Shown here: positions 1-36,925 of the stretch, one piece after another
How positions within the stretch are numbered: position 1 is the stretch's first letter
Layout of the letters: the number at the start of each line of letters is the position of its first letter
Virus record (IMG/VR): IMGVR_UViG_3300042934_000451
Span: 1 to 36,925 of that record
Length of the DNA: 36,925 nt
Source: a virus
Strand: one strand, 5' to 3'
Translations under genes and position numbers: made by a program
Notes under the pieces: generated by a model
The model's database searches: none
What the model was told of the DNA's origin: nothing
What the model saw: the letters and a program-made list of their open reading frames with translations, nothing else

Positions 1-119
1 AATGGTTTAATTACTGCGACTCAGTAGAAGAAGTAGCAGAATTATATGCAGATTTAAAAATGGATATAAAACAACAAATGATGGATAGGATGAAGTATTT
101 AATAAATAAATACGAATAA
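1..119 (+). CDS. 3' part of a 49-residue hypothetical protein (split by the contig ends)
   Basis: Reading from base 3, this encodes the last 38 residues of the small acidic protein whose complete copy is at 36768-36917. It stops with TAA at 117-119. The missing start is explained by linearisation of a circular sequence and not by truncation in nature. No family was recognised. Confidence 0.7.
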   Translation, partial: WFNYCDSVEEVAELYADLKMDIKQQMMDRMKYLINKYE

Positions 120-127
120 AATTCGAT
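1..127. repeat. Terminal direct repeat, left copy (circular junction)
   Basis: Bases 1-127 are identical to 36799-36925. An exact overlap of 127 bases, a common assembler k-mer size, points to a circular contig and not to a biological terminal repeat. The unique genome would be about 36,798 bp. The repeat lies inside a small gene that is whole only at the right end of the window. Confidence 0.9.
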
Positions 128-144
128 ATTTATGGAGGTTTATC

Positions 145-321
145 ATGAAGCAACAAAAAGTAGTCAGGACGAGGCCGAAAGGTAAAAGTTACAGCTATGA
201 AGCTAATGCATATGATCATCTAAATGAATCGCTTAACAATGGATATAGAGTCGTAATGTGTACTCCGATAGGTGAAGATCTTGAATATATATTAGAAAAA
301 GAAATAGATGATAAAAATTGA
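145..321 (+). CDS. Hypothetical 58-residue early protein
   Basis: This small gene is not recognised. It starts at ATG 145 behind a good ribosome site (GGAGG at 135-139) and ends at TGA 319-321. The N-terminus is strongly basic (MKQQKVVRTRPKG) and the C-terminal half is acidic and probably helical. It lies in a run of small early genes on the same strand, just before the PAPS-reductase-like gene. No membrane segment or Cys motif is visible. The call rests on the ribosome site, the phage-like packing and the lack of overlap with neighbours. Confidence 0.6.
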   Translation: MKQQKVVRTRPKGKSYSYEANAYDHLNESLNNGYRVVMCTPIGEDLEYILEKEIDDKN

Positions 322-353
322 TTTTGAAAGGATGAAAGACTCGAAATTTGGAA

Positions 354-1349
354 ATGAAGGGGGTGGAGCTGCTGTATATCCAAGATGCAGATCTCAAAAT
401 CAAAACGTATGAATTTCATCAGAGAAAGAATCTACCATGGGACCTAAAGCAGTATCTCACCGAAAGGCGTATTGTTGAATGGTATGAAGCACATGACGGA
501 TTAGTTTATGTAAGCTTTTCAGGAGGGTTAGATAGCACAGTTTTGCTTCACATTGTAAGAAAAACGTTAGGAGATGATATACCAGCGGTATTTTCAAACA
601 CAGGGTTAGAGTATCCAGAGATAGTGGTATTTGTATATACTTTTTTCAATGTAATCATAATAGCTCCATCAATTCCGTTTAACCGAGTTATAAAAATACA
701 TGGTTATCCAGTAGTATCAAAGGAAGTTGCTGCAAAAATAAGAAAACTAAGGCATGGCAACCTGTCAGAAAAGTATAGAAGTTATCTCATGAATGGTGAT
801 GAAAGAGGTAAATTCGGAATGTTGCCTAAGAAATGGCAGATTCTTATAAATGCTCCTTTCGATAGTTCGGAGAAATGCTGCGACATAATGAAGAAAAACC
901 CATTTAAAAAGTACCACAAAGAAACTGGAAGAAAGCCATTTGTGGGAGTGACGCAAGATGAAGGATACATGAGAGAGAGGATGTATAACAAAACAGGCTG
1001 TAATGTATATGATGGTGATTATCCAAAAAGTCAACCATTGGGATTTTGGAATAGACAAGATATACTCAGATATATAGTTGAAAACAAACTTGAAATTGCC
1101 AGCGTGTACGGAGAAATTAAACAAGATTCTAATGGGGACTATTACACCACCGGAGAACAGCGTACAGGATGCATGTTCTGCGCATTTGGGTGCCACATGG
1201 AGCAATGCCCCAACAGATTTCAGCGCATGGCTATGACGCATCCTAAGCAATATAACTACTGCATTAATCAACTAGGGTTAGGTGAGGTATTAACTTATAT
1301 AGGCGTTGATTATTTGCCAGTAGGCGAGCAAATTAGCTTTTACGATTAA
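354..1349 (+). CDS. PAPS reductase-family (PP-loop) protein
   Basis: This cytoplasmic adenylyl-binding protein belongs to the phosphoadenosine phosphosulfate reductase / ATP-pyrophosphatase superfamily. The PP-loop motif SFSGGLDSTVLLH lies near residue 55, followed by the family-typical segment NTGLEYPEI. A C-terminal cluster GCMFCAFGCHMEQCP could hold a metal or Fe-S centre. Related phage and DndC-type proteins share this layout, but the phage substrate is generally unknown; sulfur chemistry on DNA, nucleotide or tRNA is possible. The start is uncertain: ATG 354, TTG 348 and GTG 363 are in frame, and the ribosome-site-like GAAAGGATGA at 326-335 lies too far upstream for any of them. An early N-terminal indel cannot be excluded. 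Confidence 0.85.
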   Translation: MKGVELLYIQDADLKIKTYEFHQRKNLPWDLKQYLTERRIVEWYEAHDGLVYVSFSGGLDSTVLLHIVRKTLGDDIPAVFSNTGLEYPEIVVFVYTFFNVIIIAPSIPFNRVIKIHGYPVVSKEVAAKIRKLRHGNLSEKYRSYLMNGDERGKFGMLPKKWQILINAPFDSSEKCCDIMKKNPFKKYHKETGRKPFVGVTQDEGYMRERMYNKTGCNVYDGDYPKSQPLGFWNRQDILRYIVENKLEIASVYGEIKQDSNGDYYTTGEQRTGCMFCAFGCHMEQCPNRFQRMAMTHPKQYNYCINQLGLGEVLTYIGVDYLPVGEQISFYD

Positions 1350-1386
1350 CCTAATAAAAACGAAGTTTGGAAAGGATGGTGAATAG

Positions 1387-1539
1387 ATGAAGGAATACGT
1401 CAAACTACAGATCATCAAGCACGCTTTGAAGTATTATCTTTCACGTGATGCAAGCGAGGAAGATAAAGCAAAAGAAAGAACCGTATTAAAAAATATAATA
1501 GAGGAAATTGATTTATTAAAGGCTAGATATAGAATATAA
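1387..1539 (+). CDS. Hypothetical 50-residue helical protein
   Basis: This short gene starts at ATG 1387 behind AAAGGATGG (1371-1379) and ends at TAA 1537-1539. It is Lys/Glu-rich, with a pattern that suggests one long helix or short coiled coil (EEDKAKERTVLKNIIEEIDLL). It sits between the PP-loop gene and ssb in the early operon. It was not recognised; the call rests on its ribosome site and its snug placement. Confidence 0.6.
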   Translation: MKEYVKLQIIKHALKYYLSRDASEEDKAKERTVLKNIIEEIDLLKARYRI

Positions 1540-1558
1540 GGGCAGGAAGGGGTTAACG

Positions 1559-1933
1559 ATGAATAAAGTTGAGTTAATAGGAAGATTAACAGGCAATGTG
1601 GAGGTGACTTATACTCAATCAGCTACACCCGTGGCAATGCTTCAGAACGCCATTGCTGTGAGAAGAAAGTATGTGAAACAGGGAGAGACTGATGCGGAGT
1701 TCTTCAAGGTTAAGGCATTCAGCAAGACTGCAGAGCTTATGGCAAATCATCTAAGCAAAGGAAGTCAAGTTGGTATAGTGGGCAGGCTAGAGGTCGAAAG
1801 GTGGGAGAAGGATGGTATTAAACATAGTCAAGTGGTTATTGTTGTTGAGGATATAACCTTTATAGGAGGTAAGCCGGAAACACATCAACCACAGGCAACC
1901 ACGATGGCAGATGATGAAGAATTGCCTTTCTGA
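1559..1933 (+). CDS. ssb: Single-stranded DNA-binding protein
   Basis: The protein has 124 residues and binds single-stranded DNA during phage replication and recombination. The OB-fold runs over about residues 1-105 and starts with the characteristic MNKVELIGRLTGNVEV. Further family landmarks are VRRKYVKQGETDAEFFKVKAF and GRLEVERWEKDG. It ends in the acidic tail DDEELPF, the docking tip that recruits partner proteins in bacterial SSBs. The linker is much shorter than in cellular SSBs, as usual in phages. It would work with the RecT, YqaJ nuclease and replication proteins of the same early operon. The start ATG 1559 has GGAAGG upstream. Confidence 0.95.
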   Translation: MNKVELIGRLTGNVEVTYTQSATPVAMLQNAIAVRRKYVKQGETDAEFFKVKAFSKTAELMANHLSKGSQVGIVGRLEVERWEKDGIKHSQVVIVVEDITFIGGKPETHQPQATTMADDEELPF

Positions 1934-1937
1934 GCAA

Positions 1938-1991
1938 ATTGTAATACAAATTCATACAGCACAAACAAGTATTGTAATACAAAATCATACA
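1938..1991. repeat. Pair of 21-bp direct repeats upstream of parM (candidate parC/operator)
   Basis: The segments 1938-1958 and 1971-1991 match at 20 of 21 positions (ATTGTAATACAAATTCATAC and a near copy) and start 33 bp apart, close to three helical turns. They fill the gap between the ssb stop and the parM ribosome site. In ParM/ParR systems such repeats are where the adaptor binds, for autoregulation and as a centromere. That role here is inference from position. Confidence 0.55.
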
Positions 1992-2009
1992 AATTGGGAG
2001 GCGTTTGGA

Positions 2010-2936
2010 ATGAGATTAATAGCAATAGACGCAGGTAAATTCGCGACAAAAGCAGTTGCATTAGAAGGTTCTTCACTTTATTTCAGGACTAAGAGCACGA
2101 AAGTAAGAGAGAATCTTGATATAGACACATCTGGCAATAGTTATAAGGTGCAGCTAGACAAGGGTACATATATAATCGGCGACCAGGGGGAGGAGTCAGA
2201 TCACAGTTTGGAGAAAAATAGCTTGCTTCATAAGCTGGCGATTTATACCGCAATAGGCCAACTAGGATATGACGGCGTTGTTAATATAGTTATTGGATGC
2301 CCAGCTAGCCTATACATGAGCAAAGATAATCGGAGACAATACAAGGATTACATAAAGGATACTCCTGATATTTTTAAGCTAAACGATAAAACCTTAGATA
2401 TTATGATTGATGAAGCATTAGTCATGCCAGAGAGTAGCGGTGTTGTTTATACAAACGTAGGGTTATTCAATAATAATAGGGTTGCAGTAATAGATATTGG
2501 CGGAAGGAATATGAATTTCACAATATACGACAACCTCATCCCAGAAATAAACTCCATGATGACAACAAATCAAGGCTCCATGGAAATAGAGACCATGGTA
2601 AAAAAGAAATTCGAAACACTTTATAAGACAGCATTAAGCGCAAGAGACATCCAGCAGATCATTAACCAAGGAGGCCTTAAATACAGAGGCGAATTACAAA
2701 TTGAAAGCGTAAAAGCATTAAAAGAAATTATGCAAGAGTATTCAGAGAAAATTGTAAGCACTATAGAAAAAGACTTTTCCCTTAACACATTAGAGGTGGT
2801 TATAACAGGCGGCACAGGCTCACTGATTAAAGATGAAATACTAAAGCAAATCCCTCACGCTATATTGGCACCTGAAAGCCAATGGACAAACGTAAAAGGG
2901 TTTTTAAATATCGCAAAGGTGAGGTTTAATGGATAG
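2010..2936 (+). CDS. parM: ParM/StbA-like actin-family ATPase
   Basis: The protein has 308 residues and the bacterial-actin nucleotide fold. The phosphate-1 loop is at the N-terminus (IAIDAGKFATKAVA), phosphate-2 is near residue 165 (VAVIDIGGRNMNF) and the adenosine motif is near residue 275 (VVITGGTGS). Such proteins polymerise to push or pull DNA. Start ATG 2010 follows GGGAGG at 1996-2001; longer in-frame starts overlap ssb and lack a ribosome site. The downstream ParR-like gene overlaps its end by 8 bases and the upstream 21-bp repeats complete a parMRC-like cassette. It may segregate an extrachromosomal prophage or move phage DNA, as AlpC does in Corynebacterium prophage CGP3. Confidence 0.85.
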   Translation: MRLIAIDAGKFATKAVALEGSSLYFRTKSTKVRENLDIDTSGNSYKVQLDKGTYIIGDQGEESDHSLEKNSLLHKLAIYTAIGQLGYDGVVNIVIGCPASLYMSKDNRRQYKDYIKDTPDIFKLNDKTLDIMIDEALVMPESSGVVYTNVGLFNNNRVAVIDIGGRNMNFTIYDNLIPEINSMMTTNQGSMEIETMVKKKFETLYKTALSARDIQQIINQGGLKYRGELQIESVKALKEIMQEYSEKIVSTIEKDFSLNTLEVVITGGTGSLIKDEILKQIPHAILAPESQWTNVKGFLNIAKVRFNG

Positions 2937-3198
2937 AAAAACAGTAAGCGTAAATTTTGATAAAGACGTGAGCCTATATAAATATGTGAAAAGCCAAAAG
3001 AATTCATCTGATTTTATAAGAGATTGTATCAGAGAAAAAATGGAAAGAGAAAAAGGGCATACCAATGAATTAGAGCATATGGTTGAAAGGGTTGTGAAGA
3101 AATGTTTGAAACAACATAGTATAAGAGATAATAATACAGAATGTGATAGTAATGAAACACAAGCTTTAAAGGCTGCAGCAAGTTTTTTCGATGATTAA
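2929..3198 (+). CDS. ParR-like ribbon-helix-helix adaptor (candidate)
   Basis: The protein has 89 residues. The N-terminal 45 residues look like a ribbon-helix-helix DNA-binding fold: a short basic strand (KTVSVNFD) followed by two helices ending IRDCIREKMEREKG. The charged tail suits an adaptor that contacts ParM filaments. It overlaps the end of the actin-like gene, so the two are translationally coupled. Adaptors of type II partition systems have this size and position. Sequence identity to known ParR is typically low, so the assignment rests on fold pattern and context. Confidence 0.65.
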   Translation: MDRKTVSVNFDKDVSLYKYVKSQKNSSDFIRDCIREKMEREKGHTNELEHMVERVVKKCLKQHSIRDNNTECDSNETQALKAAASFFDD

Positions 3199-3305
3199 TT
3201 GAATAAATACCTGAACGCTTATGTTAAATTCAAAAGGGATTTAATATGAGTGTTTTGGTGCTTATTTGAACAAAGTAATAAATTATATTAACTGGGAGGC
3301 GTAAT

Positions 3306-3716
3306 ATGATTTTAGATAAAAACGTATACAAGAAAATAGAGTACTATCTTTACAACTATGAAATGGAACATGAACAGCTTGAATTAGTGGAGGATGATAT
3401 CATCCTTGGAGTTAAGACAGGGTTTATTGATGGCGGCAGGAGTAATCAGGTAAGCAGCAAAACAGAGAATAGTGCATTGAAGTTGATTGAGAACAGAAAA
3501 GATTATGAGTGGTTAGATGTAATACAAGCTACTCTAACGAGATTTAAGGGAACAGAACATGAAGCGGTTATATCTCTTACATATAAAGAACAATATAAGC
3601 TACCTAAAATATTACGGCTAATGAATCTTGAGAGAACAGCTTATTACGATAGAAAGAATGATGTGATTATGTATGCAGCACTTAAGGCCACTGAGAGAGG
3701 GCTAATAAACCACTGA
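3306..3716 (+). CDS. RinA/ArpU-family late transcription regulator
   Basis: The protein has 136 residues and sits last in the early operon, directly before the late genes, where Gram-positive phages carry RinA/ArpU-type activators. The C-terminal part (about residues 85-130) has a sigma-region-4-like helix-turn-helix, LPKILRLMNLERTAYYDRKN. The N-terminal half is acidic. Start ATG 3306 follows GGGAGG at 3293-3298. The five 14-bp-spaced repeats at 3736-3799, immediately after this gene and against a probable late promoter, are the obvious candidate binding sites. It would switch on packaging, structural and lysis genes. Family membership was judged by eye from size, context and HTH. Confidence 0.75.
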   Translation: MILDKNVYKKIEYYLYNYEMEHEQLELVEDDIILGVKTGFIDGGRSNQVSSKTENSALKLIENRKDYEWLDVIQATLTRFKGTEHEAVISLTYKEQYKLPKILRLMNLERTAYYDRKNDVIMYAALKATERGLINH

Positions 3717-3735
3717 TTCTTTTTTTGAAAAAGTG

Positions 3736-3799
3736 TAGGAGAATTTTTGTAGGAGAAAAATAATAGGAGAATAAAAGTAGGAGAAAATAAATAGGGGAC
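3736..3799 (+). promoter_or_regulatory. Five TAGGAGAA-type repeats with exact 14-bp spacing
   Basis: TAGGAGAA occurs at 3736, 3750, 3764 and 3778, with a variant TAGGGGAC at 3792. Every start is exactly 14 bp from the last, with six AT-rich bases between. The array ends two bases before the -35 region of the candidate late promoter. This regularity suggests a cooperative binding site for the late activator encoded just upstream. Confidence 0.75.
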
Positions 3800-3800
3800 T

Positions 3801-3829
3801 TTTTTGCAATATTTATGTGCTAATATGAT
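3801..3829 (+). promoter_or_regulatory. Candidate activator-dependent late promoter
   Basis: A good -10 element TATGAT lies at 3824-3829. At 17 bp upstream the -35 box is TTTTTG (3801-3806), a poor match to TTGACA. A weak -35 next to an activator array fits a promoter that is silent without the late regulator. Transcription would start near 3836 and cover the whole late operon. Confidence 0.55.
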
Positions 3830-3841
3830 AGCATGAAGTAA

Positions 3842-3907
3842 TGCATAAGAAACTCGTCTCCCCAAGATAGGCACTAGGTGAACAATCCCTGGTGCTTTTC
3901 TTATGCA
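3842..3907 (+). ncRNA. Structured leader RNA at the 5' end of the late transcript (candidate)
   Basis: An outer stem of 11 bp pairs 3842-3852 with 3897-3907 (TGCATAAGAAA with TTTCTTATGCA). An inner hairpin of 8 bp, one of them G-T, pairs 3871-3878 with 3888-3895 around a 9-base loop. An 18-base pyrimidine-rich strand is left unpaired on one side. There is no T-run, so it is not a terminator. It begins a few bases after the predicted transcription start and could be a cis-acting antitermination or stability element for the 17-kb late operon. The role is inferred. Confidence 0.5.
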
Positions 3908-3930
3908 ATAAAATAACTGTTTTCTAAAAG

Positions 3931-4497
3931 GTGGTGAGTGCAATAAACAGGGTAGAGCCCATAAGAGATATTGATATGGTTAAGGATATAGGCAAGTACT
4001 TCAAGAGTAGGTGTGAACGGAACTACATCATGTATTTGCTTGGAGTGTACTCAGGCCTAAGAATAACAGACATTCTAAATCTCAAAGTGAAAAGTGTTAG
4101 AAATAAATCATCAATTTCTATGAGAGAGCAGAAAACAGGCAAGCAGAGGATATTTCCTATCAATCCTTTTTTAAGGAAAGCATTAGAGTCTTATATAGAT
4201 GAAAACGACTTAGAACCGGATGACTACTTGATTAGAAGACCAGGCGTAGAGAATAAACCGATTACAAGGGATATGGCTTACAAGATTATGAAGCAGGCAG
4301 CAGATTACTTTGGTTTATATAACATAGGCACTCACACGCTGAGAAAGACATTTGGATACCATCATTACATGCAATTTAAAAATGTAGTTATATTGCAACG
4401 GATATTTAACCATAGCGACCCCAGTATAACCCTCATTTATATAGGCATAGAGCAGAGCAAAATCAATGAAACAATGAATAAATTTAAGCTATTTTAA
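3931..4497 (+). CDS. Small tyrosine recombinase (catalytic domain only)
   Basis: The protein has 188 residues and is of the phage-integrase/XerC-D type. The catalytic set is visible: Arg in GLRITDIL (near residue 44), His-x-x-Arg in THTLRKTFG (near 137), His in FNHSDP (near 161), and the nucleophile Tyr in TLIYIG (near 170). The usual N-terminal core-binding domain is missing; full-length enzymes have about 300 residues or more. It is the first gene of the late operon, so it is made late and is probably not the lysogeny integrase, a role better filled by the serine recombinase at 23604. Possible roles are resolving genome multimers or serving packaging. The start is GTG 3931 or 3934 with a G-rich ribosome site overlapping; neither is ideal. 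Confidence 0.85.
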   Translation: MVSAINRVEPIRDIDMVKDIGKYFKSRCERNYIMYLLGVYSGLRITDILNLKVKSVRNKSSISMREQKTGKQRIFPINPFLRKALESYIDENDLEPDDYLIRRPGVENKPITRDMAYKIMKQAADYFGLYNIGTHTLRKTFGYHHYMQFKNVVILQRIFNHSDPSITLIYIGIEQSKINETMNKFKLF

Positions 4498-4643
4498 AAC
4501 GCAGTATCCATAATGAGAAAATGTATAATGCACAATAAAAATATAAGTATTGTATGTTGATATACAAGCGTTATGTATTAGCAGAAATATTATACACAAT
4601 AGAAGATATGAATAGTATTTTAAGGCAAAGGAGCAGAAGACAT

Positions 4644-4946
4644 TTGAAACCTTATGCAGAGAAGTTTTATAAAAGCCCTGCATGGTTAAGGTGCAGGAAA
4701 ATGTATTTCAATAGTAAGTTTGGTCTGTGTGAAAGGTGTGGAGAAACAGGAGACATAGTCCATCACAAGAAGTACATAACACCAAACAATATTAATGATG
4801 CCAAGATAACTCTTAGTTGGACTAATCTCGAAGTGTTATGTCAGGATTGTCACAACAAGGAACATCATAGTAATAAACAAAGTGTGATAGAAGAAGGGTT
4901 AATGTTTGATTGTAATGGTGATCTAGTACCTATATCCCCCCCATAA
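4644..4946 (+). CDS. HNH endonuclease
   Basis: The protein has 100 residues with the compact HNH nuclease fold common next to terminases. Two zinc-knuckle pairs, CERC and CQDC, bracket the catalytic core with HHKKYI, the Asn of SWTNLEVL and the closing His of CHNKEHH. In HK97-type cos phages such HNH proteins work with the terminase at cos cleavage. TTG 4644 was chosen as start because AAAGGAG (4627-4633) precedes it by 10 bases. ATG 4608 and ATG 4554 are in frame but have no ribosome site. The gene lies between the small recombinase and terS. Confidence 0.9.
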   Translation: MKPYAEKFYKSPAWLRCRKMYFNSKFGLCERCGETGDIVHHKKYITPNNINDAKITLSWTNLEVLCQDCHNKEHHSNKQSVIEEGLMFDCNGDLVPISPP

Positions 4947-5053
4947 ATTATTGATAATCACGCTCTCTCAGGACCGATGGGGGAGGTTCAAAAAATACAC
5001 AGGTCGATTCTATGAGGGGGTGTGGTATTTCAAAATAAAGAGAGGTGAAAAAA
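4947..5053 (+). other. Non-coding gap before terS; candidate cos/packaging site
   Basis: This 107-base gap separates the HNH gene from the terS start. It has two related G-rich patches, GACCGATGGGGGAGGT (4972-4987) and AGGTCGATT...GAGGGGGTG (5001-5023). In HNH-plus-P27/HK97-type phages cos usually lies in this interval. No overhang can be read from the sequence, so the assignment is positional only. Confidence 0.3.
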
Positions 5054-5407
5054 TTGGCAGATTTATCGAAAGATGAAAAGATTAAAAAAGAGATAAAAAG
5101 ACTTAACGCTATTTTCAGACACATAGATCCTAAATTGAAAAAGACAGTTTTGTCCCTTATTGAAAATGCAGCATTTATGGCAGTAACACTAACAGAACTT
5201 CAATATCACATCAATGAGCATGGAGTTACAGTTGAATATCAAAACGGAGAGAACCAATGGGGAACAAAAAAGTCTCCTGAGGTTGAAATATATAATACGA
5301 TGATAAAAAATCATGTGACTATTATGAAACAGCTTGCAGACTTGGTGCCAAAACAGCCGCTAAAAGACGAGGATGATGGATTCGATGAATTCGTGAATGA
5401 TAGATGA
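5054..5407 (+). CDS. terS: Terminase small subunit, P27-like
   Basis: The protein has 117 residues. It recognises phage DNA and delivers it to the large subunit for packaging. The helical, charged sequence (RLNAIFRHIDPKLKKTVLSL, followed by AAFMAVTLTELQ) matches the P27/HK97 small-terminase pattern, as does the acidic tail DEDDGFDEF. It overlaps TerL by 4 bases (ATGA). TTG 5054 was chosen as start because GAGGTGA (5042-5048) sits five bases before it. GTG 5045 is in frame but lies within that ribosome site. Confidence 0.85.
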   Translation: MADLSKDEKIKKEIKRLNAIFRHIDPKLKKTVLSLIENAAFMAVTLTELQYHINEHGVTVEYQNGENQWGTKKSPEVEIYNTMIKNHVTIMKQLADLVPKQPLKDEDDGFDEFVNDR

Positions 5408-7104
5408 GTAAAGCATTGAGAATTAAGTATGCAGTAACGTATAATCCAATACTTGAATATTGGCAGCTTATATGTGATAAGAAAATATTAGTTAGTGATA
5501 AAGTTAGGCGAGTATTTAAAAAGCTAGTTAAAGACTTAAAAGATAAAAATAGTGAATATGAATACGATAGCGTAAAAGCTAATCATGCTATTGAGTTTAT
5601 TGAGAATTACTGCAAACATTCAAAAGGGAAATGGGGCGGTAAGCCTGTAATCTTAGAATTATGGCAAAAAGCTATAATAGGGGCTACATTTGGTTTTGTA
5701 CATAAGATAGATGGCACTAGAAAATATAGGGAAGTATTCTTAGTGGTGGCACGTAAAAACGGTAAGTCCACATTAGGAAGTGCTATTGGTCTATATCTTC
5801 AAGTGGCGGATGGAGAACCAGGAGCAGAAGTCTATGCAGTAGCTACAAAGAAGGATCAAGCAAAATTAGTATGGATGGAAGCTAAAAGAATGGTTAAAAA
5901 GTCTCCTACGCTATTAAAACGTATAAAAACGTTAGTAGGTGAGTTGGTAGCTGATTTTAATGATAGCACATTCAAACCACTAGGCAGTGACAGTGATACT
6001 CTAGATGGACTAAATGTACATGGAGCAATGATGGATGAAGTCCACGCATGGAAAGACCAAAACTTATATGATGTTATCGTAGATGGTACAAGTGCGAGAG
6101 ATAATCCATTGATATTCATCATTACAACAGCAGGAACAGTGCGTGAAAGTGTATTTGACTTGAAATATGAAGAGTCAGAAATGGTTTTGAATGGATATGA
6201 AAGTGAAGATGGTTATAAGGATGAACATTTCTTGCCAATTATTTATGAATTAGATAAGAGAGAAGAATGGACAAACCCTAAGTGTTGGATTAAAGCTAAC
6301 CCGGGGCTAGGGACAATAAAAAAACTAGACCAAATAGAAGGGAAAGTAAATAAAGCAAGATCTAATCCTAAGCTAGTTAAAAATCTTGTATGTAAAGACT
6401 TTAATATAAGAGAAACAGCAGGAGAAACATGGCTCAACTTTGAACAACTTAATAATACTAAGACGTTCGACCTGTCATCATTAAAGCCAAGATATGGCAT
6501 AGGTGGAACTGACTTATCTAAAACAACAGACCTTACAGCAGCTAAGGTTATTTTTATGGTTCCAGATGATCCTAACATATATGTAATGCAAATGTATTGG
6601 CTTCCAGAAGATTTACTAGAAGAGAGAGCACGTGAAGATAAAATACCATATGAAAAATGGCATGAAATAGGGCTTCTAAGGACAACGCCTGGAAACAAAG
6701 TGCATCCAAAGTATGTTACAGAATGGTTTTTAGAAATAAGGGAAAACCATGATATTTATTTGCCTTGGATAGGCTATGACGCATGGAGTGCTGATTATTG
6801 GGTAGAAGAAATGCAGACTCATTTCGGAAAAGAATGTATGGAGCCTGTTAGGCAAGGAAAATTCACATTATCCTTGCCTATGGATACGCTTGGGGCAGAT
6901 ATTTCAAAGAAGATAGTGGTATATAACAATAATCCTATAGACAAATGGTGTTTAAGTAATACAGCAGTTGAGTATGATAAGAATGGAAATATGCAGCCTT
7001 GTAAAACGACTAACCAAAGAAAGCGTATTGATGGGACCGCTGCATTGCTTAACTGTTATGTAGAGCTTGAAAGACATAGAAACGATTATCTTAATATGAT
7101 ATAA
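5404..7104 (+). CDS. terL: Terminase large subunit
   Basis: The protein has 566 residues and is the ATP-driven packaging motor and nuclease that fills the prohead through the portal. The ATPase domain shows the Walker-A-like VARKNGKSTLG near residue 120 and Walker B AMMDEVHAW near residue 210. The C-terminal nuclease domain begins around GIGGTDLSKTTDLTA (near residue 360), with a further acidic site at WIGYDAWSADYW. The length is normal for the YmfN/HK97-like class. It is coupled to terS by an ATGA overlap. About 100 bases without a supportable gene follow before the portal. Confidence 0.95.
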   Translation: MSKALRIKYAVTYNPILEYWQLICDKKILVSDKVRRVFKKLVKDLKDKNSEYEYDSVKANHAIEFIENYCKHSKGKWGGKPVILELWQKAIIGATFGFVHKIDGTRKYREVFLVVARKNGKSTLGSAIGLYLQVADGEPGAEVYAVATKKDQAKLVWMEAKRMVKKSPTLLKRIKTLVGELVADFNDSTFKPLGSDSDTLDGLNVHGAMMDEVHAWKDQNLYDVIVDGTSARDNPLIFIITTAGTVRESVFDLKYEESEMVLNGYESEDGYKDEHFLPIIYELDKREEWTNPKCWIKANPGLGTIKKLDQIEGKVNKARSNPKLVKNLVCKDFNIRETAGETWLNFEQLNNTKTFDLSSLKPRYGIGGTDLSKTTDLTAAKVIFMVPDDPNIYVMQMYWLPEDLLEERAREDKIPYEKWHEIGLLRTTPGNKVHPKYVTEWFLEIRENHDIYLPWIGYDAWSADYWVEEMQTHFGKECMEPVRQGKFTLSLPMDTLGADISKKIVVYNNNPIDKWCLSNTAVEYDKNGNMQPCKTTNQRKRIDGTAALLNCYVELERHRNDYLNMI

Positions 7105-7206
7105 GTACTACTATAAATTTATAACTGAAAGAAGTCCTTTTGGAGTGTGGGGATGGAGTAGGTTGATATAGTGGCTTGTATTATATAAAAAACTAAGGGG
7201 GTATAA

Positions 7207-8349
7207 ATGAAATTATTTGATAGATTTAGAAACAAAAACCCAACTCAAACAAGAATAAAAATGATAAGCGAGTATGGAACAACATTCTATGCTTGGAATG
7301 GAAAAGTTTATGAAAGTGATGTTATAAGGGCGTGTATTAGGCCTTATTACAAGGCAGTTGGGAAATTAACGGCTAAACACTTATTAAAAGCTGAAAAGGA
7401 CATTAAAATCAATAAAACTCCATATATAAAAGCATTACTAGAAAATCCTAACCCTTATATGAGTGGCCAGATGCTTCAAGAAAAGCTCGCTACGCAATTA
7501 AAACTTAATAACAATGCATTCGCATATATAAGCAGAGATGAAAACGGCATTGCAAATGAAATATACCCTATTCCATGTGTGTTGGCAGAAGCTATCTATT
7601 CGCAAGATAGCTCATTATCAATAAAATTCACTACTAGAAATGGAAATACAATAACTTTTCCGTATGAAGATATCATTCATCTAAGGCAAGATTACAATGA
7701 AAACGATGTATTTGGTGAAAGTCCATCAAGAGCACTTACTCAGCTTATGGATGTAGTAACAGTAACAGATCAAGGGATAGTTAATGCTATAAAAAATAGT
7801 GCTGTGATTAGATGGCTCATGAAATTTACACAAACAATTAGACCAGAGGATTTAAAAAAACAAGCCGAAGAGTTTTCAAACAGTTATCTTAGTACTTCCG
7901 AGAATGGCACTGGAGTAGCGGCAGTAAATGGCAACTATGATGTACAACAAGTCACTACGAATGATTATGTTCCAAACAGTAGCACGATGGATAAAACAAT
8001 TACAAGACTTTATAATTTCTTTGGCACTAACGAAAAAATTATTCAAAGTAAGTACACTGAAGATGAGTGGAATGCATACTACGAAGCTGAAATAGAACCA
8101 GTTTCTATTCAAATGGCAAATGAGTGGACACGAAAAATGTTCAACAGAAGAGAAAGAGCATTTGGGAATAGTATTGTATTTGAATCAAATAGCTTACAGT
8201 ATGCCAGTATGAGCACAAAGCTTAACTTATTACAAATGGTAGACAGAGGAGCAATGACGCCTAATGAATGGCGATTGGTTATGAATCTTGGACCTATAGA
8301 AGGCGGAGACAAACCTATTCGTAGACTTGATACTCAGGTAGTTAAATAG
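7207..8349 (+). CDS. Portal protein, HK97 family
   Basis: The protein has 380 residues and forms the dodecameric ring at one capsid vertex through which DNA passes. Family signs are the N-terminal VIRACIRPYYKAVGKL, then LLENPNPYMSGQMLQEKLATQL, the segment YEDIIHLRQDYNENDVFGESP, and a C-terminal TPNEWRLVMNLGPIEGGD. Start ATG 7207 follows AAGGGGG at 7195-7201. It lies in the classic terL-portal-protease-capsid order. Confidence 0.93.
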   Translation: MKLFDRFRNKNPTQTRIKMISEYGTTFYAWNGKVYESDVIRACIRPYYKAVGKLTAKHLLKAEKDIKINKTPYIKALLENPNPYMSGQMLQEKLATQLKLNNNAFAYISRDENGIANEIYPIPCVLAEAIYSQDSSLSIKFTTRNGNTITFPYEDIIHLRQDYNENDVFGESPSRALTQLMDVVTVTDQGIVNAIKNSAVIRWLMKFTQTIRPEDLKKQAEEFSNSYLSTSENGTGVAAVNGNYDVQQVTTNDYVPNSSTMDKTITRLYNFFGTNEKIIQSKYTEDEWNAYYEAEIEPVSIQMANEWTRKMFNRRERAFGNSIVFESNSLQYASMSTKLNLLQMVDRGAMTPNEWRLVMNLGPIEGGDKPIRRLDTQVVK

Positions 8350-8365
8350 AAAGAAGGTGAGATAA

Positions 8366-9067
8366 TTGCCAAAAGTTAATATTAAAGGGCCTATTATTAG
8401 AAATAGCGATCAATGGATTTATGATTTGTTTGAAATTGAAGCCACAAGTCCAAGCAAAGTATATAAAATATTAGATGCCGTTGAAGGTGAAGAAGATTTA
8501 GAAGTAGAGATTAATTCATGCGGCGGAGATATTTCAGCAGGAAGTGAAATTTATACAGCAATAAGGGCATACAACAAAGGTAAGAAAGTAATTAATGTTG
8601 TAGGTAGCGCATACAGCGCTGGTTCTGTGATTGCTATGGCAGGACCATGTTATATGAGTCCAACAGCTATGATGATGTGCCATAAAGTTTCAGGTGGTGC
8701 TAGCGGTAATAGTGATGTTATGGATAAAACTTCTAAAGTACTAAGAATTGCAGATCAAACAATAGCAAATGCCTATGTTGCTAAAAGCGGTATGTCAATG
8801 GATGATGCGCTTGCTATGATGCAAGAGGAAACATGGCTAACTGCACAGCAGGCAAAGGACAGAGGGCTTATAGATGGGATTATGTTTGAGGAAAATCAAA
8901 CAACCACTATTAGTCCTCTTTTTAATTCATTTGATGGCTTGATACCACAAGCAATCATTGAGAAGATGCAAAATGAAAAACTTGATAACAGGCAATCTAA
9001 CCAAAACCAAGAAAGATTAACACTACAAAATAAATTTAATTTCCTAAAATTGAAAGGTGGTATATAG
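8366..9067 (+). CDS. ClpP-like prohead maturation protease
   Basis: The protein has 233 residues and is a self-compartmentalised serine protease of the ClpP/S14 fold that trims the capsid protein's N-terminal delta domain. The nucleophile Ser lies in GSAYSAGSVIAMAG (near residue 88), the His in MMMCHKVSGGASG (near 112), and the acid probably in the AKDRGLIDG region. The N-terminal IKGPIIRNSDQWIYDLF and INSCGGDISAG are family hallmarks. Start TTG 8366 has AAGAAGGTGA just upstream. The capsid gene begins 1 base after its stop. Confidence 0.93.
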   Translation: MPKVNIKGPIIRNSDQWIYDLFEIEATSPSKVYKILDAVEGEEDLEVEINSCGGDISAGSEIYTAIRAYNKGKKVINVVGSAYSAGSVIAMAGPCYMSPTAMMMCHKVSGGASGNSDVMDKTSKVLRIADQTIANAYVAKSGMSMDDALAMMQEETWLTAQQAKDRGLIDGIMFEENQTTTISPLFNSFDGLIPQAIIEKMQNEKLDNRQSNQNQERLTLQNKFNFLKLKGGI

Positions 9068-9068
9068 A

Positions 9069-10286
9069 ATGAAATTTAAAAACAAACAAGATTATTTAGA
9101 GCAAAGAACAACATTGATGAACACTATTGAGGGCATGATGAATGCTGCAACAAATGAAGAAGTAGAAAACAAAATGAAAGATGTCGAAGCGATGGATAAC
9201 GCTTGGGCTGAACAATCTAAAGAACTTGCAAACAAGGCGGCTTTAGAGGACAAATTCAAGATATTAAATCTTGCAAGCAAATCTCAATCAGTAGCAGGTC
9301 AAGTTATTGATTCTACAAACAACAGTATCACAGATGACAAGGTTTATGTAAATGCATGGGCTAAAGATATGTTAGGGGTCAAGCTTACAGATGAAGAAAA
9401 AAATACATTTAATATGGTTAATGCAGCAATGACTACAGAAACTCATGGAATACTAATCCCTGAAACAGTTGTTAAGGGGATTTGGAAGGAAATTGGACAG
9501 CAATATCCATTCTGGGCAGATGTTTCTAAAACTTATATTAAAGGTAATTTAACTATGATTAAAGGCACATCTTCTAGTGACGCAGCTTGGTATGATGAAG
9601 CTACGAGTACTGCTGATGGTACAGAAGGTTTTGCAGAACTCAATTTAACTGGATGCGAACTTTCAAGGTCAATTACAGTTTCATGGAAACTTAAAGAAAT
9701 GACAGTAGATGAATTTATACCTTACATACAAACACAACTCGCTGAAAAGATGGGAGCAGGTCTTGGGTATGGAGCTGTAATAGGAAAAGGTAAACCAGGC
9801 GGTGGTGATACATTCAAGCCAGAACCAAGAGGCACTATAACTGCACTAAAAGCAGAAGAATCTACCCCACAAATTGTATCATATAGTGATGTAGATGTAT
9901 TATCATACGACAAATTTACAACCGCAATGTCTAAAATTAAAGGTGGATACTTAAAAGGCGCAGCAGTTTATGCAGATAATAAAACTATATGGACACAAAT
10001 TGCTTCACTTAAAGATGAAGTTGGAAGACCTTATTTTGTTCCAGATGTAACAAGCGGCGGAGTAGGTCGTATTTTTGGTCTTATAGTAAAAGAAGATGAT
10101 AGCGTTACAACAAATTCAATACTTATTGGAAATGCAGCAAAAGGCTATCATGCCAACATTAACAAGCAAGTTACTTTAGACAGCGAAGATCACAAGAAAG
10201 AACGTGTAACTGATTATATCGCTTATGGTATAGTCGATGGAGATGTTGTTACAACTAAGGCATTTGTATTAATTGCAAAAAACTAA
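9069..10286 (+). CDS. Major capsid protein, HK97 fold
   Basis: The zero-frame product has 405 residues. Residues 1 to about 90 form a charged coiled-coil delta/scaffold domain likely removed by the upstream protease. The mature shell domain follows, with typical segments GILIPETVVKGIWKEI, a SVSWKLKEMTVDEF-like stretch and a C-terminal VDGDVVTTKAFVLIAKN. ATG 9069 was chosen because AAAGGTGG (9053-9060) precedes it; GTG 9057 lies inside that ribosome site. The last codons form the slippery heptamer A AAA AAC (10277-10283) directly before the stop. A strong stem follows, so part of the product is probably extended by -1 frameshifting (see the next entries). Confidence 0.95.
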   Translation: MKFKNKQDYLEQRTTLMNTIEGMMNAATNEEVENKMKDVEAMDNAWAEQSKELANKAALEDKFKILNLASKSQSVAGQVIDSTNNSITDDKVYVNAWAKDMLGVKLTDEEKNTFNMVNAAMTTETHGILIPETVVKGIWKEIGQQYPFWADVSKTYIKGNLTMIKGTSSSDAAWYDEATSTADGTEGFAELNLTGCELSRSITVSWKLKEMTVDEFIPYIQTQLAEKMGAGLGYGAVIGKGKPGGGDTFKPEPRGTITALKAEESTPQIVSYSDVDVLSYDKFTTAMSKIKGGYLKGAAVYADNKTIWTQIASLKDEVGRPYFVPDVTSGGVGRIFGLIVKEDDSVTTNSILIGNAAKGYHANINKQVTLDSEDHKKERVTDYIAYGIVDGDVVTTKAFVLIAKN

Positions 10287-10376
10287 CAGTGGTTATCTAT
10301 AGCCAGGCAGACCTTGAGGCTATGACTATTGCTCAAATAAAAGCATTAGCCGATAGCCTCGGCTATACGATAACCA
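10277..10376 (+). promoter_or_regulatory. Programmed -1 ribosomal frameshift signal in the capsid gene
   Basis: The heptamer A AAA AAC (10277-10283) is in the right register (X XXY YYZ), immediately before the capsid stop. After a 6-base spacer, 10290-10304 pairs with 10361-10376, giving 15 bp with one bulged C. The next right-strand bases 10353-10360 pair with 10316-10323 for 8 more perfect bp. Slippage enters exactly the frame of the downstream HeH-like reading frame. Similar capsid frameshifts are known in phages such as T7 and Lactobacillus A2. Confidence 0.8.
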
Positions 10377-10426
10377 AAACATTAAAGGCTGATATAATTC
10401 AAGAATTTTTAAGTCAGCAGGGGTGA
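10289..10426 (+). CDS. HeH/SAP-like C-terminal extension of the capsid (frameshift product)
   Basis: This reading frame of 45 residues (GTG 10289 to TGA 10424-10426) encodes a small helix-extension-helix domain, with AMTIAQIKALADSLGYTIT followed by KTLKADIIQEFLSQQG. There is no ribosome site for GTG 10289, and only GAGG two bases before an internal ATG 10322. Entry by -1 slippage at 10277-10283 instead joins it to the capsid: AAA AAA CTA ACA GTG continues without a stop and gives a fused protein of about 452 residues. HeH/LEM/SAP domains often bind nucleic acid. Here it could decorate the capsid or contact DNA. Confidence 0.75.
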   Translation: MVIYSQADLEAMTIAQIKALADSLGYTITKTLKADIIQEFLSQQG

Positions 10427-10430
10427 TAGC

Positions 10431-10709
10431 ATGTTAGAAAAAGTTAAAATGTCACTTAGGATTACTCATGATGCATTAGACTCAGATATTTCTGATACTA
10501 TAGACGCTTGCAAGAGGGACCTATCTATAAGCGGCGTAGAAATTATAGAAGATACTGACGAACTTATTATTCAAGCTTGTAAAACATATGCAAGAGCAGA
10601 ATATGATTTTGGAGGTAAGGGAGAGAAGTATAAGGAAAGTTACGAATTACTTAAACAACATTTATCGCTATGCGGAGATTATAAGGTGGTGGTTGAAGTT
10701 GTGGATTAA
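10431..10709 (+). CDS. Head-tail connector (gp6-like adaptor)
   Basis: The protein has 92 residues and is all-helical, as in the HK97 gp6 / SPP1 gp15 adaptor ring below the portal. The N-terminal pattern LEKVKMSLRITHDALDSDISDTIDACKRDL is typical of that family, followed by ELIIQACKTYARAEYDFGGK. Start ATG 10431 follows AGGGGTGATAGC. It sits right after the capsid cassette, as in many siphoviruses, and its 3' end overlaps the next gene by 11 bases. Confidence 0.85.
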   Translation: MLEKVKMSLRITHDALDSDISDTIDACKRDLSISGVEIIEDTDELIIQACKTYARAEYDFGGKGEKYKESYELLKQHLSLCGDYKVVVEVVD

Positions 10710-11007
10710 CGTAGCAGAACTTTTAACAATTATAACTGTAACAGATGATGCAGGGGATCCTACAGAGCAACAAACATTTACTCGGGTGTTTTGTAATGAA
10801 TTGTCAGTAGGACAGACTGAATTCTATCAAGCCATGGCAACAGGATTAAAACCAGAAATTAAACTTGAATTGAATCGGTTTGAGTATAACAATGAAAAAA
10901 AAGTTAAGTATAACAACATTGTTTATGACGTAATCAGGACATACGCTAAAGATGTTGGTATTATTGAGGTTACTCTTGGAGGCGGTGTTAATAATGCCAC
11001 TTCCTAG
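10699..11007 (+). CDS. Head closure / head-tail joining protein (SPP1 gp16-like)
   Basis: The protein has 102 residues and is beta-rich, with the layout of the phage head-tail adaptor family that closes the head after packaging (TFTRVFCNELSVGQTEFYQA, then the strand-rich VKYNNIVYDVIRTYA). TTG 10699 was chosen as start because AAGGTGGTGG (10683-10692) stands six bases upstream. Reading further upstream in the same frame runs deep into the connector gene. It overlaps both neighbours slightly, as expected in a tightly packed morphogenesis block. Confidence 0.75.
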   Translation: MWINVAELLTIITVTDDAGDPTEQQTFTRVFCNELSVGQTEFYQAMATGLKPEIKLELNRFEYNNEKKVKYNNIVYDVIRTYAKDVGIIEVTLGGGVNNATS

Positions 11008-11425
11008 GAGCGTAAAGATTACAAGAAATGGAGTAGAATACACAAATAGCGTAGAGCTTGTGCAATACACATTAAATGAGCTAATAAGGGCAGCATTAAG
11101 AGATTGTGGGAAGCTTCTATGCACTAGATTTAGAATCGCCTACTATGGCGCATTCAAAAGAAAAAAAGGACGAGTTGGAAAGTTTACTCAGTACTGGGTA
11201 AGAACAAGGCAAGAAACACCAGATTTGCTTGTTGGCATAAAGCCTAATGCTTTTTATGGAATGTTTCAGGAGATAGGTTCTAGCAAAACTGATAAGCTCG
11301 GGCTATTGTCTATGGTGGCTAGAGAAAACATAGATGAGATGCAACGCATACAAGCACAATATCTAAGTGCAATAGAATCACCTGATCCACAAATACCAAG
11401 TGAAGATGATTACGAGGGGGAATAA
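10994..11425 (+). CDS. HK97 gp10-like head-tail/tail-completion protein
   Basis: The protein has 143 residues. The central motif LLVGIKPNAFYGMFQEIGSSK (near residue 85) is the family hallmark (Y-x-x-F-x-E-x-G-T/S), and a basic region KRKKGRVGK comes before it. It acts at the head-tail junction or tail terminus. ATG 10994 was chosen because AGGCGGTGTTA precedes it; the longer in-frame start at 10952 would lie well inside the upstream gene. Order and size match the third adaptor gene of HK97-like phages. Confidence 0.82.
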   Translation: MPLPRSVKITRNGVEYTNSVELVQYTLNELIRAALRDCGKLLCTRFRIAYYGAFKRKKGRVGKFTQYWVRTRQETPDLLVGIKPNAFYGMFQEIGSSKTDKLGLLSMVARENIDEMQRIQAQYLSAIESPDPQIPSEDDYEGE

Positions 11426-11427
11426 CA

Positions 11428-11799
11428 TTGGACCGCACTGAAAAATTGAAAACATACTTGACTACATTGCTTGAGAATGCTTGCAGTAATGTTTTCTATG
11501 AGAATTCAACAGACGATGCCCCTTATCCGTATATTGTTTATAGCTTAGAACATGTAAAAGACGAGGATAAGTATAATTATGATTTAGAGGTTCATGTATG
11601 GGATAAATCAATTAGTAGCAAGCTGGTTGAATCAATATCGGATAATGTGGAATTTACTCTAGATGGTGAATATTATACAGACTCAAATCAATCATTAACA
11701 TTAGGTTTGGATACTCGAATTAGCGTACCAGACCAAGACAAGAGCCTAAAACATCGTAGGCTCTTATTTGATTTACAATATTATTGGAAAGAAGGATGA
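11428..11799 (+). CDS. Tail terminator-like protein (DUF3168/gp17-type)
   Basis: The protein has 123 residues. It lies between the gp10-like gene and the tail tube gene, where the tail terminator (SPP1 gp17 / lambda U type) is expected. PYPYIVYSLEHVKDEDKYNY and DLEVHVWDKS fit the beta-alpha fold of that family, in which a YPYI/V-Y-x-L motif recurs. The start is TTG 11428 behind GAGGGGG (11414-11420). The function is inferred from position and pattern. Confidence 0.68.
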   Translation: MDRTEKLKTYLTTLLENACSNVFYENSTDDAPYPYIVYSLEHVKDEDKYNYDLEVHVWDKSISSKLVESISDNVEFTLDGEYYTDSNQSLTLGLDTRISVPDQDKSLKHRRLLFDLQYYWKEG

Positions 11800-11806
11800 T
11801 GAGCAA

Positions 11807-12406
11807 ATGGCAAAAAGGTATAGTGGTTATACAGCTAAAACAATGGGTAATAGGCTCGTTGGAGCAGGAGCAATTTTTAAGAATTATAATGTTGAAACAG
11901 ACACCCCAGCCACGGCCATAGAGAAATTGTTAGGAGCAACGAGAGGCGGGGGATCATTTATTGCAAAACCTGTGTTAAGGCCTATAGAGGTTGATGGTGT
12001 GCCTGGAAAAGTAGAAGGGATGCAAGAAATTGATAGCTGGGATGTATCTTTGGATATAAATTTAATAGAGGTCACTGCTGAAACAATAAAATTAGCATTG
12101 ACAAGTGCTGAGATAACAACTCCAACGGCCCCAGTAAACTACAAGAAAATAGAGGGAAAATCAACAATTAGTGTAGATGATTACCACGACAATATAACAT
12201 TTATAGGCACGCTAAGTGGCTTCGACCTACCAGTTGTTATACAAATATATAATGCGTTATCTGTTGATGGACTCACGGCAGCATTTAAAGATAAGGACGA
12301 TATGGTAATCCCAGTTAAATTTGAGGGGCATTATGGTGAGGACGATCTTAATACACCGCCTTTCGCGATATTCATACCATTCACTCCAACAGGAGGTGGC
12401 GAATAA
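11807..12406 (+). CDS. Major tail (tube) protein
   Basis: The protein has 199 residues and polymerises into the tail tube around the tape measure. It has the expected size, is rich in beta strand and Gly/Thr, and sits directly before the two overlapping tail-assembly chaperone frames. The start is ATG 11807, preceded by GAAGGATGATGAGC; a longer in-frame start at 11768 would overlap the upstream gene without a better ribosome site. The segments EIDSWDVSLDINLIEVTAE and KFEGHYGEDDLNTPPFAIF are consistent with phi13/TP901-type tail tubes. Confidence 0.85.
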   Translation: MAKRYSGYTAKTMGNRLVGAGAIFKNYNVETDTPATAIEKLLGATRGGGSFIAKPVLRPIEVDGVPGKVEGMQEIDSWDVSLDINLIEVTAETIKLALTSAEITTPTAPVNYKKIEGKSTISVDDYHDNITFIGTLSGFDLPVVIQIYNALSVDGLTAAFKDKDDMVIPVKFEGHYGEDDLNTPPFAIFIPFTPTGGGE

Positions 12407-12408
12407 TT

Positions 12409-12735
12409 ATGAGAAAGTTAATGTTTAAGGATTGTTTGGCATTGGCCAGAGTAATGAGAAAAACTAATATTAGTGATCAGCTTTCTGAGATTGCTGAGAA
12501 GTCCAAAGATAAAGGTGTAAACATTCAAAAAGTAGGGGCTAAAGCTGTTTTTGCGATGTTTGAATCATGCGGAGATGAAGAGGCAGAAAAGGAGATATAT
12601 AAACTTCTCGGAGATATATTTGAAGCAGACGTTGAACATATGCCTATAAATGAAGTTATTGAAAGCTTCAAAAAGTTAGCTGCAGAGAATAATTTAATGG
12701 GTTTTTTCAGGCAAGCAAGTCAATTGATCCAATAG
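12409..12735 (+). CDS. Tail assembly chaperone, gpG-like
   Basis: The zero-frame product has 108 residues and coats the tape measure during tail assembly. It is helical and acidic, starts 2 bases after the tail tube stop, and is followed by a second frame in -1. At 12702-12708 the heptamer T TTT TTC is in correct slip register. A perfect 10-bp stem (12713-12722 with 12743-12752) starts four bases later. Slippage would join codon 100 to the downstream frame, giving a gpGT-type protein of about 198 residues, as in lambda and most long-tailed phages. Confidence 0.88.
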   Translation: MRKLMFKDCLALARVMRKTNISDQLSEIAEKSKDKGVNIQKVGAKAVFAMFESCGDEEAEKEIYKLLGDIFEADVEHMPINEVIESFKKLAAENNLMGFFRQASQLIQ

Positions 12736-12752
12736 CGGTCACTGACTTGCTT
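12702..12752 (+). promoter_or_regulatory. Programmed -1 frameshift signal in the tail chaperone genes
   Basis: The slippery T TTT TTC (12702-12708) is followed by a 4-base spacer and a perfect 10-bp stem, AAGCAAGTCA (12713-12722) with TGACTTGCTT (12743-12752), around a 20-base loop. The -1 frame is then open through 13001. This is the conserved position of the G/GT frameshift. Confidence 0.85.
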
Positions 12753-13004
12753 CTTTCTCGGTATGGGGGCGGGTATAACAATATACTTGCCCTTGATTTT
12801 TTAGATGCAGTTGAAATTATCAATCACGCAATAAAAACAAAATCAGAAGATTTTTTGAGACTTAGGTGGGCTATTAATCATGATCATATAGCTTTTGATG
12901 AATTTAAAATGGCATTAGATGTGAGACAGACAGTGGAAGATAAGCCTGTTGAAAGTATACTTGCTGATGTTTTTAAGGTCATCGAAGGAGGTGGTAAGCA
13001 GTGA
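12747..13004 (+). CDS. Tail assembly chaperone, T domain made by -1 frameshift
   Basis: From TTG 12747 this frame would give 85 residues, but that codon has no ribosome site. In the -1 frame from the slip site, translation reads QASKSIDPIAVTDLLLSRYG and continues to TGA at 13002-13004. So it is almost certainly expressed as the C-terminal part of the gpGT-like fusion. It overlaps the tape measure start by 4 bases (GTGA). The T domain recruits tail tube subunits in lambda. Confidence 0.82.
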   Translation: MLLSRYGGGYNNILALDFLDAVEIINHAIKTKSEDFLRLRWAINHDHIAFDEFKMALDVRQTVEDKPVESILADVFKVIEGGGKQ

Positions 13005-14665
13005 ATATATTTACTTTAATGGGTACAGTTTTAATTGATAACGCAAGAGCAAACGAAAGTATTAGTAGCACTGGAGATGCCGCAGATAATCTATCTACAA
13101 GAATTGGAAATGGCATGAAGAAAGTCGCTGAGGTTGGTGCTGTAATAGCCGGTGCCACAATAGCTGGGGCGACAGCCTTATCAGGAATCGCTATGAAATC
13201 AGCTGAAACAGCAGATAGAGTAGATAAATTAAGTGCTAAAATTGGAATAAGTAAACAGTCATTTCAAGAGTGGGATTATATCCTTGGTCAAAACGGGATG
13301 GATGCTGAAAAATTGCAAGTTGGAGTTAAAACATTAGTATCTCAAATGGATGCCGCTGCAAGTGGAAGTGCCAATGCTACAGAAGCATTTGGAAAACTAG
13401 GGTTAAAATGGACAGATAATACAGGAAAATTAAAATCTCAAGAAGTGATGATGAATGAAGCAATCATGGCACTTGCTAATATGCAAAATGGCACTGAAAA
13501 AGCGCGGTTAGCTACGGAGTTATTCGGCAAGGCAGGCATAGAAATGATGCCTATGCTTAATAATGGCGCTCAAGGGATTACTGATCTCAAAGATAGAGCG
13601 CATGAGCTTGGCTTGATATTAAGCGATGAAACAGTAAATGCTGGCGTAGTGTTGGGTGATACCATGGATGACGTAAAAGACAGTTTCGGTGCTATAGTTA
13701 CTAAAATAGGCGCTGAGGTTATGCCTGTTGTCCAAGCATTCCTTGACCAGGTGATTCAAAACATGCCTCAGATACAGTCAGTTGCAGAAATAGCATTTAC
13801 TGTTATAAGTGCTGTTCTTGGATTTGTAATAGATAACCTTAATATTTTATTGCCTATATTAGGTGCCGCAGTAGCGGGTTTTGCGGCCTTTCAGATAGCA
13901 ACAGCAGTAGCTGGTTTTATAGCAGCATATCAGACAGCTGTAGCCGGTGCTACAACAGCTACAGGTATATTTAATGCTGTATTAGCCGCGAATCCTATAG
14001 GTTTAATAGCGCTAGGAGTAGCCGCGTTAATTGGATTGATAATAGCGCTTGCTCTTAATTGGGACAAAGTTAGTGCAGCAATGAGTGCAGCATGGGATGC
14101 AATCAAGGATTTAGCATCTAACATGGTAAATGGTATAAAAGATGCTTTCAGCAATATGTGGGGCACTATCAAAGGATTTTGGGATGACGTGGTGGATTGG
14201 TTCAAGTCTATCCCAAAAAAAATGGAGGATTTCGGTAAAAAAATTATAACAGGTTTATGGGATGGTATAAAAAACATATTCGGGAAGGTATCCACATGGA
14301 TAAATGAAAAAGTTGATTGGGTAAAAGATAAGCTTATGTTTTGGAAAGATAGCAATGACGAAATGTCAACCACCAACGCTAAATCACCTTCAAACTCAGC
14401 ATATAAGGTAAATGGTAGTCATGCAAATGGGCTAGATTATGTCCCATTTGACGGGTATATGGCAGAGGTGCACGAAGGAGAGGCTATCTTAAAAAAACAA
14501 GATGCTAGTAATTGGCGCAACGGAGGGGCATCGTCTATGGATGAAACAAATATTTTATTGCGCACTCTCATATCTAAAGTAACTAGCTTTGAACAGACTA
14601 CTGCAAACCTACCACGCACAACTAATTATCTTAATCGTGGCGGCAATTTAGGGGGGGCGATGTAA
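13001..14665 (+). CDS. Tape measure protein
   Basis: The protein has 554 residues, which by the usual ratio of about 0.15 nm per residue predicts a short tail of roughly 80-85 nm. It has the classic layout: an N-terminal helical region (FTLMGTVLIDNARANESI, followed by AETADRVDKLSAKIGISK), long hydrophobic stretches in the middle (about residues 255-350, many Ala/Val/Ile), then Trp-rich repeats (SAAWDAIKDLASNMVNGIKD, FWDDVVDWFKSIP) and a tail with HANGLDYVPFDGYMAEVHEGE. The start is GTG 13001 behind GGAGGTGG, overlapping the chaperone stop. Confidence 0.93.
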   Translation: MNIFTLMGTVLIDNARANESISSTGDAADNLSTRIGNGMKKVAEVGAVIAGATIAGATALSGIAMKSAETADRVDKLSAKIGISKQSFQEWDYILGQNGMDAEKLQVGVKTLVSQMDAAASGSANATEAFGKLGLKWTDNTGKLKSQEVMMNEAIMALANMQNGTEKARLATELFGKAGIEMMPMLNNGAQGITDLKDRAHELGLILSDETVNAGVVLGDTMDDVKDSFGAIVTKIGAEVMPVVQAFLDQVIQNMPQIQSVAEIAFTVISAVLGFVIDNLNILLPILGAAVAGFAAFQIATAVAGFIAAYQTAVAGATTATGIFNAVLAANPIGLIALGVAALIGLIIALALNWDKVSAAMSAAWDAIKDLASNMVNGIKDAFSNMWGTIKGFWDDVVDWFKSIPKKMEDFGKKIITGLWDGIKNIFGKVSTWINEKVDWVKDKLMFWKDSNDEMSTTNAKSPSNSAYKVNGSHANGLDYVPFDGYMAEVHEGEAILKKQDASNWRNGGASSMDETNILLRTLISKVTSFEQTTANLPRTTNYLNRGGNLGGAM

Positions 14666-16576
14666 ATGGCAGACGGTTATAGTGGACAAACCATGATCGT
14701 AGAAGACGACCTCAATCAATATTATGCCAACATACAGAATGGCAAGATTTCTAGTATTATTTTGGGACAATTTACATTTTATGATTCTTCGCACTCGGCA
14801 TGGTTCAATATTACTATAGATATATATTACAGGAACTCAAGCGGAGTTATGACTTTTGGAGAAACAAGAAATTTCAATCTCACATATGGCGGTGGGGATT
14901 CCCAGAGATTTCATTTCCCAACTGGTGTAATAAATTTAACAGGTTATATTACCAATAACACGCGTATAGAATTCAGGGTAACAAATCCAACAGTTAATTT
15001 TGTAACAGATACTGGTCCTTACAAAACCATATACACAACATACAGCACCCCATTGATAAGCAATATAAACGTATCGCAGAGGTTTACGGATAGGCCTACA
15101 ACAGTTACATTTAATGTTGATTTTATGAACAGTTTTATTTGCAATATCAAAAATACAGACGGGGATATATTGCATACTGCTAGTGGCGGAACTACCCCCA
15201 GTGTATCAATACCTAGTAACATTTTTGCTATTGGGACAAATACCGTAGAAATAATAGCTACGCACATCAATGTCCAAGGGTCAGGAAGCGAAAACATAAC
15301 ATTTGAGAACACTAACCCTGCAGTAACAACATTAGATCCTAACAGCATACAAGTCAATCGATCAAACCCTATAAACGCGGAATTTAGCGGGGCGAATGTT
15401 ACTACATGGGCGTATGAGTGTATTCAAGGCGGCGTTGCGAAGTTCACTACCAGTGGAACGGGTGCTGTAATATCTCCAATCCCTGCAAATGTATTGAGTA
15501 ATGGCGAGGCTAAAAATAAGCTTACAGCAACATATATTCCTTCATGGGCAACAAGTCCATCAGATCATAAAATAGTCGTAAAAGAAACAATATTTTCCGT
15601 ATATGGCGCTCCGTCTAACCCTGTATTATTAGTTGATAATATCTATAGTACTCCATATCCGCTAATGAGATGGTCAAGCGCATCGGAACAAGTAAGTTAT
15701 AGGCTTAAAATAAAAGATGGTGCAACGGTCATTTTGGATAGCTTAGAAGTTTATGGGAGCACTATAAGAGAGCATCTATTTGACAACCCCCTCACAAATC
15801 ACAAAACTTATACAGTAGAGTTGCAAATCAAGAACCAGTACAATCTATGGAGCGCGACCGTAACAGCCACATTTCAAGTGGAATTTGCAGAACTAGCACA
15901 GCCAACATTTAATATTTATGCCGATGGCATTAATGCATCAATTGTAATTAATGTTGAATCAGTTCCAGATATTAATTTCCACTATCATGAGATTCATAGG
16001 CGGGAGCTTAACGGCTCATGGGTTAAAATAGCAAGAGACTTAGAATTAATGGATGAGTATAAGGATTTTGCTTGCGCAAGTGATATCGAATATGAGTACA
16101 AAGTAAGGGCTATAGATGCGAACACAGCATATACAGACAGCGTTGTTAAACTTTGCAAGGTCACATTTAGTAAGACAATTTTGAGCATACCATTCACTGA
16201 CACTTTTTATGCTGTTAGATATAATATCAAGAAGTCCCTGGATCACATAGATGATAGGACTTTTGTAATGTATAGCGGGCTTAGTAAGCCTAAAATGCTA
16301 CAAGGAGCGTCTAGTTATAAATCAATAGGCATAAGTTGCACTCTCAGGAATAAAGACGAATATGACAAATTTATTGATATTGTAGCAAACAGAGTCCTGC
16401 TACTAAGGGACGGTAGAGGCTTTAAATCTTACGGGGCTATCACGTCCATTAAAGATAGTTTTGAGCACCCTATATACAGCAATACATCATTTAATTTTAC
16501 AGAGGTTTATTACAAGGAAGGTGATTATATTGAAAATGAACAGCGACCTCTTAGTTTTGCTGACTCAGAGTGGTAG
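14666..16576 (+). CDS. Distal tail/minor tail protein with Ig/Fn3-like modules
   Basis: The protein has 636 residues and starts right at the tape measure stop, in the slot for the distal tail protein. It is almost entirely beta strand. Several domains of about 90 residues look Ig- or Fn3-like; the clearest is around residues 310-415, beginning SVYGAPSNPVLLVDNI and containing YPLMRWSSASEQVSYRLKI. Another lies around 415-500. The last 130 residues (FYAVRYNIKKSLDHI and on) resemble the C-terminal part of siphophage Dit-like proteins. It probably forms the tail tip ring, with modules that touch host surface sugars. Confidence 0.65.
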   Translation: MADGYSGQTMIVEDDLNQYYANIQNGKISSIILGQFTFYDSSHSAWFNITIDIYYRNSSGVMTFGETRNFNLTYGGGDSQRFHFPTGVINLTGYITNNTRIEFRVTNPTVNFVTDTGPYKTIYTTYSTPLISNINVSQRFTDRPTTVTFNVDFMNSFICNIKNTDGDILHTASGGTTPSVSIPSNIFAIGTNTVEIIATHINVQGSGSENITFENTNPAVTTLDPNSIQVNRSNPINAEFSGANVTTWAYECIQGGVAKFTTSGTGAVISPIPANVLSNGEAKNKLTATYIPSWATSPSDHKIVVKETIFSVYGAPSNPVLLVDNIYSTPYPLMRWSSASEQVSYRLKIKDGATVILDSLEVYGSTIREHLFDNPLTNHKTYTVELQIKNQYNLWSATVTATFQVEFAELAQPTFNIYADGINASIVINVESVPDINFHYHEIHRRELNGSWVKIARDLELMDEYKDFACASDIEYEYKVRAIDANTAYTDSVVKLCKVTFSKTILSIPFTDTFYAVRYNIKKSLDHIDDRTFVMYSGLSKPKMLQGASSYKSIGISCTLRNKDEYDKFIDIVANRVLLLRDGRGFKSYGAITSIKDSFEHPIYSNTSFNFTEVYYKEGDYIENEQRPLSFADSEW

Positions 16577-17612
16577 GAAAGAAACATATATATATGAGCT
16601 TTTAGATTATCAGGATGTGTATAAGACTACACTAAATAATTGTAAATCATTTAGGATGGATTATAATTCGCTTGATAGCATAAAAGGAAAAGCGACTATT
16701 TCGATGACAGATGATAACCAAATTAATTTCCTTACAGACAGAATTAAAGTTACGATGCAAATAGACACCATGGGAATGCAATTCAAATTTCCGCTTGGTG
16801 TTTTTCTTATATCGTCTCCTTCAGCTTCACGCAATGGAAGTGTTTCAGATCTAAATGTAGATGATAGGGATGTGCAGCTATACGATAAACTTTATATTCT
16901 ATATAATGACCCAATATTGGCTGATTACGTCATTCCATCAGGCGCTAATGTATACACATCAATAATCAGCTTAATTGGTACTTATACTTACAATATTCCC
17001 GAAACAACTCGGCTCACAACAACAGATAGGGTTTTCCCTATTGGTACAAGAAAGCTAGAGATAATTAATTACCTATTAAGCGTCATTAATTATCATAGTC
17101 TTTGTGTCGATGGTAATGGGTACTATTATTCAGCTCCATATGTAAGGCCAGAAGATAGGGGCATTGACATAGAATACACCTCAACGGAAAATCACGCATT
17201 AGAAGTGCAGTTCCATGATGAATTAGATGTATTCGATATACCTAATATATTCATATTTGTTACAAATAACTCGGATGGCGACAATCTAAGCTATGTGTAT
17301 ACTAACAGTAACCCAGACAGCCCCACTAGCACAATTAGTAGACATGCCAATATAGGCAGCGAAGTGCAAACTGTAAGCGATTGTGCTAATCTAGATGACT
17401 TAATAGTTAAGGCTAAAAATTATGCAAATGATTACAGTACAAAGTATAGACATCTAAAATTTAATACGATGATTTTACCTGTCCACGGGTATTTAAATTG
17501 CTTATTAATTCAAAATGAAAAATTTAACGGGAAAGTTATAGAAACATCATGGGGCATAGATAGTCAATCTAAAACCATGTACCATAACCTGAGAGAGGCG
17601 GTGGCTATTTAG
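16530..17612 (+). CDS. Tail hub/baseplate protein
   Basis: The protein has 360 residues and beta-rich, Tyr-rich sequence without a recognised enzyme motif. It follows the distal tail gene and precedes the fibre genes, where the hub (Tal / gp27-like) is normally found. YIYELLDYQDVYKTTLNNCK, FKFPLGVFLISSPS and the later DRVFPIGTRKLEIINYLL suggest a gp27-like hub fold with no peptidoglycan hydrolase domain. TTG 16530 was chosen because AAGGAAGGTGA (16514-16524) stands five bases before it. It overlaps the preceding gene by 47 bases. Confidence 0.65.
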   Translation: MKMNSDLLVLLTQSGRKETYIYELLDYQDVYKTTLNNCKSFRMDYNSLDSIKGKATISMTDDNQINFLTDRIKVTMQIDTMGMQFKFPLGVFLISSPSASRNGSVSDLNVDDRDVQLYDKLYILYNDPILADYVIPSGANVYTSIISLIGTYTYNIPETTRLTTTDRVFPIGTRKLEIINYLLSVINYHSLCVDGNGYYYSAPYVRPEDRGIDIEYTSTENHALEVQFHDELDVFDIPNIFIFVTNNSDGDNLSYVYTNSNPDSPTSTISRHANIGSEVQTVSDCANLDDLIVKAKNYANDYSTKYRHLKFNTMILPVHGYLNCLLIQNEKFNGKVIETSWGIDSQSKTMYHNLREAVAI

Positions 17613-17804
17613 ATGCAGATGGGCGAAATTAGGTTTGCCAAGGCAGTAGACGTGACGGCGGATGGAGTAAAAGTCATATTCCCGACTCAGGCACTTGCTG
17701 ATATTATATATTATAAAAAGTACAAGCATGTTGCCGTAACACTTGATGATACTGTGGCAATGAAATGGACTGGTGTCACATATATCTGCGAGGGGGTGAT
17801 TTAA
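17613..17804 (+). CDS. Hypothetical 63-residue tail-region protein
   Basis: This gene lies between the hub and fibre genes, starting directly after the TAG of the hub gene. GAGGCGGTGG upstream serves as ribosome site. The strand-rich sequence (IRFAKAVDVTADGVKVIFPT, KHVAVTLDDTVAMKWTGVTYI) reads like a small OB- or SH3-like beta barrel. It may be a spacer or minor component of the tail tip. The family was not recognised. Confidence 0.65.
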   Translation: MQMGEIRFAKAVDVTADGVKVIFPTQALADIIYYKKYKHVAVTLDDTVAMKWTGVTYICEGVI

Positions 17805-18572
17805 TTGAAGTACACGGGAGATATAATATCTCACAAAATTTTAAAAGCTAATTTGCCTACAGAACGTGTTGTAGGTGACCATGTGTATTATGTTATTAAT
17901 AATTCCGGAGATTTAACAGGAGAGATATGGATTAATGATAACTCTGGCCAGTTAATATGCTGTGCGAAAGATTTCACTGATCAAATAAACATTTTAAATG
18001 GAATTGCGTTTAAAAAAGCAACAACTATCTCGGATTCCACAATGAGTTTAAATGATGAATCGGCAAGAGTTCACGGTAATTATGTGTCGGTATTCAACAA
18101 CGCACCATTTAACGGCAGAACATTTTTGAGTGTGTATGAACATAGTCCAACAACTAACATACAAATTCTTTTTGGTACGCTAGGTTATGCACATAGAAAT
18201 GTAGCAAAAACAGGCGATGTATCCACGGTAAAATGGAATGTGTTAGCTACCACTGATAAAATAGACACTTTATGGACAGGTAGCGCATCAAGCGGGGACA
18301 TAACCCTGTCAGCAAGTATAGAAAGTTATAATGAAGTTATTATGTATGTGGGTAAATCTGGAGTGTACTATAGCCAACAATGCAGTATGCTTGCGCCACT
18401 GTACCCCGCCAATATAGGGTATTCGTCAGCGTTGGTGGCAAATTACTATGCGGGGGCTTTTATACTAATACCAAAAACTATAGTTGCTGGAAATCTTGTA
18501 TACACTATACAAACAAACCCATCTACATCAAATATTTTTAGTGTACGCGGAGTAAAGAGAGGAAGTGTATAA
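17805..18572 (+). CDS. Tail fibre / receptor-binding protein (candidate)
   Basis: The protein has 255 residues. An N-terminal segment of about 65 residues probably attaches to the tail tip. A middle region (about 65-140) resembles the pyocin-knob type of fibre module (ISDSTMSLNDESARVHGNYV and on). The C-terminal domain is Gly/Ser/Tyr-rich beta sequence. The start is TTG 17805 behind GAGGGGGTGA. It is the last large structural gene before the small XkdX-like and lysis genes, where receptor-binding proteins are usually encoded. Confidence 0.6.
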   Translation: MKYTGDIISHKILKANLPTERVVGDHVYYVINNSGDLTGEIWINDNSGQLICCAKDFTDQINILNGIAFKKATTISDSTMSLNDESARVHGNYVSVFNNAPFNGRTFLSVYEHSPTTNIQILFGTLGYAHRNVAKTGDVSTVKWNVLATTDKIDTLWTGSASSGDITLSASIESYNEVIMYVGKSGVYYSQQCSMLAPLYPANIGYSSALVANYYAGAFILIPKTIVAGNLVYTIQTNPSTSNIFSVRGVKRGSV

Positions 18573-18573
18573 T

Positions 18574-18852
18574 ATGCAATACTATATTACAACAATCGTC
18601 ATTGATGGCGTGGGTGCAGTTATAGACGACTATGGTACAGGGTTAGGAGACAGAGGTGAACTGATTGAAACAGATATTGAAGGAGTATTAAAACATAATT
18701 ATAAGTTAGTTAATGGAGAATTAGTGGCACTAACAGAAGAAGAAAAATTGTTATTAATACAACCATTACCAATAAGTGAAATTGAAATTTTGCAAAGTCA
18801 AGTCTACTCACTGAACGACACAATTATAATGCTAACTATGACTATAATGTAG
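18574..18852 (+). CDS. Hypothetical small tail-associated protein
   Basis: The protein has 92 residues. ATG 18574 was chosen behind GAGAGGAAG (18557-18565). A beta-rich N-terminus (YYITTIVIDGVGAVIDDYG) is followed by a short acidic helix and a C-terminal helix that may be a coiled coil (EIEILQSQVYSLNDTIIML). It is placed between the fibre and the XkdX-like gene, where Firmicute phages often carry a small tail or chaperone protein. The function is unknown. Confidence 0.65.
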   Translation: MQYYITTIVIDGVGAVIDDYGTGLGDRGELIETDIEGVLKHNYKLVNGELVALTEEEKLLLIQPLPISEIEILQSQVYSLNDTIIMLTMTIM

Positions 18853-18866
18853 GAGGGAGAAAGGAG

Positions 18867-19049
18867 ATGAACCCACAAATGGCCAGTTTTTATATGATTA
18901 TAACAGACAGCATCAAAAGAAAGGCTTTTAGCAAGGAATATTTTGAGCAAGTAATTGCTAAATGGAACTTGAATGGATGGCTAACAGAAGAAGAAACTAC
19001 AAACGCATTGGCACTACTTGAAGAAGTATTCGCAGAACCAGTAGAATAG
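18867..19049 (+). CDS. XkdX-family protein
   Basis: The protein has 60 residues. The pattern MNPQMASFYMIITDSIKRKA, then EQVIAKWNLNGWLTEEETTN, matches the small XkdX proteins of PBSX-like phages: a W-x-x-x-G-x-L/I-T-x-x-E motif found just downstream of tail fibre genes. Their exact role is unknown. The start is ATG 18867 behind AGGAGGGAGAAAGG. Confidence 0.78.
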   Translation: MNPQMASFYMIITDSIKRKAFSKEYFEQVIAKWNLNGWLTEEETTNALALLEEVFAEPVE

Positions 19050-19084
19050 AATTTCAGTTTTATAAGCAGAAAAACAGTAACGCC

Positions 19085-19109
19085 AGAGGGCGTATTTTTT
19101 ATGCCCTCT
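19085..19109 (+). other. Hairpin between tail and lysis genes
   Basis: AGAGGGCGTA (19085-19094) pairs with TATGCCCTCT (19100-19109), 10 bp with one G-T, around a TTTTT loop. No T-run follows, so it is not a classical terminator. It may stabilise or partly attenuate the transcript between the tail and lysis blocks. Confidence 0.5.
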
Positions 19110-19136
19110 TGCAAACAAAAGAAAGGGGATGATGCA

Positions 19137-19403
19137 TTGGACACACCATCAATCATTGTAATGGCGGCAGGGCTTGCATTAACTATACTCAACATATGGG
19201 ACAAAATAAAAACAACCGGCAAAGCAGAGGGGATAACAACCTCAGACATCACCACAATTAAGACTGGTAATGCCACTATATTAGTGCAGCTTGATAAGAT
19301 GGACAATAAGATGGACAACTACCAAGAACGCCTTGTAAGAGTGGAAGAGAGCTCTAAGCAAGCGCATAAAAGGATTGATAGTTTAGAGCATAGAAACGGT
19401 TAG
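19137..19403 (+). CDS. Small membrane-anchored coiled-coil protein, lysis region (XhlA-like role)
   Basis: The protein has 88 residues. A membrane helix lies near the N-terminus (IIVMAAGLALTILNIWDKI), followed by a long heptad-like region (QLDKMDNKMDNYQERLVRVE and on) that should form a coiled coil. XhlA-type lysis accessories combine the same two elements, though usually with the membrane helix at the C-terminus. TTG 19137 was chosen behind AAAGGGGATG; a longer in-frame ATG at 19101 falls inside the hairpin. Confidence 0.6.
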   Translation: MDTPSIIVMAAGLALTILNIWDKIKTTGKAEGITTSDITTIKTGNATILVQLDKMDNKMDNYQERLVRVEESSKQAHKRIDSLEHRNG

Positions 19404-19412
19404 GAGGTTGTC

Positions 19413-19682
19413 ATGGGTATCAACATAAATATCACAAAAAAGCCTAAAAGGAAAATGGAGTTCTCAAAAAGGATATTTACAATAGTATCCTTTTTTTGTG
19501 TCATTATAACCATTTTTACTATGGCGGCAATTTGGAAAACGAATGACACATCTGCATTGGCCTATCTCATACCTTCATGGTTTGTTGAGTTGGCCACAGC
19601 CACAGGGTTTTATTATGACAAAGCAAAAGCGGAAAATATTAATAAAAACAAAACCAAGGAGGATTTAGAAGATGGAATTTAA
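19413..19682 (+). CDS. Two-helix membrane protein of the lysis cassette
   Basis: The protein has 89 residues. A basic N-terminus (KKPKRKMEFSKR) leads into a strong membrane helix (IFTIVSFFCVIITIFTMAAI). A weaker hydrophobic stretch (ALAYLIPSWFVELATATGF) and a charged tail follow. This is holin-like topology, but the next gene is the better match to a known holin. It could be a second holin, an antiholin or a spanin-like accessory. The start is ATG 19413 behind GGAGG. Confidence 0.65.
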   Translation: MGININITKKPKRKMEFSKRIFTIVSFFCVIITIFTMAAIWKTNDTSALAYLIPSWFVELATATGFYYDKAKAENINKNKTKEDLEDGI

Positions 19683-19947
19683 CATGATTATGGCATTGAT
19701 AGTAGTTTTTTTTACAGTGGCGTCCATGGTGCTGATACCGTGGCTAAAGAAAAAAGGTTGGTGGATGGCTACGCTCTTTGCAGTTAATATCGCAGAGCAG
19801 ATATTCAATTATGCTAAAGCTGGGCCGGATAGATTTGCATGGGTTGATAAGTTACTGCAGCAGCTCATCCCGAAACTGACGGCACTCGAAAGAGAAATGT
19901 TGATAGAGGAATTAGTAGATCGAATGAATGGACTTAAGGAGGGTTAA
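19672..19947 (+). CDS. Holin, LLH type
   Basis: The protein has 91 residues. One N-terminal membrane helix (MIMALIVVFFTVASMVLIPW) is followed by an amphipathic region, WWMATLFAVNIAEQIFNYAK, and a conserved charged end. This matches the phage LL-H-type holin family. It permeabilises the membrane to release the endolysin encoded next. It overlaps the previous gene by 11 bases and nearly touches the endolysin gene. The ribosome site AAGGAGG lies about nine bases before ATG 19672. Confidence 0.8.
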   Translation: MEFNMIMALIVVFFTVASMVLIPWLKKKGWWMATLFAVNIAEQIFNYAKAGPDRFAWVDKLLQQLIPKLTALEREMLIEELVDRMNGLKEG

Positions 19948-19949
19948 TG

Positions 19950-20648
19950 ATGACAACCAATGAATTTATTTCCAAAATAGGCAGTTTCGCCATGGTAGAC
20001 CAGAAAAAAACTGGCATATTGGCATCCCTTACAATAGCCCAGGCTATATTAGAGAGTAATTGGGGCAAGAGTGGTCTAACTACAAGCGCAAATAATCTTT
20101 TCGGTATTAAGGGTGCATATAAAGGACAGAGCATCACCATGCCTACGACAGAGTATCGCAACGGTATAAAGAAAACAGAAAATGCAACATTCCGTAAGTA
20201 CCCTAGTTGGGCGGAAAGTTTGGAAGATCATTCTTCTCTATTTCTCAGGTTGGATAGGTACAAGAATCTTAGAGGGGAGACAGATTATAAGACGGCTTGT
20301 AAAAACGTGCAGTCAGATGGATATGCTACAGACCCAGCGTATGCAAGTAAGCTTATAGGCCTTATAGAAAAATACAATCTTACCAAGTACAATTATGTAA
20401 AGGAATATCCAGCACTTAAACAAGCAGCACATAAGCTGGCTAAAAATATGACTATTAGTAACCCGGAACTATGGGAAAGCGTAGAAGTAATTAATCTTAA
20501 AAACGTTCCGGCATTATTACAAAAAATGGGTGGAGTAGACCGTCTTGCAAAAGACAAAATTATATCTGACACATTACTATGGACCAGTGGCACCTACAAA
20601 CCTGAGCACGTACGTAGTCTTATAATAAAATACGCAAATATGGCATAA
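19950..20648 (+). CDS. Endolysin, GH73-type N-acetylglucosaminidase
   Basis: The protein has 232 residues. The N-terminal catalytic domain (about 1-145) has the GH73 pattern: TIAQAILESNWGKSGL with the catalytic Glu, then ANNLFGIKG, then FRKYPSWAESLEDHSSLF. The C-terminal 80 residues probably bind the cell wall and contain two related segments (AHKLAKNMTISNPELWES and VDRLAKDKIISDTLLWTS). It cleaves peptidoglycan at the end of infection. There is no signal peptide, so export depends on the holin. ATG 19950 has better spacing to AAGGAGGG than ATG 19947. A terminator follows immediately. Confidence 0.9.
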   Translation: MTTNEFISKIGSFAMVDQKKTGILASLTIAQAILESNWGKSGLTTSANNLFGIKGAYKGQSITMPTTEYRNGIKKTENATFRKYPSWAESLEDHSSLFLRLDRYKNLRGETDYKTACKNVQSDGYATDPAYASKLIGLIEKYNLTKYNYVKEYPALKQAAHKLAKNMTISNPELWESVEVINLKNVPALLQKMGGVDRLAKDKIISDTLLWTSGTYKPEHVRSLIIKYANMA

Positions 20649-20676
20649 GGCAGGGATATCCCTGCCTATTTTTTTT
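20649..20676 (+). terminator. Rho-independent terminator of the late operon
   Basis: A perfect 7-bp GC-rich stem, GGCAGGG (20649-20655) with CCCTGCC (20660-20666), loop ATAT, is followed by a run of eight T (20669-20676). It begins right at the endolysin stop and ends the rightward late transcript. Confidence 0.93.
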
Positions 20677-20686
20677 ATCTTCAAAT

Positions 20687-21163
20687 TCAGTTTTTATTCA
20701 GCCTTTTCCTTCTTTTAATAGCCCGTATATTCCACATATGATTTTTAAGACTTCTCCCGCATTCATCGGAACATGTTATTTTGCTAGTGTGCGTCTCAAA
20801 TTTTTCATGGCACCACGCACATGTTCTAGTCCCTAACCTTCTCCTTTTATTTCTTACCGGGTTGATAATATGCTTATTTAATTTATAATATTTTAAACTT
20901 GTAATCCGATCATATTCCATCGCATGTATTTTTTTACAGTCTTCACAAAATTTTTGTAAACCACCCATCACAATATAATCCTTACCACATCTTTCACATA
21001 TGTCTGAGCTGCCTAACTTTCTAAAGGTGCCAAATTTGCGTCTTTGTTTGTGTTGCCTGTTAGTCTCTCTTACCCTCTCAACCCTACAATCAGGGCAATA
21101 ATATGCTCTTGGTCCACCAATAAATATCTTACTACATTGGATGCAAGTTCTATTTTGCAGCAT
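20687..21163 (-). CDS. Cys-rich protein with three zinc-knuckle modules
   Basis: The protein has 158 residues and is very basic. Three repeats of paired cysteines are spaced along it: CIQC...CPDC (12 between), CERC...CEDC (13 between), and CAWC...CSDEC (12 between, second pair C-x3-C). Each module could bind one zinc as a ribbon or treble clef, and the basic linkers (RNKRRRLGTRT, IKRRKRLNKN) suggest nucleic-acid binding. It is the last gene of a three-gene leftward operon placed against the direction of the late genes, a typical accessory position. The function is not known. Confidence 0.75.
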   Translation of the reverse strand: MLQNRTCIQCSKIFIGGPRAYYCPDCRVERVRETNRQHKQRRKFGTFRKLGSSDICERCGKDYIVMGGLQKFCEDCKKIHAMEYDRITSLKYYKLNKHIINPVRNKRRRLGTRTCAWCHEKFETHTSKITCSDECGRSLKNHMWNIRAIKRRKRLNKN

Positions 21164-21169
21164 GTATAT

Positions 21170-21382
21170 TTAATCCTCTTTTCTCATTTTCTCTATTAGC
21201 TTCTTAATCTCAATAAGTTCTTCATCTGTAACATAAATATTTTGCTTCTTCCTACCAGTAGATGGACGTCCAGCACCTTCCCTTTTACCGCCCCTTATAG
21301 GATTGCTTTGGCAATCTCTCCCGTAACTAGAGAGAGAGCAGAGCGAGCAATCAACACTATCCACAGTACAATATTCTTTCAT
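21170..21382 (-). CDS. Hypothetical small Cys-rich/GRPS protein
   Basis: The protein has 70 residues. The N-terminal part has clustered Cys (EYCTVDSVDCSLCSL, then DCQ), the middle has the common phage motif GGKREGAGRPSTGR, and the end is a charged helix (TDEELIEIKKLIEKMRKED). ATG 21382 was chosen because GGGGGTGG precedes it on the minus strand. It lies six bases upstream of the zinc-knuckle gene and is surely co-transcribed. The family role is unknown; the GAGRP-S element often appears in DNA-binding or regulatory phage proteins. Confidence 0.7.
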   Translation of the reverse strand: MKEYCTVDSVDCSLCSLSSYGRDCQSNPIRGGKREGAGRPSTGRKKQNIYVTDEELIEIKKLIEKMRKED

Positions 21383-21462
21383 TAATCCACCCCCATTCTG
21401 TCGCTGATAAAGCATATACAAGGAGATCATCACAAATGAGCCGACCTCCTTATATTTAGCAT

Positions 21463-21663
21463 CTACCCTATTATTAAGTCTTCTGTCGCTACTTCAAGAT
21501 ATCTATTCAAGAATTCTTCTTCGGTGCATGGAGCTAATTCAAAATGTACTTTTTCACGGATATCATCATCCATCATGCTAACTATTACATCCCAATCCAT
21601 GTTAGATATAGCATCTTGTACTGTGCAAAAAGAGTTCCCATTGTTTATTGATATATTTTTCAT
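21463..21663 (-). CDS. Hypothetical 66-residue acidic protein, first gene of leftward operon
   Basis: This acidic protein (FCTVQDAISNMDWDVIVSMM, then HFELAPCTEEEFLNRYLEVA, ending EDLIIG) looks like a recurrent short protein of clostridial phages and mobile elements, with no function known to me. The start ATG 21663 follows GGGGGAGATTT on the minus strand. A leftward promoter with an overlapping dyad (21710-21749) drives it and probably the two genes downstream. It could act in regulation or against host defence; nothing in the sequence proves this. Confidence 0.7.
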   Translation of the reverse strand: MKNISINNGNSFCTVQDAISNMDWDVIVSMMDDDIREKVHFELAPCTEEEFLNRYLEVATEDLIIG

Positions 21664-21709
21664 TTTTAAATCTCCCCCGGTTCGTTGCCTTATTGCAACC
21701 GCAACCCTT

Positions 21710-21749
21710 AACTTGATTTAAGTATACCATATTCAAGTTTGAATTACAA
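21710..21749 (-). promoter_or_regulatory. Leftward promoter with overlapping dyad operator
   Basis: On the minus strand TTGTAA (21744-21749) and TATACT (21721-21726) are spaced 17 bp, with a TG extension before the -10. AACTTGA (21710-21716) and TCAAGTT (21733-21739) form a perfect 7-bp inverted repeat that straddles the -10 box and so looks like a repressor site. A further GTTGC/GCAAC hairpin lies in the 5' leader near 21684-21699. Confidence 0.65.
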
Positions 21750-21807
21750 CCCCTAAAATCAAATTATTTTCATAATAAAATAGAATTTTGATTAAATCTA
21801 TTTAGAT

Positions 21808-21835
21808 TTGATTAATTCGAAAAATTTGGTATAAT
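21808..21835 (+). promoter_or_regulatory. Rightward promoter of the membrane-protein pair
   Basis: TTGATT (21808-21813) and TATAAT (21830-21835) are spaced 16 bp, about 30 bases before the start of the first membrane-protein gene. This gives the pair its own promoter, as expected for genes expressed from the prophage. Confidence 0.7.
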
Positions 21836-21864
21836 AAGATAAAAAACATAGGGGGTATATTGTG

Positions 21865-22242
21865 ATGGCCGATAACAACGAATATGATCTTGATAAAGAA
21901 GATGAAGAGTTATTTTCAAAAAATAAAAATTGGTGGCATGAAACCTATGCTTTTAAAGTCTACAAAGCCTTTGGCATAATGCATCTTATCGTTGCGTTGA
22001 TATTTGTGTTTTGCTATATTGCTATATTGCTACCGGCATTTATTAAATATGGGTATGATTCACTTAATAAGTTTATAAGCTTTTTAGCCAAAGGCGAACA
22101 AATGTGGATTGATATTTATTGGGGATGTTTCATAATGTCGCTAGTATCTATAGTTATTGTTTTTATAGCCAATAAGGTGGCAGATCAAATCTATAGTGGC
22201 AATAAAAACAAAAAAATATCAGATGATTTTGAGGGGTTATAA
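21865..22242 (+). CDS. Two-helix membrane protein, accessory gene
   Basis: The protein has 125 residues. A charged acidic N-terminus (DKEDEELFSKNKNWWHETYA) is followed by a first membrane helix (IMHLIVALIFVFCYIAILLPAF), a loop with YGYDSLNKFISFLAKGEQMW, a second helix (WGCFIMSLVSIVIVFIANKV) and a basic cytoplasmic tail. ATG 21865 is preceded by GGGGGTA with good spacing. It has its own promoter and shares one base with the next gene, so the two form an operon. It was not recognised; lysogenic conversion or superinfection exclusion are possible roles by position and topology. Confidence 0.72.
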   Translation: MADNNEYDLDKEDEELFSKNKNWWHETYAFKVYKAFGIMHLIVALIFVFCYIAILLPAFIKYGYDSLNKFISFLAKGEQMWIDIYWGCFIMSLVSIVIVFIANKVADQIYSGNKNKKISDDFEGL

Positions 22243-22655
22243 TGAATAAAAATACTAAGATTGTATTATCTGTAATAGCTATATTTTTTGGTTTTATAAT
22301 AGTTAGCTCCATATTTGGTTATTTTGTGACTAGGGATTTAACAGGGTACTCTATAAAAAACAGTGCTTCTTATTATTTTGGAGAGGATATTGAATTTTAT
22401 AATAATGATGGTAACATACAAATAAATGCAGTGGTTACGAATGGTTATTTATCTGTATCAGATTATACTAATTTAAGAAATTTTCTTGGGAGATTAAGAA
22501 CTAAAAATGATAAAGGCTCTATATACTCAATAACCATAAGTTTTCAAGGTATAGGGGTTGCTGCAGTAGTAACTAAGGATATATATAATAATGACTGGAT
22601 GAGTATTTCGGATACAAAAGAATTAGCTAGGTTGACTAGTATGACGACATTTTAA
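22242..22655 (+). CDS. Membrane-anchored extracytoplasmic protein, accessory gene
   Basis: The protein has 137 residues. One N-terminal membrane helix (IVLSVIAIFFGFIIVSSIFGYF) acts as anchor or uncleaved signal. The remaining 105 residues are a small beta-rich domain outside the membrane (INAVVTNGYLSVSDYTNL, then SIYSITISFQGIGVAAVVTK). No lipobox is present. Its start overlaps the stop of the two-helix gene by one base, so they are co-expressed and may interact. The function is unknown. Confidence 0.72.
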   Translation: MNKNTKIVLSVIAIFFGFIIVSSIFGYFVTRDLTGYSIKNSASYYFGEDIEFYNNDGNIQINAVVTNGYLSVSDYTNLRNFLGRLRTKNDKGSIYSITISFQGIGVAAVVTKDIYNNDWMSISDTKELARLTSMTTF

Positions 22656-22725
22656 TTTTATTCGAAATAGTCATAACAATTATACAATAGTAATAAAAGC
22701 TTAATACAACTCAATACCCTAATTG

Positions 22726-22754
22726 TTGTTTATTTAACAATTATGTTTTATAAT
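22726..22754 (+). promoter_or_regulatory. Promoter of the 13-residue peptide unit
   Basis: TTGTTT (22726-22731) and a perfect TATAAT (22749-22754) are spaced exactly 17 bp. A transcript from about 22761 would be only about 100 bases before the strong terminator at 22827-22861. Confidence 0.75.
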
Positions 22755-22784
22755 AATATCATATAGACATAAGGGGGAGTGCAT

Positions 22785-22826
22785 ATGGCAAACACAGATA
22801 TAAGTACATACAAAAATACATGCTAA
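22785..22826 (+). CDS. Micro-ORF encoding a 13-residue peptide (or a small RNA)
   Basis: The peptide is MANTDISTYKNTC, stop TAA 22824-22826. It has every element of a gene: a near-consensus promoter 30 bases upstream, a strong ribosome site (AAGGGGGAG at 22771-22779), a short frame and a terminator immediately after. It is polar with one C-terminal Cys and no secretion signal. It might be a regulatory or signalling peptide, a toxin-like peptide, the decoy frame of a small RNA, or a decayed gene start. It faces the end of an HTH regulator gene across a shared terminator. Confidence 0.5.
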   Translation: MANTDISTYKNTC

Positions 22827-22861
22827 AAAAGACTAGGATAAATTATCTTAGTCTTTTATTT
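22827..22861. terminator. Strong bidirectional terminator
   Basis: Positions 22827-22840 pair with 22844-22857 over 14 bp with one G-T and a 3-base loop. T-runs follow on the plus strand (22854-22864). A six-A run on the left gives T on the minus strand, so it can also end the convergent HTH gene's transcript. Confidence 0.88.
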
Positions 22862-22907
22862 TTATACTTATGTATAATTTTTAATAGGTATGTTGTCGAA
22901 AACTAGT

Positions 22908-23228
22908 TCAGCTTTTATATTCATTTGCTAAGCTGTTTAGTAGTGCGCTAAATTTAGATTTCAATATCTTATATTCATCAGATGATAAATGTTTAAAGTT
23001 GTAATTAATCAAGAATAATTTAAACAGGTCATCTGTAGTAGTTAACAAGTTTAGGGTGTTAACATCAAGAGCATTTGCGATATCTTTTAATATGTCCAAG
23101 GTAATTTGCTCGTCACGCTCGTAGTATTGTATAGACCTAACATTACGGCGGATTTTCTTAGCAAGATCTTCTTGTGTCATATCGCGATCTTCTCGCAGTT
23201 CTTTGATTTTTTGGCCTACTGTTTTCAA
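22908..23228 (-). CDS. HTH (XRE/Cro-CI type) regulator
   Basis: The protein has 106 residues. An N-terminal helix-turn-helix of the XRE type covers about residues 5-60 (IKELREDRDMTQEDLAKKIR, SIQYYERDEQITLDILKDIA). The C-terminal 45 residues are helical, probably for dimerisation. The start is TTG 23228 with GAGGTGAT before it. It is divergent from the 79-residue gene at 23352; a 7-bp dyad (23282-23302) lies between, the likely operator. It is separate from the main CI-like repressor at 25650, so this is a second switch. Confidence 0.85.
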   Translation of the reverse strand: MKTVGQKIKELREDRDMTQEDLAKKIRRNVRSIQYYERDEQITLDILKDIANALDVNTLNLLTTTDDLFKLFLINYNFKHLSSDEYKILKSKFSALLNSLANEYKS

Positions 23229-23351
23229 AGCTAATCACCTCAAAGTATTATAGCATTGAGATAATTAGCTTAATTCGTAACCCGAAGAAATTATTCGGGT
23301 AAACAATCTGAAATACAAAGTAATATTTCGTATTATTACATAGGAGGGCAT
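23229..23351. promoter_or_regulatory. Divergent promoter region with ACCCGAA dyad
   Basis: Leftward: an extended -10 TGCTATAAT lies near 23248-23256. Rightward: TATTAT with CTGAAA 17 bp upstream lies shortly before the 79-residue gene. Between them ACCCGAA and TTCGGGT form a perfect 7-bp inverted repeat with a 7-base spacer, a good operator for the adjacent HTH protein. Confidence 0.55.
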
Positions 23352-23591
23352 ATGAGCGATATAATAAAAACACTTTATGATTCAATTGATACAAAAGATT
23401 TTTTAAGCAAAGAAAACAAAAATATTGAAATTGAATCCATTAATAAATTGAAAAATGTACTTGATAACGAATGTAAGGGATTCTTAGAAGATATGATTCA
23501 AATCATGTTAAAAAATAATGACATAGTATGTTTTGAACTTTATGAGAGAGGTTTAAAGGATGGGTGTATGATTAAAGAATTATTTAAATAA
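23352..23591 (+). CDS. Hypothetical 79-residue protein divergent from the HTH regulator
   Basis: This small acidic helical protein (IIKTLYDSIDTKDFLSKENK, then CKGFLEDMIQIMLKNNDIVC, ending ELYERGLKDGCMIKELFK) has the feel of a short family common in clostridial phages and plasmids that ends in a F-x-x-G-x-x-x-G-type helix, but this is not certain. ATG 23352 follows AGGAGGG. The gene ends 12 bases before the integrase stop on the other strand. The shared regulatory region links it to the HTH regulator. Confidence 0.65.
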   Translation: MSDIIKTLYDSIDTKDFLSKENKNIEIESINKLKNVLDNECKGFLEDMIQIMLKNNDIVCFELYERGLKDGCMIKELFK

Positions 23592-23603
23592 AAACGGTGG
23601 CAT

Positions 23604-25142
23604 TTAATAATCGGAAGTGGATACTAAGTGTTGCCCCTCACCTCCACTCTTAGTATCCACTTCCACGATGTTTTTAGTCTTGAAGTGGATACTAAACTTA
23701 TTATCGTGAACCATGATTTTATCTATAAACATGTTGAGAACTTTTCTCTGATCTTCATAAGGTTTACTTGTAATATTTTTACCTATGCTTAATATATCTA
23801 TTATTTCCTGCTTAGTTATAACTGGACAGGATTTTATTTTTTCTTCTATGATGAAATGGTTAAGTTCTTTTTTTTGTTGTTCTAACTCATTAAGTTTATT
23901 TTTCAAGCTACTATTTGTTATTCCTTCTGATATAGCATTGATAATATTTTCTATCTTAGCATTTATTATCTTTATTTGTTTTTCAAACTCATTAATGTCT
24001 GAATCAACTTCATTTTTACTTCCTATATAAAAATCATATATTTTTTTAGCAAAATCATTAATAAATTTATCATTAAAAACCTCTTCTTCTAAATGTCCAA
24101 GCACAGCTTTTTCAATTTTATCTCTATCTAAAGGTTTTTTCACACATGTTTTAAATTTTTTACGTGTATTGCATATATATCTCACATATAAGTGTTTGTA
24201 TCCCCTTCCACCTAATGATCGAGAACCACTCATGACGCCGCCACATTCACCACAATACAAATAACCACTAAGTAAATATTTTTCTTTCGCTTTATAACTT
24301 TGAGACGCTATTTTTTTTTCTATTTTTTTGGATTGTACTTTTTTGAACAATGATTCTTCTAAAATACTGGGTATCCCGTTTTCTATTCTAATAATCTCGT
24401 CATCGCTGTTTTCTATATCCTTCTTTAACCCGTTAATTATTACTCTTTTTTTTCTATTGAATGTATATATTCCTATATATTTTTCGTTTTCTAAAATACT
24501 TTTCAATGAACCAATACTAAAATTTTTGCCAGCTTTCGTTTTATATCCGTTATCATGCAACCAATTGCATATATCATGATTCCTTACGTCAGATAAATAC
24601 ATTTCGTAAATTTTCTTTACAGCTATAGCTTCAAACTCATTTATTTCATATTTATTTTCAGTGTTAACATTATATCCAAATGGCGGGAACCCACCAGTAT
24701 GTTTACACTGATATGCAGTCTCCCTCATTCCTTTCATTACTTCTCTTGACAAATTTTTAGAGTAATACTCAGCCATTCCCTCTAACATACTTTCTAATAT
24801 TACACTTTCAGGACTTTCATCCAATTGCTCTGTAACAGATATGAGCCTCACATTGTTCTGTTTCAATTTTCTTTTATAGTAAGCAGAGTCATACCTATTG
24901 CGAGCAAATCTATCCAGCTTATGGACTACGATGCAATCAAACAACCCCATGTCTATAACCTTAAACATCTTTAAAAACTCAGGTCTATTATCGTTTGTTG
25001 CAGTCTTAGCTTCATCTGCATATACCTTAACAATTTCAATATTGCTTGATACACAGTATTTTTCTATTGCACGAATTTGAGCTTCTATGCTTTCTTGCCT
25101 TTGGTTATCAGAACTATATCGTACATATATAGCTGCTTTCAT
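23604..25142 (-). CDS. int: Large serine recombinase (integrase)
   Basis: The protein has 512 residues. The N-terminal resolvase domain (1 to about 150) carries the nucleophile Ser in YVRYSSDNQRQESIEAQ, then VVHKLDRFARN and a catalytic-core LESMLEGMAEYYSKNLS. The recombinase domain follows (GGFPPFGY), then a zinc ribbon (YLYCGECGG, ICN, TCVKKP) and a long coiled coil (about 375-430) that controls direction. It would integrate and, with a directionality factor, excise the prophage. A 52-bp inverted-repeat block inside its last codons is a candidate attP. It lies leftward in the lysogeny module, just downstream of immA. Confidence 0.95.
   Translation of the reverse strand: MKAAIYVRYSSDNQRQESIEAQIRAIEKYCVSSNIEIVKVYADEAKTATNDNRPEFLKMFKVIDMGLFDCIVVHKLDRFARNRYDSAYYKRKLKQNNVRLISVTEQLDESPESVILESMLEGMAEYYSKNLSREVMKGMRETAYQCKHTGGFPPFGYNVNTENKYEINEFEAIAVKKIYEMYLSDVRNHDICNWLHDNGYKTKAGKNFSIGSLKSILENEKYIGIYTFNRKKRVIINGLKKDIENSDDEIIRIENGIPSILEESLFKKVQSKKIEKKIASQSYKAKEKYLLSGYLYCGECGGVMSGSRSLGGRGYKHLYVRYICNTRKKFKTCVKKPLDRDKIEKAVLGHLEEEVFNDKFINDFAKKIYDFYIGSKNEVDSDINEFEKQIKIINAKIENIINAISEGITNSSLKNKLNELEQQKKELNHFIIEEKIKSCPVITKQEIIDILSIGKNITSKPYEDQRKVLNMFIDKIMVHDNKFSIHFKTKNIVEVDTKSGGEGQHLVSTSDY
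23613..23664. other. Candidate attP: 52-bp dyad within the 3' end of int
   Basis: GGAAGTGGATACTAAG (23613-23628) and CTTAGTATCCACTTCC (23649-23664) are perfect 16-bp inverted arms around 20 bases, centred on TC at 23638-23639. Length, symmetry and closeness to int fit large serine integrase attP sites. The repeat arms are read in different frames within int, so the repetition is at the DNA level. Confidence 0.55.
23682..23695 (+). repeat. Third copy of the integrase-end motif
   Basis: GAAGTGGATACTAA here is identical to 14 bases of the left arm at 23614-23627 and lies 17 bases beyond the right arm, in inverted orientation to it. It could be an extra integrase contact or an accessory site. 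It is also inside the int coding sequence. Confidence 0.6.
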
Positions 25143-25151
25143 AAATACCTC

Positions 25152-25622
25152 CTATATTATGTTGATATTTACATAGTTTCTTCTAATATTTAAAGCGTTT
25201 TTGCTAACTCCAAAAGTTCTAGCTATATAATCCTCTGTTAAGAATTCAAACTTTTGTAATATATGTTCTGGCATCAATAAAGCTGATGCGAAAGCATTTG
25301 CATGTTTATCTAATTCAGAGTGCATTACTGAACTTATAAAGTTATTGCAATTAAAATGTCCTAAAACTATATGCCCTATTTCATGGGCTATTGTAAAATT
25401 ACACCGCCCGTGGTAAAAAGAATTATCTATATATATCCTATATTTGTTTTTAGCAGAGTTGAATAAAGTATATCCCTCTTCACCCTCAAGATCATCATAA
25501 AACAACTCTATATTATAATTTTCATGCACTAAATCTAAAGGGTTTATTGGTAAATCATTTTCATCTAAATTCATAGTTAATACGTAAGCTTTAATTCTGT
25601 CATAATTATAATCTAATATCAT
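25152..25622 (-). CDS. ImmA/IrrE-type metallopeptidase
   Basis: The protein has 156 residues. The zinc motif HEIGHIVLGHF lies near residue 80, with Glu in the downstream SELDKHANAFASALLMP helix as probable third ligand. This family cleaves the partner phage/ICE repressor (ImmR type) upon SOS or quorum signals, as in ICEBs1. It lies between the integrase and the CI-like repressor, all leftward, so the repressor is the likely target. The start is ATG 25622 with GGGGGAAAT upstream. Confidence 0.9.
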   Translation of the reverse strand: MILDYNYDRIKAYVLTMNLDENDLPINPLDLVHENYNIELFYDDLEGEEGYTLFNSAKNKYRIYIDNSFYHGRCNFTIAHEIGHIVLGHFNCNNFISSVMHSELDKHANAFASALLMPEHILQKFEFLTEDYIARTFGVSKNALNIRRNYVNINII

Positions 25623-25649
25623 GCATTTCCCCCTAAACGCTCATTTATA

Positions 25650-25970
25650 TTATTCTTCTTCTAAAAATGCTTCCATGAGTTTTATCATCTTAGCCTTTGC
25701 TTGTGGAGTCAACTCTTTAGTTGCCCGTCTTAGCACTTGTATACCTTCTGGAAATTCTTGTTCTAAATAGTTTAAATAACTATCCCTGCCTAACAGATAA
25801 TCCATAGATACATCAAAATAATCAGCTACTTTTTGTAGCTTGTCTGAATTAGGCGCAACAGCATCCCATTTTCTTATTACACCTCTTCCAATTTCAATAT
25901 TCCTTTCTAGTTCTGTTAATGTAATATCTTTTTTTTCACATAAAGCTTTGATCTTATCAACAATACTCAT
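25650..25970 (-). CDS. CI/ImmR-like repressor
   Basis: The protein has 106 residues. The N-terminal HTH of the XRE type covers residues 5-60 (IKALCEKKDITLTELERNIE, then KVADYFDVSMDYLLGRDSY). A helical C-terminal tail (ELTPQAKAKMIKLMEAF) probably serves dimerisation. It maintains lysogeny by binding the ATTTAAA-centred operators to its right. Paired with the ImmA-type protease gene downstream. The start is ATG 25970 behind AGAGGTG on the minus strand. Confidence 0.88.
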   Translation of the reverse strand: MSIVDKIKALCEKKDITLTELERNIEIGRGVIRKWDAVAPNSDKLQKVADYFDVSMDYLLGRDSYLNYLEQEFPEGIQVLRRATKELTPQAKAKMIKLMEAFLEEE

Positions 25971-26019
25971 TATTTACACCTCTAAAAAAATATTGTAGGT
26001 TTAAAATCGAATATAACTG

Positions 26020-26048
26020 TTGACAATGCGATTTAAACCGCATATAAT
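26020..26048 (+). promoter_or_regulatory. Consensus rightward early promoter (P1)
   Basis: A perfect TTGACA (26020-26025) is spaced exactly 17 bp from a perfect TATAAT (26043-26048). The palindromic operator 26027-26042 fills the spacer. It would drive the antirepressor and early operon through a leader of about 200 bases. Confidence 0.88.
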
Positions 26049-26138
26049 AATATTAAGCTAAACCAAAAGGCAAAAATATCCAACAGTATAAGCAATTTAA
26101 AAACAACCGTTCCCCAACGTATGTTTATTTATCATGCT

Positions 26139-26166
26139 TTGTTGTACGATTTAAAACTACTATAAT
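26139..26166 (+). promoter_or_regulatory. Second rightward promoter (P2)
   Basis: TTGTTG (26139-26144) and TATAAT (26161-26166) are spaced 16 bp, with operator 26145-26158 in the spacer. It is nearer to the antirepressor gene than P1. Confidence 0.6.
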
Positions 26167-26198
26167 ATATATTATACGGTTTTAAATCTATTGTCAAG
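26165..26198 (-). promoter_or_regulatory. Leftward promoter toward the repressor gene
   Basis: On the minus strand TTGACA (about 26191-26196) is followed by TATAAT at 15 bp or TAATAT at 17 bp. Operator 26175-26190 lies between. It would transcribe the repressor-immA-int operon and run against P1 over about 100 bases. Confidence 0.55.
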
Positions 26199-26252
26199 GT
26201 TTTAAGCTGAAATTTGTAACAAATTATGAAAAAATTTAGAAAGGATGATGCT

Positions 26253-27026
26253 ATGAATGAATTAAAGGTTTTTGACAACGGAGAGTTTGGGCAAGTGAGA
26301 TCGACTGTTATTAATAAGAAAGATTATTTTGTGGCGAATGATGTTGCTAGGGCATTAGGATATAGCAACCCAAGCAAGGCTACGAACGACCATTGTAAAA
26401 ACAGTATTATGTCATGGGGTAACGATTCGTTAGGTCGCAAACAGGAGTTTAAGGTTATCCCGGAAGGAGATGTGTATAGACTGATTACTCATTCTAAATT
26501 ACCATCTGCAGAACGTTTTGAAAGATGGGTATTTGATGAAGTCCTTCCTTCAATACGAAATAACGGGACGTACATGACGGATTATGTATTAGAAAAGGCA
26601 CTAAATTCACCAGACTTCTTGATTCAATTAGCTACAAAGCTCAAAAAAGAAAAAGAAACAAGAATTAAAGCAGAAGCTAAGATTGAAGCAGATAGACCAA
26701 AAGTTGTTTTTGCTGATGCTGTATCAGTGTCTAAAACTTGTATACTCATAGGAGATTTAGCAAAGCTAATCAAGCAAAATGGCATAGACATAGGACAAAA
26801 GAGATTATTTGGATGGTTGAGAACAAACGGGTATCTAATCAAAAGACATGGATATGAGTATAACAGTCCAACTCAGAGGTCTATGGAAATGGAACTATTC
26901 GAAGTGAAAGAGACAACAGTGACACATAGTGATGGTCATACAACCATCAATAAGACGACAAAGGTTACAGGTAAAGGACAGCAGTATTTTATAAATAAGT
27001 TTCTAATGGAAGGACTGAGAACATGA
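26253..27026 (+). CDS. Antirepressor with Bro-N and KilAC/ANT domains
   Basis: The protein has 257 residues. The Bro-N domain covers about 1-105 (KKDYFVANDVARALGYSNPS, then PSAERFERWVFDEVLPSIR). A short helical linker is followed by the C-terminal ANT/KilAC domain (about 130-250, with ILIGDLAKLIKQNGIDIGQK, LFGWLRTNGYLI, and FINKFL). Such proteins inactivate repressors or regulate early genes. ATG 26253 was chosen behind AGAAAGGATGATG; ATG 26226 has no ribosome site. It is the first gene of the rightward early operon. Confidence 0.92.
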   Translation: MNELKVFDNGEFGQVRSTVINKKDYFVANDVARALGYSNPSKATNDHCKNSIMSWGNDSLGRKQEFKVIPEGDVYRLITHSKLPSAERFERWVFDEVLPSIRNNGTYMTDYVLEKALNSPDFLIQLATKLKKEKETRIKAEAKIEADRPKVVFADAVSVSKTCILIGDLAKLIKQNGIDIGQKRLFGWLRTNGYLIKRHGYEYNSPTQRSMEMELFEVKETTVTHSDGHTTINKTTKVTGKGQQYFINKFLMEGLRT

Positions 27027-27232
27027 CTAAAAACAGGATAAAACTTACACCTTTCGGCAAAGAAGTTGCTAAAAGACTTATAGATCTCGATATGACAAAA
27101 ACTGATTTAGCTAAAGAATTTGGGATAACTCCGGCATATTTAAATGATATTTTACAAGGCACTAGATTAGCCAAAGAGCTTAAGCCTAAAATTGCGAAAT
27201 TACTTAATTTAGATTACATAGCGAGCAGGTGA
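27023..27232 (+). CDS. Small HTH protein (Cro-like)
   Basis: The protein has 69 residues, nearly all one XRE-type helix-turn-helix: LTPFGKEVAKRLIDLDMTKT, DLAKEFGITPAYLNDILQG, then KPKIAKLLNLDYI. It overlaps the antirepressor stop by ATGA and so is translationally coupled to it. It probably acts as Cro-like repressor on the operators to its left or on a second target. Confidence 0.82.
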   Translation: MTKNRIKLTPFGKEVAKRLIDLDMTKTDLAKEFGITPAYLNDILQGTRLAKELKPKIAKLLNLDYIASR

Positions 27233-27237
27233 TGAAA

Positions 27238-27447
27238 ATGTTGATTAGGACATTAGACTTTGAAGGTAATGTTTTAGGCGAAGAAATTACAGATGAAGAA
27301 GTTGAATTTGACTTCGAGAGTGCTTTTAATGATTTGGCTAAACACTATGCAAAAAAACTTATAGCTATTGATAAGGAGGGCGGTATATATAAATTTAGAC
27401 AAAATGCGATCATAGGCGCCAATACGCAGAGCGCAGTAGCAAATTAA
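27238..27447 (+). CDS. Hypothetical 69-residue early protein
   Basis: This gene was not recognised. It starts at ATG 27238 with AGGTGATG just upstream; ATG 27232 is a close alternative. An N-terminal strand pair (LIRTLDFEGNVLGEEITDEE) resembles many small phage proteins that repeat 'D-x-x-G-x-x-x-x-E'. The rest is mixed helix and a polar tail. It sits between the HTH and MazG-like genes. Confidence 0.6.
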   Translation: MLIRTLDFEGNVLGEEITDEEVEFDFESAFNDLAKHYAKKLIAIDKEGGIYKFRQNAIIGANTQSAVAN

Positions 27448-27462
27448 AATAGGGGGTTAGTG

Positions 27463-27765
27463 ATGGGAAATGAAAAAATACTAACTACATATGAAAAAGC
27501 AGTCAATGGATTTGGATGCCGTACACAGGCTATCAAAGCAACAGAGGAATTAGCAGAGCTATCCATAGAACTTGCAAGATACGCCTTAGATGACACCAGA
27601 TACAGCAGAGAAAAGGTACTTGAAGAGATAGCAGATGTGGAGATCATGCTTAAGCAACTTAAGATTATATTTGATTTTTCTCCTGATGAACTGATAGATA
27701 TGAAATGTCTCAAGGTAGCAAAGCTAGAAATGTATTTACAAGAAACTTTAGATAAGGAGGGTTGA
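27463..27765 (+). CDS. MazG-like nucleotide pyrophosphohydrolase
   Basis: The protein has 100 residues and is all-alpha. The metal-binding pattern of the MazG/dUTPase-2 superfamily is visible: EELAELSIELARYAL near residue 30 (E-x-x-x-E) and EEIADVEIMLKQL near residue 55 (E-E-x-x-D). Such enzymes hydrolyse (d)NTPs to monophosphates, cleaning the nucleotide pool or, in some phages, lowering (p)ppGpp effects. ATG 27463 is preceded by GGGGGTT. Confidence 0.8.
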   Translation: MGNEKILTTYEKAVNGFGCRTQAIKATEELAELSIELARYALDDTRYSREKVLEEIADVEIMLKQLKIIFDFSPDELIDMKCLKVAKLEMYLQETLDKEG

Positions 27766-27767
27766 GC

Positions 27768-27956
27768 ATGTTAAGTGAAGAAGCTGTGCGCATCATGAGA
27801 GAAAAAAAGCAAGTAGAGCGTGAAGTATTAATAGGCGAACTGGAATACATGCAAACATCCGGATATAGTTCATGGAAAATAAACAACCAGGAGCGTGATA
27901 TAGCGGTAATTAAAGGTGAAATAAATCAATTGGATATCGTATTGGAAGAAAAATAA
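27768..27956 (+). CDS. Hypothetical 62-residue protein
   Basis: This charged helical protein (IMREKKQVEREVLIGELEYM, then NNQERDIAVIKGEINQLDIV) probably forms a coiled-coil hairpin. The start is ATG 27768 behind AAGGAGGG, touching the MazG-like gene's stop (TTGAGC). No family was recognised. It lies in the early operon of small genes. Confidence 0.6.
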   Translation: MLSEEAVRIMREKKQVEREVLIGELEYMQTSGYSSWKINNQERDIAVIKGEINQLDIVLEEK

Positions 27957-27983
27957 AAACTAAAAAGTAAAGGAGATTCACTC

Positions 27984-28247
27984 ATGGATTTTATGCCAAC
28001 GAAATATGAATTCCTTACTAAAGATGATAGCAATATAGATGGTTCAGCAGTTATATTTTACACCGACTTGAAGCTAAACGATGATTTTCTGACGGATATA
28101 CCACCGACATTGTTGATGCTAACAGAAGCCGAATTAGAGCATCTAAAGAGCATATCAATATTAGCTCTATTACAGTTAAGTAAACACAATGCAGTTGACC
28201 AGGAATTATTAGACCTTAGTAATAAGGTCCACAGGCTTGTTTGGTGA
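27984..28247 (+). CDS. Hypothetical 87-residue protein
   Basis: This acidic protein starts at ATG 27984 behind AAAGGAG (27969-27975). An N-terminal mixed region (FLTKDDSNIDGSAVIFYTDL) is followed by a C-terminal helical hairpin (AELEHLKSISILALLQLSKH, QELLDLSNKVHRLVW). The last bases overlap the next gene. It was not recognised and has no membrane segment. Confidence 0.6.
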   Translation: MDFMPTKYEFLTKDDSNIDGSAVIFYTDLKLNDDFLTDIPPTLLMLTEAELEHLKSISILALLQLSKHNAVDQELLDLSNKVHRLVW

Positions 28248-28443
28248 CAAGGAGGTCTGGTACAAAAGAAAAGCTGACAGTGAAAACATATGGGAAGTAA
28301 CTGTAAGGCAATATACTAGCAGCAGTTTTGAAGTAGAAAGCTATTCCAGATTTGCGGTGATAGAAAAAATTGAAGAAGCCATGTACAAAAGAGGGGATAA
28401 CCCAAGAGAATATAAATTTATACCGGAAGGGTGTGCATGGTAA
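28237..28443 (+). CDS. Hypothetical 68-residue protein
   Basis: This short mixed alpha-beta protein (EVWYKRKADSENIWEVTVRQ, then SSFEVESYSRFAVIEKIEEA) has an uncertain start. TTG 28237 is the only standard in-frame start before the conserved-looking region, but the clear ribosome site AAGGAGG (28249-28255) lies after it and has no start codon at a normal distance. It may be translated by coupling to the preceding gene, which it overlaps by 11 bases. Confidence 0.5.
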   Translation: MFGDKEVWYKRKADSENIWEVTVRQYTSSSFEVESYSRFAVIEKIEEAMYKRGDNPREYKFIPEGCAW

Positions 28444-28646
28444 TGGAAGAAGATTATGAGTTTTTGATTATTGATACGCTAAAAAATGAAATAGTGATAG
28501 ACCCAGGAATTATTAACAATTCCGAGGAAGCTTTTCTAACACTACTGTATCTCAACACAGGGTTAGAAGAAGATGGGCTATTCCCTAGCTTTCAGATGGT
28601 GTCAAGGAAGAAAAGCTTATTAAAAACATTAGGAGGCGTTGTATGA
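28437..28646 (+). CDS. Hypothetical 69-residue acidic protein
   Basis: Starts at ATG 28437 (GGAAGGG five bases upstream) and overlaps both neighbours. The strand-rich start (YEFLIIDTLKNEIVIDPGII) and short helix EEAFLTLLYLNTGL were not recognised. Tight overlaps on both sides (ATG inside the previous stop, ATGA with the next gene) indicate coupled translation. Confidence 0.55.
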   Translation: MVMEEDYEFLIIDTLKNEIVIDPGIINNSEEAFLTLLYLNTGLEEDGLFPSFQMVSRKKSLLKTLGGVV

Positions 28647-29047
28647 AAGGTAAACAGTTAACGGTCAAAGAGATTAAAAATTCTCCAATCTTTACTAAAG
28701 TTATTGTTGAAGATTTTACAAGAGGCACTGCACAACTTTGTGTTATTGGTTACACCGAAGATTGCGAACACGTAACTATTGATAATACAGGAGCAAGACG
28801 AATTGTTGTTGACGATCACCGAATAGGGTATTTTGAAGACATTGAAACTTTATGTAAAGATGGTATGCACAAACCAACAAGTGCTAGACCAAGAGGAACA
28901 GACGCAGCACAGTTAATCACAATTATAGAAACAAAAAGCTTAAGAGGAACAGGTGTTACCGAGTCCGACCCATGCAGAGAAGTCATACAGTATTGGGATT
29001 TAGACGGAAATCTTCTGGCTGAAAAAGACCCATATGAACGTAGTTAA
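28643..29047 (+). CDS. Hypothetical 134-residue early protein
   Basis: This gene was not recognised. It overlaps the previous gene by ATGA, with GGAGG before the start. The N-terminal half is beta-rich with several Asp/Glu (VIVEDFTRGTAQLCVIGYTE, then VTIDNTGARRIVVDDH). The end carries DLDGNLLAEKDPYERS, a short motif seen at the ends of various small phage proteins. Unknown function. Confidence 0.62.
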   Translation: MKGKQLTVKEIKNSPIFTKVIVEDFTRGTAQLCVIGYTEDCEHVTIDNTGARRIVVDDHRIGYFEDIETLCKDGMHKPTSARPRGTDAAQLITIIETKSLRGTGVTESDPCREVIQYWDLDGNLLAEKDPYERS

Positions 29048-29123
29048 AGAAATTGGTTTAGCTTTAATAATCTTAGTAGCTATTATATTAACATTTTTAC
29101 CATATTGCATGATCGTGGGGTGA
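29034..29123 (+). CDS. Possible 29-residue single-helix membrane peptide
   Basis: Starts at ATG 29034 inside the end of the preceding gene and stops at TGA 29121-29123. After a short KEIG start it is one hydrophobic helix (LALIILVAIILTFLPYCMIV). The ribosome site is weak, so expression would rely on coupling to the upstream gene. Phages often carry such tiny membrane peptides, but the evidence is thin. Confidence 0.4.
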   Translation: MNVVKEIGLALIILVAIILTFLPYCMIVG

Positions 29124-29127
29124 TGAT

Positions 29128-29295
29128 TTGAAGCGACTTGAATCTCCAAACAGGCGGCAAAAGATATTGATTTCATCAAGAAATCTTAATCCAAAAGATT
29201 GGGTGATTGAAAGCGAAAGTAAGGACGTGCTAATGATACAAAGCAAGCGTAATAAGATGCAGAAAAGACCAATTTATAAGGCGGTGATTGAATGA
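29128..29295 (+). CDS. Small basic protein, DUF6906-like
   Basis: The protein has 55 residues. The pattern RRQKILISSRNLNPKDWVIE, followed by short strands and basic residues, matches a small family widespread in clostridial phages (R/K-x-Q-K-x-x-I...LNPxNW-x-V). The start is TTG 29128 behind GGGGTGATGA. Its stop overlaps the next start (ATGA). The function is unknown. Confidence 0.62.
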   Translation: MKRLESPNRRQKILISSRNLNPKDWVIESESKDVLMIQSKRNKMQKRPIYKAVIE

Positions 29296-29435
29296 CACAT
29301 TGGATTATTTTAATGTGGATGTGGCTTATAGGGATGATTACAGGTGGTTTAATATACCACTGGGTACAGTTAGGCAAGAGAAGGATTATCGGAGAAAAAT
29401 CAAAAGAAAATGCACCCACAAACGCCAATAAGTAG
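29292..29435 (+). CDS. Small membrane protein (47 residues)
   Basis: Starts at ATG 29292 in ATGA overlap with the previous gene, with GGCGGTGA upstream, and ends at TAG 29433-29435. One membrane helix (WIILMWMWLIGMITGGLIYHW) is followed by a basic, then polar tail (GKRRIIGEKSKENAP). The helix and positive tail suggest a membrane protein with the C-terminus inside. The role is unknown. Confidence 0.55.
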   Translation: MTHWIILMWMWLIGMITGGLIYHWVQLGKRRIIGEKSKENAPTNANK

Positions 29436-29489
29436 GTGCAACTATTTAAAATTTCATGTGAATTATATCACGAAAGGGGATAGTAGTCA

Positions 29490-30419
29490 ATGATAGCAAA
29501 AAAATTAGTTAGTACAAAAGATATGCCAGAAGAAGAATGGCTTAAATGGAGAAAAAAAGGTATAGGCGGCAGCGAGGCGGCAACGATAGCAGGGTTAAAC
29601 CCATGGAGCAGCACATTAAAAGTATATATAGATAAAATCAATGAAGAAGCTGTAGAGCATCAAGATAACGAGTGTATGAGAGTAGGCAGAGACTTAGAAG
29701 ATTACGTTGCAAGAAGGTTTGAAGAAGCTACAGGTAAAAAAGTAAGAAAGGTTAATTACCTACTACAACACCGGGAACATGAATTTATGCTTGCAAATCT
29801 TGATAGGGATATAGTCGGAGAAGAAGCCTTTCTGGAATGCAAGACAACCGGTAGCTATTCGAAAAGTGACTGGGAAGAAGGAGTCCCTTTACACTATGAA
29901 ATTCAGTGTTTGCATTATATGTCGGTTACGGGTTGTACGCATTGTTACATAGCGGTGCTTATCGGAAATGAAAAGTTTATATGGCACAAGATTGAACGAG
30001 ATGAAGATACAATAAATAACCTTATTAAAATTGAGAAGGATTTTTGGGAAAACAATATATTGGCAAATGTACCTCCTTCACCAGATGGCACAGATCAATA
30101 CTCTGAAATGCTTAAAGACAAATATAGTAGCAGTATTACAAGCACTATTGAACTTAAGAGTATTTTCGAACAGAAGCTTAAAAGACGTGATGAATTGATT
30201 GAGCTTATAGATGGGATGGAAACAGAAAAGAAGCAAATCGACCAAGAAATACAGGTAGAAATGGAGGAAAATGATCGGGCTATATTAGGAGACAGAGTAA
30301 TCACTTGGAAGTCGCAAAATAGAGCCACAGTTGACTCAAAGAGATTAAAAGAAGAACAACCAGACATTTATAAAGCCTACAGTAAAACGAGCACTAGTAG
30401 ACCATTTAAAGTTAAATAA
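29490..30419 (+). CDS. YqaJ-type phage exonuclease
   Basis: The protein has 309 residues and is the 5'-3' exonuclease partner of the RecT annealing protein. The nuclease core is visible: WRKKGIGGSEAATIAGLNPW near residue 22, the metal Asp in FMLANLDRDIVG (near 110) and the LECKTTG motif (near 123), followed by the YEIQCLHYMSVTG helix. The C-terminal 100 residues form a charged helical tail (ELIDGMETEKKQIDQEIQ). The start is ATG 29490 behind AAAGGGG. It lies 18 bases before recT. Confidence 0.92.
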   Translation: MIAKKLVSTKDMPEEEWLKWRKKGIGGSEAATIAGLNPWSSTLKVYIDKINEEAVEHQDNECMRVGRDLEDYVARRFEEATGKKVRKVNYLLQHREHEFMLANLDRDIVGEEAFLECKTTGSYSKSDWEEGVPLHYEIQCLHYMSVTGCTHCYIAVLIGNEKFIWHKIERDEDTINNLIKIEKDFWENNILANVPPSPDGTDQYSEMLKDKYSSSITSTIELKSIFEQKLKRRDELIELIDGMETEKKQIDQEIQVEMEENDRAILGDRVITWKSQNRATVDSKRLKEEQPDIYKAYSKTSTSRPFKVK

Positions 30420-30437
30420 TAGGAGGTATTAAAATTT

Positions 30438-31241
30438 ATGGATAATAAAGCAAAAAACTCATTACAAGCAAAGGCAACAGGAGAATTAAAAATAAGTCCA
30501 CAAAAGGGTATGCAACAAATGATGAAGGCTATGGAAAAGGAGATAGCGGCAGCTTTGCCAAGCATGGTATCAAGCGAGAGATTTCAAAGGGTAGCATTAA
30601 CCGCATTTTCAAGCAATGTCAAGCTGCAACAATGTGATGCCAAGAGCTTTATAGGGGCGATGATGCAAAGTGCTCAATTGGGGTTGGAGCCTAATACACC
30701 ATTAGGACAGAGCTATTTAATCCCATATGGGACACAAGTACAGTTCCAAGTGGGATATAAAGGCATGATAGAGCTTGCACAGCGCAGCGGAGAAATTAAG
30801 ACTATATATGCTCATGAGGTAAGAGAAAATGATGAATTTGAAATGGATTATGGGTTAGATCAGAAGCTTATCCATAAGCCGCTGCTTAAGGGTGATAGAG
30901 GCGAAGTTATAGGGTATTACGCTGTGTATCATACAAAAAATGGAGGCTATAGTTTTGCATTTATGACCAAGGATGAAGTTTATGATTTTGCTAAGAAGAA
31001 ATCAAAGACTTTCAATAATGGCCCATGGCAAACAGATTTTGACGCAATGGCTAAAAAGACAGTTGTTAAGCAGCTTTTGAAATATGCCCCAATCAGCATA
31101 GAGCTACAACGCAACATATCAGCTGACAGCACTATTAAGACTAAGATAGATACTGATATGACTATCGTAGAGGATGAAACGGAGTATATTGATACGACAG
31201 CTCATGAAGAGGAAACGGAGTCAGAAGTATTGCAACAATAA
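30438..31241 (+). CDS. recT: RecT single-strand annealing protein
   Basis: The protein has 267 residues and anneals complementary single strands produced by the adjacent exonuclease. Family landmarks are LQQCDAKSFIGAMMQSAQLG, then EPNTPLGQSYLIPYGTQVQ, QVGYKGMIELAQRSGEI and the later GPWQTDFDAMAKKTVVKQLL. The acidic tail is typical. The start is ATG 30438 with AGGAGG at 30421-30426. The pair forms the phage's recombination module, aided by the ssb product. Confidence 0.95.
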   Translation: MDNKAKNSLQAKATGELKISPQKGMQQMMKAMEKEIAAALPSMVSSERFQRVALTAFSSNVKLQQCDAKSFIGAMMQSAQLGLEPNTPLGQSYLIPYGTQVQFQVGYKGMIELAQRSGEIKTIYAHEVRENDEFEMDYGLDQKLIHKPLLKGDRGEVIGYYAVYHTKNGGYSFAFMTKDEVYDFAKKKSKTFNNGPWQTDFDAMAKKTVVKQLLKYAPISIELQRNISADSTIKTKIDTDMTIVEDETEYIDTTAHEEETESEVLQQ

Positions 31242-31291
31242 TATCAATAGGGATTGATTTCTATCTTGACTAATAAAAGTAGGTGATAAAC

Positions 31292-32158
31292 TTGGCAAGG
31301 CCAAAAAAGGACGGACTAGAATACTTCCCCTTGGATGTTTCCGCAGGGATCGATGATGAAATAGAACTACTTGAAGCTGAATATGGCCTTGAAGGTTTTT
31401 CTATATTCATCAAGCTTTTACAGAAGATTTATAAAAATAATTATTATTTGGAATGGACAGATAAAGAACAGCTACAGTTCTCTAAAAGAGTCAACACAGA
31501 CGCCGAAAAGGTTAATCTCATAATAAGCTCGTGCCTAAAATGGGGCTTACTTAATAGCAAGCTTTTTGAACATTACAACATATTGACCTCTCACGGAATA
31601 CAAGAGCGGTTCTTGCTAGCTATAGGGAGAAGAACATCATATAAAATCTACAAAGAGTATCTATTGATGACGGATGAAGAAATGAAACCATACAAAAATA
31701 TAGTTTTGCTTACAAAAACCCTAGTTAATGTAAGCAAAACCCCCTTTAATGTTGACATTAATCCCCAAAGTAAAGTAAAGGAAATAGAAAGTAAAGTAAA
31801 TAGAGAGGAAATAGAAAGTAGTAATAATACTGCTGCTATCCAACAAAAACTTGAACATTGTTTTGGAAGATTAATAAGTCCTTATGAATTAGATGAAATA
31901 TGTAGCTACTTGAAAAACAATATTCAATTGGAATTAATAGAGAAATCAATAGAAGTTGCAGCAGATAAAGGTGTTAGGGATATCAAGTATATCAAGAAAA
32001 TACTTGATAGGTGTTTAGAGAAAAACATATTAACGCTTGAACAGTATGAAATAGATCAACAAGACTTCATAAATAAGATTAAAAACAAATCTTCTTCACA
32101 AAACCAAGAAAGCGAGCCAACAACAGATGCTATGAAGAAGTTTTTAGAAGGGGGATAA
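31292..32158 (+). CDS. Replication initiation protein (Lin1244/Lin1753-like N-domain plus DnaD-like C-domain)
   Basis: The protein has 288 residues. The N-terminal winged-helix region (ARPKKDGLEYFPLDV, then IELLEAEYGLEGFSIFIKLL) matches the DUF4373/Lin1244 type. The C-terminal half (CFGRLISPYELDEICSYLKN and on) is DnaD-like. The two are joined by a low-complexity linker whose DNA contains dyads and iterons (31703-31820), a likely origin as in lambda O. TTG 31292 was chosen because AGGTGAT precedes it by five bases. The gene leads into the helicase loader gene. Confidence 0.85.
   Translation: MARPKKDGLEYFPLDVSAGIDDEIELLEAEYGLEGFSIFIKLLQKIYKNNYYLEWTDKEQLQFSKRVNTDAEKVNLIISSCLKWGLLNSKLFEHYNILTSHGIQERFLLAIGRRTSYKIYKEYLLMTDEEMKPYKNIVLLTKTLVNVSKTPFNVDINPQSKVKEIESKVNREEIESSNNTAAIQQKLEHCFGRLISPYELDEICSYLKNNIQLELIEKSIEVAADKGVRDIKYIKKILDRCLEKNILTLEQYEIDQQDFINKIKNKSSSQNQESEPTTDAMKKFLEGG
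31703..31820. other. Candidate replication origin inside the dnaD-like gene
   Basis: In order: a perfect 11-bp inverted repeat, GTTTTGCTTAC (31703-31713) with GTAAGCAAAAC (31730-31740); a 7-bp palindrome TTAATGT/ACATTAA (31746-31761); two exact 13-bp copies of AAAGTAAAGTAAA (31767, 31788); and two exact 14-bp copies of GGAAATAGAAAGTA (31780, 31807). They code for the interdomain linker. Phage origins often sit inside the initiator gene. Confidence 0.55.
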
Positions 32159-32159
32159 A

Positions 32160-32822
32160 ATGACTCAAGAAGAATGCAAAGATATTTTAGTGATGTTCAA
32201 GGCTTGCTATCCTAATTTCAAATTAGAAATTGGTTCCAATGATTCAAAGTTTTGGTTTGCTAATTTATTAGATTTAGATTTTGAAAAAGCTATGATAGCG
32301 GCACAGCAGCTAACTAAAACATCAAAATGGCCTCCATCAATAGCAGAAATCAGAGCTGCATACACAGAACTATTATTGCCTGATCTGGTAGATGCAGAGC
32401 AAGCTTGGGGGATAGTAATGTCGGCTATCACAAAGTATGGGGGTATATATTCGTCAAGTGAAGCATTTGAATCACTCCCACGGCAAGTACAAGAGGCTGT
32501 AAAGTGGATTGGTGGCATTAAGGCAATATGCAACGCAGAGAATCCAGAAGTGATTAGAGGGCAATTTATACGCACTATGCAAGCTGTAAACACCAGGGTT
32601 ACTAAAGAGTTGGCTCTAGGTGTAAAGCTTGGAAATCAGATTGACAACCTAAGATTGGCACTAAAAAGACAAGAAGAAACAATGAAGCTTGAAAATAAGC
32701 CAGATGCTAAACAAATAGCACAGTGGCCTGATGTTGGTCCGGAAGAAATAGACTTTAACATCAGCCAATGCGATTTACTTAGAAGCTTGGCTAGATCGGC
32801 GGTTAAAAAAGATGAAGTATAA
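32160..32822 (+). CDS. Helicase loader/inhibitor, G39P-like
   Basis: The protein has 220 residues. The N-terminal 70 residues have the G39P-like pattern (ECKDILVMFKACYPNFK, then KFWFANLLDLDFEKAMIAAQ, KTSKWPPSIAEIRAAY), a fold that loads replicative helicase on phage origins. The C-terminal part is helical and polar and may contact the helicase or initiator. It starts one base after the dnaD-like stop behind GAAGGGGG. No helicase gene is seen, so the host DnaB-type helicase is the likely partner. Confidence 0.8.
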   Translation: MTQEECKDILVMFKACYPNFKLEIGSNDSKFWFANLLDLDFEKAMIAAQQLTKTSKWPPSIAEIRAAYTELLLPDLVDAEQAWGIVMSAITKYGGIYSSSEAFESLPRQVQEAVKWIGGIKAICNAENPEVIRGQFIRTMQAVNTRVTKELALGVKLGNQIDNLRLALKRQEETMKLENKPDAKQIAQWPDVGPEEIDFNISQCDLLRSLARSAVKKDEV

Positions 32823-32943
32823 GCCGTACAGAGACACAGTTAAGGCACAGGCTAAGAAGGAGAGGAAGAGGGAAGATGCCAATAAGATTTGTAATACCGG
32901 GAGAACCCAAGGGCAAAGGCAGACCAAGGATATTTCAAAATAA
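32812..32943 (+). CDS. Possible 43-residue basic protein overlapping rusA start
   Basis: The reading frame (MKYKPYRDTVKAQAKKERKR and on) bridges the 53-base gap between the loader and rusA and overlaps rusA by 68 bases. The ribosome site (AAAAAAG) is weak. The first 25 residues look protein-like, while the overlap with rusA is less convincing. A tiny coupled gene is possible. Confidence 0.3.
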   Translation: MKYKPYRDTVKAQAKKERKREDANKICNTGRTQGQRQTKDISK

Positions 32944-33307
32944 GCGTACGGGTAAGAGCCAGGCTATAACGCCAGCAGACACATTAAGCTATGAGAACCT
33001 TGTGAGGTGGATATATCAAAACACCGAAGGAGCACAGAAGATAGATGACGAGATCGAGGCAAGAATAGTATGCATGTACGGGATACCAAAAAGCATGACA
33101 AAGAAAAATAGGCAGCTAGTAGACGAAGGTAAGCTACATCCTACTAAAAAGCCTGACCTAGACAATGTGGCTAAAATCATACTAGACAGCCTAAATAATA
33201 TAGCCTACCACGATGACAGCCAAGTAGTAAAACTGACAGTAGAGAAGCATTACAGCGATAATCCAAGGGTTGAAGTCACACTATATGAAACGGAGTGGAA
33301 TAAATGA
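32876..33307 (+). CDS. rusA: RusA-type Holliday junction resolvase
   Basis: The protein has 143 residues and cuts four-way junctions formed in phage recombination or replication. The N-terminus FVIPGEPKGKGRPRIFQN and the conserved acidic set KPDLDNVAKIILDSLN, then YHDDSQVVKL, give the catalytic Asp cluster, with Lys nearby. ATG 32876 is preceded by AGGAAGAGGGAAG. It is followed, with ATGA overlap, by a small gene. Confidence 0.93.
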   Translation: MPIRFVIPGEPKGKGRPRIFQNKRTGKSQAITPADTLSYENLVRWIYQNTEGAQKIDDEIEARIVCMYGIPKSMTKKNRQLVDEGKLHPTKKPDLDNVAKIILDSLNNIAYHDDSQVVKLTVEKHYSDNPRVEVTLYETEWNK

Positions 33308-33549
33308 CGATATGTGGTAAGCATGACGGCATACTTGAAAGAGTTAAAAAAATAGAAAAAATGATGAGAAGATATGACAGCCTAGATGAAAGTGAATTGC
33401 GTGATCTAGTTAGTGATATAGAGTTTGAGGTTGGATATATAGAGGATGATGCAGAACAGGCTAAGGTTATGGGGCAAAAGATGGAAGATAGGTTATCAAA
33501 ATATAGAAATGCAATAGAGGGATTGGGGTTCGGAAGAATAATAGAATAA
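33304..33549 (+). CDS. Hypothetical 81-residue coiled-coil protein
   Basis: Starts in ATGA overlap with rusA. The sequence is almost fully helical and charged (ILERVKKIEKMMRRYDSLDE, then DIEFEVGYIEDDAEQAKVMG), suggesting a coiled coil of two helices. It was not recognised. Overlap indicates co-translation with the resolvase. Confidence 0.62.
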   Translation: MTICGKHDGILERVKKIEKMMRRYDSLDESELRDLVSDIEFEVGYIEDDAEQAKVMGQKMEDRLSKYRNAIEGLGFGRIIE

Positions 33550-33581
33550 AAACAATTTTTTATAACGTTGGGAGGCGTGAG

Positions 33582-34010
33582 ATGGGCGTAACAATATGCA
33601 GTAAAAACAAAAGCATTGATTTAGGATATTTTGGATTCAACTTCCTCAGAACAAAAGTTGCTGATCTGGCAGGCGAAGACATTGGAGAACATTATCGAAA
33701 ACTTAACACAGCACCTTATTTCGGAGAAGAGAAAAGAGAAAGATTCTTTGAAGAGTATAACAAAAAAACGAATGAACTTGATGAAAAATACAAAGGAGAA
33801 ATGAATTGCGTTTTGCATTTTATTTATGCTAGTGACTGTGACGCAGAGATGGGGCCGGATGTATGCGAAAAAATATATGAAACAATTAAAGATTACGATG
33901 ATGATGTGCTATACGGGTATAGTGGAAGACTGGATTGTGCAAAGTTTAAAGATTTTAAAGAGATTGTAAGAGACTGCATTGAAAATAATTGCAGCATGAC
34001 ATGGAGTTAA
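33582..34010 (+). CDS. Hypothetical 142-residue protein
   Basis: Starts at ATG 33582 behind GGGAGG. N-terminal GVTICSKNKSIDLGYFGFN is followed by a charged helical middle and VLHFIYASDCDAEMGPDVCE, ending with DYDDDVLYGYSGRLDCAKFK. It is acidic and contains five Cys but no clear metal-binding spacing. It looks like a conserved phage protein of unknown role. No enzyme motif is visible. Confidence 0.65.
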   Translation: MGVTICSKNKSIDLGYFGFNFLRTKVADLAGEDIGEHYRKLNTAPYFGEEKRERFFEEYNKKTNELDEKYKGEMNCVLHFIYASDCDAEMGPDVCEKIYETIKDYDDDVLYGYSGRLDCAKFKDFKEIVRDCIENNCSMTWS

Positions 34011-34036
34011 CAAAGTTGAGTTAAGGAGGTATTAGT

Positions 34037-34363
34037 ATGGCAAAGGTAAATGCTGAACTTTATGAGTTTTTAAGAGAACAGGCAATGGAAACTGGAATGT
34101 ATTATGACGAAAAGCGGAAAGAACTTATAGCTTATGTGCATGTATATTTTTTTAACCTTGAAGATTTAGTAAATGCATTAGGAGGATCGTATTATTTCGA
34201 TGAAGGCGGAAGAGAAGTAACGATGTTCAAAGACACTATCTGCATAGAGCTCCAAGACATATTTGAGTCTCAAGGAAACTGCATTCTTGATTATAAAAAA
34301 TGCTTCAGTGAAGACAATTTAAAGAATTATGAAGAGTATTTAAAGGCTGAAGCGGATAAATAA
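34037..34363 (+). CDS. Hypothetical 108-residue protein
   Basis: Starts at ATG 34037 behind AAGGAGG (34022-34028). Soluble, acidic, mixed fold (LYEFLREQAMETGMYYDEKR, then HVYFFNLEDLVNALGGSYYF, CIELQDIFESQGNCI). The family was not recognised. It is one of a run of early genes of unknown role between rusA and the methylase. Confidence 0.62.
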   Translation: MAKVNAELYEFLREQAMETGMYYDEKRKELIAYVHVYFFNLEDLVNALGGSYYFDEGGREVTMFKDTICIELQDIFESQGNCILDYKKCFSEDNLKNYEEYLKAEADK

Positions 34364-34391
34364 AAGTGATTTTTGTTGAGGAGTGATAAGG

Positions 34392-34826
34392 ATGGCAACG
34401 GACAAAGAAATAGTTGATAGATGTGAAAAGGCTAATCAGCTTATACAGCTCATTGCTAATACGGATAGAAGGTTTTTCTATTGTAAACTTACAGATAACA
34501 TAGCAAGTCTAGAGGTTGCTGACAAGAATAAGATTGTTCTAATTGACGATTATTCAAGAAAAAAGGTTGATATAAACAAAGAATATAGTGAATGGCAAGG
34601 GTTTAGTCATGGAGGCACATTGCATAGATTTGTTTATGCATTAGGGCAATGGGTTAAAGGTAATGACGAGTTCTTTTACAATATGTATTCAACAACATGG
34701 GCTTATACAATGGATGGTATGTGCAGCATAGTAGAAAAATCAAGAGACCTCGGCATGATACCGGAGGATGAAGAAACATTTAAAGAGTTCTACGAAAAGC
34801 AAAGCAGTAAAGGGTATGTATATTAA
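34392..34826 (+). CDS. Hypothetical 144-residue protein
   Basis: ATG 34392 was chosen with GAGGAG (34379-34384) upstream; GTG 34383 is too close to that site. It is soluble with several aromatic residues (ANTDRRFFYCKLTDNIASLE, then FSHGGTLHRFVYALGQWVKG, FFYNMYSTTWAYTMDGM). No known motif was recognised. Position in the early operon suggests a host-takeover or metabolic role, which the sequence does not prove. Confidence 0.6.
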   Translation: MATDKEIVDRCEKANQLIQLIANTDRRFFYCKLTDNIASLEVADKNKIVLIDDYSRKKVDINKEYSEWQGFSHGGTLHRFVYALGQWVKGNDEFFYNMYSTTWAYTMDGMCSIVEKSRDLGMIPEDEETFKEFYEKQSSKGYVY

Positions 34827-34854
34827 CAAAATAATGATTTATGAGGTGGTTTAA

Positions 34855-35007
34855 GTGACAAACGGAGATAGAATACGGCAAATGACAAATGAGGAACTAG
34901 CATCATTCATCTTCAATGCTATCGAAAATACAGAATGGGATGAAGATGGAAACAATAATTTTGAGGATAACTGGAATGAGTGGCTGGATAAAGAGGAGTC
35001 AACATGA
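34855..35007 (+). CDS. Small acidic protein of the 'DRIRxMTxEELA' type
   Basis: The protein has 50 residues, starts at GTG 34855 with GAGGTGG upstream and stops at TGA 35005-35007, overlapping the next start. The segment NGDRIRQMTNEELASFIF is a recurrent beginning of small phage proteins in Clostridia, followed here by an acidic part ending EWLDKEEST. Unknown function. Confidence 0.65.
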   Translation: MTNGDRIRQMTNEELASFIFNAIENTEWDEDGNNNFEDNWNEWLDKEEST

Positions 35008-35234
35008 GAATTGTATCAGATGATGGATTTTTTAATAAAGACCTGCATCATAAGTATGTCATGGTTATTACCGCAAAAGGAACATATAAAGGCATAGTGA
35101 CGGAAGCGTTTGAGGAAGTGATATCAGTACAGATTGATGATGAAGAAAGGAAAACGCTGCTAGTTGATATTGACGATTTAAAGGCTTGCAGAGCAGCGGT
35201 TTTAGTATTAGGCAGATGTTATTTAATAAAATAA
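35004..35234 (+). CDS. Hypothetical 76-residue beta-rich protein
   Basis: Starts at ATG 35004 overlapping the previous stop, with AGAGGAG before it. The strand pattern YVMVITAKGTYKGIVTEAFE, then EVISVQIDDEERKTLLVDID, resembles a small Sm-like or SH3-like barrel ('G-x-Y-x-G-x-V' turn), but this is only a pattern impression. The function is unknown. Confidence 0.6.
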   Translation: MRIVSDDGFFNKDLHHKYVMVITAKGTYKGIVTEAFEEVISVQIDDEERKTLLVDIDDLKACRAAVLVLGRCYLIK

Positions 35235-35261
35235 TTTATTTATTAGAATGGGGGTTGTGAA

Positions 35262-35510
35262 ATGAAGTATTATGTATATCAACATATTTATAAAGATGCT
35301 AATAAGAAAAGAGATGTGCAAATTTTGGATGTAGCAGGTCTTGGTTCGATGGGATTTCATCAAGAAGAAGTGAAAGAAAGAGGACATTCATTTACTATTT
35401 CATATCCATTTGGAACTCTTGCAGTTAGTGAACGTAACACTAAAAAAGAATCTGAGGATATGGTTAATTTATTAGTATTACAAAATAAGGAGAATATAAT
35501 CGTTATCTAA
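35262..35510 (+). CDS. Hypothetical 82-residue protein
   Basis: Starts at ATG 35262 behind GGGGGTTG. The N-terminus is Tyr/Lys-rich (YYVYQHIYKDANKKRDVQIL), followed by GLGSMGFHQEEVKERGHSFT and TISYPFGTLAVSERNTKKES. The family was not recognised. Its leader (35236-35247) is nearly repeated before the methylase gene, suggesting cassette-like insertion of genes here. Confidence 0.58.
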   Translation: MKYYVYQHIYKDANKKRDVQILDVAGLGSMGFHQEEVKERGHSFTISYPFGTLAVSERNTKKESEDMVNLLVLQNKENIIVI

Positions 35511-35545
35511 TAAAATTAGTTATTTATTAGATAGGGGGTGTAGGT

Positions 35546-36343
35546 TTGGGAGCATTAAAGTGGCCAGGTGCCAAATGGAGTATAGCTGATAAGATAGTGC
35601 AGCTACTTCCACAACATAAGATATATCTTGAACCATTCTTTGGGTCCGGAGCGGTATTCTTCTCAAAGGCCCCATGCAATACTGAGGTCATAAATGACCT
35701 GGATGGTGACATAGTGAATCTTTTTAAATGCATAAGAGATTATCCGGAGGAGTTGGCCAAACTTATAGAACTTACTCCATACAGTAGACAGGAATACAAG
35801 GAGTCATATAAACGAGAAGGGAACGGATTAGAGAGGGCAAGACAATTTGTTATCCGCTGCAACATGGCTAGAGCGGGAATGCAATATTATAGCTCCAGCT
35901 GGCGACACGCAGGTCCGGTACTTGGAGCAACTTGCAAGCAGAGAGTTACCGGAGCATGGAATAAAGTTCCGGAACAGATATTAGAATCAGCTAAAAGGCT
36001 TAAAGATGCAGAAATAGAAAATACGGATGCTTTGGACCTAATAAAAAAGTATAACAGAGAAGATTGTCTTATATATGTTGATCCACCATATTTATTAAGT
36101 ACCAGGAGACAGAGATATTACAATGTTGAAATGGAAACAGATGAACAGCATGTTAAATTACTTGAAGTTCTAAAAGAACATTCAGGACCTGTGATATTAA
36201 GTGGCTATGATGCAGAGCTATACAATGACTTACTTAGTGGATGGACCAAGTATGAAATAAATGCACAAGCCGAACAAGGGAAACGAAGAATAGAAGTTAT
36301 ATGGTCCAACGTAAAGGATACACAAATCACATTGTTTGGGTAA
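35546..36343 (+). CDS. DNA adenine methyltransferase, D12 (Dam) class
   Basis: The protein has 265 residues and transfers methyl from S-adenosylmethionine to adenine N6 in DNA. The N-terminal KWPGAKW segment, then YLEPFFGSGAVFFSK (SAM motif I), and the catalytic DPPY in LIYVDPPYLLSTRRQ (near residue 178) are clear. VILSGYDAELYNDLL is typical of the class. It may protect phage DNA or tune packaging or expression. No restriction partner is seen. TTG 35546 has AGGGGGTGTAGGT upstream; GTG/ATG alternatives are absent nearby. Confidence 0.93.
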   Translation: MGALKWPGAKWSIADKIVQLLPQHKIYLEPFFGSGAVFFSKAPCNTEVINDLDGDIVNLFKCIRDYPEELAKLIELTPYSRQEYKESYKREGNGLERARQFVIRCNMARAGMQYYSSSWRHAGPVLGATCKQRVTGAWNKVPEQILESAKRLKDAEIENTDALDLIKKYNREDCLIYVDPPYLLSTRRQRYYNVEMETDEQHVKLLEVLKEHSGPVILSGYDAELYNDLLSGWTKYEINAQAEQGKRRIEVIWSNVKDTQITLFG

Positions 36344-36371
36344 TAAAATTGACTTTTGAAAGGGTGAAAAT

Positions 36372-36737
36372 ATGAGTGAATGGAAAGACATAAAAGAGGG
36401 TCCACCACCAGTAGGAAAGGTGCTAATTGTTACGGTATATGACCATTGTAGGCGTAGGGATGAATTAAGGTATCCAGTCTATTATCAGCAAAAAACATAC
36501 GAAGATGGTTACGGATTTTATACTTTTGGATGCGAATATCTAGTGCCAGAAGTAAGCGAAGTGATAGCGTGGATGCCGATGCCTAATGTATGGGATGGAG
36601 AAGGTATAGTTGAAGAGAATGAAGAACAAAAATATCCATTCGGACGATGTCACAAGTGCAGCGAAGAGTTTAACTCAGAACTAATCAATGAATATAATAT
36701 TACTCACTGCCCTTATTGTGGTGAGAAGATAAGATAG
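36372..36737 (+). CDS. DUF551-like protein with C-terminal zinc ribbon
   Basis: The protein has 121 residues. The N-terminal half has the DUF551 look: SEWKDIKEGPPPVGKVLIVT, then the ending EVIAWMPMPNVWDG. The C-terminus has a separate zinc-ribbon-like pair, CHKC...CPYCGEK, that could bind zinc and nucleic acid or protein. DUF551 proteins are common in phages and their role is unknown. Start ATG 36372 follows GAAAGGGTGA. Confidence 0.8.
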   Translation: MSEWKDIKEGPPPVGKVLIVTVYDHCRRRDELRYPVYYQQKTYEDGYGFYTFGCEYLVPEVSEVIAWMPMPNVWDGEGIVEENEEQKYPFGRCHKCSEEFNSELINEYNITHCPYCGEKIR

Positions 36738-36767
36738 ACAAATCCGAATTTGAAAGGGTGAAAGAAA

Positions 36768-36917
36768 ATGGAAGACGATTATGAGAACTTAATTAATCAA
36801 TGGTTTAATTACTGCGACTCAGTAGAAGAAGTAGCAGAATTATATGCAGATTTAAAAATGGATATAAAACAACAAATGATGGATAGGATGAAGTATTTAA
36901 TAAATAAATACGAATAA
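36768..36917 (+). CDS. Hypothetical 49-residue acidic protein (complete copy)
   Basis: Starts at ATG 36768 behind GAAAGGGTGAAAG and stops at TAA 36915-36917. The sequence is acidic and helical (DDYENLINQWFNYCDSVEEV, then LKMDIKQQMMDRMKYLINK). The last 119 bases recur at the left end of the window, which is the circular junction. In the circular genome the next gene is the 58-residue one at 145. Confidence 0.7.
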   Translation: MEDDYENLINQWFNYCDSVEEVAELYADLKMDIKQQMMDRMKYLINKYE

Positions 36918-36925
36918 AATTCGAT
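36799..36925. repeat. Terminal direct repeat, right copy (circular junction)
   Basis: It is identical over 127 bases to positions 1-127. See the left copy. Confidence 0.9.

Follow-up and report, generated by a model that had tools for sequence, protein, structure and literature searches.

Five boxes in 14-bp steps as the probable binding site of a phage late activator

In many temperate phages of Firmicutes, packaging and lysis are under the control of late activators from the ArpU/RinA/DUF1492 (Ltr) superfamily. Ltr proteins generally bind four imperfect repeats, and Alt of Lactococcus phage TP901-1 binds four imperfect direct repeats from -76 to -32 (PMC13123087). In Staphylococcus phage phi13, three 18-bp repeats and a partial one are needed for the activity of the late promoter P23; deletion of the repeats abolished late promoter activity, and a reporter ending at +50 already depended on Ltr and the repeats (PMC13123087). 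Proteins with the DUF1492 domain have been named the LtrB family of late regulators (PMC5601072).

The window analyzed here is the whole 36,925-nucleotide stretch of IMG/VR virus record IMGVR_UViG_3300042934_000451. Its ends are identical over 127 bp (1-127 and 36799-36925), which indicates a circular phage contig of about 36.8 kb for which the start of the window is arbitrary. The features relevant to late gene expression are as follows.

3306-3716, + strand: putative late activator gene, 136 amino acids, ArpU/RinA/DUF1492-type, with a C-terminal sigma-region-4-like HTH at residues 64-135 (profiles and AlphaFold model)
3736-3743, + strand: box 1, TAGGAGAA (sequence)
3750-3757, + strand: box 2, TAGGAGAA (sequence)
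3764-3771, + strand: box 3, TAGGAGAA (sequence)
3778-3785, + strand: box 4, TAGGAGAA (sequence)
3792-3799, + strand: box 5, TAGGGGAC, degenerate and promoter-proximal (sequence)
3801-3806, + strand: -35 position, TTTTTG, without consensus (2/6 matches to TTGACA)
3824-3829, + strand: -10 element TATGAT of the presumed late promoter (sequence)
3842-3907, + strand: leader RNA structure, outer stem GCATAAGAAA/TTTCTTATGC around the hairpin (fold z = -3.8; outer stem >99% of shuffled leaders)
3870-3902, + strand: terminator-like hairpin GGCACTAGG...CCTGGTGCT, then TTTCTT (-14.4 kcal/mol, 40-67 nt after the -10)
3931-4497, + strand: tyrosine recombinase, phrog_216, first late gene (profile match)
4554-7104, + strand: HNH endonuclease and small and large terminase genes of the late operon (profile match)

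The regulator gene lies directly upstream of the presumed packaging-operon promoter, a trait of the Ltr superfamily, and repeats upstream of that promoter, another such trait (about four in the superfamily), are present in the window as five boxes. The window encodes two recombinases, the late tyrosine recombinase and a serine integrase (23604-25142) in the lysogeny region. A tyrosine recombinase in the place of the first late gene is widespread in Firmicutes phages. An IrrE/ImmA-like peptidase (25152-25970) sits beside a small HTH repressor, as in the lysogeny modules of temperate phages.

The boxes lie between the stop codon of the regulator gene and the presumed late promoter. Four copies of TAGGAGAA and one TAGGGGAC follow each other in exact 14-bp steps over positions 3736-3799, which confirms the spacing and box starts given in an initial annotation of this DNA. 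The array scored 43.5 bits, far beyond chance: with all periods from 10 to 30 scanned, 20 dinucleotide shuffles of the whole window reached 28.2 bits at most. The register is lost on both flanks (TTTTTGAAAAAGTG at 3722 and GCAATATTTATGTG at 3806), and nowhere else in the window, on either strand, do two boxes stand 14 bp apart, even when one mismatch is allowed. Conservation is limited to the 7- to 8-bp box, and the linkers are AT-rich and unconserved. The exact TAGGAGAA triple pattern had no match in viral contigs. The possibility that the boxes are Shine-Dalgarno sites was rejected because no open reading frame of 20 codons begins behind any of them. The promoter next to the array is also as first described: the last 7-bp box, with its end at 3798, stops two bases short of a -35 position that matches TTGACA at 2/6 bases (2/6 is also the best match over spacers of 16-18 bp), and a good -10 element, TATGAT, follows at 17 bp. 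The distance from the start of box 5 to the -10 element is 32 bp.

The regulator is predicted, by profile and modelled fold, to belong to the ArpU/RinA/DUF1492 (Ltr) superfamily. It matches phrog_36 (transcriptional regulator) with an E value of 8.2e-10, and it scores under the curated cut-offs of TIGR01636 RinA (17.8 versus 31.9) and PF07374 DUF1492 (17.4 versus 21.5). An iterated profile groups it with members that match TIGR01637 ArpU (25/38, best 7e-43), and 31 of the 38 homologues match RinA models. When the 38 homologues from syntenic loci are combined in a profile, it matches region 4 of sigma factors of known structure (FliA, E=2e-5). The AlphaFold model is all-helical (mean pLDDT 91), and its residues 64-135 overlay sigmaE region 4 on -35 DNA (69/69 residues, rmsd 1.7 A, Z 7.5); the Foldseek E values are weak, so this fold match leans on the sequence profile too. 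Taken together, the profile match and the overlay suggest that the regulator reads DNA in the manner of sigma region 4, which would naturally suit it to short boxes. The assignment of the upstream gene as an ArpU/RinA-type regulator with a sigma-4-like HTH therefore stands.

Close homologues of the regulator were not found in the collections searched. The best homologue there is 37% identical, and Clostridia genomes gave 29-37% identity. Searches with the regulator yielded no confirmed relative in viral and genome contigs, only weak partial matches in phage and plasmid collections, and no homologue in a first set of 13 host genomes or in the class of the host of one syntenic phage (L085). A distant DNA search gave no match. 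None of the four best homologues (29-37% identity) is followed by a recognizable 14-bp array; two of the closest Clostridia homologues are followed at once by another gene, without a promoter region.

The regions behind 172 non-redundant members of the regulator family were surveyed as a set. Phrog_36 also matches ordinary sigma factors (388/391 genomes), so the set may include regions that do not belong to late regulators, which dilutes the fractions given here. Arrays above the 99% null were present in 23 of the 172 regions (1.7 expected). Seventeen have a period of 10-11 bp, two have a period of 20-21 bp, the window has 14, and three further regions resemble coding repeats or noise. Autocorrelation of 4-mers over the family regions gave z = 18.4 and 19.7 at lags 10 and 11, with peaks also at 20 and 22. 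With the strong arrays left out, the values at lags 10 and 11 were 12.4 and 5.9, and control regions behind other genes were nearly flat (0.7 and 2.4). There was no signal for period 14 across the family (lag 14, z = 0.9). Thus, the window is the only clear case of 14-bp spacing in a family whose period is 10-11 bp, and it falls outside the sub-type with one box per helical turn (a period of 10-11 bp or a multiple).

In the family layout, a -10 element without a -35 element is preceded by several copies of a box specific to the phage, and a terminator-like hairpin often stands between this -10 element and the first late gene. Box sequences differ from phage to phage. For example, syntenic phages have TATACT x6 (L044), TGTCGTG x4 (L123), GGACTA x5 (L173), TTGCAG x4 (L131), TGTA (L014), and GGGAAT x4-5 (L085), and whole-genome matches have TTCCG x8 (L368), AAGTCC (L329), TTGGCAC (L289-291, L303), GTTCAC (L274), and others. 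The period in these relatives is 10 or 11 bp, and in most of their arrays the last box starts 17 or 25-28 bp before the -10 element, compared with 32 bp in the window. The same scan recovered arrays in two described systems that served as positive controls, an 11-bp array behind TP901-1 alt (22.5; best shuffle 18.6) and a 9/18-bp array behind phi13 ltr (60; best shuffle about 20). Behind phi11 rinA, two TGGCAG boxes 11 bp apart were insignificant in the scan. Because published activators bind such repeats and the scan recovered both control arrays, the array in the window represents a known arrangement with a new spacing.

These results make it very probable that the late activator encoded at 3306-3716 binds to the array, from which it would drive the late operon. 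The order of regulator, array, -10 element, and late gene recurs in unrelated phages, each with its own boxes. The initial reading of the array as a late-activator site is thus supported by phased arrays at the same place in relatives and behind TP901-1 alt and phi13 ltr, but its 14-bp period is unmatched among them. Several observations point the other way, namely, the flat lag 14, the long distance from the last box to the -10 element, the homologues without a clear 14-bp array, and the sub-cut-off profile scores.

Repeats of the iteron type also occur at partition and replication sites. parC sites are iterons, and genes for a ParM-like actin (ALP_N E=2.5e-16, phrog_691 E=2.6e-49) and a small neighboring protein lie nearby (ParM/ParR-like genes, about 2010-3198), so the array might be the centromere of a phage partition system. 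However, in parMRC systems the iterons are at the par operon and are bound by ParR, whereas here the regulator gene intervenes between the par genes and the array, which lies about 540 bp beyond the ParR-like gene and abuts a promoter. Equivalent arrays follow the regulator family across phages, and there is a separate parC candidate directly upstream of the ParM-like gene (1944-1991; ATACA x4 in steps of 10, 23, and 10 bp). A centromere is therefore very improbable. A PAPS-reductase-domain protein (348-1349; PF01507, E=6.6e-15) is encoded upstream of SSB-like and par genes. Slightly less probable still is that the boxes are replication-origin iterons or a chance tandem duplication without function. 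Iteron-like repeats do occur at origins, but the replication gene (Lin1244/DnaB_2-type) is elsewhere, at 31283-32158, and a box that is conserved between differing linkers argues against a recent tandem duplication.

The leader between the presumed late promoter and the late genes raises a different question, whether the same activator, bound to the same array, might also act as an antiterminator. The lambda pR'-tR' layout marks antitermination by Q. In the window, a hairpin with an imperfect U-tract lies between promoter and late genes, and on this reading transcripts would stop at 3870-3902 as a short leader unless the regulator modified polymerase. Terminator-like hairpins were found in 80/172 family regions, compared with 41/400 control open reading frames and 1/172 shuffles, and in 14/20 array-bearing regions. 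In hand-checked arrays the hairpin follows the -10 element, usually within 25-90 nt, and precedes the first late gene; phi11, phi13, and TP901-1 also have a hairpin with a U-tract between promoter and first late gene, further downstream in TP901-1. We found no discussion of these family leader hairpins in the literature searched. In the leader at 3839-3910, an 11-bp outer stem, TGCATAAGAAA/TTTCTTATGCA, covers the U-tract of the hairpin, and a similar outer stem occurs in two other loci (L283 and L303). Such pairing was rejected as a family feature because only 2/76 loci were above the 99% null, though it is strong in the window. Rfam gave nothing at gathering level, and weak matches to rli38 and U4 were taken as chance.

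Lambda-type Q sites are located between the -35 and -10 elements, whereas the array is upstream. The Q families PF06530, PF03589, and PF06323 did not match the window protein at E values up to 1, and none of these was among the 25 families listed when the 38 relatives were searched. Q21 was absent from the Foldseek matches and their realignment, which is not evidence of absence. Q antiterminator families do, however, share little beyond a sigma-4-like HTH and sit at the same genome position (PMC7171158). In phi13, the reporter that already requires Ltr and the repeats ends at +50 (PMC13123087). With the start site estimated from the TATA-box, this point is about the foot of the hairpin as positioned here, so control of initiation suffices in that phage. 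Antitermination is therefore kept as a testable extra rather than as the explanation, and a Q-like role of the regulator seems unlikely. The hairpin itself is more likely than not just a terminator of the early operon or a stabilizer of the leader, unrelated to the activator and compatible with the array as its binding site. A terminator is to be expected behind the regulator gene, the last of the early genes, and if leaky it could be passed by strong late transcription. However, wherever a hairpin was found in the hand-checked array loci, the late promoter lies upstream of it, and late transcripts have to run through it. A more general proposal, marginally more doubtful than a Q-like role in the window, is that the ArpU/RinA-type regulators of Gram-positive phages work in two steps as a counterpart of lambda Q, first assembling on phased arrays for initiation at a -10-only promoter and then travelling with polymerase past the leader terminator, and that, as 14-bp steps suggest, the array need not match the phase of the helix.

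If the array is the activator's binding site, each TAGGAGA box could be read by one sigma-4-like domain, as the predicted fold suggests. Several protomers, one on each box, would form a row ending beside the missing -35 element, where the proximal protomer would contact polymerase and recruit it to, or hold it on, the TATGAT element, from which the packaging and structural operon would start. Binding, activation, and one protomer per box are inferred. Boxes 1 and 4 are 42 bp, or 4.0 turns, apart and so lie on one face of the DNA, as the initial annotation noted; with a rotation of about 120 degrees per step, the same holds for boxes 2 and 5. In the relatives, by contrast, every box faces the same side. 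The further step from this spacing to an oligomer wrapping around the DNA is unsupported, since nearly all clear family arrays have 10-11 or 20-21 bp. The turn of about 120 degrees per box, unlike that in relatives, implies that strict same-face alignment is unneeded by this activator or is replaced by another contact geometry. Wrapping, a flexible tether, or protomers in unusual contact might each account for it.

A sequence rule consisting of a regulator gene, a one-box-per-turn array, and a -10 element without a -35 element allows late promoters and their cognate boxes to be read. The importance of helical phasing could be probed with the 14-bp array as a natural exception, and the recurrence of the leader hairpin opens to test whether these regulators act on initiation only.

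The locus most resembles described late-activator systems. As with TP901-1 Alt, a small activator gene lies directly upstream and direct repeats end beside the -35 region. Unlike in the window, the TP901-1 period is 11, the box is another, and there are tRNA-like genes in the leader before terS. Two are predicted downstream of the late promoter (L396, 1635-1876), a Lys tRNA gene and a longer-than-usual Ala-like one, both unannotated in the record. The phi13 Ltr/P23 locus shares the order of regulator, repeats, -10 element, and late operon and has a terminator-like hairpin after the promoter. However, its three 18-bp repeats and 9-bp part (9-bp sub-period in the scan) overlap the 3' end of the regulator gene, and phi13 Ltr is of another regulator family (IV). 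The lambdoid Q proteins (Q21, lambda Q, and Q82) offer a works-like comparison in their position between early and late genes, terminator-like leader hairpin, and sigma-4-like HTH, but they differ in having no sequence match to the regulator, and the window array lies upstream of the promoter core. The regulator is like ArpU/RinA/DUF1492 (LtrB) proteins in profile similarity, size, HTH, and gene position and unlike typical members in its divergence. Binding of late activators to direct repeats is known; the 14-bp spacing is new.

Follow-up and report, generated by a model that had tools for sequence, protein, structure and literature searches.

The major capsid protein gene of the virus record analysed here (36,925 bases, the whole of which we call the window) very probably directs, by a programmed -1 ribosomal frameshift, the synthesis of a minor extended capsid form, whose helix-extension-helix (HeH) domain would be displayed on the outside of the shell and would probably be adhesive. 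We computed the shift signal, its conservation and covariation, the reading frame, the predicted fold of the appended domain and its recurrence on capsids and tail tubes. The features concerned are:

9069..10286, + strand: major capsid protein gene, HK97 fold (405-aa 0-frame product; PF05065, phrog_10, AF2 model)
10277..10283, + strand: slippery heptamer A AAA AAC, in X XXY YYZ register and directly before the capsid stop
10284..10289, + strand: 6-nt spacer TAACAG, which includes the 0-frame stop TAA
10290..10376, + strand: predicted stimulatory stem with outer and inner helices (from the fold and its covarying counterpart in relatives)
10283..10426, + strand: -1 frame extension, HeH/Rho_N-like three-helix domain, 47 codons plus TGA stop (10424-10426)
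10431..10709, + strand: neck/head-tail connector protein, the next gene (PF24829, 5.4e-8; phrog_5223, 3.7e-25)

The capsid gene and its candidate shift site

The 9069-10286 product is an HK97-fold major capsid protein both by sequence family, with profile matches to PF05065 (4.2e-26) and phrog_10 (6.7e-43), and by fold, its AF2 model matching HK97 capsids and GTA/cf-PICI shells at Z 17-20. The gene is flanked by that of a ClpP-type head maturation protease on one side and that of the neck/connector protein on the other, and the likely ribosome-binding site of the latter, AGGGGTGAT, overlaps the end of the extension. As the last residue of the capsid model aligned with HK97 residue 382, the extension begins at the end of the HK97 fold. 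Farther downstream, the window also holds a tail assembly chaperone pair (12409-13004), in which ORF 12409-12735 has GGGTTTTTTC (12699-12708) in slip register and its -1 frame reaches 13004, an ordinary lambda G/GT-type -1 frameshift.

The final codons of the capsid gene are GCA AAA AAC TAA, with the stop at 10284-10286. A sequence-only reading of this region had proposed a heptamer, a 6-base spacer and a long stem, and every coordinate checks (10277-10283, 10284-10289 and 10290-10376). In the outer stem, TGGTTATC-TATAGCC (10290-10304) pairs with GGCTATA-C-GATAACCA (10361-10376) over 15 bp, interrupted by a single bulged C (10368); in the inner stem, GAGGCTAT (10316-10323) pairs with ATAGCCTC (10353-10360) over 8 bp; and the right strand of both is contiguous (10353-10376). 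Folding of 10284-10380 (97 nt), suggested in the same reading as a check against shuffled controls, gave a minimum free energy (MFE) of -39.8 kcal/mol versus -16.8 +/- 3.0 in 200 dinucleotide shuffles (z -7.57), none of which was as stable. The window hence presents the combination that defines -1 frameshift sites, an in-frame X XXY YYZ heptamer with a stable stem within 5-9 nt downstream; an Rfam search of the window returned no match.

Translation of the -1 frame from 10283 to 10423 yields LTVVIYSQADLEAMTIAQIKALADSLGYTITKTLKADIIQEFLSQQG, followed by TGA, which confirms the open frame of 47 codons claimed earlier and a predicted long form of 405 + 47 = 452 residues. Near the shift, the frame contains just two possible starts, GTG 10289 and ATG 10322; neither has a Shine-Dalgarno match, the stem starts one base into the GTG, and the earlier statement that the extension has no convincing start of its own holds. 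A conserved -1 ORF without an initiation site of its own is found in the window as well as in relatives, most extensions having either no start codon or one that lacks a Shine-Dalgarno match.

In the mechanism that we propose, ribosomes would pause at the long stem starting 6 nt downstream of A AAA AAC, and a fraction of them would slip back one base, both tRNAs re-pairing (AAA to AAA, AAC to AAA) and the UAA being missed, with the result that a 452-residue minor capsid form would be made beside the 405-residue major form. The junction would read ...AKN-LTVV after a tandem slip and ...AKK-LTVV after a P-site slip. In the minor form the HK97 fold would be followed at its C-terminus by the 47 extra residues, as an acidic domain of HeH/Rho_N type. 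The long form would be mixed into the shell with this domain most likely outside, like Ig-like and other capsid or tail-tube extensions, and once displayed the domain would probably act as a weak adhesin or an accessory decoration. We infer the occurrence and rate of shifting, the incorporation into virions, the outside location and the adhesive role from these sequence comparisons.

Recurrence of the cassette in other phages

Single-protein scans for capsid relatives gave few loci, and a scan with a capsid alignment (A2) was used instead. It returned 80 viral loci, in a minority of which the -1 frame is open over a long stretch and encodes an HeH-type domain (L035, L037, L043, L047, L050, L054, L055, L069 and L085); the earlier single-protein scans had found such extensions in L003, L020, L017 (Enterococcus phage phiEG37K, LC625742) and L021; L003 and L019 belong to the Clostridium saudiense JCC prophage. 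Five other loci (L004-L008) were dropped as capsid relatives, only the N-terminal part of the capsid being common. Two of the extended loci have particularities of their own. In L021, a Lachnospiraceae prophage capsid, the -1 extension has 209 aa (1472-2098) and consists of a large domain, without Pfam or PHROG match, with the HeH at its end. In phiEG37K, a phage of Enterococcus gallinarum, a culturable host, an unannotated -1 HeH-like extension follows the capsid (3167-3316), with G GGG GAG, a 6-nt spacer and a hairpin as signal.

The closest capsid relative (L001, 65% identity) has no extension and many other relatives likewise have none, indicating that the extension is dispensable or was recently gained or lost. 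In a tree of 115 capsids, the HeH label needs no fewer than 7 changes, and well-supported branches force 4 of these; the HeH has therefore been gained or lost repeatedly.

A search blind to upstream sequence was made with an alignment of six extensions (A3). Counting upstream ORFs of at least 100 codons that end inside the HeH frame, the HeH lay in the -1 frame of the upstream ORF in 71 of the 80 viral loci obtained, in the +1 frame in none and in frame in three (the capsid-HeH fusions L168, L174 and L176), the remaining 6 being without a frame call, mostly because they are cut by contig ends. One of the 71, L118, was rejected as a frameshift case, its domain being in frame on a decoration-protein ORF. 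The domain of L102 is 80% identical to that of the window, and among 50,697 annotated phage records 2 matched the extension, both unannotated.

A recognisable slippery site is present in the last codons of 60 of the 68 distinct cassettes versus 2 of 57 extension-free capsids, one of these two being iA2, whose CCCAAAA resembles the known A2 site. The Fisher P value of this enrichment (4e-24) is nominal, because the sequences are related and the G-rich classes (GGGGGA, GGGG-stop) were defined after inspection; for all P values from these related sequences, independence is overstated. The classes comprise A AAA AAN (14 cassettes), G GGA AAN (7), G GGG GGA (2), G GGG GAA/GAG (24) and a class of 13, almost entirely from the tail-protein group, in which G GGG is followed by a stop codon in the A site; strict X XXY YYZ sites, which are those of the first three classes, number 23 of 68. 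The very A AAA AAC of the window recurs in L120, L150, L160 and L163, and no recognised motif was found in 8 of the 68 cassettes (L104, L107, L108, L116, L159, L169, L178 and L179), whose upstream genes are capsid or tail genes with the HeH in frame -1.

The position of the stem follows the heptamer. Allowing the helix to start 0-19 nt after the heptamer and taking other positions of the same genes as controls, the best helix starts 5-6 nt past the heptamer in 37 of 45 capsid cassettes versus 16 of 135 control positions. The window is outside these 37, as the score used in this test picks a GU-rich 10-bp helix at spacer 3, whereas its MFE structure is the spacer-6 stem. Some cassettes, among them L150, L160, L128 and L044, have the heptamer 3 or 6 nt ahead of the stop, and there the helix is displaced along with the heptamer instead of staying with the stop; in this comparison of heptamer and stop the window stem has spacer 6. 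The arm sequences vary between cassettes but remain complementary: TGGTTATC/GATAACCA in the window, GGTATACCCT/GGGGTATACC in L103, CCGCCGCTGAGGC/GCTTTAGCGGCGG in L112 and AGCGACAGC/GCTGTCGCT in L144, and a clear compensatory change, U-A to C-G, separates L112 from L121. When arms were swapped among cassettes in 2000 permutations, an anchored helix of at least 8 bp was found in 32 of 52 native arm pairs, compared with a permuted mean of 5.4 and a maximum of 14; the window stem scores 8 bp in this test. Fixed 80-nt MFE windows discriminate weakly (mean z -1.72 versus about -0.1 to -0.6 at most control offsets, although offset +300 reaches -1.38), being shorter than the 85-130 nt over which the stems extend; the anchored-helix test was used in their place. 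Heptamer, 5-6 nt spacer, covarying stem and -1 domain, which the sequence-only reading had proposed to look for in related capsid genes, do recur there.

A strong stem was not found in several cassettes, namely L003, L020 and the tail-protein group, in which an anchored stem is present in 1 of 16 cassettes only. Lacking such a stem, the tail cassettes would depend on G GGG-stop or on other features that escaped this analysis. Their sites are mostly G GGG UAA, the stop codon occupying the A site, and a stop-assisted -1 shift is possible for them. The cassettes with no strong stem, the eight with no recognised motif and the unextended L001 weigh against the frameshift reading.

The appended domain and the proteins that carry it

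The AF2 model of the extension (mean pLDDT 90.9) has helices at residues 8-12, 16-26 and 35-46, the latter two being linked by an extended segment, which is the helix-extension-helix core. Structural matches include T4 endonuclease VII (Z 6.2), the Rho N-terminal domain (6.1), B. subtilis YqbF (5.3) and SAP domains (4-5). Since the top match is a segment of the Mycoplasma G1-ATPase (Z 7.2) and all Foldseek E-values exceed 0.1, this similarity is at the level of fold, through a small common motif. Among 41 extensions searched with Pfam profiles, Rho_N was found in 21 at E<=0.01 (best 4.4e-9), HeH in 1 (1.7e-6) and SAP in 3, and a profile of the family matched Thermotoga Rho (4.6e-6) and FluMu gp35 (3e-4) in the PDB. 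The HeH/SAP-like character attributed to the domain from sequence is thus borne out by the AF2 model and by Rho_N and HeH profile matches in relatives, the window copy itself scoring 14.2 bits against Rho_N, below the curated cut-off of 24.9. FluMu gp35/HI1507 and YqbF are prophage proteins encoded near capsid genes. Both (2OUT and 2HJQ) resemble the window's HeH domain by profile or fold, but they are separate ORFs and not frameshift-delivered capsid tails.

The net charge of the window extension is -2, and 66 of 68 extensions are negative; judged by net charge only, the basic nucleic-acid surface of SAP-type domains is not seen. No Ig family match was obtained for the window extension, and the domain is all-helical. 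The EF-hand_5 profile was found in 11 of the 41 extensions and a looser EF-hand expression in 24 loci, the window copy being without this loop. An EF-hand-like DxDxDGxLxxxE loop lies right before the HeH in L112, L121, L124, L131, L150, L160, L171 and others.

The proteins upstream of the domain fall into separate families by BLAST: the HK97-type capsid, an SU10-type capsid (PF17236, 2.4e-50), a phrog_544 capsid (3.5e-38) and, in two groups of about 165-180 aa, proteins with matches to phrog_158, the family of major tail proteins (2.3e-4 to 2.4e-8). Capsids and tail tubes alike thus receive the domain as an appendage, apparently through frameshifting. In the tail-protein group the HeH often occurs in two tandem copies. 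Tail-protein-like ORFs with a -1 HeH were seen in L107, L108, L123, L125, L129, L137, L138, L140, L141, L145, L149, L153, L155 and L162. In L118 (2542-3129), the HeH is fused in frame to the C-terminus of a lambda-D-like head decoration protein (PF02924, 2.4e-9). The same cassette layout also occurs after the capsid stop with another domain: L044, L052 and L060 have A AAA AAA, a 6-nt spacer and an 11-bp stem, and the extension is a carbohydrate-binding CBM_X2 domain (PF03442) in L044 (3.7e-12) and in L052 (1.2e-27, two copies), the two loci covered by the domain scan, that of L060 looking similar. In Caldibacillus phage CBP1 (L010, 3236-3529), a separate post-capsid ORF with its own start has a related C-terminal HeH-type domain; its PHROG 390 label, 'Arc-like repressor', looks like a misannotation of a structural-module protein. 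Relatives that keep the domain with separate initiation, which had been named in advance as counter-evidence, were found only in this different architecture, an alternative delivery route that does not overturn the cassette reading.

These carriers also bear on a wider proposal, which we regard as evenly balanced between right and wrong: a mobile, acidic HeH module, often placed after an EF-hand-like loop, may move between phage structural genes that are unrelated to one another, those of three capsid families, two groups of tail tubes and one decoration protein, almost always as an out-of-frame cassette whose dosage control lies in the slippery site and, on capsids, in a long-range stem at fixed spacing. 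It would then be a non-Ig class of frameshift-delivered surface domain, swappable with CBM_X2 and serving uncultured phages as a low-dose adhesin.

Alternative explanations and known systems

Several other explanations could account for the arrangement in the window. One is translational coupling: after termination at UAA 10284, ribosomes might start anew at GTG 10289 or ATG 10322 and release a free HeH protein. The GTG does begin 2 nt past the stop codon, an ATG overlaps the stop in L121, L134, L144, L150, L160, L163, L165 and L177, and in L010 a related domain has an ORF to itself. Under such coupling, however, neither a slippery motif nor a helix positioned by the heptamer instead of the stop would be expected, and L003, L020, L043, L069, L139, L151 and L162 have no start before the domain; together with the lack of Shine-Dalgarno matches at both window starts and a stem that begins inside the GTG, this makes it very unlikely in our view. 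A still smaller likelihood is given to transcriptional slippage, by which the A6 run would fuse the frames in the mRNA. Homopolymeric A runs do occur in several members, L003 and L020 having A9 and no strong stem, and in relatives with A9 such slippage is possible, but the window run has only six A, most cassettes have G-rich or mixed heptamers, and a stem held 5-6 nt from the heptamer is the signature of ribosomal slippage; ribosomal and transcriptional slippage are separated only by this heptamer-anchored stem. That heptamer, stem and open frame coincide by chance and without function might be argued from the absence of an extension in the closest capsid, L001, and is scarcely credible: the fold has a z of -7.6, the L102 domain is 80% identical, and the family statistics (frame, motif, swap and spacer tests), along with the covariation, contradict it.

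The frameshift could also be real and the domain lie inside the head, for instance binding or organising DNA. SAP and Rho N-terminal domains are nucleic-acid-associated, and the fold matches both, yet we consider this unlikely. Of the two roles put forward by the sequence-only reading, shell decoration is favoured and DNA anchoring disfavoured, because the extensions are almost all acidic, the window's included, the domain is carried by major tail proteins and a decoration protein, and C-terminal extensions of the Bxb1 capsid, of HK97 type, are external (PMC8704799). External display is the best reading of these same observations, taken with the exchange for CBM_X2 and the extensions of Bxb1 and SPP1, and by analogy weak adhesion is the most likely use of a displayed domain. 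In Bxb1, related extensions occur on capsid and tail tube, as here, and are dispensable, but they have about 90 aa and are part of the normal capsid and tail-tube proteins, no frameshift being reported (PMC8704799).

Capsid and tail frameshifts are known in T3, T7, Listeria PSA, A118 and A500 (PMC5009743) and in SPP1 gp17.1* (PMC6316719). These systems likewise make a minor, C-terminally extended virion protein by recoding, in capsid and tail-tube genes, whereas their extensions are Ig-like or FN3 (that of T7 is not Ig-like) and several use +1 shifts. The frameshifted SPP1 tail protein, about 1 in 4 subunits, exposes an FN3 domain for which a part in adhesion has been suggested (PMC6316719). 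The major head protein gp5 of Lactobacillus phage A2 is, according to the articles that cite the original report, extended by a -1 frameshift (Garcia 2004, cited in PMC5009743 and PMC10885494). It belongs to the same homologous group of HK97-type capsids as the window's (the iA2 capsid is 38.8% identical) and shifts just before the stop with a stem close behind, the iA2 site reading C CCA AAA GTG TAG, then CCCCGC...GCGGGG. The A2 extension is Ig-like (PMC5009743), in contrast to the HeH/Rho_N-like helices of the window, which has another heptamer and a longer-range stem; the window thus shares with the A2/T3 type the shift at the 3' end of the capsid gene and not the Ig-like extension. The motif GGGGGAA ('fivetwo') is frequent among phage slippery sites in SEA-PHAGES frameshifted genes, and G-U re-pairing of the second tRNA has been proposed for it (PRFect, PMC10885494). 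It is the heptamer of 22 of the 68 cassettes here; it was reported mostly in tail-assembly chaperones, however, and the window uses A AAA AAC.

Extension of capsid and tail proteins by frameshift, mostly with Ig-like domains, is therefore known, and what appears to be new is an HeH/Rho_N-like domain delivered likewise; a search of the open-licence literature, itself weak evidence, found no prior description of HeH/Rho_N domains delivered by capsid frameshift. The described extensions come from a handful of cultured phages, whereas the HeH cassette spans many uncultured ones. Its members, with their heptamer class, spacer, stem and host protein, form a comparative set for asking why phages meter surface domains by recoding, and they show products that gene callers currently miss. 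Should the wider proposal of a mobile module hold, HeH would make up a second class of virion surface domains delivered by frameshift, beside the Ig-like ones.
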